In this document: one piece after another, positions 1 to 64,000 of the stretch
Layout of the letters: each line of letters starts with the position of its first letter
How positions within the stretch are numbered: position 1 is the stretch's first letter
Assembly: GCA_001692895.1 (NCBI GenBank)
Contig: KV748189.1
Coordinates: forward strand, 1,930,432-1,994,431
DNA from: Cenococcum geophilum 1.58
Taxonomy: Eukaryota; Ascomycota; Dothideomycetes; Gloniales; Gloniaceae
Direction: 5' to 3'
DNA: 64,000 nt
The notes under the pieces: generated by a model
What the model was told of the DNA's origin: nothing
The model's database searches: none
Seen by the model: only the letters and a program-made list of their open reading frames with translations
Program-made: the position numbers and the translations under genes

Positions 1-1436
1 AAGGACGCTAATATACAGATTCGCTATGGCAGGAAGCTAAGAAGGCTGTAGGGGAGTGTACAATTATAATAAGCGAAAATGGATGGTTAAATTAAGAGCT
101 TAGCATGCGATGGCTAGAGCACTTTAAGCGCTATACCTAACGAACTAAGGTATAGAAGAGGGCAGCTAAAGGCGGAACTAATAGTAAATATAACGGCTAT
201 CAACTTCTAATTATGGACAGCTATAGTAGCCATGTTAATATTAAGTTTGTTAAGTTCTACTAATTAAAGAAGATTATACCAATCTGCCTCCCCCCGCATT
301 TAACCCACCTCCTACAGCTATTAGACTTAGTTATATTTTTAGTTCTTAAGCGCCTATATTTACCTAAAGTTAATAAGTTCGCGGCTTATGGTATTACTGG
401 TATTAATAGAGACTATTTTCTACGTATACTTGGTAAGATTTGGCCGTAAGTATATACTCTAGAGTTAATTAGGAGCGCCTTTAAGGCTACAGGTCTCCTT
501 CCCTTTAACCTAAATTAAGCCCTTACACGCTACTCTAAACGGCCTACATCTATTAAGCTATCTACGCCTCTACCTTACTATACAGAGGCGATAATCCTAT
601 CCTCCCCTATGCATCCTCCCACGCTAGACAACGAGCACGCTTAAGCTCGGTACACGCATATAATCCTTTATCTAGAAACTACGCCACAGGCAATAAAGGT
701 AGTTGTCTTAAAATTAATACAATATTTACAGTCTTTGGAGAAAGGCCTTAAGCTTATATAAGTTAAAAATAACAATCTTTAGCAACATACTAAGGAGAGA
801 AAGGCTAAGAAGAAGCGTAAACGGAACGTGCTCTCTACCAAATCAGTTCTTACTTTAGAAGCAGTAAAGGAGCTTACTACTGCTAAAGAGGCTACGTAGA
901 AGGCTAAAGAGTAAGCCAAGCTTACTAGGAAAGAGCTTAGAAAGGGTTGTTAAGTGGTAGTAGAGCTTGCTAAGGAGCAAGTTAAGGCCAGAAAGGCAGC
1001 CTGGAAAAGGGTTACTAATATAAAGGAGCTGGCTAAGGTTCACTATAGAGACGCAGGGGAGGCAGGAAAGGTGGCTAAGAAGGTATAGAAGGACTCCCTT
1101 ACTGCCGCTAATATAGCTCGCAGAAAGCATACCGAAGAAGCTTAATTGGCAGCTAATATAGCAGCTAATTACGCAATGCTAAAACAATTAACTGCGGATA
1201 AGCTCTGGAAGCAGGCGGAGGAGTCCTCTACTGCTGCCGCTATGGCTGTAGCTCTTATTAAGCAACTTTAGGAGGCCGCCAAGAAGGTGGTAGAAGAAGC
1301 TGCTCTACTAGAGGATCTACAGGAAGGGCAGGAGGATGATGATATGAGCAATTCAAGCGATGAAGAATCCTCAGATAAGGAGCCCGAGTTAATTGGCGAT
1401 ATTTGGGGGTTAACTCAGTGGCTAATTGAACTCTAA
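1..1436 (+). pseudogene. pogo/Fot-type DDE transposase, 3' part, decayed
   Basis: This is the C-terminal part of a DDE_1-family transposase (pogo/Fot group, a cut-and-paste DNA transposon); its start lies before the window. One frame runs from about position 3 to the stop at 1434-1436. It shows the family's order: ENGW near 85, LLIMDSYSSHVN near 204-240 (second catalytic Asp at 216-218) and CLPPHLTHLLQLLD near 283-336. The tail is Lys/Glu/Ala-rich, coiled-coil-like, and ends in an acidic stretch. Several in-frame stops lie in the first 250 bases, at codons where Gln or Arg is usual, as RIP would produce. The tail is less damaged. The 3' inverted terminus may lie in 1,540-1,645, but the partner end is not in the window. 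Confidence 0.8.
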
Positions 1437-3035
1437 AACACCAAAAATCGACTTTATATAGACTCTATTATATATATTTATGGCTTCAAGACTTTTTACC
1501 AACGATGCGATAACTTGTAATGGCTTTTGCTAGTTATTTACCACCAAATCAGCATTTTGGCGAATTTTGATTTTCAAATCGGTCATAACTCAGGGAGCGG
1601 TCAAAACCCCGTTAACCACGTTATCCCCTCCCAAATTTGAGATTAATTTTGTTAAAGTTAAAATTCCCGTTGTTAAAAGTATAAGCACCCTTATGTATGA
1701 GCCCGCATAAAGGCATAAAAAGCCTAAAATCTCATAATCTATAGAGCTAGATCTCCCGAGTAATTTAATATATTTTTTACCTTAAGAGACGTTGTAGGGA
1801 TCTTAATTAATTTTGTTAAAAATTGTAAGTTTTCCTTATAAAAAAACGCTTGTGCTTCCATACAAATCTCGCCAAAGTCCTTCAGACCAAGAAATCGATC
1901 AAATATCCAAAGGAGATTGGCGCGCCAGCACAATCGATTTCTTAGTATGAGTCCACTGAGGTAAGGGTCGCAGCGACAACTCAGCTCGGTAATCATACAT
2001 GGTTCTAAGGATTGGACCAATTAGATTGTCTCTTGATGGCCTTGCAGGTGCACTCTTGTTCGTTTACTGACCTACTCACAAGCATTAGAAATGAGAAGGG
2101 TTGTACTTATTCTTATACTAAGGCAAGTGTTCTAAATCATTAAATGGCTTTAAACGGTGGCGAATTCTGAAGAAAGTCTGTGCAGACGTCGGATAAAGAC
2201 GGTCTAGATCGAGACCTGCACGCTTGTTAAGTATTACAAGTCGCAGTTTCCTCCATAAAGCCCTTTGTATCTATAATGCGCGGCATGTAGAGTTTCTGGA
2301 CGTTTGCAACAGCTAGATGAATAGCCTCTACGTCCTCGGGATTAATATGAAGAAAATCGCCGGAGACTTGAGCTCGACGCCTGGTCGCCATGCGATCAAA
2401 GCTCTGCTAAATATGTTGAAAATGTCCTCTCTTAATAAACCCTTTAGTAAGGACATGAAGGATCGCTAGACACACTTTATGGAACCACACCACTGGGACA
2501 TCCTAAAATCTACGGCACGTGATAGGTATTCCCGCGGGCCCACTAATTCAGCAGATGGTGTGCTGCAAGCTGCGGATCACGCTGTAGTCGACGATCTCTT
2601 CAGAAATCAGTATGCCGCTCCTGTGAGGTAATTGGAGCTCGAGATGATTTTGTTCTCCGGATTCCAGGGTGCTTGAGAACTGTTTTATGCTTTTACTCAC
2701 TCCGTCGCAGGGCGAAAATCTTCCTTCGGTCATGCCGTCATTATGATGCACACAATCCGAACGCCGCTAGTAGGTGTATGGATCCGTTGCATTTTTGCAG
2801 CTGGTAGTAAACAGTCCGTATCTGCAAGGCGCGAGCTGGGTGTACAATGGCGCAACATATTCCTTAGCCAGAAAAGGCAGCTCCGATAGCTTTGTGGTGT
2901 TATAAGATTTTCGGAGTACAGCATTCAAGGGGAGGAGCACACGACCAACAAACTCAGCACAAAACCGCTCGAAGACAATCCAACTTCGTCCCTGGGTCAA
3001 CTGCCACCAAGCTCGCAAACAGGAGCTGCGACAAT
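1437..3035. other. intergenic region with transposon tail and MFS upstream sequence
   Basis: The first 200 bases are probably the 3' untranslated part and terminal repeat of the pogo-type element. From about 1,650 onward composition looks like host sequence. No ORF here shows recognisable domains or splice-linked reading. Positions 2,892-3,035 are open in frame with the downstream transporter (48 codons before its Met), but they read as low-complexity polar sequence. I take them as 5' leader. Confidence 0.5.
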
Positions 3036-4586
3036 ATGACTGATCCGACAAATATTAGTGACAGTAAGCAGCCCGAAGAGGCCCACTCAACCAATATACT
3101 TGAAGAGGCTCCAGCCGGTGTGCTGGAAGAGGGCAGCTTAGATCCAGTCTATGAAGCTAAAGCCAGAGTCTTGAACAAAGCTATCCAGGATATTGGAATG
3201 GGCCGTTATCAATGGCAACTTTTCATCGTCATTGGATTTGGTTGGGCCAGCGACAATCTCTGGCCTATCGTTACCTCCTTGATATTTACTCCAATCACCA
3301 ATGAGTTTCATCCAACCCGACCTCCTGTCTTAACGTTGGCTCAAAATATTGGACTGCTCGTCGGTGCTGTATTTTGGGGCTTTGGCTGCGACGTCTTTGG
3401 TCGACGATGGGCGTTCAATCTCACTATTGGTGTCACGGCTGTCTTTGGTTTGATAGCTGCAGGGTCGCCAAATTTCGCAGCAATTGGAGTGTTTGCAGCA
3501 TTATGGTCCGTTGGCGTTGGCGGAAACCTTCCAGTTGACTCTGCCATATTTTTAGAATTCCTTCCAGGATCCCACCAATATCTCCTAACAATCCTTTCGG
3601 TCGATTGGGCATTGGCCCAGGTGCTCGCAACTCTAATTGCCTGGCCACTCCTAGGCAATCTAACTTGCCAAGAGGATGTTGTTTGTACAAAGTCCAAAAA
3701 CATGGGCTGGAGATACTTCATGATATGCATGGGCGGTATCGCTATGATCATGTTCTTTCTGCGCTTCGTTTGTTTCACAATCTTTGAATCGCCAAAATAT
3801 TTCATGGGTAAGGGAAAAGACGCCGAAGCTGTCCGAACTGTCCACGAGGTTGCACGAAGAAACGGAACAACATCGACCCTCACCGTCGAGGATCTGGAAG
3901 CTTTTAACGTGGGAGGAACGCAAGGCACGGAAGCGTCTGCTGCACTGCAGCGGAGGTTGGAAAAGCTGAACTTCACACACGTAAAAGCACTCTTTGCAAC
4001 TAAGAGGTTAGCTTTCTCGACAACTCTCATCACGTTCGTATGGGCTTTCATTGGACTTGGATTTCCCTTATACAATGCCTTCTTGCCCTACATCCAGGCC
4101 ACTCGCGGCGCAAAATTTGGTGATGGCTCTACGTACATTACTTACCGGAATTCCCTCATCATCGCCACCCTCGGAGTCCCTGGCTGCCTTCTTGGAGGCT
4201 TCCTCGTGGAACTGCCTCGCTTTGGAAGAAAGGGAGCTCTATCGCTCTCGACAGTCTTGACAGGAGTATTCTTATTCGCCTCCACCACGGCTGTCACTTC
4301 AGACGCGCTCCTCGGCTGGAATTGCGCCTACAACTTCGTGGCCAACATCATGTATGCCGTCCTCTATGCATATACCCCAGAGATCTTCCCGACCAAGGAT
4401 CGCGGCACCGGCAATGGCATCACGGCATCTGCTAATCGGATTTTCGGGATCATGGCCCCAATCATTGCGATGTTTGCGAATCTTCAGACGGCTGCGCCGG
4501 TGTACGTTAGCGGTGCGCTATTTATTGCTGCCGGACTTCTTGTAATAATTCTGCCTTTCGAGCCGAGAGGAAAGGCTAGTTTGTAG
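3036..4586 (+). CDS. MFS transporter, SVOP-like
   Basis: A single uninterrupted exon encodes 516 residues from the Met at 3036. A further 48 in-frame codons upstream begin at 2892, but they are polar and Met-3036 (context ACAATATGA) starts the usual acidic, soluble N-tail of this family. About twelve hydrophobic segments follow from residue 62. Visible MFS marks are motif A (GFGCDVFGRR, residues 115-124) between TM2 and TM3, the FLEFLPGSH segment near 172-180, and FESPKY at 250-255 before a roughly 100-residue central cytoplasmic loop (KGKDAEAV). The C-terminus ends PFEPRGKASL, typical of fungal members. Proteins of this type sit in membranes and move small organic solutes by secondary transport; the substrate cannot be read from sequence. 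There is no intron and no sign of RIP. Neighbours share no pathway. Confidence 0.93.
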   Translation: MTDPTNISDSKQPEEAHSTNILEEAPAGVLEEGSLDPVYEAKARVLNKAIQDIGMGRYQWQLFIVIGFGWASDNLWPIVTSLIFTPITNEFHPTRPPVLTLAQNIGLLVGAVFWGFGCDVFGRRWAFNLTIGVTAVFGLIAAGSPNFAAIGVFAALWSVGVGGNLPVDSAIFLEFLPGSHQYLLTILSVDWALAQVLATLIAWPLLGNLTCQEDVVCTKSKNMGWRYFMICMGGIAMIMFFLRFVCFTIFESPKYFMGKGKDAEAVRTVHEVARRNGTTSTLTVEDLEAFNVGGTQGTEASAALQRRLEKLNFTHVKALFATKRLAFSTTLITFVWAFIGLGFPLYNAFLPYIQATRGAKFGDGSTYITYRNSLIIATLGVPGCLLGGFLVELPRFGRKGALSLSTVLTGVFLFASTTAVTSDALLGWNCAYNFVANIMYAVLYAYTPEIFPTKDRGTGNGITASANRIFGIMAPIIAMFANLQTAAPVYVSGALFIAAGLLVIILPFEPRGKASL

Positions 4587-5064
4587 TCAGTGGAGGAGAA
4601 GCTTTGATGGATGATCGGCCTTACACATTTTTCCTTAATTTGAGATACTGGTGCGGTCATGCTACCACGTAAGGCTGTACAGCTCGACATTAAAACAAAC
4701 GAGTTTTTTTCTAAGTGGATATAATTTCGCTGGTCTTCCATTCGTAAGGCATAGAGCACAATCATATGTCCACCTAGCTGGTGAAATTCGATTACGTTCA
4801 AATCGGGTAAGAAAATAGAATATAGAAAAACCCTTATATGAATACTTTTATTCCAAAATTAGAGAAAGCAGTTATTGTCACAAATTTCGTGAAGCAGTGG
4901 AAAGTTGAAAGTTTGAAGCTGGGGAATACCGGTTTTGGTGGTTGCTCAGCAACATCGGCTTGGCGCTTTGTTGACAAACCCCCCAGGCTCATCCACTAAA
5001 GCCTGCCGAAAGTTGGTACACCATTGCTTGTCCATACAAATTTAATACCATATCAAAAAACAAA
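4587..5064. other. intergenic, between MFS and kinesin genes
   Basis: A 478-base tandem-gene spacer holds the 3' end of the transporter transcript and the kinesin upstream region. No convincing gene is seen. The kinesin start has a good fungal context (AACAAAATGG). No clear TATA box was identified. Confidence 0.5.
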
Positions 5065-7442
5065 ATGGAACCTCCTCCAAGGCCCTCCACCTCATTATTT
5101 GAAGTCTATTTGCGACTACGGCCCTCCGACGCTGTTGGTGCTGAGCGCTTCCTCAATGTTGAGCAGTCAGACCAAAGTAATCCAACGCACATCACCATAA
5201 AGCCCCCCTCAACAGACCACCGTAAACGCGCAGTTGAGAAGTTCGCCTTCACCAAAGTCTTCGAAGAAGATGCTGCTCAGCTAGACATTTTCAAAGGGAC
5301 TGGCGTTGTACCGCTCATTGAAGGAGTACTTGGAACAGGAGGAAGAGAAGGACGAGATGGCTTGCTTGCAACATTGGGAGTTACAGGCTCTGGAAAGGCG
5401 TGTATATTATGAATTAAAAAGAGCCCTAGAAGTATAGCTGACTATGTATGCAGAGCCACACAATCCTAGGTTCCAAAACACAACGCGGGCTCACGCAGAT
5501 GGCACTGGACATCCTTTTCCAAAGTACCGACACACAGCTTGTTCAGCCTACCTATGGCTCCTCTGTCTTCCCTTCACTGGCCGCAGCAGATGTATCTGAA
5601 GCGCAGCTTTTCCCTGCCGCTACCTTTCTCGACTCCCTCTACGGCGACAATCAGTCTGAACGCGGTTTCAACTCGCGGGCACAAACGCCCATGCCGGTAT
5701 GCCCTTCGTTTCATAAACAGATCCGGACATATATACCAACCCCTACCCAAGCCCAACTTAACATACCCCACCCTTCCCTTAGCCAAAGTATATACAGTCG
5801 TCCTAGTACAGGGGTGCTCTCACCTCAAGAAGTAAACCCTTTCCCTCAATCAAGTATCCGACCCATAACCGGCGGGATTTCACGCATCACACGCAGCGTA
5901 GTGAAAATGAGCTCACCATATGTAAAGGAATACAGTTCGTTTCTCGGCACAACAGCGACGAGGCAACGAAATATACCACGACCATCCACGTTCCCACAAT
6001 CTCCGGCTGTGCAAGACATTGTCGTGCCCATTGACCCGAATGCTGAGTACGCAATCGTGGTGTCGATGTACGAAGTTTATAATGATCGTATTTTTGACCT
6101 ATTAACCGGGTCGGCTACGGGGAGTAAGAATGGCGCTCAGAAGAGACGTGCGTTGCTGTTTAAGAGCACAGAGCAAAGTCCAGATAGGAAGGTTGTAGCG
6201 GGTTTGAGGAAGATTATTTGCGGCAGTCTGGAGGAGGCACTTATGGTACTGGAGACCGGATTAGTGGAACGGAGGGTTGCGGGCACAGGAAGTAATGCTG
6301 TCAGCTCAAGAAGTCATGGATTTTTCTGTGTGGAGGTGAAGAAGAGGAATAAATCTAGGCGTGGGCCATGGACAGCGAGTACGCTGACGATCGTTGATTT
6401 GGCCGGTAATTTATACTTACTCCCACAAGACGGAGAAGGGCTAATTAGATATTACAGGATCCGAGCGTGCGAGGCACGCAAAGACTGCCGGGGCTACGCT
6501 TGCTGAGGCAGGAAAGATCAACGAGAGTCTGATGTACCTTGGTCAATGCATGCAAATGCAAAGCGATAACCAGGAAGGAAATAAGGTACTCTCCTCCTGA
6601 CGTAACTTGGCCAATAACCAGCTAACTCAGATAATCAGCAAAACATCGTTCCTTTTAGACAATGCAAGCTCACCGAACTGCTCTTTTCCAATTCTTTCCC
6701 GTCATCTTCCACAACAACCTCACACCATCACCACTACCACAATAATTCTCAACACCGGAATCCACAGAAGGCGATTATGATCGTTACCGCTGACCCAGTT
6801 GGTGACTTCAATGCCACTTCCCAAATCCTACGCTACTCCGCCCTCGCCCGTGAAGTCACCGTGCCTCGCATCCCCTCTGTAACCAGCACCATCCTCTCAG
6901 GCACCACAGCTGTCGGCGGGAAATCACACCTAACAGAGGGCCGCACCTCACCATCAGCCGCGTACGAAGAGCTCGAGCAGGCAACGCAAGAAATCGCGCG
7001 TCTGAGCGAAGAAGTCGAAGTGCTGGCGCTCCGTCTTGCTGAGGAAACAGCCAGACGTAAAGCCGCGGAGGCGTCCTGGCGCGCAGCCGAAGATCACATG
7101 TTCGAGGTCGAGCAGGATGTCCGGGACGAATGCTTTGCTGAGATGGAAACACGTATAGAGGCGGAGCGGCGGCGGTGGAAGGGCGCGTGGGAGGAGGAGG
7201 CGGATCGGAACGATGAGCATTTGGATCGGAAGATCGAGGTGCTAGTTCAGGGGATCCAGGTCCACGAGGATCCGGAGCCTAGTGACGCAGAGAGGGTGGA
7301 GGAGTTGGAGCGAGAGAATGAGACCTTGAAAAGGAAAGTTGAGATGTTGGAGAGGGAGGCGCAGATGAAGAGCCCGACCAAGAAGCAGAGAGTTCTAAAA
7401 GCGAGGAAGTGGGAAGTAGATGTGGGTTTTGAGAGTCCCTGA
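5065..7442 (+). CDS. kinesin-like motor protein, kinesin-6-like (four exons)
   Basis: Exons 5065-5397, 5454-6405, 6458-6585 and 6639-7442 join in frame to 738 residues. The introns (56, 52 and 53 nt) have branch sites CTGAC, CTAAT and CTAAC. The motor begins at once (LFEVYLRLRPS). The P-loop GVTGSGK-SHT (105-114) spans intron 1, switch I NAVSSRSH is at 392-399, switch II DLAG-SE at 426-431 spans intron 2, and KINESLMYLGQC follows. The motor ends with ATSQILRYSALAREV. A Ser/Pro-rich insert of about 170 residues (roughly 130-305) interrupts the motor, a trait of kinesin-6. A Glu/Arg-rich coiled coil covers about 580-705, then SPTKKQR, which could be a Cdk or NLS-type site. Kinesins move on microtubules using ATP, and kinesin-6 acts in the anaphase spindle and cytokinesis. 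The subfamily is inferred; the kinesin assignment is firm. Intron 1 is best read as GC-AG. Confidence 0.93.
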
Positions 7443-8934
7443 GCGGGGTTAGGGGTGTTTGTGGAGCTGGGTTAGGTGTGGGAAGTTTGGTCAGATTTAG
7501 ACATGACCTTTTGATATCAATACCATTGCTATGGCTTTTGAAGAAATAGCACTGCTTTACTCTGGGTTTCGTCTTTTCTTATCATGCTCGCATATTGACT
7601 CACCTTGCTTGCTCCAAGGTCTGAAAAAAATGCTAACATTGAGAGTCTGGAACTTAAGATGAGCTGTGATACCGAGGACAACGATATGCTCATGCCGCGC
7701 ATTAGAATAAAAGCGCGAGCAGTACCTGGGCATCGTCTTCTGTGACACGTGACTGTATCATGCATACGAAAGAGACCCTCGCTCTCTGCTTCAACGCTGT
7801 ATCCTCTAAGATTAAAGCCTACATAAGAAAAAGACTATCTCTTTCATGCCGGAGAACATGTGGCTTTCTCGCCTGGCCTCACTAGTATGCATGAAAGTCT
7901 TTTCAGCCTTTTATCGCTGTAATGGCGCCTAGCTTGAACTTTAACATAGCCAATGGGATATAAAGTTTTGCCGCGCCGCCTTAGCCCAAGAAGCCTTAAG
8001 AGGGAGGCGCCTAGCGTGGCCTGAATTCGACCACATTCTAGTCTCACTGGATAAGATAAGCTTCAACGGCTGAGGATCTCGAATTATGGCTTGCATGTTC
8101 CGCGGGATATACGGGCGCCAATTGCTCTGAACTAAGGTTACCCTCATACACAGCCAGCCTTTTGAGTGCAACGCCGCCACAAACAGCTCCTTGTGTAGGC
8201 TGTGTTAGACAGCACGATCAAGACGATCAAACTGACCCACGATAGTGACATTCTTAGGCTTCTTTACTCTATGAGGCACTTGAACACTATTTGGGAAATG
8301 CTCCTTTGTCTTCGGCCGGGTTCAAAAAAGCAATCAAACCTTTAATTCTATTTTAACGCCCTATGATGTTAAGTGTAATATGGTAAGCTGAGTGGTATGT
8401 TACGGTGGCTGCAGCAGTGACAGCTCACTTAGTCTGTGACATAACAAATAGGGCCTACATTCCTACCTCAGCCCTACCTTGCCGCAATGCGGGAGGCTTG
8501 CTGGGTCTCAATGCAGCAAGCCTTCATGATCACGCTGTATGCCAGCCACTTCAGCCAGCCGAAAACACTTTCGAAATCAGCTATGTTCAGCCCTAGTCAT
8601 CGTTTTCAGTCCTCATGAAATACGGCTAATCGCTGCCAAATTATGGTAGCCCTTGGCTACTAAGATACGTCAATCAGAGGTGTGCGTTGTGCTGAGTGGC
8701 TTCAAAAAGCAACCTCAGCAACTCAAGCTGCATTATCACACTGCAAAACTAAGTTGCTGAAACATCAACTTGTATGGGTTGCTGCCGTCCTTTCGCGGGC
8801 ACAAGGGATATATAAACAGTTGAGGACCTTTTGTCTTTGGCACTGCTAGTTACACATTACACGGTACGCATTTCAAATTAGCCAAATTGCAGTTCTCTAG
8901 CACTTTAATTCAAACGTTCAGTTATTTATTTCCA
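7443..8934. other. intergenic region upstream of the ankyrin-type gene
   Basis: About 1.5 kb of ordinary composition. I find no ORF with domains and no splice-linked reading. A CACGTG site lies at 7746-7751. The last 130 bases hold a TATA box and presumably the 5' leader of the downstream gene. Confidence 0.5.
8809..8816 (+). promoter_or_regulatory. TATA box of the ankyrin-type gene
   Basis: TATATAAA lies 119 bases before the chosen start codon at 8935, in otherwise GC-balanced sequence, so it stands out. Transcription would be expected to start about 30 bases downstream. Confidence 0.55.
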
Positions 8935-10312
8935 ATGTCTCACCTATCCAGCATCCAGCCCTGGTTGATCCACAACCTCGAGACATGCACAAACGGCGCC
9001 TACAATCAGACACGCTCTGACTTCTGCAACGCAGCGGAGTATTGCAACTGGGAGCGACTGTTCTCCATCCTCGAATATGTCCAGAAAATGTACCACGAAT
9101 CCTGGGTCAACTGTCCCACCTCCGAAGACGGGTGGGCGCCCCTCCATTACGCAGCATACGAGAACACGCCCATTTCTACCGTCAACAGGTTGCTTAGCAT
9201 GGGAGCATGGCGTAGGTGTCACCGTCCTTATCTTAGTAACAAAGCTCACCGTGTACGTTCCAAAGGTTCTGTCCACACTGTCAGTACCGCTGGCACGTGC
9301 CTCCCAAACGATAGAATGACGGCCTTCGACATCGCGAAAGCTTTGAGACATAACGCACTTTGCGAAGTCCTTAGACCAGTTATTAGGCTTGCTGTCCCCG
9401 AGAATGTCCTGTGGAGATTGCAGATCCAGCTCCATCGGCTCATTTGCGACGAGATGAGCTGGTCGAATGATAGAGACACAAGACTACCGGAACTGAGCGT
9501 GCTGAGAGAAGGCAATGGGTATGGCTGGTTCCCTGTTCAGCCGGGAGTTAATGGCGAGGTTTGTCGCAAAACATTCTTACTGCGCGGCACAATGTTGAAA
9601 TTTCTTATATGACACGCAGTGTATTGGTGCTGACTTTATGCATGAATAGGGTTACCTCTACCGTCTTGGCAAAACCGGCTTACTTGTCTGGAGCTGCAGC
9701 AAGGATGGCAGCCTGGAGGTGCAACGCAGAGTTACCGAGGTGGAGTATGTTGAGGTAGAAGAAGACGACTATGAGTATAATGCCGCGCCTTGGACGATGA
9801 TAAACAGCGGCAGAGGTGGTGCGAATTTTGGGTTCCTGAGCGCTGGGGAGACCACGGTAGGATATGAGAGCGTTACAGAGACTGATATTGTTTACAACAG
9901 CAACATTAGTACCTCCAACTCAACATGCACGAGTGACAGCTATAGAACTTATGAAAGCTCCACATACGCCTCTGTTGATAGTGGAGTTGTTGATGCACAG
10001 GATGACGAGACGAGTTTTAGTTGGAGTGAAAGGGTTGAGAAAGTGGTTGTTGATGACCCGGATGACAACGCAAACTACAGCTGGGCCCAAGGGTGTGGCG
10101 ATGGAATCGGTTGTGGCTCGGATGATAATAAAGGCTACAATTGGGGCGAAGGTGTCGATAACAGGATCTACGACGGTCCACATGACAATACAGGTTATGG
10201 CTGGAGTCAAGGATGCGAGACTGAAGGTTTCTATAACACTGGTAACAAATGGGGTCGAGATGACAATTCCGGCTATGCTTGGAGTCAAACAGGCCAAGGA
10301 TGGGAATATTAA
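8935..10312 (+). CDS. ankyrin-type protein with Tyr-x-Trp repeat tail (three exons)
   Basis: The Met at 8935 starts MSHLSSIQPW; an upstream TTG at 8887 is in frame but is not a eukaryotic start. The N-half has ankyrin-like helices (DFCNAAEYCNWERLFSILEY, then GWAPLHYAAYE, NRLLSMGAWR, TAFDIAKALRHNALCEVLRP). It continues RLPELSVL and GYGWFPV and, after intron 2, GYLYRLGKTGLLVWSCSKDG. I recognise this order from an uncharacterised ankyrin family of fungi and actinomycetes. Intron 2 is 9559-9649 (GT-AG, branch CTGAC). Intron 1 is probably 9212-9265 (54 nt) or 9216-9284 (69 nt); both preserve frame, and the unspliced reading is also open. With the 54-nt intron the product is 410 residues. After an acidic VEVEEDDYEY stretch the last third is Ser/Thr-, Asp- and Gly-rich and ends in five YxW repeats. 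No membrane segment is seen. Function is unknown. Confidence 0.8.
10001..10309 (+). repeat. coding repeat, 20-residue Tyr-x-Trp unit, five copies
   Basis: Units start at 10001, 10061, 10121, 10181 and 10259. The first three are exactly 60 nt (20 residues), the fourth is 78 nt and the last 51 nt. The shared core is [DH]D-[NE]-x-x-[YF]-x-W-[SAG]-[QE]-x, followed by an acidic or Gly-rich linker. The DNA of the units has diverged while the Tyr/Phe, Trp and Asp positions persist, so the pattern looks conserved at protein level. Confidence 0.8.
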
Positions 10313-11009
10313 TAGCCTGGATAGTAATGCTGCTGCAGTTGACGAGGATGAGGATAACTGCAAGCCTGGAGATGATGTATCTACACTAGCTCTAGTAGAG
10401 CCTAAGAATTGGCATGTATTATCTTCATTGGTGGACCGTACCGATTCATATTGGACATCATGGTCTTCCAAAGGCAAAGAAACTGGTGTGAGACATTGCG
10501 ATGAGAATGTAAATGAGTTAGGAATTGCCTTACAAGTATCTCAGCTAGGCTCCTTCCCTACGAATTAGAAACAGCAGCCTTCTAAGTTCACTTGATTTAA
10601 TGAAATTGCGTTGGTGGAGTGATAACCAGTTGAACTAGATTTTTTTGCTGGGACGGAAAGTTACATGATGGTGTGCTGCAAAAGCAACTTAATTCCTATA
10701 TACCCAACGAATCTTCCATTTTCCCTTAAGGATTCGTCTGTATATAGAATCAAGCCCTTTTCTGCTATATATTCGAGATCCCTAGCCAGTGTAAGAGATG
10801 GATGGATTGGATCTGGATCTAAATCCAGTTAGCCTTAAATCCATTAAATCCATTGGATCTGGATTAAGATCTAAACTTTATCTATGCCCAGGCTTTAATT
10901 TTACCGTATATTAAGCCAATTCTGGTAATTTTCGCTACTTACACAATATAACGGCCTAGTATGGTTTTTAGTATAATCTAACTACAGCTGTTTGCTAAGC
11001 TCCACCGCA
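10313..11009. other. gene-to-transposon boundary region
   Basis: This holds the 3' region of the ankyrin-type gene and the transition into repeat sequence. Positions 10,320-10,560 still look coding-like (acidic, few stops in one frame) but I cannot link them by a good splice pair. From about 10,600 A+T rises. A small inverted-repeat cluster sits at 10,808-10,870. No gene is recognised. Confidence 0.45.
10808..10870. repeat. short inverted/direct repeats around GGATCTGGAT
   Basis: ATTGGATCTGGAT occurs twice (near 10,811 and 10,853), and CTGGAT..ATCCAG forms a small hairpin with a CTAA loop. It sits just outside the Gypsy B terminus. It may be a relic of a small non-autonomous element or simple sequence; I cannot tell which. 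Confidence 0.4.
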
Positions 11010-11218
11010 TGTTACGGCTCGTACAAATGCCTCTAAACCGAAGCTTGTAGAATGCTGTATTACGAAGATACTAAGCTAAAGAGAAGAAAAAGGGGTCGCC
11101 AGGACCGATATAAATAAATATATAGGGTGAGCCGCTAAGGCGCTAGCTTTGGGCGGACTAATTATAGGTCGGCAGAATATGGCAGAATTTGGCAGGTAAC
11201 GTGCGATAGCGCCGTTAT
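11010..11218 (-). repeat. probable 3' LTR of Gypsy B
   Basis: On + the block begins TGTTACGG and ends CCGTTATA, the RIP-altered form of a TG..CA terminus. A pyrimidine run directly after it (ACCCCCCTCTTT) is a polypurine tract when read on the element's strand. The partner LTR is not in the window, so the limits are inferred. Confidence 0.5.
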
Positions 11219-11373
11219 ATTACCCCCCTCTTTAAAAGAAAGCCTGCCCTTAGGCTTAGTTAGGAATAGGGTAGCACTAGGCTTATAAATATAGGATTAT
11301 AAAATATAAGATAAGGAGATAAAGGGGATATAAGTATATCCAGACTAAGTATAAAAGGCGATTATAGGCTAAG

Positions 11374-11793
11374 TGTAACGAAGCCTTGTAGTAGGAACTA
11401 TGGTGGACTTATTTATAGGCTGGGTATATAGGTAAATAAGAAGTTAACAATATAATAATAACTGGTGGAGTAGTTACCTAATAAATTAACTCTAATTATA
11501 TTCTAAGATTTACTACAAAAGAGAGAACTATCTAGGTAGGGACTATAGTCCTTTAAATACATAACCGTACTTTTAAGAAATCCCCTTTATATATAAGGTA
11601 CGTGTTATACGTATTATATATACGTTCTGTTTATATACTGCGTATACTACGTATAACGTTATATAACCTTAGCTACTATTTTTTATTATATAGCTCTACT
11701 AACTCCATTCTAAACTATGCCTAAATTAACTAACTAGCTTCTTTTAACTTTTCTCTAAGTAGTTATAATATTATACTTAAAGCGTCCGTAATA
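11374..11793 (-). repeat. 3' LTR of Gypsy A copy 1
   Basis: A 420-bp terminal repeat, TGTAACG to CGTAATA on the + strand, matching the repeat at 19,064-19,481. It is preceded by CTAAG and followed by a pyrimidine-rich stretch that is the polypurine tract on the element's strand. Confidence 0.85.
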
Positions 11794-14667
11794 CTATCTC
11801 CCTTCTTTTTATCTTTATCTTTAAAGATCCTAAATATCTTTAAGATGTTTATTAGAGGTATAATATCCGTCTAATTAATTTAGTTAATATTATTACCTAT
11901 TATACCTAAAACTCCTTCCTCTTTATAGGCGTAACATTGTACTCGCACTATTACTATAATATTATCTCTTAGTGAGATTATACTATCTCTATATTCTTGC
12001 TGTTTAAAAGAGGGGTTAGTTTATATTATATTAGTAAGTCTATCTTCGCAATAACCGTTCTTTTACTTAGAGTGCACTAAAGCAAATATTTGTTTATCTT
12101 ATAACGTTTGTTTTATCTCTAATACTAAATATACGTAACCTATTACTCTTAATAGTTATCTAGTTCCTTAACTAATTTGTTTTAGGGTCTTTTATTTAAT
12201 CTACTACTATGCGGCTAGATAGTAAACTATTTTAAGCCCTTACTAAGTTAGAATGTTCCCGTAATATAGAGCAGAAGGCTTTTAAAGCCCGTATTACGGC
12301 GTCTACTTAGTTACTTCGTCTTAAGAAGGTTTATAAGAAGGTCTATTTTAAAAAGTAGAAACTTATAAAATAAGATTTATAGAAACTTAGTAATAAAAGA
12401 ATAGATTCTCTTTTAACTAAGAAGGAAATAGATTTAAGTAGTTTGGCAACTACTCTTCTTCTTAGGTCCCCTTTAGGTAACTTATTTTTTGGCAATCTTT
12501 TCTTATTAATACTGCCTAACCTAATTTCTTCTGATACTCCTATACCTTTCTTATAGCGTTTTTTTAAATTTTCTAATAGCTTCTAGGTAGTCTTATTATA
12601 GCCTATCTACTTAACCTTATACTATGTTTTATTATTAATATCCTTATAACTAACAATCTTTAAAACTTGCTATTTATCTTCTTCTTATCCTTTATACGTA
12701 TCTACTTTATAAACTAGTAGTTTAAAGTTTCTATATACTAGTTCTAGTATCGCAATATGCTATATAGGGTAGATCTTTATTTTAGCTAGTAGGTTTAACT
12801 TAAACGTAACTAGTGAAATTNTNTANNTAATTNTAAAAGGTCCTAGTNTNACGTNGTNNAANTTCTTACTTANTCNTTAACTCTTNAAANTTTTGTATAG
12901 TAGCCATACTTTATCTCCCTCCTTAAGATCTGGTCCCTTAGATCTCTTAGCATTATAGTACTTTTTTATTCTTTCTTATACTTTCTTAGCTAATTCTATA
13001 AGGTCTATATAAAGATTTATTAATATCTTTATTCTTTCTTTAGCTGTGCTACTCGTTTTCTTTACTTACTATAGTAATAATAATGTTCTTGGCTTATATC
13101 CATAATTTGCCTTAAATAGTAATATGCCTATTTCTTCTTATGGTGTTATATTGTATATAAACTATATAACTAGTAATAGCGATACCTAATTATTCTATGC
13201 GTAATTAATATAATGCCTTAGATACTATTCTAGCGTTTAATTTAATCTTTTTATTTAACCGTCTGTCTATAGATAATATGCGGTAAAAGTTACTGCTTAA
13301 ACTCCTTACTCCGCTAAGAATACCTTCTAGAATACTGCTATAAATCTTAAATCTCTATCTAATATAATCTTACTTAGTGCTCTATATCTTATAAATACTT
13401 CTTTAATATAGATTCTAGCGATATCCTTTACTGAGATTTCTTCTGTGCATACTATAAAGTAGCCCTACTTAGTTAACTTGTCTACTATTACTAAGATTAC
13501 ATTATAATCTTATCCGGTAATAGGATCTCTTAACTTTAGTAACTTAATAATAAAGTTCTATAATATAACCTCCTATACTCTCTCTAGTATTTTAATAGGT
13601 TATAGCCCTTTATATAGCTTATATCTTATTAGTTTATTTCTTTAGCAATTTAGATACTCTTTTATTACTTTCCTTATAATATTCTAGATTCTATTAATAA
13701 TATATTCTTCCTAAAGTCTTATTACTAAGCCTATTGCTCTATTATGTCCTTAAGTTATTCCCTTATAGAAATCCTCTATAAAATGCTCTACTATACTTTT
13801 TAGGATGTACTTCGCTTCTCTGTACTTATACAGTATTTCTTTTTCTAGATATTTTAACTGTTCCTTTAGCTATACTTTAAAGATTCTTTATACCTAAAAG
13901 CTTTCTAGTGTCTTATAAACTCTTCCTAGTTTATTATCCTCTTAAGTTGCTGCTAGTTTGGGGTAATTATACCTAATTAATCTATCCTTATCTTGGCGTA
14001 GTATTGCTCCTAATAGCTTCTTATTATTCTATAGTTTAGCTTTTCTGCTAAGTGCGTCTGCTCTTATATTCTTAGTTCCTTTAGTATACTAAATTTTAAA
14101 ATAGTATTCTATAAGCATCTCTGCCTATCTAACTTATCTTTAATTAAGTTCTTTTATTGTTAGGAACCCTATTAGGTTCTTATAATCCGTCTTAACTATA
14201 AATAGTTTTTCTGCGCCTTATAAGAATGCTCTCTATTCTTTAAGTACTATAACTATCCCTAATAACTCCTTGTTATAGACGTTATAGTTTAACTCTAGTA
14301 GTGTTATCTTTTTACTATAGTATATTACTAGGTGCTATATATCCTTATACCTCTATAGTAAGTATACTCCTAGTATATAGTCCAATATATCCGTTTCTAT
14401 AACCATATCTAGCCCTAGTTAATAGATTTTAAGAATTAGCTCCTAGGTAAATAATTCCTTAAGTTCCTTAAACAGCTTCTTTTATTTATTTTCCTATGCC
14501 TATAGTTTCTCTTTCTTCGTAAGCCTAGTAAATGGTTTAATGTTCTTTAACTATTATGCTTTAAACCTTCTGTAGTAGTTGTAAAACCCTAAGAATAACC
14601 TTAACTGCGTTATATTCTCTAGTTCTTACCAACTTACTATAGCTTTAATCTTCTTTAGGTCTATACT

Positions 14668-14742
14668 AATATAGCCTAGTTTAATAATATAGCCTAGTTT
14701 AATAATATAGCCTAGTTTAATAATATAGCCTAGTTTAATAAT
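14668..14742. repeat. 18-bp tandem repeat, about four copies
   Basis: The unit ATATAGCCTAGTTTAATA is repeated about four times almost without change inside Gypsy A copy 1. I see no counterpart in copy 2 at the matching place, so it is a local expansion after insertion. Confidence 0.8.
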
Positions 14743-17700
14743 AAATCTAACAAAATCGGTCTTCCTAGTAAAGAACTCGTATTTTTTAATTGCTATTAGT
14801 ATCTGTTCTTTTTATAGTCTCCTTAAGACCTATTTAACGTGTTCCCTATATTCTTCCTTAGTTATTAAGTAGATAATAATATTATTAAGGTATACTATAA
14901 CAAACTTATTAAGGTATTCTCCTAACACACTATTAATTCTTTTCTAAAATATTACTGGTGTATTTATTAATCTAAATTGTATAACTAATAGTTTATATAG
15001 CCCTTTTCTTAACCTAAAGGCTGCTTTCTATTTATTACCTTCCTTAATTTTAATCTAATAGTACGCCTATCTTAGATCTATCTTTATAAAGATTTACGTA
15101 TTACCTATCTAATCTTAAATCTTACTAATTAAGGGTAAAGAATACCTATCCTTCCAAATAATACTATTTAACTGCCTATAGTTAATGCATAACCTAAGTT
15201 TTCTATTTTTCTTTAGTACGAATAGTACTGGATAACCTACTAATAACTACGATAGTCTAATATATCCCTTTCGTAAGTTTTCTTAGACAAACTCTTTAAG
15301 TACGCTCGCCTCCTTTTAAGTAAGCTTATAGGTTAGAAAGAACCTTAAACTTATTCCTAGTTCTAACTCTATCTTATAGTCCTATACTATATAATCTACT
15401 AGCTTTTTACTTTTTAGACTCTATAGTTTCTTACTATACTTATAGTATCTCTTTAATATATAACTTAAGCCTCGCTTAGTCTCTTTATATATTACTCTAA
15501 CTTAGTACTATACTAACTTAGTTTGCTATCGCATTTTATAGCGTTAAGTATTTTTAATATTAACCTAACCTATAATCTAATTAATCCTTAGGTTATATTT
15601 CTATAACTAAGGCATACCTAATACTGCCTTATCCCGTCCTAATAGTAGGATATTAAAAGACATTTTAATTTGTCTTCCTTTAATAGTTATCTAAATAGGT
15701 CCTATTTTAAGATTAATAATCCCTCCTCTATAGGCTATTAGATCTCCTAAAATTATAACTAATAGGTAAGGTTACTCCTTCTATTTATAAGGTAATCCTA
15801 TCCTTTTAACTACTACTAGTAAGATGTGGTTCCGTATTACTCCACTATCTATTAGTGCTTTAAACTACTAATCTTACTAATTAACTCTTAGATTTAGATA
15901 TTGTCTTTAAATTCCTTTAAGGGTCTAAAGCTCTATTACTAGCTCCCTCTAGTCTTATAGGCCTCTACTTTTCCTAACTATTAGCTACTTAATCCTAGTA
16001 TACTTAGCTTATTCTTTAGCTAATACTTAGTTTACTTTTTATCTTTAATATACTATAGACACGTATTCTCTAGGCATTCCTACTACTATTATTTATCTAA
16101 GTATTCTTCCGTAAGGAATCTTTTTAGTTAAAGTATTAAGTCTCCTAACTTCTAAACTTCTGTTAAATACCATCTATGTATATATTTAGCATTTCTATAC
16201 TATTGCTTATCTAGCGCCCAATATATCCTTATAGGGTATTTCCGATTCTTTTCCTTTAAATTCTTATACATTTTATATATATTATCCACGCATGCAATCT
16301 ATAATAGCGTATAGTATACTAGGTGCTTTAGGTTAACTCTTAACTCGTCTTTATCTTTAAGTTTAAACCTTTATTATGCTAATCTAAACGTTATAACTTT
16401 ATTCGCGGGTACTAAGATGCGCCTCTTACTTCTCTAGTCCTCTAATTGTTCCTTTAAATCCTTTAACATTATAATTAAGGCTCCTTTAATATAAGTTATG
16501 GCCTTTTCTATAATGGGGTGGTCTTAGATAACTTTTTTTATTTAACTATATATAGAAATCTTCCTACTTATTGTTGTGTCGTTACCTATACCACTTTTAG
16601 TATAGCTGTTAGAGTGTATATAGCTTATCCGTAAGAAAGTATCTTCTTATTACTACGTTATAATAGCCCTTTATATATCGTTTTTTAAACCTAGTAAGGA
16701 TCCCTAGATCCTCTTTATTCTCTAGTTTAATAAGCCACTTAGCTCTTAGTATGCCTGCCCTAGGCCTATTAGTAATTCTTTATATAGGTGCTCTATCCCT
16801 TATACGTCCTAATATGCTAAATTTCTTATCTAGTTTCAGTTCTTGCTATGCGGTAATTCTCTGTCTAAATTCTTCTATAGTTTCTTTTAGTTTGCGTTTT
16901 ATAAATAGATCCTTAAAGTCTTCTTACTTCTAAATTTTAGTATTAATATTTCAATCCTATTGCTAAGCCTTGCTCGCAATTTCTTTAATAGTCCTTATTT
17001 ATATATTAAAATCTTGGTCTTATAGGATTCTTAATCCTAAGCTTACTTCTATCTTAAGCTTTACTTTAGCCTTAGTCTAACTAGGCTTACTTAGTGTTCT
17101 TATCTCACCTTAAAAGTCTTAAATCTCACTTATCTTATCTTAAGAATCTTATACCTTTAGGAAACTTCGTCCTAAGCTTATTTGTATATTACTAAACTAA
17201 GCCGTTACTTTACTCTATCGGTTATTGTCTATTATAGGTCCTTAAGCTTACCTTATCTCATCTTAAGAATCTTAGTTGTTTTACATCTTATCTTAAGAAT
17301 CTTAAGCTTTTAGCCTTTTGCCTTTATTAAGTACTAAAGTAGTTTACTATTTTACTTCTCTTATATTTTATAAAGCGATAGATATCGTATCTAGTAGGGT
17401 TTTAATCCCTACTAATATTCCCTATTTTATAGTAAAATTATCCTCTACCTCTTATATAATATCTCTAAGGTCTATATACTCCTAGTAAGCTGCCCTTATC
17501 GCCTTATTATTATAAAATATTTCGCCTATATTAAATTTATTGTCCTTAATATCCGATCTGCGAACTAGTTTATTAGTTCCTTTATATTCCGCTAAATATA
17601 GCTCCTATAGCTAATAGCTTACGCTATACTTAGCGTTCTTATAAATTTGGTATGCGTTATTATAACAAAACGCAAAACTTTTAATTAAACACTCTTTTAT

Positions 17701-18638
17701 TCCTCGTAGTATATTATTATCCCTTTATACGTATATATAGTCTGCTAGTCTTATTCCGTTTACTATATAGTAACTCTAACCACTTTTATAGTCTTTAACG
17801 TAATAACCCTATTTTNTATAATTTATATAAGCTTCTTCTTTAAACCATTTTTCTTGCTATAGAGTCCGCCTAAACGTCTTCTGCTGCTAAAATCCCTAGT
17901 TTAGCCTCTACTTCTTAAACCTTTAATTACCTAATTCTCATCCTCTAGGTTTCCATAATTTCTTATTCTATTTCCTAGATTCTTTAGTACTACTTAGGTC
18001 TATTAGCTCTGCGCTATACTATAATTTCTAACTTAGCTTTAGTTATTGCGTGCTCTACGCCTTATATAACTATAGAACTCTATCCTAGCCTCTCTTAGCC
18101 TACTCCCTTTAGTAGATCCAATTATTAATCTTGATTACTTAATCTATTAGTTCCCGTAGGGTTTCCGTACCTTTTATTAGAATAATTACGTCCTAGACTT
18201 TAGCCTTAAGTCCTTACTTATACTGTGCTATAAGCGCCTTATTATTCTACTTAACTTATATTGCTAACGTTTAGAACTATATTATATACTTAATTGCTAA
18301 GGTCCTTTACGTAATGTCTTAGAGTTTTCTTTCCGCTATAGTTACTGCCTTTAGGTCTTTAAATATCTATATAAGTTGTTCCATAAACCCTTCCTAGCTT
18401 ATAAATATAAACCGTACTTTTTAATTAGTAGTTGTTATTCCATTCGCTTATATTTCTATAAGGTAAGGCTTAAACCACTTAAGTGCTCTTCCTAATAGGA
18501 ATAGTCCCGTATACGCTATTCGATCTATAGGTATTAGTAGCTTTACTCCTTCTTGCGTAACCTTAAAGTACATTTATATAAGAAATCCTTTAAGCTTTAA
18601 CCTTTCTCCTAAGTACCTCTTAATTAATAGTAGCTTAA

Positions 18639-18823
18639 TTGTAACCGACTACGGTACCCTGCCAAAACACTACCTTGTCTCACTAGCGTACCACCTTGTT
18701 TCAGTTGCCTAGCCCTTGACTCGCTCACCGACTCGATCTACTTTCATGTATTTATACCACTTGATTTCCATAGATTTACAATCAAGTTGCTCGTTCAATT
18801 ACCCACACACTGCAAAGCTTACA
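18639..18823. mobile_element. 185-bp insert flanked by TTAA, piggyBac-type MITE candidate
   Basis: Comparison with Gypsy A copy 2 (around 37,720) gives the empty site: the Gypsy sequence is continuous there, while here 185 bases interrupt it with TTAA on both sides (18,635-18,638 and 18,824-18,827). The insert is clearly less TA-rich than its host and shows little RIP, so it is younger. Termini are TTGTAACC.. and ..GCTTACA; inverted similarity is weak. TTAA is the piggyBac target, but it is common in such sequence. Confidence 0.6.
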
Positions 18824-19063
18824 TTAATCTTTGCTACTCCTATCCCGTTAATCCTATCTTCTAATATTATATTATTTTCTATTAACTAGTTAACTATCTC
18901 TTATAGTTATTTAACCGTTATAGGTTACTATAAGTTAGTGTCTACTATACTAGTGTCGTTACCTAACCTTAAAGTAGTTGCTGCTGTCAATAGCGTTATA
19001 GCTAGTGCTTTTAGTGGCATATTATTCGACTTTATTAATATTATAACTTTAGTAGTAAATATA

Positions 19064-19481
19064 TAACAAAGCCTTATAGCAGGAACTACGGTAAACTTAT
19101 TAATAGGCTAGGTATATAGGTAAACAGGAAGTTAACAACGTAATAATAACTAGTAGAGTAGTTACCTAATAGATTAACTCTAATTATATTCTAAGATTTA
19201 CTATAAAGGAGAGAACTATCTAGGTAGGGACTGTAGTCCTTTAAATACATAACCGTACTCCTAAGAAATCCCCTTTATACGTAAGGTACGTATTATATAT
19301 ATTATATATATATTCCCTTCGTACACTATATATACTGCGTACAACGTTATATAACCTTAGCTACTATTTCTTATTATATAGCTCTACCGGCTCTATCCTA
19401 GACCGTGCCTAAATTAACTAACTAGCTTCTTTCGACTTTTCTTTAAATAGTTGTAATATTGTACTTAAAGCGTCCGTAACA
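19064..19481 (-). repeat. 5' LTR of Gypsy A copy 1
   Basis: A 418-bp terminal repeat ending CGTAACA, followed directly by the target duplication CTAAG. It matches the other LTR of this copy and those of copies 2 and 3. Confidence 0.85.
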
Positions 19482-22400
19482 CTAAGTGGAAGCACTAGGC
19501 TAAAAAGAGTAGCCGCTAAAAGTCTTAATACGGATCTTAACTAATTAGATAACTTTAACCGGCGGTTAAAGTTGCTAAATATCTAAAATTTTACAGTACT
19601 AGCAGAAAACGGCAAAAAACGGCAGATAGCTATATTAGGGCTTTAGGGCGTTTTTATCCCTATATTTTTCCGGTAACTTATTATCTTTATCCTACTAGCA
19701 TTCTATTTATTTATTTAGGTACTTTAAAGGTTTAGGCGCCTTAGGGTATTAATTATAGAACTTTTTAAGCCTTTAGGGGCAGCCTATAAAGTTCTACGTA
19801 GGGTACTAAATTAGGTTAAGATTATAGCCCTTTTATTAAATATAGTATTTTAGCGTTCCCTATACTATCTCATAGGCTAGTATTTTATCAACTTCCTATT
19901 TATTATTACCGTTTACTTAAACTAGTAGGGGAGGCTTATTCTTTTATCTAGGTAATAGGTTGTTTATAGCTTTCTATAACTTATTTAGTAAGAAAATAAA
20001 GTAAACCCTAATTAAATCTGGGAGCTTTATTTTATATAAGTTACCTATCTTCTTAAGAACCTTATACGGTCCTACTATCTAGTAGTTTAGCTTATAATTA
20101 GGTTGTTTAGTTTTCTAATTCCTTATTATAACCTAGACTATATTACTAGGGGTAAAGTTAGGCTCTTAATAGTGTTTATTTGCCTACTATTTTATTAACC
20201 TTTAAGCTTTTTCTAGGTTCTTACGGGCTACTATTTAGGCTTCCTTTAATTATTTAGCGTACTATTGGGCCTTAGTATAGGATAGCTTCTCTTATATAGT
20301 TTAGGGTTTTTCTAGCTTTTTTTAGTTAAAGCTTATATAGGGTAAGTATCCTATTTCTAGCTAAATTAGGGCAAACCCTATAAAGTTATAGGGTAGGGTT
20401 ACTTACGCGTAGTTTATTAAGAGTAGTAGTTCTAACTAGTTATTCTAGAAATAGTTAATAAAGGGCCTAAGCCTTTAGTCTAGGTACTAATTTATAATCT
20501 TTATCTAACTGTCTATCTAGGGGTAATAAGCTATAAAAAGCTTTAGCTTAATGCTTAGAATTTAAGTAAACTTATTTTAGAAGGCTGATATAAACTATAG
20601 CCTATAATTAGATATAATAGTATCTAGTAGTCCGTAGATTTAGTAGACGTAATAAATATATAGCTAGGCTACCTCTTTAGTATTAATATTTTTATAATAG
20701 GGAATTAAAAATAGGCGTTTACTAAAGCGGTTAACTATAACTATAACTATATTATATCCGTTACGGTTCCTAAGTAGTTTATAAAAGTCTATAAAAATAT
20801 ACTACTAAGGACGCTCTAGTATTAGAAGTGGCTTAAGTAGTTCTAGGGTCTTATTATATAGGATTATAGCTCTTTAGTAGTCTTCGCAGTTCCATATATA
20901 TTAATTAATATCTATAACTATTCTTAGCTAGTAGTAGCGGCAGTTAATAATTTTATAGGTTTTATTCTTACTAGAGTATGCCGTAAAGACTTAGTAATAA
21001 GCTTTACGGATTAGTTTAGTCTATAAATTATTAATATTAGGGACTATAAGCCGCTCCTAGTATAGGAGTAATCCTTCCTCTATTTTAAAATTGGGGTCTC
21101 CTTTTACAGCTTATTTATAAAGGGCCCTTAAGGCGTTAGCCGTGCGGTTTATAGTTAGGAGGCGGTTAATTAGCCCTATTAGCTTATTTAAGGACTTCTT
21201 TATTAGTACTAGCTTATTTTACTAGGAGTCTAGCTCCCTATGAATCCGCGGGTTAAGCTATTTTAGATAAAAAAAGGGCGCGCGTTTAATATTAGGTCTT
21301 TAGCTTATCCTAAGGTCCTATATTTTTATTCTCTTTAGGTTAAGGTATTAGCCTTAAAGTTTTATTTACTAGAATAATATATAATTATAAAGAAGAATTA
21401 GGAGAGTATTTTAGCCTACTAGGCTTATTATTTAGTAAGCTGCTTTATAGTTATAAAGTATTTTAGGGCTTTATAATCTATATATATCTTAATCCAAGAG
21501 TTTATACCTTTAAGCTCTATACGCTATTAGGATAGTAATTAAATAATAGCTAGCATTTCTTTATTGTAACTTTATAGTTATACTTAGCTAGGTTTATTAT
21601 TTTTAAGAAGAAAGTAATAGAGTACTATTTACTATTTACTATCTTATATATACTGAATTAATTAAAAGCAGGGTTTTGGATTGGTTTAGAAATGTTCAGG
21701 TCACCTAATAAGGAACGTGCTTTCCACGTACTACCCCATTAAATTCGACCGACCGACCGTCCCTTTTATACTTACGATGTACCTACCAGTACTACCTAGA
21801 TATAATTTCTATTAGTATAGATTTATAGAGCTTGCGAAGCGCTTTAAAATGCTATTACTTTTATCTAAATATCCTAAGTATAAGTAGACGTAGAGCTTTA
21901 TAGAATAAGGGGGAGCCGTGCACGGAGCCTATTAAATTCGCGACCTCGCAACCTCGCGACCTCTTTTTTACCCCTACCCCTTCTTCTTCTTCTATATTAC
22001 TACCCTAGTTACTACTCTCTACCTACCGCCTAAATGCCTTCCGATCGTTTATTTTGTACTACCTATAAGTAGTATTGCTTTCCTACTGACTTTATAACAA
22101 ACTGTCTTGGAGCTCCGTATAAGACCTATAAATTTTATAAAGTTAATCCTTTATTTACTTTTTTAACCTACTACCTTTCTAACTCTCTATATATAGGAGA
22201 AACGAAATAGACGGTCCCAATGACGTTTAGCAGACCTCCTATAGCCTATAAACTAAACTATAGCCGCTACTGCCTCCGTTACTGCTTCCGCTGCTACTTC
22301 CGCCGCTGCTTCTCCCCTTATACCACCCGTATTAATCTAGCCGCGACCGCCCATACTAATCTAGCCGCGACTATTTGTATTAATCTAGCCGTAACCTACT

Positions 22401-25400
22401 ACTTTCCGCCCTATTATAGAGTAGCTAGATTATCTAGATCGTAGTCCTACCGTCCGCCCTATTATAGAGCAGCTAGATCTTGGCCCTATAAACATTATCT
22501 ACAACTTTTACGCCGCTCTATATTAGATTAATAAACGTATTAGTATATTAAAACCTAGTAACCCACGGTTTAAAGCCTGCTATAAGCATAGTAATATAAA
22601 CCTCCCTCTATTCTAGCCTCCGCCGGAATATCTACGCGGCCTTTTAAAGTCCTATAATACTTCTGCTAGGTAGTTTAGGGAGCGGCTCCGCGCATATAAT
22701 ATAGCATTAGCTTTTACGTCCGTAAACTGTACCGTTACTAACTATAGTGTAGCTTATAGCGGCCTAAATTGCTTCTAGATATATAGTAAGCTTTACTATC
22801 TATAGGGCCCGCTAGAGCCTCCTACTAACGTTACTCCGTAGTATACCTAGCTATACTTTTATAACCCTAGCTATGCCATAGATGTCCGGCTATAGGCCCG
22901 TCCTAATACCTAGCTAGATGCGACTATTCTATAGTGCCTTACTGCTATGCTATCTGAGGTACGGAACCCTTTTATCGCCCTCTATTAAACTGTAAGGGAA
23001 CGGCTTTAGGATTAGCCTATAACGACCCTATTACGGATTATCTTAAACCTATAAATGCGGCTTATCTTAGAGGCTAGTGTTAATCGCCACTATAAGAACC
23101 TACTAATAAGTAATAAGGTGGCCGTTATTATACCAGACGAGTACGGTAATACTAGCTTCTGCGATATTATACTTGCGGAGCGTTATACGCCTAATAAGTA
23201 GCAGCGATACTGCTGTATTAACTTAACGCATACTATATATATGCCGCTCCACTACGTACTGCTCTTCCCTTACGGTGATACTGGCTAGTACTAGGGTCTC
23301 TAGCTACGCGACTCTAATTAAGCCCGCCAGCGAGCCCGCTAGTAAGACCGTTTAATATAGTAGGCATACTTTTAATTCTACCTATATATCCGTAACAACT
23401 CTAGGTTAGTCCCTTTTACCTATTACCAGCTATTTTAGTAGTATATCGTAGATATATAGGCGCTATATAATTAAAATAAGCTTAACTAGATCCGCTCCCA
23501 CTAATTAAACCTCTATATAGAGCTGTATAATAGCGTTACGGATGCTCTTACCCGCTATAATCTAGACCCTTAATTATTAGGCCGCCGTATAGTTCTTTTA
23601 TTAAGTTTCCTTAGCGGAGCTCGCTTTATTAGCTAGTGCTATTAGGATTTAATAGCTATTATCCATAAATACGGCCGTCTAAGTATATTTATTACGTTTA
23701 CTGCTAACCCTAAGTAGGAAGAGATTACCCGCGAGCTACTACCTAGCTAAACTACTATAGATAGGCCCGATCTAGTTATACGCGTCTTCTATATAAAAGT
23801 TGCCTACCTCCTATACAACCTAAAACGGAAGTAGATCTTCGGCTAGTACCGCGGCTCTATTTAGACTATTAAGTACTAGAAATAGGGCCTGCCCTATTAG
23901 TACCTACTACTCTTCTTATATCCGTATAACCGCGATAGGCTACTAGACCTAGCTGTTATTAACCGTTTTATATCCGCCGAGCTTTCGTAGCTAGAGGATA
24001 ATCCTACTAGTCGTCTTACTAAGATTATAAAGTCGATAATAGTTTACGGCTCTTGCGGCTCCTAGAATCCGCGAGCCCCCTATATAGTTGCCCTAGGGCC
24101 AGGCCTTCCGCTAACCTACTTAAAGCGGTACCCTAAGCGTTTTAACCCTACTATTGTTATATATAAGGACGGCTATCTAAAATACCGCCGTTATAATAAT
24201 CTGCGGTTATAGTCTATCCGCTTACTAGGGGGAGCTATATTTAAAATAGATAACTATTAGATTATTTTGTACTCCCTATATCTAACTATAAAGTATTATA
24301 CGCATATAAATATTAAGATCTGCGCCTCTATAAAGTCCGTTAAGTATATCTATAAGTATATATATAAGGGGAGCGACCGCACTACTTTACGGCTTATGGA
24401 TGGCGATAAGGTAAGCTAGTATTTATAGGGCCGTTATATCGGCCCGTCTAAGGCTATCTAGCGGCTATTTAAGTTTCCCGTTTATAAGGAGTACCCCCCC
24501 GTAATCTAGCTTACGGTGCACCTTCTAGGTAAGCAGCCTGTATACTTTTAGCCTAATTAGTCTATCAAGGAGATTTAGCAGCGCCTTAAGCTCTCTCGCT
24601 CTATACTAACGGCCTTCTTTAAGTATAATGCGGAGTATAACGATGCCCGTAACTGCCTATATTAAGACTTCCCTAAGCGGTATACCTTTATTTTAAAGTA
24701 ATAGGAGTAGCGTTTACGCTAGTAAGGCTTTATAATAGGCCGTATATATTACTGCAGTCCCGTTATAGATAAAAGGTTCTACTTACAGCTGCTACTAACG
24801 TCCGTTCCTAGCCCTACCTCCTTTAAAAACCTCCGTACTATTACTAGTATAGTCTATTTAACCTTCTAGGCCGCCTGCGTGGCCCTAGGGCTACTAGAGG
24901 ATAATTATAAGTGGATTAATTACTTAACGGAGGCCGCTGTTTTTGCCGTTGGCGCCTAGCTACGCTCCTTATTTATAACCACTTTACTTTACGGCCTTAT
25001 TACGGAGCCAGTTGCTTTATAGGACCGCTTTAAATAGTCTATTTATGATAATCTGCCTCGCTTTCTAGCCCGCTAGCCTAATACTCCTTCTACAGTTAGC
25101 GAGGACGATAACGCCTATCTTAATTACGGCCTATACCTTATTTATTAAATACTTACGGATTACCAGAAGACGCTTACGGACTATAGTCTACCCCAGTTCT
25201 AGTACTAGTGGGGTGTTATTACGGAGGGAAGTAACCCGCTTCTTATAGCTAAGTTATAGCAATATAACGCTATAGAGGAAGAACGCTAGTTTACTAAGTT
25301 ACGCTAGCAGCTAAATACAGACTAAGCAGCGTGCTTTAATACTATCGTTACCGCTATAAATACGGATCTATAGACGGCCTGATTCTTCCTTTAGGGCCCT

Positions 25401-25689
25401 ATAGGTACTAGTAAAACGTTTCTCTATTACTACCTCTGCTACTACTACCGCTCGCGCGGTAAGATGTTCTTTATATAGCTTCTTCTAGTATTACGGCCCT
25501 TCTACTACCTAGCGGCCGTACTACCTACTCCTGTTTTTGGATACCTATCGATTTATACAAAGAGTCTACTTATAATGTCTCTAAAAACTTAAATCTAGCT
25601 AAGCTTTTACGCCGTACCTCTCTACTTATCTGGGATGAGGTGCCGATATAGTACCGCTACTGCTTTAAAGCCGTACACTATATGCTTAT

Positions 25690-27889
25690 CCCTTGCACAG
25701 ATAGGGTGCTATAATTTGTGGCCCGTGCGTAGGGTCAAGAACATTAAACTTTTTGGTGTCTAAATGTAAATAAATAACTTCCTTAATTAAATACACCACT
25801 AAGATGGTGCGTAACTATATATCCAATGATATAGACTTTGTGCAGCCCACTTAATATCCTACTTCCAAAAATTAGGTTGTAAAAAGGCCACCGCTAGAGC
25901 CCGAACCACTACCTACCTTTAAGCCTCTCCCTATACTTAATGAAAGCCAATATGGCCAGCTAAAGCTTCTAGCATATATTAACAATTAGGATCCTACGTA
26001 GCTATTTAAGCTATTTTAGACAGACGAATTAATAGATTAACTTGTGGAATATATAAACAAGAATGCGGAGCTACACCTAATTACGGAGGAGAAGGACTTT
26101 CCGTGTCAATGGAAGCCTACATCTAGGTAGGAGCTCTATGCATATTTAGCGGTGCTAATTTATATAGGATTACACGGCGAAAGCACTATTGAGGACTATT
26201 GGTATAAAGACTTTAACTATGGCTTAAGGTATATTGTTTAGAAATACATTGGCGCTAATTATTAGCAGTAGATTAATTGCTACTTCTACTGTACCGAGCC
26301 TAGATCTAAAGACGACGAAGCCTTTTAGAATACATTTAAGAGGATTAAGGACCTTAGTGAGGAGCTCCGCCTTGCCTTAATAAGGTACTATAAGCCCGGA
26401 ATATACCTTACCGTTAACAAGATAATTAAGCGCTTTACTGGCCGCGCCCCTGAAATTGTTAATATACCAACTAAGCCCATGCCTAAGGGCTTTAAGATCT
26501 AGGTTCTGGCTAACTAGGGCTATATCCTTAATTGGATATTTTATACGAAAGGTAATAATAAGGGCCCGGTAGATTTAGATATATTCTAGGTAGAGGAAGG
26601 CCTCTTAAAGACGCAGGCAGTTGTAATAGATTTTTTAATTTAAGAAGATCTGGAGACGGGCTAGCGTCTCTATTAGCTAAATATGTATACTGTCTGGCTA
26701 GATAACCTATTTACCTCTGTTAAACTACTTTAGGAACTTCGTAGGCTTAGAATTGGGGGGGTAGGAACCGTATAGATAACTAAAACAAAGTATAAGGAAC
26801 TGGATGAAAAAAAGGAATTAAAAAAGGAGTAAATTAACCGGCAGCTTACTAACCTTAAATTGCTCTACTAGAACTAGATTCTATGGGGTATACTATATAT
26901 AAGGCTTTTAGAAGACGAGACAGTTATAGAGTTTACCTAGAAGGACGCTAATATAGTCCTATTTATGAGTACTGTTAGCAATAGTAGGTATTCTAATTTG
27001 TATTAAGGCTCTACGGCTAATGACGTTATACATTATAGGTTTAACCTTTATTGAATAAGAGCGACGACAACCTGCTGCTACCTCTAGCGGCGCCTAATAG
27101 ACTTGTAAGGTGTTCGGTAACGTAGCTAGGAAGTGGCTACCTATACTAGAGTTCATTAATATGTATAATTACTTTATAAATGGTGTTAACACCGCTAATT
27201 AAATGAGGTCGTATTATACCTCACTTAGGATCTACCGCTGTACTTAGAAGCCTCTCTTCTACTTCCTTCTTAATACGACCGTTACTAACTGCTATAAGCT
27301 ATCTTCCTACTCTACTAACGGCTGGCCAAAATATAGTGGCTATAAGAAGTTCCTTAAACGCCTTGTTAACTCTCTATTTAAACTCTCTATCTATTTACCT
27401 TAAAGCAATCGCGCTTGGCTCTCTATAGACAATATACAGTGGCGGCCTATAGTATATTATGGATACAAATTAGTTAGGATTAATAAGACGCAGAAGACTT
27501 GCTCTGTATGCTTGGCGGTAGGAAGAAAGAGCTGCATTAAGAAGCTTTTAAAAAGGAAGCCTCTATGTAAGCTTTCAGTCAATACAACAAAGAGATCGCG
27601 AGATAGTAAGGACTTTAAGAGGCCTTAAAAGTCGCCAAGAACGACATACGGGTGTAGACTCTGTCGAATACTGCTATGTAAGAAGGGCCCCTATTGGCAG
27701 GAGCATGTAGATCGACTTAACTCTAAAGAATGAGGGCCCTATATATAATATATACCAAAAATTCAATATATTTATGACTTTATTTAAGACCTTTGGTAAT
27801 GCGGCAGAACGACTTACCGCCTATATATATACCTTATTGATTGGTGCGCACGGGCCCCATTTTATAGGGCGTGTTTATCTGTGTAAGGG
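25690..27889 (+). mobile_element. piggyBac-like DNA transposon inserted in the Helitron helicase
   Basis: A 2.2-kb element begins CCCTTGCACAGATA and ends TATCTGTGTAAGGG. The inverted ends extend about 40 bp and share GGCCCGTGCG further in. It splits the helicase between its Walker B segment and the next conserved block, and the helicase frame resumes after 27,889 (..YML / IDVRSND..). The flanks read TTAT and ATAG rather than a clean TTAA, so the duplication is unresolved. Confidence 0.8.
25804..27733 (+). pseudogene. piggyBac-type transposase (DDE_Tnp_1_7), decayed
   Basis: The reading starts MVRNYISNDIDF at 25,804. It includes the family core RFTGRAPEIVNIPTKP, then GFKI and YILNWIFYTKG (about 26.43-26.56 kb) and the WLDNLFTS segment with the second catalytic Asp (about 26,701). 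The first catalytic position reads LTVNK where LTVDE is usual (26,416-26,418), a G-to-A type loss. A Cys-rich C-terminus (CRLC..LLCKKG..W..H near 27,653-27,700) is the usual zinc-binding tail. Several stops lie at Gln/Trp positions and the frame changes once between about 27.0 and 27.1 kb. It is inactive. Confidence 0.82.
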
Positions 27890-28924
27890 ATAGACGTCCG
27901 TTCTAACGACTCTACCTTTAGCGGGCTCCCTACTATCTTAGGCGGCGACTTTACTTAGATACTGCCTATCGTCCTATAGGGGAACCGCGTAGCTATTGTA
28001 GGTGCCTGCCTATAGCGGTCGTTCCTCTAGCCTACCTTCCGTATACTATCCCTACGGTTAAATATACGTGTCTGCTAGGGTAAGACAAATTAGTAGTTTA
28101 TAGCTTGGGTATAAGACTTATCTTATAATGCAGCCCTAGCTAGTAGTATTACTCTCCCGCCTAGTATAGGCTAGTTTTAGTCCTAGGAACCCTTTTACGG
28201 GTATATATACCCTCCGCAACTGCTTACTTAGGCATATACTACTCTTAATACCTTCCGCGATTACGCTATTCTAACCATTTGTAATAATACTATGGCTAAG
28301 ATTAACAAGGCTATCCTTGCGCGGCTCTACGGCTCCCTAAGCACCTTTTATTCTATAGACTCTATAAAGCAAAATAGAGAAGAGGATTATATAGAACTGC
28401 CGCCAGCAGAGCTCCTGCAGATATTTAACCCTACTAGCCTACCTCCGTTAAAGCTTTCCCTAAAGGTAGGCGCGCCTATAATCCTTTTACGGAACCTCTA
28501 CCCTAAGGAAGGGCTCTGTAACGGCACCTGTATAGTTATTACGCGCCTAGGCCGCCGCTATATTGAAACTTAAATGCTTAGCGGTAGCTTTTACGGCTAG
28601 CTACGGCTAATCCCTTATATTAAGCTTACCTCTACAGATGGAGAACTGCCGTTTATTATTAGTAGAAGGCAGTTTCTAATCTGACTATACTTTGCTATAA
28701 TAGTAAACAAGTCATAGGGGCAGTCTTTTAACTTTATTGGTATTAATTTACGTATACTAGTTTTTACCTATAGGCAGCTATATATTGCGCTATTAAGAGT
28801 AATGGATATACGTGGGCTTTTGCTGTTACTACCATAGGGAGGCGATACTGCTACTACTACTAATATTATATATTTAGAGGTGTTACTACCCGTTACGGGC
28901 TAAGACGCGGGGGGATAGTATGGC

Positions 28925-28985
28925 AGCGGTAGCAGCAGTAGGGTAGTAGTAGGGCAGTAGCAGCAGTAGGGCAGTAGTAGGGTAG
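28925..28985 (+). repeat. GTAGGGCA-type simple repeat, first block
   Basis: Interrupted GCAGTAGTAGGG units follow the helicase end and lead into GACTAAGTTTAGAAAGCTAAA and then AGCCCGCCATAG. The same order recurs at 45,082-45,174, showing a duplicated stretch within the Helitron tail. Confidence 0.7.
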
Positions 28986-29363
28986 ACTAAGTTTAGAAAG
29001 CTAAAAGCCCGCCATAGTATCTATTTAGAGGTTTTGCTTTCGTAATAAGGTATATTATTTTATTATATAACTACTTCTACAACTACCCTATAGGGCTAGC
29101 AAAACCCCCCCTTTATCCCCCCTCCCCTACTCCTTATCCTTATCCTCTAACGACTCCTTAAGAACCGCCACTAAACGGTAGAGCAGCCCTATAATCCGCC
29201 CGCGCCGCCTAGGGCGGAAACGGATGTAGGCAGGCGGGGCTTCCTCTAACTCCTCTAACTCCTCCCCCTCCTTATTATTATTGTCGTCGTCATTATTATC
29301 GTTAGCGGCAGCAGCGGCGGTAGCAGGAGGTGCGCGGGCGTGGGAGTGGAAGTGGGAGCGGGA

Positions 29364-29490
29364 TGTTGAGAATCGGCCCTCTGGTGGCGTAAGGAGGCTG
29401 GTAAAGCCAGCCTCCTCAAAGATTGTACTATATAGCCACTAGCTTTTCCTAGATAGATGAATCAAGCAATCAATACATTAACTTTTAACA
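29364..29490 (+). repeat. 5' LTR of Copia copy 1
   Basis: 127 bp, TGTTGAGAATC to TTTTAACA, with a GC-rich hairpin (GGAGGCTGG..CCAGCCTCC) inside. It is followed by GGTTATAAGCCCGG, the likely primer-binding site. Confidence 0.9.
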
Positions 29491-32400
29491 GGTTATAAGC
29501 CCGGATTATGCGAAATAAAGCTAAGCCTCCAAGCACCTTAAACTAAAATACATAATCCACTAAAAAAGATATATTCTAGAGAAAACCTACAGTCTCACAA
29601 CTGTCTTCCGCTACGCACCTCTGTAATATATACACTATTAAAAAACCTAACGATATAAGAAATATAATAAAAGGGGGTCAAAGGGGACCACTTATAAAGA
29701 GGCTGGGCGCTAAGACACTAAAAAACCCAACCTCCCAAATTTCTTCAGAAACCCTTAACCATCAAACCCCTTTACCAGCCTTTTATTTAGAAGACAACCG
29801 TATATCTAATTTCAAAATAGATATATATCCTATCCAAAATCACTATAACGGTAAAGAAATTAACACCTTGACGGTTATACCGAAGGCCCAGAAAACCAAT
29901 TCTATACTAGCTAAGGCCTCGACCTCTATAACCAGCACGGTTTCACCGTTTCCTTAATATCTTCCTCTACCCTCACATGTTTAAAGACTTTAAAAAAGAC
30001 AATACTAGCAATATCTTTGCGGAGAACCTTAAAGACCACAACTTCGACCCTAGTACTATACCTAACTGCTCTAGTGACTTAGACTGCTCTTTAGCCTCTA
30101 ACAGCACCCTCTCCATAGCTAGCTTAACTAAACTCTTTGGTCTTAAAGTCCGAACTCCTCTTCAACTACCCTATAAAACCTTAGTTATACCCATTTTCTC
30201 GGATACTCCAAAAACCTCTAAAACCAAAATAGACGAACTCTCTTAAGCCTCCAAAACCACATATAAATCTATTAAAGGAGTAAAGACACCAGAGCCTTAA
30301 AGTTCTACTACCGTTAAAGACTCCAAACCCAATATTATAAACGTATCACCTTCACCTGCCCCCCTTGAACGTCCTAAACGTCCTAGGCCTTAACAATTAA
30401 ACCTATCCCCAACAAGCCTAAGGACTCTCTTTTAGTTATATTAGAGACACCTATAACTAAAGCAAAGATAAGCTTTATGAATAAGAAAGGGACTAGAGGG
30501 CTAGATAAGATAAGGAAACTAGAATCTACTATAGGATGGATAGAATTCACGAAGTAGATACGCCTCTACTTATTAATGAATGGATATAGAGATCTACTAA
30601 AACGAAACGCCAAAAGACTAAAACAAGGGACCCTGTCGGAGGCAGCCTATGAAACCAAGTTAGATACCTGGCTTAATAAACAGGAATAAGTATATAGCAT
30701 TATCCGAAGCAGACTCAGTTATAATACTATAAGGGAAGTTAAAGGAATTAAAAATGTAGACGAGATCCTTATTAAGCTATAAAAACGTTTTCGCCCAATA
30801 GGAAGCGCAGTCTACCAGTACCTTAAAAGACGTTACTAGGAGGTTACCCTAAACACCTATAAAGGGGTAATAAACTACGCGGAAAAGCTATAAGAAGCAC
30901 GAACAGAGATTATAGAGCTTAACCCCAACTGTATAATTAGTAAAATCTCCTTAGTTAGCAAATTCCTAACGGGACTTAGCCCGGACTACGATATATTCCT
31001 AACTTCTTTCCACTAAAAACACTCCCTGCTATTAGAACGAGACGAAAAGAATAAGATTATAAAAGTAGCCGTAACATTCGATAAAGCTATATAAGCAGCA
31101 AAAAGGGAAAAACAGAATATAAAGGGACGGGAAGATAATAAGACTGCTCTACTAGCAATCTCCCAAAATACCTAAAAAACAAAGGGTTGCGAGCACTGCC
31201 ATAGGCTTTATTATATAAAGGACGAGTATTAGAAACTACATCTAGATCTCGGAAGAAAGCACTATAAGGAAAAGAATAGAGAAAGAAAGAGGAAACGAAG
31301 TAACTCCTATAGTAAGGAGAATAAGAAACCTAAGGGTAACGAATATACGGATGAAAACAAAATTGAACCAATAGTAGGACTAAGCTACTCTGTATCAGAC
31401 AGCATAGAAGCTATTTACCTTATGGCGGCTGATATAGATATAAACCTTACAACAACCTTCTTCCTTGACTCCGGCTGCTCCTACTACTCTAGTTACCAGA
31501 AAGAAGACTTTATAGAACTACAAAGCTATACCGGCAGACTACTTAGGGGCTTTATAGGAGCGCGGGCAACACTAGAAGCGATTAGGACTATAAAACTATT
31601 CTGCCTTATTAACAATAAAAATATAGACCTATACCTATATAACACTCTCTACGTCCTAGAAGGGGGTGTTAATCTAATCTTTATATTAAAGCTGCGGGCA
31701 AAAGGAGTAAAAATAGGTTTTAATAACGACGATATAACCATTACTATAAAAGGAATAAAATTTAAAGCATCCTTACTTTATGGCCTATACGCTTTTAATA
31801 TCTGATAATCAGAACCACCCCTAGGATTAACCGCCTATACAGTTACTACTGCATAGCATAAAATCTGGCACGAAAGAATGGGTTACCTAGGGGAGCAAAA
31901 TCTACAAAGACTTAAAATAATATTAACCGGAATAGACCTACCTCTAAACAACTACGTATGCGTTCTATGCGTCCAAGGATAAATAAAAGAGAAGCTATAT
32001 AAAAAGAAGTTTAAACTAGGAACTTACCCACTCGAATTTATCTATACTAATATTACTGGCCCTTTTCCCGTTATAGGCTACAACCAAAGCCAATACTAGG
32101 TCACGTTCCTTAACGACTACACGTAGATAGCCGAAGCTTACCCTATTGCTAAAAAAAGCGAGTTCTTCCTTTGCTTCCAACGCTTTATAGAAAAATACTC
32201 CCAGCCTAAACGCCGTTATTAACGCGTTAGACTTAACTAGGGAAAAGAAAACCGTCTAGATAAATTCTGGATCTTCTGCGCAGATAGAGGAATTAATATT
32301 AAAGTTACAGCTATAGAGCAGCATTAATAGAATAGGGCCGCTAAACGCTTAAACAGAATTCTTATAGACAAACTCCACCCCACGCTGCTAAACGCAAACC

Positions 32401-35048
32401 TACATAAGAAATGGTGGCCGGAAATCCTTATCTCTATTATAAAAATCCGTAACCGTAGCCCTAGCGCTTATATTGGCAAAACACCTTATAAAGCCTAGTA
32501 TGGCGAAAAGCCAGACTTATCCTTTATCCAAGTACTAGAATATAACTGCCTAGTACTAAAACCAGAAAAGAAACGGCGAAAACTTACCAATATAAAAACA
32601 ATGCCGTGTAAACTCCTTAGCTTTAAAGGAAGCTAGAACTACCGTGTCCTAACGGAAAATAGCACAATTACTCACTCCGCAAATGTTATATTTATAGAAA
32701 AAAGACCTTATTTAGGCGCCCCGAATACTAAAGGGGAGACATAAAAACAGTTAAATAAACGACCAGCTAAGGACCCTATAGGTCCTAGCAGGTTTCTAAA
32801 ACAACTAAGAGTGCCTTACGTGGAAGATTTATACCCTACTAATAGGGAAAATAGAAACCTAGTAGACGATGAGTTACTAGCCTAGCTATAGAATCTTAAA
32901 TCTTCCGAAACCTTTAAAGGGGAAAACACTAGCAAGACATTATCTAGAAGGGGGCGCGATACTTTAGCAAGCCCCTTAACTGCTACTAGCAGTAGGACGC
33001 CAGAAAGAAATGATAAAATAAACCCGTAAAATACGGGTAAATCGTTAAACCAAACCAATGACAACTCTAACGATAGGGAACTACCGTCCAAAATAAAGAA
33101 CGTACACTTAGTACCTGATAAAACACTTTAAAACCACCCTAAGCTGCGAATTTTAACAAGAGCAACTAAAGGCCAATACTTAGAAGATTTAATAAGGAGG
33201 TATATGTTTATGGCAGCGCTCTTAGGAGCAGCAAAAGCTATAACTAAGCCCTTTAAACTAAAAACACTGCCATAAGCTAGGGCCAATATCTCTTAGAAAC
33301 AATAGCTTGCAGCTATAAAAGACGAAAACAAGTCCCTACTCGACAATATCACGTAGACCCTAGTCAACCCTCCCCCAAACAGACGGGTTTTATAAGGGAA
33401 ATGGGTCTATAAGCTTAAAAGAGGACTAAATGGTAAAATACTTCGGTATAAAGCCCGCTAGGTTATACGCGGATTCGAATAATAAGAAGGCGTTAACTAC
33501 AATAAGATATTTGCATTAGTAGTTAAACCAATAAGCTATAAAACGATCTTCGCTATAGCCGCAGCCCTTAACCTTAAAATTAAACAAATAGACGTTAAGA
33601 TAGCCTTCCTCTATGGAGCAATTAACGAAGAAATATACGTTAAGTAACCAACGGGGCTAGAAGACAAGATAAAAAGAGTTTATTAACTAAATAAGGCTCT
33701 CTACGGACTTAAACAATCACCACAAATCTAGTATTGCACTCTAGCCCTCTTCCTAAAAGGTTTAGGCTTTTCACCCCTCTTATCTAACCTTAGCGTGTTC
33801 GCTAAAGGTTATATCTACCTAGCAGTCTACGTAGACAACCTACTAATAGTAGGCCCTAACAAAAGCGGAATACAAAAAATTAAAAACGCCCTCAGCGAAC
33901 GCTTCTAGATAACCGACCTAGGGCCTTGCACCTACTACCTAGGGATGTCAGTACGCAGAGACCGACTAACCTACTCCCTTTAACTTCACCAAAAGGGGTA
34001 CATTAAAAAAGTACTACGGGAATTCAATATATGGGAGTGTAAACCAGTTTTAATTCCTATAAATACTAATAAACTAAAACCCTCTAAGGAAGGCTTTATA
34101 GCTACAGAAACAGACCAGAACTAGTACGCTAGGGCAATCGGGTCACTAATATACGCTATGCTAGGAACCAGACCAGACATTGCATACGCGGTGTCAGCCT
34201 ATAGCCGCTATATAACCAACCCAGGAGAACCCTATATTAAAGCTATAAAACGAATCTTTTGATACCTTTAAGGCACTATTAACCTAGAACTAAACTACTC
34301 CGGCTCCTTAGAAGAGCTAGTTAGATATACCAACTTAGACTAGGCGGGAGACATCGCGACTAAACGCTCCACCGCAGGCTACGTCTTTAACATTAGAAGC
34401 GGAGCAATCAGCTAGTCATTAAAAAGGCAGCCAGTCGTTGCGCTTTCCTCCTGCGAGGCAGAATATATAGGAGAAACACAAGCTACTAAGGAAGCCGTCT
34501 GGCTTAGGAACCTCCTAGTGGAGCTACTTAAATCGGAAAAAGAGCCAATAGCGACTATCATCTACGGAGACAACTAAGGCGCTATAGCCCTAGCCAAGAA
34601 CCCCTAATTCCACCCTAGGATAAAACACATCTCAATTCAACACCACTACGTACGGGAAAGATAGGCCGAAGGGGACGTAAACCTATAGTATATTCCAACG
34701 GAAAAACAGGTGGCAGATAGTCTTACTAAAGCCCTACTAAAAGATAAATTTATTGCCTTTAGGAACGCATTAGGTTTAAGAATGTATAAATATTGAGATC
34801 AGGAAATGGACCAATCAGGATTTCTTATACCGGGTATGGAAAATTGCTATTGGCTCGATTAAAGGCGGTAACTAAAATCACGTATCACGACATAAATCAG
34901 GCACTCTTTTCCTATTTTTCTTATAAGGAGTTTTAAGGTTTAATAAGGCCTAAAGGGGAAGCCCCTTTTTACTATTTATCTATCTACAAATTTATATAAA
35001 GGATTAAGCGGGAGCTGTCTATTCTTACACCATCGGTTCAAGCGGGAG

Positions 35049-35175
35049 TGTTGAGAATCAGCCCTCTGGTGGCGTAAGAAGGCTGGTAAAGCCAGCCTCC
35101 TCAAAGATTGTACTATATAGCCACTAGCTTTTCCTAAATAGATAAATTAAGCAATCAATGCATCAACTTTTAACA
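35049..35175 (+). repeat. 3' LTR of Copia copy 1
   Basis: 127 bp, aligned without gaps to the 5' LTR and followed directly by the target duplication CGGGA. Confidence 0.9.
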
Positions 35176-35179
35176 CGGG

Positions 35180-36130
35180 AGCAAGCTATGGTAGGGGGGG
35201 CGGGGCCGGCAGCAGACGCTATTATCTCTATTAGTTATGCTTTTTACGGCTTATATTACTAACTTACAGACTTAGAAGAAGTAGTGCGCCCCTTCGCTGC
35301 TATAATAGCAGTTAGTACAGCTGCCGCGTAGCTAGCCGGCAACTAGCATATACTCCGTAAATGGGCTACCGCCCTATATATACAACGTATAAGCCTACAG
35401 GGCTATTATACCCCGGCTTTACACTAAGGCGGCCTCCGCATTTGGGGCCCTAGCCTCCAGGCGGACCCCCTAGTAGACCCTAGAAGCTCTACCTAGGCTA
35501 AAAGCCTACTGCAGAGACACGCCCCAGACGCGCGGTAGGGGACATAGCGCCCGCATTATGGCCGTGTTGGTGGTGGTGGCTTTGGTAGCGGCAGCAAGCG
35601 CGGCAGGTAAGGGATTTTGGGGCGGGAGGGCGGTGGGCTGATTGACGGCCGTAAAGCTGGCCGGGGGGGGGAGCAACGGGGGCGGCGGCAGCAGCGGCGG
35701 TGGCAGCAGCAGCGGCGGCAGTGCTAGGAGCGGGGAGGGGCCTAGCGGCAGCTGCGGCTACAGCAGCTATTTATATGTCAGTATCTTCTTAAATTCTTAA
35801 ATTCTTTTATAGTACTAATACTTACTAGTACGCTTATCTGCTGGGACCGAAGTCCTACGCGTAGGCTGCTCGGCCTAAGATGGCGGCGGCATAGATAAAA
35901 AGCGGCGGCCGGGCGCGGATATAGTGGTGGCAGCGGCGGTGGTAATATAGTGGTGGTAGTGGTGGTGGAGCAGGAGCAGGAGTAGGAGCAGGAGCGGCGG
36001 CAGTAGTAAGAACGGCAGCGGCAGTAGGAGCAGGAGTAGACGATGTAGTAGCAGCAGCAGCAGTACTGATGGTGGTGGTAATGGTGGTGCTGTTGCTTAA
36101 GAAAGAAGACGACGACGACGACATAAATAG
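35180..36130. other. GC-rich and trinucleotide simple sequence in the Helitron tail
   Basis: Runs of GGCGGC/GCAGCA/GGTGGT-type triplets cover 35,570-36,120. They open long minus-strand readings of Ser, Thr, Ala and Pro that are by-products of the repeats. No gene is recognised. GC content contrasts strongly with the TA-rich blocks on either side. Confidence 0.6.
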
Positions 36131-36236
36131 CTATTGTTAATATACGTCACGTAATTAACTATGTGAATCTATATCACGCAATTATTATATAAAGGTAGCC
36201 TTATGTTACCACAAGGTAGCTGCATAAATTCTATAA

Positions 36237-36362
36237 TAGTACAGTGGTAGTGCGGTAGTAGTAGAGTAGTAGTAGGGTAGTAGTAGGGCAGTAGTAGGGC
36301 AGTAGTAGGCAGTAGAGGGTAGTGGAGGGCAGTAGAGGGCAGTAATGGGCAGTAAAGGGTAG
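36237..36362 (+). repeat. GTAGTAGGGCA simple repeat, second block
   Basis: About a dozen units of AGTAGTAGGGCAGTAG and shorter variants, same family as the blocks at 28,925 and 37,017/45,082. Confidence 0.75.
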
Positions 36363-36990
36363 TTAAAGCTTTAATGCTCTAATATATATATTTTTTATTT
36401 CTACTTTATATAAATATATATAAAAATATTAATACCCTTTATAATAGTCCTTATAGTAGGGTCTTTAGTATATATAATTATCTTATATAACATTTTTAAA
36501 GGGAGAATTTAATTTTAAATATAAAATATATTTTATACTATAAAGCCCTCTTTATAATAGTAAAAGTAGTACTATATAAAATTAAAATAAAGGAAAAAAT
36601 AAAAGTTATAGCTATAGCTAAAGTAGTAAAGTTAGTAAATTAAAAAAGAATTAATATAGTAATAGTACTGTAAATAGAAATAAAGGTAAGAATAAAAATA
36701 AAAATAAAAATAGTTATAATATAGTATGAAAATTAATAAACTAATATAATAATTAATATAAAAGATAAATAGATAATTATTATTATTATTATAAGAAGGT
36801 AGAAATAGTAGTAATAATAATAAATTAGTAACTAAATTATTAGTAAAAAATTATATATAAGTAGTAATAAATATAGTTATAAATTAGGAAATAAAGATAT
36901 ATTAGAAGTAATAAAAAAGAAGTTATTTTAGTAGTTAAAGGGGGAGTAGTAAAGGTAGTAAGGGTAATAATAAAAATAGTAAAATAGTAA
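36363..36990. other. very A+T-rich, purine-skewed block
   Basis: About 630 bases composed mostly of A, T and scattered G, with the + strand strongly purine-rich (AATAGTAAAATAGTAAA and similar). No ORF or known domain. It is probably Helitron tail driven by RIP from a purine-rich simple repeat. Confidence 0.5.
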
Positions 36991-37062
36991 AATATTATAA
37001 CGGTAGTAGTAAGTAATAGTAGGTAGTAGCAGGGCAGTAGTAGGGCAGTAGTAGGGTAGTAG

Positions 37063-37480
37063 TGTTACGGACGCTTTAAGTACGATATTACGACTACTTA
37101 GAGAAGAGTTAGAAGAAGCTAGTTAGTTAATATAGGCACGGTCCAGGATGGAACCCGTGGAACTATGTGACGAGGAATGGTAAGTAAGGTCACATAATAT
37201 AATCTATATAATCTGTGTAATCTGCGAGATCTATAATAAAGCGAACAGAGCAGATAGAGTAGACAAAGCAATGACTTTCTTAGAAGTACGGTTGTGTATT
37301 TAAGGACCCTTAGTCCCTACCTAGATAGTTCCTTCCTCGTAGTAATTCTTAGAATATAATTAGAGTTAATCTATTAGGCAACCACTCTACCAGTTATTAT
37401 TACGTTATTGACTTATCTATACCTATATACCCAGCCCATTAACGAGCCTACCGTAGTATCTACTACAAGATTCCGTTACA
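37063..37480 (+). repeat. 5' LTR of Gypsy A copy 2
   Basis: 418 bp, TGTTACGG to CCGTTACA, with inverted terminal bases. Preceded by AGTAG. Confidence 0.9.
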
Positions 37481-40400
37481 CAATTACTACTATGGTTACG
37501 GTTCAATAAGTCAAACAACATACCACCAAAAGCAGCCACTATAACGCCATCGACGGCGGCAACTACTTCGAGATTAGGTAACAACACTAGTATAGCAAAC
37601 ACTGACTCGCAACAGCCTATAACAATAGGACAATTATAGAAAATAGTTAATCAACTAATAGAAAACAATACGGCACTTAAATAAAGGATTAATGGGATAG
37701 AAGCAGTAAAGGTTAAGTTACTATTAATTAAAAGATTCTTAGGAGAGAGATTAAAGCTTAAAGGATTCCTTACGCAAATACATTTTAAGGTTGCGCAAGA
37801 GGGAGTAAAGCTAGCAACACCTATAAATCAAATAGCGTATATAGGATTGTTCTTATTAGGAAGGGCACTTAAATAGTTTAAACTTTACCTTATAGAGATA
37901 TAAGCAAACGGAATAATAATAACAAACCAGGAAGTACGGTTTATGTTTTTAAGCTAGAATAGATTTATAGAGCGACTTACGCAGATATTCGGAGACCTGG
38001 AGGCAACAACTATAGCGGAAAGAAAACTTTAAGACATTACGTAGCGAACCTTAGCCATCGAATATATAACGTAGTTCCAAACGTTAGTAATATAAGTTAA
38101 GTGGAATAATAGGGCGCTTATAGCACAGTATAAATAGGGACTTAAGGCTAAAGTCCAGGACGTAATTATTCTGATAAAAGATACGGACACCCTAAGGGAA
38201 TTAATAGATTAAGCGATTAAGATTGATAATAGGATCTTCTAAAGGGAACAGACTAAGAGAGGTTAGGACAGAGTTCTATAGTCGTATAAGGCGCAGAGTA
38301 TATAACAATAAAAGCTAAGTCAGAAACTATAGTATAGCGCAGAGCTAATGGACCTAAGCGGTACTAAAGAAGCCTATAAGAGATGGAGTAAGAAACTATA
38401 AAAACCTAAAGGTTAAGGATCTAGTAATTACAGGACTAAGGAGTATAGGCTAAACTAGGGATCTTAACAGCAGAAGACGTTTAGGCGGACTCTATAGTAA
38501 AGTTAATGGTTTAGAGACGGAGCTTACATAAATTGCGGAAAATAAGGTCACTTCGCGAGGGATTATAAAGATGGTTAGAGTTACTATATAATAAAGGGAA
38601 CCAGACTAGTAGGCGACATATACATATAGAGGGATGATAGTGTACTACAAGGAACAAAAGAGTATTTAATTAAAAGTTTCGCGTTTTGTTATAATAATGC
38701 ATGCCAAATTTATAAAGACGCTAAGTACGGCGCAAGCTATTAGCTATAGGAGCTAGAGTTTAGGGGACTCTATAGAACTAAAGAGTTAGATAAAAAATAA
38801 GATTAACTCTACGAGCTAGATTAAGATGTCACAGTAATATACGGATAAAGATTAGTAACAATAATAATAAAGTCGGAGTACTTATTAATTAATAGCGATG
38901 AGGATAGTAAAGGAACTAACTAGGGGTATCCGAACCTTAATAACGTAATAAAAGCAGAGACTGAGACTACTATAGAGTAAGGTTTAGTAACGGGTATTAT
39001 AATACCGTTAAATACGGCATCCATTGCTTTATAAGACAGAAGGAGTAATATCCAAAAACGATTAAGCAAGCAGGCGACTGCTAGTGCTAGCTTACCACTT
39101 AATAAAGGCAAAAAGCTAAAGGCTTAAGATTCTTAAGACGAGATAAGAGACGACTAAGATTTTTAAGACAAGATAAGGCATACCTAAGGACCTATAATAG
39201 ACGAAAACCGATAGAGTAGGGCAGTAGCTTAGTTCAAAAACATATAAATAAGCTCGGGATAAGTGTTCCCAACGGCATAAAATTCTTAAGACAAGATAAG
39301 TAAGATTTAAGACTCTTAAAACAAGATAAGAATACTACAGACACCTAATTAAACTAAGGTGGGAGCTAAGCTTAAGTTAAAAGCAAGCTTAGAATTAAAG
39401 AATCTAAGGGATTAAGAATTTAGAGTACAAATAAGGACACCTACAAGTACAAAGCAAGCGGCTTCGCTATAGATCAGAGAATCTATAGTATAAATAGCAA
39501 TTAGATTAGGAGATAAATATATAAACCTAAAGGACTTACTAGGGGAACGTAGTGTTCAGCCTAAAGATTAAAAAATTAATACTGTAATCAGGAAGTAAGA
39601 AGACTTTAAGGATCCACTTATAAGACGCGAAAGAAAAGAAACTATAGAGGAATTCAGAGCAAGAATTACCTTATAGCAAAAACAGAAACTAGATAAGAGA
39701 TCTAGTATATTAGGACGTATATAGGACAAAGCGCTAGTACAAAGAATTACTAATAGGCTAAAAGTAGGCACACTAAGAGTTAAGTAGCTTACTAAACTAG
39801 AATAAGAAGAGGATTTAGGGATTCTAACTAGGTTCGAGGAACAACATATAAAAGGATGTCACGACGTAGCAATAAGAAAATACTTTCTTACGGATAGACC
39901 GTATACACTTAAGCAGCTATACTAAAAGTAGTATAGGCAAAGGCATAATAATAAATAGGAAGATTTCTATATATAGTTAAACGAAAAAGTTATCTAAGAC
40001 CACCTAATTACAGAGAAGGCTATAACTTACATTAAGGGAGCCTTAATTATAACGTTAAAGGATCTAAAGGAGCAATTAGAGGACTAGAGAAGCGAGAGAT
40101 AAATCTTAGTACCTGTAAATAAAGTCGCGACGCTTAGATTAATACGAGAAAGGTTTAAACTTAAGGATGAAGACGAGCTAAGAGTTAACCTAAAATATTA
40201 AGCATATTATACACTATCGTGGATAGCATACGTGGATAATGCGTATAATATATATAGAGCACCTAAGAATAAAAATCGGAAGTATCTAATAAGAATATAT
40301 TAGATAACGGACGAGATGAAATATTAAAACGCTAAGTATATATATAGTTGGCACCCTATAGAAGTTTAAGAATAAGGGGACTTAACACTTTAACTAGGAA

Positions 40401-43400
40401 GATTCCTTACGGAAGAATGCCTAGATAGATAATAATAGTGGGAATATCTAGAAAACACCTATCTATAGTATATTAAAGAGAAAAAGCAAACTAAGTATTA
40501 GCCTAAGTTAGACTAAGTATAAACAGGATTAAGTAGTTAATAGTTAGGAAAAGTAGAGGCCTATAAAACTAGAGGGAACCAGTAGTAGATCCTTAGACCC
40601 TTAAAGGAATTTAAAGATAACACCTAAATTTATAAGTTAATTAGTAAGATTAACAGTTTAAAGTATTAGTAGATAGTAGAGCAATAAGGAACCATATCTT
40701 ACTAATAGTAGTGAAACGGATAGGGCTACCATATAGGCAAAAGAAGCACCCTTATCTATTAGTAACGATTTTAGGAGATTTAATAGCCTATAAAGGAGGC
40801 ATCATCAATCTTGAAATAGGACCTATTTAGCTAACCATTAAAGGAAGACTAGTTAAGATGTCTTTTAACATATTACTATTAGGGAATAATAAGGCAGTAC
40901 TAGGAATGCCTTAGTTATAGAAATACAATCTAAAGATTAATTAGGTTATAGGTTAGGTCAATATTAAAGATACTTAACGCCGTAAGATATAATAATAAGC
41001 TAAGTTAGTATAGTACTAAGTAGGAGCGACCTATAAGGAAATAGAGAGAGGACTAAGCTATATACCAAAGAGATACCACAAGTACGGTAAAAAACTATGG
41101 TCACCGAAAAGCGAAAAGCTATTAGAGTATACAGCATGGGATTATAAGATAGAATTGGAACCAGGAATAAGTCTAAGGTTCTTTCTAATCTATAAGCTTA
41201 CTGAAGAAAAAGGTAGAGCACTTAAAGAGTTTATCCAGAAGAACTTACGAAAGGGATATATTAGACCATCGCAGTTATTAGTGGGTTATCCAGTATTATT
41301 CGTCCTAAAGAAAAACGGCAAGCTAAGGCTGTGTATCGACTATAGATAGTTAAACAGCATTACCAGAAAGGATAGGTATCCTTTACCCTTAATTAGCGAA
41401 ATCTAAGATAGGATCGGCAATGTATAAATCTTTACAAAGATAGATCTAAGATGGGCGTACCATTAGATTAAAATTAAGGAAGGCGACGAATAAAAGGCAG
41501 CTTTTAGGTCAAAGGAAGGACTATATAAGCTATTAGTTATGCAATTCGGGCTTATAAATGCACTAGCGACGTTCTAAAAGCGAATTAACAATGTATTAAG
41601 AGAACATTTAGATAAATTTATTATAGTATACCTTAACGATATTATTATCTACTTAATGACTAAGGAAGAACACGGGAAATATATTAAATGGGTCTTAGAG
41701 AGACTATAAGAAGAACAAATGCCAGTAGTAATTAAGAAATGCGAGTTCTTCATAAGGAAGACAGATTTTGTTGGATTTATTATTAAACTAGGCTAACTTA
41801 GTATAGATCTAAAGAAGATTGAGGCTATAGTAAATTAGCAAAAACTAGAGAACGTTATATAGTTAAGATCGTTTCTAGGGTTTTACAATTACTATAGAAG
41901 GTTTATAGCGCAATAGTTAAAAGACATTAAGCCATTTACGCGATTAATAAAGAAAGAGGAACTATAAATATAGGGAGAAGAGTAATAGGAACTATTCTAA
42001 GAAGTTAAAAGGTTGTTTACCCAGGAACCAGTTCTTAAAATCTATTAACCAAAGTTGGAAACGGTTGTAGAGACGGATGCATTAGACTATATACTAGGAG
42101 CGTGCTTCCTATAGAAATATAAAGATAAATGGCACCTAGTAGCATACTATAGTCAAAAGATAACACTACTAGAGTTAAACTATAACATCTATAACAAGGA
42201 GTTATTAGGTATAGTTACAGTACTAAAAAAATAGAGAGCATTCTTGTAAGGCATAGAGAAACTATTTATAGTTAAGATAGACTATAAGAACCTAACAGGA
42301 TTCCTAATAACGAAGGAACTTAACTAAAGATAGGTTAGATGGGCGGAGATGCTTGCAGAATACCATTTTAAGATTTAGCATACTAAGGGTACGGAGAATG
42401 CACAAGTAGATGCTTTAAGTAGAAAAGCTAAGCTACAGAATAATAAAAAGCCATTAGGAGCTTTATTGCGAAAAGATATAGACAAAGTGATTAGATATAA
42501 TTATCTAAAAATTATAGTAATATATAAAGAACAGATCTATAAATTACTAGAAAGTAATTAGATATAGAAGATCTAAGAAGTATAGGTAGAGAATCCGGAC
42601 TTAGAGCAGTATAAAAACCAAGAAGTAATATACGTGCCAAGATCTATTGCAAAAGAGTTTATTAAAATATTTTATAAAGGACTAACTTAAGGACACAATG
42701 GAGCTACGGGCTTAGTATTAAGACTATAAGAGGAATACATTATTAATGGAATCTGGGGACTAGCAAGATAAGTTATAAAGAAATATCTAGATTGCTAAAG
42801 AAATAAACTAACGAGGCATAAGCTATATAGAGGGCTACAACCTATTAAAATACCAGAGAGACTATAGAAGGTTATATTATAGGACTTTATTATTAAGTTG
42901 CTAAGGTTAAGAGACCCTATTACTAAATAAAATTATAACGCAATCTTAGTAATAGTAGACAAGCTTACAAAGTAGGGGTACTTTATAGCATATATAGAAG
43001 AAATCTCAGCGGAAGATATTGCTAGAATCTATATTAAAGAAGTATTTATAAGATATAGAGTACTAAGCAAAATTATATCAGATAGAGATCTAAGATTCAT
43101 AGCAGCATTTTAAGAAGTATTCTTAGCGGAGTAAGGAGTTTAAGCAGCGACTTCTACCGTATATTATTTACAGATAGACGGTTAAACAGAAAGATTAAAT
43201 TAGACACTAGAGCAGTATCTAAGGCACTATATTAATTACGTACAGAACAATTAGGTATCGCTATTACCAGTTATATAGTTTATATACAATATAACACCAT
43301 AAGAAGGAATGGGTACATTACTATTTAAGGCGAATTATAGATATAAGCTAAGGACCTTATTATCGCCACGTTAAGTAAAGAAAACGAGTAGTATAGCTAA

Positions 43401-44663
43401 GTAAAGAATGGAGAATTTAATAAATCTTTATGTAGACCTTACGGAAACAGCTAAGGTAGTATAGTAAAGAATAAAAAGGTACTATAATGCTAAGAGATCT
43501 AAGGGACCAGATTTTAAGGAGGGAGATAAAGTATAGCTACTATATAAAAATTTTAAAAGTTAATAACTAAGCAAGAAGTTAGACCACGTTAGACTAGGAC
43601 CCTTCAAAATCACGTAAAGGATTTCACTGGTTATATTTAAGTTAAACCTATTAGCCAAAATGAAGATCTACCCTATATAGCATATCGCAATACTAGAGCT
43701 AGTATATAGAAATGTTAAGCCACTAGTTTACGAGGCAGACATGTATAGAGGACAGGAGGAGGACAAATAGCAAGTTTTAAAGATCGTTAGTTATAAGGAC
43801 ATTAATAATAAGACATAGTATAAAGTAAAGTGGATAGGCTATAATAAAACTACCTAGGAACTACTAGAGAACCTAAAAAACGCTATAGAAAAGGTACAGG
43901 AGTATCGGAAGAAAAAAGGTCAGGCAGTATTAATAAAGAAGGATCGCTAAAGAACAAGCCACCTAAGGGGGACCTAGAAAGAGCGACTGCCGAACTACTT
44001 AGAGTTATTTCCTTCTTTGTTAAAAGAGAATCCGTTTTCTTATTACTAAGTTCCTATAAACCTTATTCCATAAGTTTCCACTCCTTAAAACAAACCTTTT
44101 TATATACCTTCTTAAGATGGATTAACCGAGCAGATGTAGTAAGACGAGAATTAAGGGTACGTTGTTAAGCATTAGCAGCCTCCTTCTTAGCGTTATAAGA
44201 ATGACGAAGTTCCGCCAGAGTAATAGACAGTTTATTATTAAGCTTCGCAGCAGCAGATTAAATACAAGACCCTATAACAAATTACTTAGGGAACTTAATA
44301 ACTATTAAGAGTAATAGGACGCGTATACTTAGCGTTAGAAATAGAATAAACATCGCAAGATAATCGAACGTTTACTTTAGTGCACTCTAAACAAAAGGAG
44401 GGTTGCCGAGATAAAGGACTCGCCAACGCAATACAGACTAACCCCTCTTTCGCACAACGAGAATATAAAGACGGTATTATCTTACTAAGTAATAGTATAG
44501 ATAAGACTATACGCGTATAACAAAGAGTTAAAGAAGAAGAAGATGCTTTAGGTATAATAAGTAATAATATTAACTAAATTAATTAGACGGACATTATACC
44601 TCTAGTAAATAACTTAGAGATGCTAGGTATCTTTAAGGACGAAGATAGAGAGGAGGGAGATAT

Positions 44664-45081
44664 TGTTACGAACGCTTTAAGTACAATATTATAACTACTT
44701 AGAGAAGAGTTAGAAGAAGCTAGTTAGTTAATATAGGCATGGTCTAGAATAGAACCCGTAGAACTATGTAACGAGAAATAGTAAGCAAGGTCACGTGATA
44801 TAATCTATATAATCTGTATAATTTATAAGATCTATAATAAAGCGAATAAAGTAGACAGAGCAGATAGAGTAATAACTTTCTTAGGAGTACGGTTGTGTAT
44901 TTAAGGACCCTTAGTCCCTACCTAGATAGTTCCTTCCTTGTAGTAATTCTTAGAATATAATTAGAGTTAATCTGTTGGGCAACCACTCCACTAGTTGTTA
45001 TTACGTTGTTGACTTATCTATACCTACATACCCGGCCTATTAACGAGCCCACCGTAGTATCTACTACAAGGTTCCGTTACA
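44664..45081 (+). repeat. 3' LTR of Gypsy A copy 2
   Basis: 418 bp, preceded by a purine tract (GAGAGGAGGGAGATAT) and followed by AGTAG. Differences from the 5' LTR are mostly transitions. Confidence 0.9.
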
Positions 45082-45177
45082 AGTAGGCAGTAAAGGGCAG
45101 TAATAGGCAGTAGAGGGCAGTAGCAGGGCAGCAGTAGGGCAGACTGAGTTTAGAAGGACAAAAGCCCGCCATAGGCG

Positions 45178-45270
45178 CGAGAAATCCGTTAAATTTACCT
45201 AAGGAACCAAATTACTAGCTGTAAGTTAGTAATTTGGAAATTTTCCTTAGAAAATTTAACGGATTTCTCG
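45178..45270. repeat. large near-perfect hairpin, about 93 bp
   Basis: CGAGAAATCCGTTAAATTT at 45,178-45,196 is matched by its exact reverse complement ending at 45,270. The arms continue through TAAGGAA and CCAAATTACTA to a small TGTAA loop, with one short arm-length difference. It lies at the Helitron/Gypsy B junction. It may be a foldback MITE or part of the Helitron 3' terminus, though it is far longer than the usual Helitron hairpin. Confidence 0.75.
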
Positions 45271-47828
45271 TCTAGATATAACTATAATAGGATTCCCACT
45301 ATAACCCTATTAGAGGTATCCGTTTTTAATATTAATTTAAGGTCTAGGTTATAGTAATAAAGAATTAGGGAAGAGATAAGCCGATTTTTTATTTCTTTAA
45401 AGGCTTCTATTTAGCTATTATTAAAGATTAAAAGCATGCCCTTCCTAGTTAGTTATATAAGAGGTTTTACTATAATTCTATAATCGCGGATAAACTAGCG
45501 GTAGAAGTTATAAAAACTAAAGAAGGATTAGATTCCTTTTATTATATAAAAAGACTTCTAGTTATAGATTACCTTTACCTTTTTAGGGTTAACCTTAATT
45601 CCTTCTATAGTTATAATAAACCTAAGGTATTTTATACGTTTTACCCTAAACTTATATTTCTTAATATTAACTTATAAGCCCGCGTTCTGTAGTCTCTCTA
45701 AGACCTTTTTAATATAAACTTAATACTTAAGTTTGTCGTCTAAATATATAAGAATATCGTCTAGGTATACTATATAGAACTTATTAAGGTAATTAAAAAG
45801 AATGTTATTTATATACTTTTAGTATATAGCTAGTCCGTTTATTAGTCTAAAAGGAAAAACTTTATATTTATAGGACCTATAATAGGTACAGAATATTATT
45901 AAATCTTTAAATATAGGGTCTATCCTAATTTAGTAAAAAGCTTGGCGGATATTAAGTTTAGTAAAAATCTTTACCTAGCTTAGATATATAAGGGTCTTAT
46001 TNATTAAAGGAATAGGGTACTAGTCCTTTTAAGTAATAGTATTTAGCTTTTAATAGTTAATATAAAAATAAAGACCTTTATTAGGCTTTTTTATAAATAG
46101 AATAGGGGAAGTAAAAGGGGCTTAACTTGGCTTAATAAACCCTTTATCTAGGTTATTAATTAAGTACTACTTTATTACTTTTAGCTTATCTATTAATTAT
46201 TAGTAGAGGGGGCTATAGCCTAGTAAGTTATTAGCTTCTAATTAAATCTTATAATTATATATCTAGTAAAGGGGTAACTTATCTAAGGCTACTTTTAAGA
46301 ATACATCCTTATAATCTATATAAATAGTAAGGAAAAAGTATTTAACTAGTTCCTTATTAGTTTCCTTAACTGGCCTTTTCTCCCTATTATTAATAATTTA
46401 GTTAATTTTATATAGGCTTATTGTAAAGACCTTATTATCCTTCTAATATATATTAAAGTGGAACGCTATAGCGCTAATTACGGCGATATCTACTATAGGG
46501 GGGTTATATAATAATAGGGGTGTATATAACCTTAAGGGCTTCTAGGGTACTAACGTTATTATTACTCCTTTTAGCTCCTATTATATCTTTTAGAGGTTAT
46601 CCCTTATATCTTATTAATATATTCTTTTCTATACTGGTTAAATCTACGCAATTTAGATATTATCTATATTACTATCTATCCCGCTTCTATATATAGAGTC
46701 CTCTTTAGATATAGCGCTTTAGAAGAGTATCTTTATCAGTATAGAGTTTTTTCTAGCTTTATAGCGGGCGTCTTTTTAGGTAAAGGCTAGGTTATAGGCC
46801 CGGACATCCTACTAGTAGGTAGGGTTAGCCTTTACGGCTAGTGTCTTATAATTAGTTTAGATTTCCCTAATAAATAAGGGTAGTTTCGGTCTATCCTCTA
46901 GCTAAATAAATTATCTTTATTATATATTTAGCCAAATATTAAAATAGGATATCTATTTTTAGCTAAGGATTATATTATAAGACCTTTGGTCTAGGATATA
47001 AAAAGGGATACTATATTAGCGTTGTCCGTTAAGAGTAATATATAACTTTAAGATATGGGTAACTAGCTAACTGGCTTAGCCGTTATAGCCTTTTACTTAA
47101 ATAGGCTTCTCTAATTGGGTAGCTTCTATATTTAGAAATTTAGCTATATTATTTATATAGGCAGTATTTATAAAGGCGAAGCTATTTACTCTAGTGTTAA
47201 TAAGGGCNNTTATATTNACNNTATATNNATTTTANNATACTATATATANAANNNTNAAATNCTTTNNACCTATTAACTAACTAAGATTAATCTCTTTAAG
47301 ATTAATAGGGTACCCTAGGGGGGAGTCTTTCTTTAGCGCTTTTCTTTTCCCAACTTATTAGACGTTTCTCCTTCCTCTATCTCCTTAATATCGCCTATAT
47401 CCTTTAGCTCTAGGTAAAATAAGGTAAAGTAATCCTTTTTATTATAGTTATAGTAAGTGGCCGAGGTAGGGTCGATTGGGGTATTGCGATAAGTATTAAT
47501 TAGGGGTGTGGTATATAGCTAGTTAGCTAAGGCCTATTAGTGCGTAGATATAACCGCTTTTAGTATAAGAGCGGTTATAGCTTATTTTCCTACTTTAGCT
47601 CCTATAGGTATAGCTAATAAGTTTTAATTATTTTAGGGTCGCTTTTACCGATTAAGGTAGGTATTAATTTACTTTAGTTTTAAATCTAGTAATAGGTAAC
47701 GAGTTATAAGTCTATTATATATTAAAAGGTTATTTAAGGTTATAGCGATATTCTTTTATAGCCGAATTGTTAGCTTATTATATAGGTTTAATTAGTAGTT
47801 CTTAAGGGGAACCTAGCCTTCTCCTATA

Positions 47829-48368
47829 TGTAATAAAGCCTTATAGCAGGAACTACAGTAAACTTATTAATAGGCTAGGTATATAGGTAAATAAGAAGTT
47901 AATAACGTAATAATAACTAGTAGAGTGGTTGCCTAATAGATTAACTTTAATTATATTCTAAGATTTACTATAAAGGAGAGAACTATCTAGGTAGGGATTA
48001 TAGTCCTTTAAATATATAACTATACTCCTAAGAAATCCCCTTTATATGTAAGATATATGTTATATATATTATATATAGCAGGGTTTTCTTCCTGTAAATT
48101 ATAAGTTTTCCCCCTGTGACGGAGTAGTCTGCGTGGGCCTAGATAGGATCCGTATCAGACGTTAATCAAGAATTACTACTACTATATATTATATATACGT
48201 TCCCTTTATATACTACGTATACTATATATAATATTATATAACCTTAGTTACTATTTCTCATTATATAGCTCTATTAGCTTTATTCTAAACTATACTTAAA
48301 TTAACTAACTAGCTTCTTCCAACTCTTCTTTAAGTAGTTATAATATTATACTTAAAGCGTCCGTAATA
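47829..48368 (-). repeat. 3' LTR of Gypsy A copy 3, with a 105-bp insert
   Basis: It matches the family A LTR but is 540 instead of 418 bp. The extra length is a 105-bp insert plus a 15-bp duplication at 48,063-48,197. Confidence 0.82.
48078..48182. mobile_element. 105-bp insert with 15-bp target duplication
   Basis: A GC-balanced stretch beginning GCAGGGTTTTC and ending ATTACTACTAC interrupts the LTR. TATATATTATATATA lies on both sides (48,063-48,077 and 48,183-48,197). The other family A LTRs lack it. It has no terminal inverted repeats. The long duplication and ACT-repeat end suggest a short retroposed (SINE-like) sequence, but the duplicated sequence is low-complexity. GCAGGGTTTT also occurs at 21,668. 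Confidence 0.55.
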
Positions 48369-48481
48369 CTATCTCCCTCCTTTTTATCTTTATCCTTAAA
48401 GATCCTAAATATCTTTAAGTTATTTATTAGAGGTATAATATCTATTTAATTAATTTAGTTAATATTATTACTTATTATACC

Positions 48482-48752
48482 TATATAATTACAGCACCTG
48501 TCGTACTAACCGCGTGCCTACGCGTTCGGTACGCCAGGTACGCGTTTACGCGTTTAGTGCACTAACCACTCGCTTACGCGTCTAGTGCACTTATAAAGCA
48601 CTAACTAATTAGGGGGGAGGCGCATCAGTATATAGACTACGTAGTCTGCTTTATATAATCAATAGTCACTATTATCCAAACGAGCATATAATACTATACG
48701 TATTTCGTGCCCCTAGATCTAACTCACTCGTGCTATTAAATTAGTACGAATA
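48482..48752 (+). repeat. left 271-bp LTR
   Basis: Begins TATATAATTACAGCACC (a TG start after RIP) and ends GTACGAATA. It holds several TACGCGTT sub-repeats and, unlike its surroundings, remains fairly GC-rich. Confidence 0.85.
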
Positions 48753-49502
48753 CTAATTAGTAAGCGCGCACAGATCAGCAATTACTTAATACCTCCCCCC
48801 GAGCGATACACGACAGCGACCACCCGTTTAGACTCCTAGTACGACCTACTAAAAGGTCAAAAGTCGGGGATTACGGACTTATCACTAACTATATATACTT
48901 ATTTAAGTCTTAGTACGGTTTACCGGAAGTATAATAGACGCGAATATAGACCTGTACGGAACCCCTACCCTTAACCTCCTTTAAACCTCAAACCCCTATT
49001 TCTACTACACCTCCCCCAATACCTCTAACCTCTCTCAGACCCCTTACGGAGACCCCTCACCCTTTTACAAACTACTACGGACCTATTAATTACCTTTACG
49101 GACCGTTACAAGACCTTATAGAGACCTCTTACCCTTCTATAAACCGTTACGGACATTAACCGCCTTTACGGACCACTACAGAACCTCTTCTACCCACTAC
49201 GTACTATACTACACTATATAGTATAGCAGACCTAAGAAAGCAAGTCAATAAAGGCCAGGAAAAGTAGAGGTAGGGAGCTAACCTTATGTCTATACCTAAC
49301 GTCAATAATTATATTAAATTTAAAGTTCTTAAATATGAATATTTTAAGCTTATAAACGTTAACCTATAGGAGCAATACTAAGAGGACTTCGCGGACTTTA
49401 CGGAAGCTATCTTTAAAGTATACAACCCTACTACTATCTATAACCTACATCGGGAAAATATTCGCAGGATGAGATTCAAGTAGACTTTGGTTTTCGCGTT
49501 TC
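48753..49502. other. internal region after the left LTR
   Basis: Leader-type sequence up to about 49,286, then a short gag-like reading from an ATG at 49,287 to about 49,460, where the minisatellite region begins. No other gene is seen. Confidence 0.45.
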
Positions 49503-49850
49503 GCGTAATTGACATGCAATTTGACCAACTCGACACGCAATTGACCAACTTGACACGCAATTGACCAACTTGACATATTCAAAAGTTAAATAACACGCAG
49601 TTAACCTAATTGACAACTTTAAAAGCTAACTACATATTCCTTGACACGCAGTTGACCTACTTAACATATTTAAAAGTTAAATAACACGCAGTTAACCTAA
49701 TTGACAACTTTAAAAGCTAACTACATATTCCTTGACACGCAGTTGACCTACTTAACATATTTAAAAGTTAAATAACACGCAGTTAACCTACTTGGCAACT
49801 TTAAAAGCTAACTATATATTCCTTGACATGCAATTAAGGTAAAGTTATAT
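49503..49850. repeat. minisatellite, 91-bp unit built on GACACGCAGTTGACC
   Basis: First come short units (GACACGCAATTGACCAACTT, about 21 bp), then a 91-bp higher-order unit repeated about three times (starts 49,573, 49,664 and 49,755). Each unit contains two forms of the ACACGCAGTT[GA]ACC core. Confidence 0.85.
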
Positions 49851-49894
49851 GCCAGTTACGCAATCTTATATAATCTTACATAGTCTTATTACTT

Positions 49895-50372
49895 AGAGGC
49901 TCTACACAAGGTTCTGCACAAGGCTCTACACGAAGCTCTACACGAAGCTCTACACGAAGCTCTACACGAAGCTCTACGTACAGAGGCTCTGCACGAGGCT
50001 CTGCGCGAAGCTCTGCGTACGGAGGCTCTGCACGAAGCTCTGCACGAGGCTCTGCACGAGGCTCTGCGCGAAGCTCTGCGTACGGAGGCTCTGCACGAAG
50101 CTCTGCACGAGGCTCTGCACGAGGCTCTGCACGGAGGCTCTGCACGAGGCTCTGCACGAGGCTCTGCACGAGGCTCCGCACGAGGCTCTGCGCGAAGCTC
50201 TGCGTACGGAAGCTCTGCACGAAGCTCTGCACGAAGCTCTGCACGAAGCTCTACGTACAGAGGCTCTGCACGAGGCTCTGCGCGAAGCTCTGCGTACGGA
50301 GGCTCTGCACGAAGCTCTGCACGAAGCTCTGCGCGAAGCTCTGCATACGGAGGCTCTACACGAAGCTCTGCA
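49895..50372. repeat. minisatellite, 12-bp unit GCTCTGCACGAG/A
   Basis: About 40 units of GCTCTGCACGA[GA] with GCGTACGGAG variants every few units. The array is open in more than one minus frame (Ala-Glu-Pro-Arg / Ala-Glu-Leu-Arg), but this follows from the unit length being divisible by three. Confidence 0.9.
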
Positions 50373-50497
50373 TCGGGGTCCCCGCTATATTCCCGATAGC
50401 CTCTACACGTGTTCTCTGCCATGTAGCCGCCTTATTTTTTACCTTCCTCCTTCCTTACATCCTCCCTACCTAGGGAGGCACTAGAACGGCAGCCAGC

Positions 50498-50770
50498 AGA
50501 GGACCGTTGCTAGAACTAGATGACTATCGCTACAACCAGACGACCGTCGCCGTCGCCAGACGACTGTCGCCAGAGACAGACGACCGTCGCTAGAGCCAGA
50601 CGACCGTCGCCAGAACCAGGACGATCGTCGCCAGAACCAGACGACTGTTACCAGAACCAGACGACCGTCGCCAGAGACAGACGACCGTCGCTAGAACCAG
50701 ACGACCGTTACCAGAACCAGACGACCGTCGCCAGAGCCAGACAACCGTCGTCAGAACCAGACGACAACGA
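50498..50770. repeat. minisatellite, 20-bp unit AGACGACCGTCGCCAGAACC
   Basis: About 13 units with the GACGACCGTCG core, which is partly self-complementary (CGAC..GTCG). Just before it, CCTCCCTACCTAGGGAGG at 50,461-50,478 is a small near-palindrome. Confidence 0.9.
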
Positions 50771-50792
50771 CTAGCCAGCGAACACTATAAAC

Positions 50793-50814
50793 GATTCGAT
50801 CGATCGATCGAATC
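50793..50814. repeat. 22-bp perfect palindrome
   Basis: GATTC, then GATCGATCGATC, then GAATC reads the same on both strands. It sits exactly between the 20-bp and 18-bp arrays. Confidence 0.9.
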
Positions 50815-50815
50815 A

Positions 50816-51265
50816 AGGTAGCACAGACAGGTAGGGCACAAACAGGGGGATGCTGACGGGTAGGCAGATGCAGACAGGTAAGCAGATACAGACAGGTAAG
50901 CAGATGCAGACAGGTAAGCAGATGCAGACAGGCAAGCAGATGCAGACAGGTAGGCAGATGCTGACGGGTAGGCAGATACAAACAGGTAGCAGATGTAGAT
51001 AGGTAAGTAGATGCAGACAGGTAAGCAGATGCAGACAGGCAAGCAGATACAGACAGGTAGGCAGATGCTGACGGGTAGGCAGATATAGATAGGTAGGCAG
51101 ATACAAACAGGTAGGTGATGCAGACGGTAGGCAATGCAGACAGGTAGGCAATGCAGGCAGGTAGGTAGGTAGGTAGGTAGGCGATGCAGACGGTAGGCAA
51201 TGCAGATAGGTAGGCAATGCAGGCAGGTAGGTAGATAGGTAGGTAGGTAAGTCAATAGGTAGATA
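50816..51265. repeat. minisatellite, 18-bp unit GCAGATGCAGACAGGTAA
   Basis: About 20 units of GCAGAT[GA]CAGACAGGTA[AG], ending in GGTA tetranucleotide runs near 51,155-51,180 and 51,225-51,265. All three minus frames are open across most of it because the unit lacks stops; I do not call genes here. Confidence 0.9.
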
Positions 51266-51624
51266 GGTAGAAGAGAACCATCGCTATATTATATTAAATT
51301 ATCTAAAATATTATTATTTATTTTACTAGCCTTATAAATAGCTTTAAAGTAGCTTTTATTTATTTAAAATATGCTATTAGTATAAAAGAGGTAAATATAA
51401 CTGTGGTTGCCAAATGCGCAGATTGCTGGCAGGTTGCGCGCAGGCTGCGTGTCAAAAAAACAGTGCGTACAGGTCGGTCGGACCACGCTAAAATGTCGGC
51501 CCGATAGGCGAAACCTCCGCCTACCACACCAAATTTGACTTTCCCTGTTAAACTTTGACCTTACCTTCCACCTCACCTTCCATCACTAATTTATTAAATC
51601 CATTCAAAACCGATTTAAAATACG

Positions 51625-52759
51625 ATGTCTAGCATATTAAAGAGCTGTGTAAGCTATCTGTAACCCGTTCTAAATGTATTCTAATAGTTTAGGCCGCCTA
51701 TAAAGCCTATCTAAAAATGGAAAGGCTTCCTAAGGGCGTTAATGCTTTTGTTGTGGTAAGTAGTTCTAAATATATTTAGAACACGTTGCTAATGTGATAC
51801 TAGCGTGGTAATGAGGTGGATTTAACTATGGGGGAGGTTTTCTGTTGGTATAATGTCTCGCCTGATCTAGAGAATCCGGTACTATGTGGTGTAAGTGGAT
51901 AAATATATTGGGTTTGTAATATATTGCTAATATATTTGTAACGCGTTTAGAAGAAGGTTAGAGATTATGGCGCCTTTAGAAACTATATAAAGAAGCATAG
52001 CCTTAGAACCAGGAATATTGGAAAAGGAGGGGCTCCTTCTATTAAGAAGTAGGAAGAAGCAATAGGTATATATTCTAAATATATTCTTAACCTATTTATA
52101 ACTAGTTACTAACCTATTACAGCCTTCTATTCTGCTATTATGGCTATATATAATTAGAACGTGTTAGGAACTGCTTCTAAATATAATCCTACTAGTCTAG
52201 GCCGCTCTGCTGCTACCTAACCCCTCTATACCCCCACCCCGGCTCCCCCTAGCCGCCCTTTTAGGACTATTGCCCCACAATTAACGGCTCCTATTTAAGA
52301 GAAGGTTATGCCTATTAGATTTAAGAGTGGGCCTTAAAAAGGCGATATAAGATATTCCTAATATATTTATAATATGTTCTAATTAAGTTCCTAGTATAAC
52401 TTTCCAAGAATGGTTACTCTGCTTAAGGAATTGGGTGCTAAGGTTCCATGTACTAAGTGTTTAGACACGACTTCTATAGGTAAGTTAATTTAGAACCCGT
52501 TTTAAACCGGTTAAGAATATGTTCTAAATTTATTATAGCCTGCTTATTTAAGGGTTGTCTTAATTGGAGCTACTTTATTAATAATAGGTTAGATAATACT
52601 AAGGCTCCTACTGCTCCGGCTTCTGCTGCTCTGGCTCCTACTAAAACTTCTAAAAAGCGTTTAAAGAAGTCTAGTTTAAAAGGTTTAAAGGCTGTAAAGA
52701 GAAATGCTACTAAACCTACTAGACTTACGGAGGAGGATGTTGCGGCGGATTTGTTTTAA
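51625..52759 (+). pseudogene. unrecognised multi-exon gene A of the MULE-like transposon
   Basis: Exons 51625-51648, 51693-51755, 51804-51890, 51951-52065, 52123-52346, 52395-52479 and 52539-52759 join in one frame to 272 codons. A further in-frame 48-nt array (52,148-52,195) is probably also an intron, giving 256. The reading begins MSSILKSC. It then has LTMGEVFCWYN, a basic segment KKVRDYGAFRNYIKKH, a Pro-rich linker, a possible zinc-binding VPCTKC..ACLFKGC cluster, a Lys-rich KKRLKKSSLKG region and the end EEDVAADLF. Four or five in-frame stops are all TAA/TAG at likely Gln codons. Two donors read AT instead of GT. I do not recognise the protein. DNA or RNA binding is a guess from Cys and Lys content. 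Confidence 0.72.
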
Positions 52760-55700
52760 TAGATGACCTAGAATCTAATTTATAACGTGTTTATAATATG
52801 TTACGAATTAAATCTTATAGATAGAGTTTAGACTTGAATTTTAATAGGGTTCTATACCACTTCGGAACGTGTTTATAACACATTAGGTAGCGAAAATAAA
52901 AGTTATTAGTTAAATTATAATATTTATTGAAATTTACTAACTTTAGCTCTTTCTAATAACTCCCTTTATATACTTTATAATTCTAATAATTTAATTATAA
53001 ACTAATTATTATTTAAATTTTAATAAAATAAGAGTTTTAATTTTTAAAAATAGTATAAATATATAGTAAAAAAAGCCTATTAAATTAAATTATTTTATAA
53101 TAAATATAATTTTAAATAAAAATTATATATTTAATAAAAATTTAAAGTATATTTACTTTAAGCTATTATAATAGTATTTTTTTAAGTATTTATTTAAATA
53201 TAAAAAATTATTAAACCTTTAAATAATATATATATATATAAATAAAATATAAAATTAGTTAATATAAAACTTATTTTATTTAATATATTTTTAATTAAGT
53301 ATTAGCTAATAGTTTTTATAAGTAACTATATTTATATATATAGATAAGGCTTAAATATATAGATAGTAAGTAGTAAAATAATACATTTTTTTTAAATAGA
53401 ATAAAGATAAGTGTTTAGATTTCTTATAGCCTTTTCTCCTATTTTTTACTATTTAATAGTTATTAGTACCTTAGTATTTTATTAAGTAACTATAAACCCC
53501 TAATTAAAAGATTTATAAATTATTAAAATATAATTACTAATATATATTAAGCTGCTTAAAAAGGATTTATATATATAGAACTATAGTGCTATAGTCTAGA
53601 GACTGTATATATAGTATTATATATAGTATTAGACGTTATATAATAAAATAATTATTAAAAAAGGCCTAAATGTAAGTATATCTTAATAGGAACTTAATAA
53701 GAATATATTTAGAACATATTTAGAACGTATTTAGAACGTATTTTATATTTAGTATACTCGTTATTATATATAAGCCTTTATTGCCTCTAATTAAATTCTT
53801 TTTTCTATATTCTCTAGCTCCCTTGCCTCTAATTTAATCTCTATTTTATAAAGTTTAAGTCTTTAACGTCTTTCTTGAATATCCTGGTTATTGCTTAAGG
53901 CCTGACGCTTTAGTGACTGCGAGAGACCGGTGCTAATACGTCTAGAACGTGTTAGTAACTGGTTACGTATACGTTAGAATATAAAGGTGGCCTTACAATT
54001 CCTTAGATACTATAGAGGATAACCTAGAACGCGATATAGATCTAGATCTTAGCCCCCTTAAATGCTAAGCAGAACTAAATTATAACCTTACTATACCTAA
54101 TAATGATGCCTGAAATAAAATATTATTCTTGTTATCATTAGTAGCGGCCTACTCTAATTCTTCTTAAAGTTGTTAATGTTTTTGTTTTAAACGTGTTAGG
54201 AACCGGTTTAGAAGAGGATTGCAATAAATATATACTCTCTCTGCCCATATGGTTTGCATATTGGGCCGATATTAATGTGTTTCTTTGCATATGTTATATT
54301 CCGAACTGGTTTCTAGTAAAATACTAATTAACGTCTTGTTAATCTAGTTTTTATGCGCTAAATATAATATAAGTATGTTATAAACGGGTTAGGAACGTAT
54401 TAATACCTTATAACGGTAGGAAGAAGAAACTGCCGTATACTAAATGTATATGATTTATTTGCTGTTTGTTTTACTGCATTTGTATAGTATCTTAATCTAT
54501 TAAATAGCTTGTGATTAATTAGAGAGTAGTGCTTATTTAAGCCTAAGGCGATAACTGGGTGTCTCTTATGTCTCACCCAGTTAGCAACTGATTGAGATTT
54601 GTGTGCTATGCTGTTAATACCTTCTAAACGAATTATAAACGGGTTTAGAATAACTTACTAATTAGTAAATTATAGAGTTCTTTGTATTCTGACTGGCTCT
54701 TATATATAAGAAGAGCTTTTATCTGTTTATATATAGAGTAGGCCGTTTTATAGTTACCCGCGGCTCTTGAGATGCTTTATAGGAAGTGTACTTAGTAGAA
54801 AACTAGTGTTTTTCTAAGATGCCACGTCTAATCGCGCCTGTGAGGATTAATATGCTATAGATACCGCCTAAACCCTTTTATAATACGTTAGGAAGGCGTT
54901 TTAATTGCGTTCTAGGTATCCTACTAGCTATTTGCTTGCCATCTATATTGGATGTAATAGCTTTAAAGCCTTCCTTACTACTATAAATGTGTTTCTAACG
55001 AATCTGCTTCTAAAGACATTTAGAAAGTAATTGAAAGACTTGCTTAAAGCATAACTGGTAAGTACGCCTTGTTTCTATGTTAGTAATAACGTGTGTAAGC
55101 GTAAATACTGTTAGAATATATTAGCATCGCGTTCTAAATGGGTTTATATTATATTCTAATACTTTTACTATACTTTTTAAGCTAAACAGCGAATATAATC
55201 TTGTTTATATTTCTTTTAATAATACGTTTAAAAGATATATTAACTTTAAATGTGTTTTGGGCTAGGAAGATCTTGGCTTACTTTTATAGAAAGCAGATTA
55301 TTATAAACCCGTTTTAATTATTGTAGATCTGTTGGATATAAGCCTATAATGTGTTAGTAAGCCAATTAGAACGTATTTGTAACGTGTTTATTACCGTTTT
55401 AGGATTTTGATGCTTTTAATTAAACTTATATACTACCCCTACTAGTTCTTTTCCTTCTGGGTATAGAGTAAGCTTCTCTTTTTAAATTATTCTAGTAATA
55501 TAATCTATAGTAGCAAAGCTTACGTGGATCTGTGCTAAAGAAGCCTTTTTATACTGTATATAAAACTGTTTAAGGGCAGGACTTTAAAGAAACTTTCCTA
55601 TAAAGATGTTAGGTATTTGTTTGTAATCGGTTTAGAATATATTTACTAAGAGTAAGATCTGGATTACGTATTTAACGAACCAACTTAATTACCTTATTTA

Positions 55701-57058
55701 ATATCTCTAGAGGCGGCTTATTTAGGGGGGGTGGTGCATAACTATGTACCCTATATAAGGTAAAATGAATATAAGGAGTCTCTTCTAAGTCGTCTAGAAT
55801 AAAAATGTGAAAAGTAACCTCGCAGTCCTAATAGATAAGTTTCCCTGGTCCCTAGGGGTGGTTAATTCCTATAAACACGTTATAAATATGTTACGAACGT
55901 AACCGGAATACGTTTTAAGTAGGTTATATATTTTTTTTATTGCAGTCTACCCTTCTATATAGATTTAATTTAATAACTCTGTATTTCTCCGTTATATCGG
56001 CACCTATATTGCCTAGTTGAATAAGAGATGTTAAATACGCAGTATTATATTTCTTATTTGCTAGTAATGCTTTTTAGAAGTGCTTTAAATGTATTTCTAT
56101 AGTAGCCTATATATAGGTAAGAAATAAGTGCCGAACGTTAGTAATATCCTAATGTAATTAGTTCTAAATATATTTAGGTAAGATAATTATATATAGAGTA
56201 TCTTTGTTGCTTAATTGTTAGTATATAAGCCTCTGTTTAAGAGCTGCATGTATTTCTAGCTTAAAATCGTCTTTAAGCTGCTAAAAACAAGCTTATATAT
56301 ATTAACTTAAGTACTAAATATATTTAGAACCAGTTCCGTATCTATTTGTATTACGTTTACGAATATCTAAGTCGCTTCTATCTAGGGCCGCCCGCTCTCT
56401 CTATATTAGACCCCACGTCTCTTTAGTAACTATAGTGTGGCTTAAAAATTATAACCAATTCTAAAGATATTCGTAATGTTTTACTCCTGAATAACGCATT
56501 TTATGTTTTTTACCTCTTATATTTAAGAGAGCGGACGTTATAGGCTTAGAAGCATGCACTTATTTAGTTCCGTATTAGATCTAAACGCGTTATAAACTAG
56601 TTATAAATATAGTTAAGGCATAATTTAGATTTTTACCAACTTACCTGTATGGCTTTTTGTATATCTATGCCTCTTAAGTTAATATGGTAAGTATAACCTT
56701 TATATAGCGTCTGTGGGTACTCTAGAAGACTTAAACAATTCTCAATTACAAGTGTAGTAAGAGGATTAGTAGATGCCTTAGTAAGAAATGTAATATAAGG
56801 AACTTCGGGCTAAATATGTTTAGAACTAGATTAGAACGCGTTTAGAACGTGTTAAAAACTTACCTTAATCTGATCTTGCGGCTATGTTCGACTCTCTTCT
56901 AGCATATAATCTTCTAACCCAAGGACACTGTCTTCTGAATTAATTTTAAACTTATTTTTATTATTACTAGAGAAATCCAGTAGCTAGTAATTATCAGATA
57001 GATCTATTTAAATTAGAATATATTCCAAACACGTTACAAACACGTTATAACTAGTTAC
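51649..57058. repeat. dispersed 11-bp arrays (RTTNNNAAY-NN) making up the introns of genes A and B
   Basis: Each delimited intron of both genes splits into 11-bp units. Examples in sense orientation: 55,394-55,344 reads GTAATAAAC-AC, GTTACAAAT-AC, GTTCTAATT-GG, CTTACTAAC-AC, ATTATAG. Intron 52,066-52,122 contains ATTCTTAAC-CT, ATTTATAAC-TA, GTTACTAAC-CT, ATTACAG. Intron 56,863-56,810 contains GTTTTTAAC-AC, GTTCTAAAC-GC, GTTCTAATC-TA, GTTCTAAAC. The next-to-last unit usually supplies the CTAAC/CTAAT branch site and the last partial unit the 3' splice site. A non-intron array of four units lies at 53,701-53,745. Confidence 0.82.
52880..53690. other. very A+T-rich spacer between convergent genes A and B
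   Basis: About 800 bases of almost pure A/T with no reading frame or domain. 11-bp arrays lie at both margins (52,778-52,815, 52,850-52,880 and 53,701-53,745), just downstream of the two stop codons. Confidence 0.6.
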
Positions 57059-57062
57059 CCAT
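53764..57062 (-). pseudogene. MULE-like transposase gene B, intron-rich, lightly damaged
   Basis: Read on minus from ATG at 57,062 (four-base first exon) to TAA at 53,766-53,764. About 14 introns; those fixed to the base are 57058-57004, 56863-56810, 56644-56581, 56360-56306, 55646-55598, 55394-55344, 55162-55108 and 53972-53933. Exons give a coherent chain: MDLSDNY, YQDCEVTFHIFILDDLEE-type, LYPEGKELVGVVYKF, FKVNISFKRI, FTLTHVITNIETRRTYQ, TLVFY-x-VHF (usually C-x-VHF), WVRHKRHPVIALGLNKH, TNAVKQTANKSY, and a Glu/Arg-rich coiled-coil tail. I recognise the order from a widespread, poorly named fungal family with MULE-like C-x-x-H and Asp motifs. Roughly 20 TAG/TAA codons stand at Gln positions, and a few splice sites carry G-to-A changes. 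Confidence 0.75.
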
Positions 57063-57339
57063 GATAGTTGGTTCTGTTTTGGAGCCGAGAGGTAAGTTAT
57101 GTGGTGGGATGAGCGATTTGCGCTCGGTTGACCACGTAATCTTATATTTTCAGCTGAGGCTGCCCCGTGCAGGGATTGTGCATTAGCGCTTATGGTAGAC
57201 CCACCCTTTAGCGTGGCCTAACCGACTTATAACCACAAAAAAACACGACATAGGCTAGTCGGTCGAGTTGCTAAATGCCCTCAACTGCGCGCCAATTGCG
57301 TCAACCACCAGCCATTGAGGCCATTAGTAGGGTACCATA

Positions 57340-60300
57340 TTTTGCCGATGTACGGACCCTCTTATATAACCAAGGTGTATAGGTTAAAAGAAATAAACAA
57401 GTCACTGTTATATAGTCCTTATACAATACAATACACGAAAAGGACCAAACGGAATAGACTAAAAAGGAAATCCTAGACCAGTTCTAAGAAACCAAAGAAC
57501 TCTTTACTTCTTCTAAACTTAATGTAATCGCTAGCCTTATACCTAACCCACTTAACCAAATTCGTCCTATAAACCTAAGTAGTTTTAGAATTAACCTTAC
57601 GGGCTAGAGTATACCTAGTACTCAAGTTACGGACTATAATACCCCTGCAAACCAAAATACGGACCAAATTACCCCTATCGTTTAAGTTATAAATCTATAA
57701 GCTATATATCCGCAAACTACATATCCATAAGCTATATATCCGCAAGCTATAAATCCGCAAGTTACAGATCTGTAATTTACCTAAGTAAAGACCTATAATA
57801 AGGAGCTAGCTAACCTAGCTAAGCTCTATACTAACGAATCTAAGTATAGCGGTAAAAACGACAACTTTAACTTCAAACTAACTATCTTTACGGACCTCTG
57901 CCAGAAGGCTAATATTCCTAAATAGGAATTTAGCCAAGCCTACTCTACTATACTGCGCGGCCTAGCCCTTAACCACTACTACACCAACCTCAAAAGCAAC
58001 CCCCTTAGTGTTCCCTTTAATAAACTATGCGAAGCTATATATAACTACTTTAAAGGGCCGGAATATAGGCGTAATATCCTTACCCAATAGAATGCAATTA
58101 AGCTACAAACCGTAATTAACAAGAATCCTAAAAAGTCAACCGCAGAGTGCCTGCAAATCCTCATTAAGGACCTCCGGCATCTACAGTATAGCCTTAACAT
58201 TAAGCTTTAAATAGATAACTTTCTGCACAACAAACTTATTATAGCTTACTAGGAAGTAGAGCCCTATAAGTATACCTATTATAAGCCTACAGATACCTTA
58301 GCTGGCCTTATTAATAACCTACACTCCTCTATTATAACATATAAAGTCTTAAACCCACTAGATAGCACTTAAGCCTTTACTACGGATATTCAATATCCGC
58401 AAACAGACTTAGACGTCTACTTTACGGACTGCCGTTACCGCTAGCAGCACCCATACCAACCAAGTCCCTATAACCCCCGCAGCAACCCCTATACGAAAAT
58501 ATACCCCCGCAAACAAACTAGCCAGAAGTGCTTTGTGTATAGTAAGGAAGGATATTAGTCTATAAGGCATACTTAGGAAAAATATAACAAGTCCAGAAAG
58601 AGACTTAATAGCCGTATTAACCAGTTCATTTCGGAATATAAAGGAGAGGAAGCAGAAGAGCCCCCTAATAAGTTAATAGAAGCCCTTATAATTAACTTTA
58701 ACTTAGACGCTTAGGAATAAAAGACCTTAGAAACATTTTTAACTACTTTTAGACCTTTTACAGACAACCAAGCCTTTAATATTACAACCGTATTAGCCAA
58801 CCGTTCCTTTATACACTTAGTTACGCCTAAAAACCACTCTATAAGCACCCCTATTATAAACATTATAGATTATAAGTAGGACCTATTTACATATATCACC
58901 ACAGAACGCTATACCCCCAAGGAATTCTACGGTATTATAATTAACACAGGTACCTCTAAGAAGTCTACCGTAGGCTATAGACAATACCTTATATATAGGA
59001 CCACTACAAATAATAATACGGACATTAATATTACGTAAACTAGGGCCGTAAACGTCTAATTTGGCATCAGCTTAACCGCATTAATTAGATTAGTTAAAGT
59101 TAAGACTCTAATTAGCCTAGTTAACTTCCACGTAGTAAAAACGGACACCCCCTTCCTACTCTATCTTGCAGATATGGATAGGTTATAGGTATACTATAAC
59201 AATGTTACGGACACCCTAATTAGCCCTATAACTACCCCAGGAAGCAAGTATATTATCTTACTAATTACACAACAATTTGGACACCCGTTCCTTATATAGG
59301 GAGAGATTTTACGGACCTATATTTAGGAATCTTTTAACTATAACCCGTGCTACCTTACTAGTATAGAGATCTACCATCTATACCGCCGTTTCGGCTACCT
59401 GTTAGCCGAAAAGCTATATAGAGTCCTTAAACGCTCTAGACATAACGACGTTAATAGGAAGGCAGTTAATTACCTAACTAAATACTACTCCTTTTGCTAG
59501 AAATACAGACGTTCCCTAAGCCGATTTAAGTTCACCCTTTAGGAGGACCTTAACTTTAACTACTTAGTATACGTAGACATTATGTATATTAACGGTAGTC
59601 TAGTATTATATATAATTAACAAAGCAACCCGCTATTAAGCCGCCCGTTAGTTATAAAATATATCCACAAAATATACTTAGGATATTTTACGGACCTACTA
59701 GATTAACACATACGTTAAACCTCCGCAGTATATCACCCACGACGCCAGTAGGAACTTTATTAGCAAGGAATTCCAGCAGTATACTACGGCTATAGCTATA
59801 TTAATAAAAGCTATTCCAGTTAAGGCATATTAGTCCGTTAGGCTTATTAAGTAAGCTCACCCAGCTCTATAAAAAGCTTACTAAATTATTACGGACGAAT
59901 ATAAGGACATTTAAAAGGAACTAGCTCTATAAATAGCCGTAAAAGCTATTAATAACACCGCTGGCCCTAACGGACTAGTACCTACCCTCTTAGTTTACGG
60001 AGCCTACCTAAGAATAAGTAATCTAGGCCCTCCTACCCCGTCTATTACGGAACAAGTAGCTATAATATAGAAGGCAATAGCCGAAATAGTTAAATTACGG
60101 GCTAAACAAACTATTAATAACGCCCTATACTACCGCAACAGACCTAATATAACTTTAGTATATAACCTCCCGCTTAACTCTAAAGTCCTTATATAGCGTA
60201 AAAGCGGCAGCTAGAATGGACCCTATTGTCTACTAGCCGTAGAAAACGGGATATACTGCGTATAGCTTCCTAGTAGGCCAACTAGCTTCAGAAGCACGTC

Positions 60301-62125
60301 TATAAAACCCTACTTTTAGCCTAAAAACACCTATAACGTTAAGCCAGACGAACTAAGGGCAACCGCCGAACTAGACGAACTGGGGGCGACTACCGAATTA
60401 AATAAACTAAAAGCACCCTTACCTACCCTAGAAGTCCCCTAGAAACCTACTAAACCTATTAAACCTGCCGTAAAGCGTGGCCGAGGACGCCCCCGTAAGA
60501 ACTCCGTAACGGAAAATTACCTAACCTCCGCAGGTATATCCGCAAGGCAATCTCCGCCTATAGATATATTAGTTCTAGTATAGGAAACCCCTTTTACGGA
60601 CTTACGACGTAAAGAGATTAACGGACTACTTAAAAAGGGCGTCTTTGTAGTTGTAACGGAGAAAAACGTTCCGTAAGGCGTCCGTATATTTAACTTACGC
60701 TTTATTAACGAGATTAAGCACCCTAGTATTAATAAAGCCTTTAAAAAATTAAGACTTGTTATACAAGCTTATAACAACCAAGGAAAGGGCTTAGTCCTTA
60801 CGCAATTACCTACAATTTAACGAGTTAGTTAATAGATTATACTTATACTTACGCCTAGACTACAGCAAACCAAATCCGTAGCCCTTTACTTACGGGACAT
60901 CTCGTAAGCCTATATGCAGTCTAATACCTACCTAAGCAAAGACATCTTTATACGACTACCCCGCGAGCTTAACCTATAACTAGGAACAATTTTATAGGTT
61001 ATAAAACCTCTCTACAGAGTACCGGAAGCTAGGAACTATTAGTTTAAGACATACTACTAGCACTACGTTAGTAAGCTTAAAATAAAACAGTTAACCTATA
61101 ACCTCTGCCTCCTATATAGCCCATCAAACGGCCTTAGTATTATTAAACTTTAGATAGATAATACCCTATTCCTAGCAGACTAGACCTTTATAGACGCTAA
61201 AGAAACTAAACTATAAAAGGCTAAGTTCTTAGCAAAGCTGTAAGAGCAGTTAACTAAGTAGAATCCGATTAAGTTTAATAGAGGCCTAATTATATAAAAG
61301 GGCAACCTAATTAAGCTAACTTAGGAACACTAAGCTTAAAACCTAAAGCCTGTTATAGTAAAGCCTATGGACCTTACTAGCTCCTATAGGGAGACCTATA
61401 AGACCGTAAATACGAAGGACTAATACATTGCACAGCGTATAAGAGGCGCCTATATTGCCATAATCTATTAACCCAAATCTGCCTACAATTTGTCCTTTAC
61501 GGCCTAGGTAGTAAATCCGCAAGAAGAAAATATTAAGTAGCTTAATAAGCGCATTTAGTAGCAAATTAACAATGTAGCAAGGGGACTTACTTTCGTACCA
61601 CTAGACCTAAGTTCCCTTAGCTTACTGGCATTTACGGACGCCTCCCTTTGCCAATAATAAAGACCTATTATTATAAATCGGCTTTATAATTATACTTACG
61701 GACCGTAATTAGGACGTAAATATACTATACTAGTCCTTAATTAAATGTAAACGAGTAACTCGTAGTATACTAGCTTCCGAACTATATGTACTAGCTTATA
61801 GCTTTAATATAGCAGCCGCAATTAAATTAATAATCTAGAAGATTCTATAATTGGAGCAGTTACCCCTAGTTTTATACACTAATTTAAAGTCCCTCTACGA
61901 CTACCTAGTTAGACTAGGTACGATATAAAAAAAGAGGCTTATAGTCGACCTAATGTGCTTATATTAGGCCTATAAACGACGTAAAATTGCGGAGGTTAAA
62001 TAGATTAGCGGCGGAAACAACCTAGTAGACGCTATAACTAAGGTAAAGCCGTGTTAAGCCCTTAAAACCCTAATTAATATAAATAAGCTTAACCTAAAAG
62101 TTATAAAATAGGTAGAACGGGACTA
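57340..62125 (+). mobile_element. Copia-type LTR retrotransposon fossil, copy 2 (polyprotein region)
   Basis: A TATA-type stretch near 57,362 is followed by a plus-strand Ty1/Copia-type polyprotein: gag (about 57.75-58.7 kb), protease (58.9-59.2 kb), integrase (59.4-60.3 kb), reverse transcriptase (60.6-61.2 kb) and RNase H (61.6-62.1 kb). It differs from copy 1 in family. Broken with many RIP-type breaks. No flanking direct repeat of its own was found, so it may have lost its LTRs or belong to the 271-bp LTR element. Confidence 0.78.
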
Positions 62126-62589
62126 ACGGAGTACATATGGTACGCCTATGGCCCGTTAAAAGACCGTACAGCTCATTATACGGCTTATTCTACGGACTGT
62201 AAGCTATTAGGTAGAAAATGGTGGAAAGCTACGATAGAACTTAGTGGACTTACGTGACCTGCCGAATTCTGCCATATTCTACTAGGTAGTCAAATTAACC
62301 AATTACGATTTTCCATCCCCGGGATAGAAAATCGCTATTAGCTCGCTTAGCACTAGCGCCTTAGCGGCCCTTAAGATCTAACTTACAGCTCGTCTACGGC
62401 CTAAAGGCCGTACGGTTCATTTTACGGACCGTAAGCAGGACTTACGGCTAGCTTAGGGCACCGTTTGGAAGGCAGCCCAGAAGGCACCTCGGGAGGAGTT
62501 TCCTATATATTTTCTTTTATGTTTTACGGTTCTATTAGAGCAATTACAGAGGCTATACACAGGTGGCTTCATTTTTTAAGTACCGCTAG
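62126..62589. other. 3' tail after Copia copy 2
   Basis: Non-coding sequence with TTACGGACCGTAA-type inverted repeats, a palindrome around CCCCGGGATAG near 62,300-62,330, and a stretch matching the Gypsy B LTR in reverse (about 62,255-62,280). No gene is seen. Confidence 0.5.
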
Positions 62590-62860
62590 TATATAATTAC
62601 AGCACCTGTCGTACTAACCGCGTGCCTACGCGTTCGGTACGCCAGGTACGCGTTTACGCGTTCGGTACACCAACCACTCGCTTACGCGTCTGGTGCACTT
62701 ATAAAGCACTAACTAATTAGGGGGGAGGCGCATCAGTATATAGACCACGTAGTCTGCTTCATATAATCGACAGTCACCATTATCCAAACGAGCATACAAT
62801 ACTATATGTATTTCGTGCCCCTGGATCTAACTCACTCGTGCTATTAAATTAGTACGAACA
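62590..62860 (+). repeat. right 271-bp LTR
   Basis: Same length as the left copy, ends GTACGAACA and is followed directly by ATACC. It is less C-to-T/G-to-A altered than the left copy. Confidence 0.85.
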
Positions 62861-63404
62861 ATACCTAAAGCTCCTTCCTCTTTATAGGCGCAACGTCGTA
62901 CTCGTACTATTGCTGCAATATTATCTTTTAGTAAGATTATACCGTCTCTATATTTTTATTATTTAAGAGAGGGGTTAGTATATATTACGTTAGCGAGTTA
63001 ATTTTTATAACAACCGTTTTTTTACTTAAAGTATACTAAAGCAAATATTTATTTATTCTATAACGTTTACTCTATCTCTAATACTAAATATACACGTCCT
63101 ATTACTCTTAATAGTTATCTAATTTCTTAACTAATTTATCTTAGGGTCTTATATTTAATCTGCTACTACGTGGCTAGATAGTAAACTATCTTAAGCCCTT
63201 ATTAAGTTAGAATGTTCTTATAATATAGAATAGAGGGCCCTAGATACTTATATCGCGGCGTTTACTTAATTACTTCGTCTTAAGAAAGTTTATAAAAAGG
63301 TTTATTTTAAGGAGTAAAAACTTATAAAATAAGGTTTATAGGAACTTAGTAATAAAAAACGGATTCTCTTTTAGCTAAGAAGGAAATAGATCTAAGTAGT
63401 TTAG

Positions 63405-64000
63405 TGTCGACCTAAATTAAAGTTCCTTACTACTATTGTAATACTATTTGACGACCTAGATCGTCTATACGAACTATATCTTAGTTATCTCATATCTTAA
63501 GCTTATATGTCTTATCGAACGTCTTATTACCTCTTTCTCTTAACTATGACCTACTATATAACGACGTTGTTGTCATTGTATTTAGGACCTACCTAATATA
63601 TATAAGAGAGCTTCTAAAGCCCTCTTTAATAAAACAGAGTTCTTATTCCTAATTGTCCGTTTAATAGTTATAAGCCTAGGCTGTTTACTGTATTATCTTT
63701 AATTCCAAAGCCTTTATTCCCATTAATTTTAATTATTATCTTAATTATAGACAACTACCTACAATAACTTCTTAATAAGAAACCCCTCCCGTTATTATAT
63801 TATCCGTTATCCTTATAAGCCTAAATAATTAGGACAAATAGATTAAGGTTATTAAGTTAAAAGCGAATAATAATTGTCTCTAGAAGTATATTGACCTATT
63901 AATACCTAAGACCGATCTGCTATAGCTTAAAGAACCTATTCGTGCCTTACCTAAGGATGCTAATAGCTAGGGGAAGACGAAGCTCGCGGACCTAGATAAG
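63405..64000. other. unidentified sequence interrupting Gypsy A copy 3 at the window end
   Basis: The match to Gypsy A copy 1 (about 12,445) stops at 63,404, and TGTCGACC begins unrelated sequence. It may be the start of another LTR element, but the other end is outside the window and I recognise no domain. Confidence 0.4.

What the first reader, a model, noticed from the sequence alone, without database searches (positions are those of the whole stretch)
51649..57058. Introns built from an 11-bp repeat, in register with branch and splice sites, in both genes of one transposon
Seen directly: about 20 introns of genes A and B, on opposite strands, break into 9+2 bp units of the form RTTNNNAAY-NN. 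Phase is kept over three to five units in most of them. The CTAAC/CTAAT branch site falls in the next-to-last unit, and the final partial unit (RTTATAG, RTTTAG and similar) is the acceptor. The host kinesin introns in this window show no such period. Inference: introns grew by copying a branch-site-like unit, or introner-like elements spread within the transposon. Near-helical spacing and the palindromic GTT..AAC core could also make them phased protein-binding sites. I know of no description of this.
Basis: partly seen in the sequence, partly recalled or inferred. Interest (0 to 1): 0.92.

Follow-up and report, generated by a model that had tools for sequence, protein, structure and literature searches.

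The report
Phased palindrome arrays in transposon introns
A decayed, probably fungal jumping gene carries, mostly in its introns, rows of a short mirror-symmetric DNA word spaced exactly one helical turn apart, which look like docking sites for a protein, perhaps one of its own that resists silencing by the host.

Summary
The element holds 81 sites (18.4 expected) with 31 pairs exactly 11 bp apart; the other 111 sites in the window have none. AACN2GTT is the element's top word among 36,864 spaced words. In 14 of 18 modelled introns the array is in register with the 3' splice site. The element (51463-57236) has degenerate inverted ends, an exact 9-bp flanking repeat and two convergent intron-rich genes: Mutator-like in architecture, transposase family unconfirmed. 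Arrays also follow both apparent stop codons, and units of one intron are no more alike than units of different introns. This speaks against introner spread or recent copying and for maintained, helically phased binding sites, though some residual intron similarity remains. The closest system is VANC/VANDAL anti-silencing in Arabidopsis, where a transposon protein binds short motifs in the element's noncoding DNA. That function is inferred. No relatives were found in the prokaryotic and viral collections searched.

The parts
51454..51462 (.). left copy of the 9-bp direct repeat (AAAAAAACA), candidate target-site duplication
   Evidence: identical to 57237-57245 and flush with the inverted ends; 0 of 1241 random pairs show this
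51463..51499 (+). left terminal inverted repeat, degenerate
   Evidence: (I17, 73% over 37 nt); score alone reached by 1 of 100 shuffles and 330 of 1241 random pairs of the window
57200..57236 (-). right terminal inverted repeat, degenerate
57237..57245 (.). right copy of the 9-bp direct repeat
51625..52759 (+). gene A (about 270 codons, 6 modelled introns, basic C-terminal tail, Cys-containing stretch), decayed: 5 in-frame TAA/TAG, one donor apparently lost; true end uncertain because TAA/TAG may be decayed codons
53765..57062 (-). gene B (about 865 codons, 12 modelled introns), probable transposase, decayed: 42 in-frame TAA/TAG, no TGA; true end uncertain for the same reason
   Evidence: family not confirmed
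51649..51692 (+). A intron 1, 2 sites 11 bp apart
51756..51803 (+). A intron 2, 2 sites
51891..51950 (+). A intron 3, 4 sites (16, 11, 11)
52066..52122 (+). A intron 4, 4 sites (11, 11, 11)
52347..52394 (+). A intron 5, 2 sites; donor GT absent in this copy, boundary inferred from frame
52480..52538 (+). A intron 6, 4 sites (11, 11, 11)
52784..52884 (.). two 2-site arrays past the apparent stop of gene A
53702..53742 (.). 4-site array (11, 11, 11) past the apparent end of gene B
57004..57058 (-). B intron 1, 4 sites (10, 11, 11)
56810..56863 (-). B intron 2, 3 sites (11, 22)
56581..56644 (-). B intron 3, 2 sites
55869..55950 (-). B intron 4, 3 sites (22, 11); donor uncertain (frame does not close)
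55598..55646 (-). B intron 5, 2 sites
55344..55394 (-). B intron 6, 3 sites (11, 22)
55108..55162 (-). B intron 7, 2 sites 22 bp apart
54875..54924 (-). B intron 8, 1 strict site
54624..54658 (-). B intron 9 (35 nt, unusually short), 2 sites
54358..54406 (-). B intron 10, 2 sites
54163..54235 (-). B intron 11, 2 sites; acceptor uncertain
53942..53996 (-). B intron 12, 2 sites

Best explanation
The arrays are helically phased binding sites for a DNA-binding protein, most likely encoded by the element itself (gene A is the first candidate). The protein would read the palindrome AACNNGTT as a dimer, and neighbouring dimers would sit on one face of the helix, 11 bp apart, and bind cooperatively. 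Sites accumulate where sequence is free to change: introns, and apparently the DNA past the gene ends. In introns the fungal branch word CTAAC supplies a ready AAC half-site, so the last site of an array tends to be built on branch plus acceptor (CTAAC-NN-RTT-N-TAG), which puts the array in register with the 3' splice site. By analogy with VANC21, which binds introns and other noncoding DNA of VANDAL21 and removes silencing marks, the function is most likely to mark the whole element for anti-silencing or self-regulation. Shown here: the palindrome, the rigid spacing, confinement of the phasing to one element within this window, excess in modelled introns, register with modelled acceptors, RIP-context decay. 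Inferred: protein binding, which protein, and anti-silencing.
For: Palindromic AACN2GTT is the top word of 36,864 spaced 3+3 words in the element (27 vs 1.6). 31 site pairs lie exactly 11 bp apart, 1 at 10 and 0 at 12, a rigid phase. 46 of 81 sites lie in 988 bp of modelled intron (about 4 expected) and 8 in 245 bp past the apparent stops (1.0 expected); 2 are in exons of A, 17 in exons of B, 8 elsewhere. NN and NNN carry 0.1-0.5 bit, AA..TT 1.1-1.6 bits. Within-intron units are no more alike than between-intron units (P 0.87), so half-sites rather than whole units are kept. In the 54 sites with an 11-bp neighbour, Y=T is commoner before A (14/20 vs 6/34, P 3e-4) and R=A after T (20/30 vs 5/24, P 1e-3): the ancestral site was AACNNGTT and RIP-type decay came later. 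The published parallel: VANC21 enriched in introns, intergenic and terminal noncoding DNA of VANDAL21, 9-bp motif in tandem repeats (passages). No strict site lies in the modelled inverted ends (list), so the arrays are unlikely to be end-binding sites of a transposase.
Against: No recognised DNA-binding domain was found in either protein (Pfam only). Only one decayed copy was available, and one 71-aa exon of B found no relatives, so conservation across copies is untested. Mean intron-to-intron similarity exceeds every shuffle that keeps sites or phase columns (0 of 100, 0 of 150, 0 of 150 reach it) and 199 and 200 of 200 block shuffles, so some common descent of units is not excluded. Exons of B also hold more sites than expected (17 vs 6.3). 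Intron boundaries were set by hand with the arrays in view. The 'stops' are TAA/TAG, which elsewhere in these genes I read as decayed codons, so the arrays past them could lie in an unrecognised last intron.
Confidence: 0.5

Rival explanations
1. Neutral relic of an old 11-bp tandem repeat: an ancestral short array was copied into the introns, then diverged by drift and RIP; no function.
For: Slightly higher spacer identity between neighbours (P 0.029); mean intron similarity above shuffles.
Against: Drift would erode all 11 positions alike, but AA..TT columns keep 1.1-1.6 bits and spacers 0.1-0.5; units of one intron are no more alike than others. A true 11-bp tandem repeat found by the same pattern in a viral contig (L012) has identical or nearly identical units, spacers included.
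Confidence: 0.2
2. Introner-like elements or copying of a branch-site unit created the introns.
For: Arrays are in register with the acceptor in 14 of 18 introns; the branch word CTAAC is half of a site; mean intron similarity above shuffles and best pair reached by only 3 of 100 site-preserving shuffles.
Against: Best intron pair reached by 19 and 7 of 150 column shuffles and 113 and 131 of 200 block shuffles; arrays also in exons and past the apparent stops; hairpins, described for fungal introner-like elements (passages), are better than shuffles in 4 of 14 introns folded, all in gene A, 0 of 9 in B.
Confidence: 0.1
3. The arrays act in RNA: redundant branch or acceptor signals, or hairpins that regulate splicing of the transposase gene.
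For: Register with the 3' splice site; 4 of 5 gene A introns folded have z below -1.7.
Against: Palindrome symmetry and one-turn spacing have no evident use in single-stranded signals (inference); 9 of 9 B introns folded show no z below -1.7; sites outside introns.
Confidence: 0.08
4. Intrinsic DNA curvature or nucleosome phasing by AA/TT steps.
For: AA and TT recur every 11 bp.
Against: The spacing is exact (31 at 11, 1 at 10, 0 at 12) and C/G at the third base is specified where RIP has not acted, which AA/TT bending does not need; AA and TT here lie about half a turn apart, where bends would tend to cancel (inference).
Confidence: 0.07

Closest known systems
VANDAL21/Hiun and VANDAL6 of Arabidopsis with their VANC anti-silencing proteins (PMC5735166, PMC10398659; passages read)
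   Same: Mutator-type element (as classed in PMC6446971, passages) with transposase plus further genes; a short motif repeated in introns and other noncoding DNA of the element; exon probes used there lacked the motif.
   Different: Motif differs (YAGTATTAY or AGTTGTCC/AC vs AACNNGTT); here the site is palindromic with a rigid 11-bp phase and is partly built into branch and acceptor; VANDAL targets are described as expanding tandem repeats, here units show little sign of recent copying; the copy here shows RIP-type decay; no VANC homology shown or directly tested.
Fungal Mutator-like elements such as Mutyl (Yarrowia) and the Hop group (PMC6446971; passages read)
   Same: TSD 8-11 bp, short TIR (22 bp in Mutyl), second ORF reported with a DNA-binding role.
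   Different: Intron arrays are not described there (the word intron is not in that main text); the Mutyl paper itself was not read; DDE homology not confirmed here.
Introner-like elements and sister stwintrons of fungi (PMC8469720; passages read)
   Same: Related sequence in many introns of a fungus; symmetry.
   Different: Those are related whole introns proliferated at new gene positions; here only a short word recurs, within one transposon, and also outside modelled introns.

Membership tests
VANC-type sequence-specific anti-silencing system | short motif repeated in noncoding DNA (introns included) of the element | tested here: met
VANC-type sequence-specific anti-silencing system | element-encoded VANC protein homologue | tested here: inconclusive
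   no Pfam hit for gene A; no direct comparison with VANC was made
VANC-type sequence-specific anti-silencing system | factor binds the motif and removes methylation or silent marks | not testable with these tools
   needs gel shift, ChIP-seq, bisulfite sequencing
Mutator-like element (MULE) | target-site duplication of 8-11 bp outside terminal inverted repeats | tested here: met
   exact 9-bp repeat flush with the ends; 0 of 1241 random pairs; the repeat is A-rich, and the inverted repeat alone is not remarkable (1 of 100 shuffles; 330 of 1241 random pairs)
Mutator-like element (MULE) | MULE DDE transposase domain | tested here: inconclusive
   no Pfam hit with the read-through protein except a weak TPR match, E 0.072; resemblance to MULE transposases is recalled only
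Introner-like elements | closely related whole intron sequences | tested here: not met
   no outstanding pair against block shuffles, though mean similarity is above shuffles; spread into host genes could not be examined
Introner-like elements | stable predicted secondary structure | tested here: not met
   4 of 14 introns folded (of 18) with z below -1.7, 0 of 9 in gene B
Simple tandem repeat / minisatellite | neighbouring units alike over their whole length | tested here: not met
   (P 0.87); weak signal (P 0.029)

The most novel reading that the evidence does not exclude
A fungal DNA transposon has evolved, independently of plant VANDAL elements, a self-recognition system: an element-encoded dimer coats one-helical-turn arrays of AACNNGTT placed in nearly every intron and at the gene ends, with the splice branch site recruited as part of the binding site, so that introns serve as landing pads that shield the element from host silencing.
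Probability: 0.3. Interest if true: 0.92.

Novelty: new variant of a known kind. Interest (0 to 1): 0.76.

Why it matters
If the arrays are binding sites, introns of a transposon are doing a job at the DNA level, and splice signals and protein-binding sites share the same letters. It would give a fungal counterpart of plant anti-silencing by transposons, testable in a RIP and heterochromatin setting, and offers a simple sequence signature (AACNNGTT every 11 bp) that can be searched for in any fungal genome. It also bears on why some transposon genes are so rich in introns.

Tried and rejected
Automatic gene modelling with stop penalties gave poor models because in-frame TAA/TAG are many; replaced by hand models in which frames close with TAA/TAG read through. 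A scan of viral contigs for four units in phase gave 18 contigs, each with at least 3 pairs by construction; 17 of 18 had 3 to 6 pairs and one (L012) 10. L012 was inspected and is a simple 11-bp microsatellite; the other 17 were only counted. Search for relatives of one 71-aa exon of gene B: 7 stretches in viral and 71 in prokaryote genome contigs matched a pattern, none was confirmed; gene A was not searched there. Pfam: 5 short ORF pieces, then both proteins, nothing useful. PDB by sequence: a 231-aa part of B only, nothing. NCBIfam, PHROGs, PADLOC and Rfam were not searched.
Full report
What is there. The window is, in my judgement, part of a fungal contig (spliceosomal introns, RIP-like decay; no genome is held for it). 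Positions 51463-57236 form one element. Its ends align as degenerate inverted repeats (73% over 37 nt). That alignment alone is not remarkable: 1 of 100 shuffles and 330 of 1241 random position pairs of the window reach its score. But an exact 9-bp direct repeat, AAAAAAACA, lies flush outside both ends, and none of the 1241 random pairs showed a flush 9-bp repeat next to its best inverted match. The repeat is A-rich, which weakens it somewhat. A 9-bp duplication is in the 8-11 bp range given for Mutator-like elements (PMC6446971, passages).

Genes. Gene A runs on the + strand from 51625 and gene B on the - strand from 57062, tail to tail. Hand models give 6 and 12 introns whose frames close, except that B intron 4 does not close, B intron 11 has an uncertain acceptor, B intron 9 is only 35 nt, and A intron 5 lacks a GT donor in this copy. 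In the chosen frames B has 42 in-frame stops in 865 codons (23 TAA, 19 TAG, no TGA) against 76 and 94 in the other two frames, and A has 5 in 270 against 16 and 37. This pattern and the depleted CpA/TpG (index 0.63 in the element, 1.27 in the host genes) fit RIP. The copy is therefore probably dead. The same fact makes the gene ends uncertain, since the last TAA/TAG could themselves be decayed codons. No Pfam relative of either protein was found, nor a PDB relative of a 231-aa part of B. From memory, and not from any call, the central part of B resembles fungal transposases of the MULE type.

The repeat. In a scan of all 3+3 words with gaps 0-8, AACN2GTT is the top word of the element at 27 vs 1.6, z 20, and it is not among the six top words listed for any of the ten other segments scanned (49401-51462 and 63001-64000 were not in that scan). 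Distances between sites are 11 (31 times), 22 (12) and 33 (6); 10 occurs once and 12 never. The 111 other sites of the window have none at 11. So the unit is an 8-bp palindrome followed by three free bases.

Decay. Among the 54 sites (of 81) that have a neighbour at 11 bp, the Y is T rather than C in 14 of 20 sites where it is followed by A but in 6 of 34 others, and the R is A rather than G in 20 of 30 sites where it is preceded by T but in 5 of 24 others (Fisher P 3e-4 and 1e-3). This is the CpA and TpG context of RIP.

Where the sites are. Of 81 sites, 46 are in modelled introns (988 bp; about 4 expected), 8 past the apparent stop codons (245 bp; 1.0 expected), 2 in exons of A (1.0), 17 in exons of B (6.3) and 8 elsewhere (5.4). 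Of 31 pairs, 22 are in introns, 5 past the stops, 3 in exons of B and 1 before the ATG of A. Some exonic or outer sites may lie in introns that I did not recognise. In 14 of 18 introns the distance from the last site to the 3' splice site falls in the same three of eleven phases (P about 1e-5); the register to the donor is looser. A CTRAY word 12-17 nt from the 3' end is present in 10 of 18. The boundaries were chosen by me for frame and consensus with the arrays in view, so these tests are not blind.

Copying or selection. If units had been copied recently in tandem, neighbours would be alike at the free positions as well. Whole units within one intron are no more alike than units of different introns (5.22 vs 5.45 of 11; P 0.87; 58 units). 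The best intron-to-intron match is reached by 3 of 100 site-preserving shuffles, 19 and 7 of 150 column shuffles, and 113 and 131 of 200 block shuffles. The mean similarity stays above nearly all shuffles: reached by 0 of 100, 0 of 150, 0 of 150, 1 of 200 and 0 of 200. I read this as weak, old relatedness at most. Column information is 1.1-1.6 bits at AA..TT, 0.7 at C/G (lowered by RIP) and 0.1-0.5 in the spacers. A real 11-bp microsatellite caught by the same pattern in a viral contig has identical or nearly identical units. RNA hairpins are not general: 4 of 14 introns folded have z below -1.7, all in gene A (four of the 18 introns were not folded).

Mechanism. A palindrome repeated at exactly one helical turn is what cooperative dimers on one face of DNA would use. 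No strict site lies in the inverted ends, so ordinary end recognition by a transposase is unlikely to be their purpose. VANC21 of Arabidopsis binds a 9-bp motif in introns, intergenic and terminal noncoding DNA of VANDAL21 and removes silencing; VANC6 acts similarly with another motif (PMC5735166 and PMC10398659, passages). The distribution here resembles that. I therefore favour an element-encoded binding protein, with anti-silencing as the likeliest role.

Literature. Searches for fungal transposon introns with repeats, anti-silencing in fungi, an 11-bp period in introns, the motif itself and transposase sites in introns listed nothing whose title or abstract start describes this; two searches found no paper at all. 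In the listing AACNNGTT is in three papers on bacteria and GTTNNNAAC in one on an archaeon; none of the four was opened. Most subscription papers are outside that library.

Noticed in passing
window 57400-62000: RIP-like decayed LTR-retrotransposon-like coding stretch next to the element (CpA/TpG index 0.44, TpA/ApT 1.95); family judged by eye only.
   Followed up: no
window 49509-51270: Dense satellites (periods 12, 18, 20, 91 and others) immediately left of the element.
   Followed up: no
window 52900-53660: Central part of the element between the two genes is only 12.6% GC with CpA/TpG index 0.13; it holds a few AAYNNRTT sites but none 11 bp apart.
   Followed up: no
window 12821-12890 and 47208-47267: Scattered ambiguous bases, perhaps collapsed repeats in the assembly.
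   Followed up: no
L012, about 2880-2968 and 4580-4634: Viral contig with two simple 11-bp microsatellites of closely related units (TGATTGGAAAC and TGATTGCAAAC) 1.7 kb apart.
   Followed up: partly
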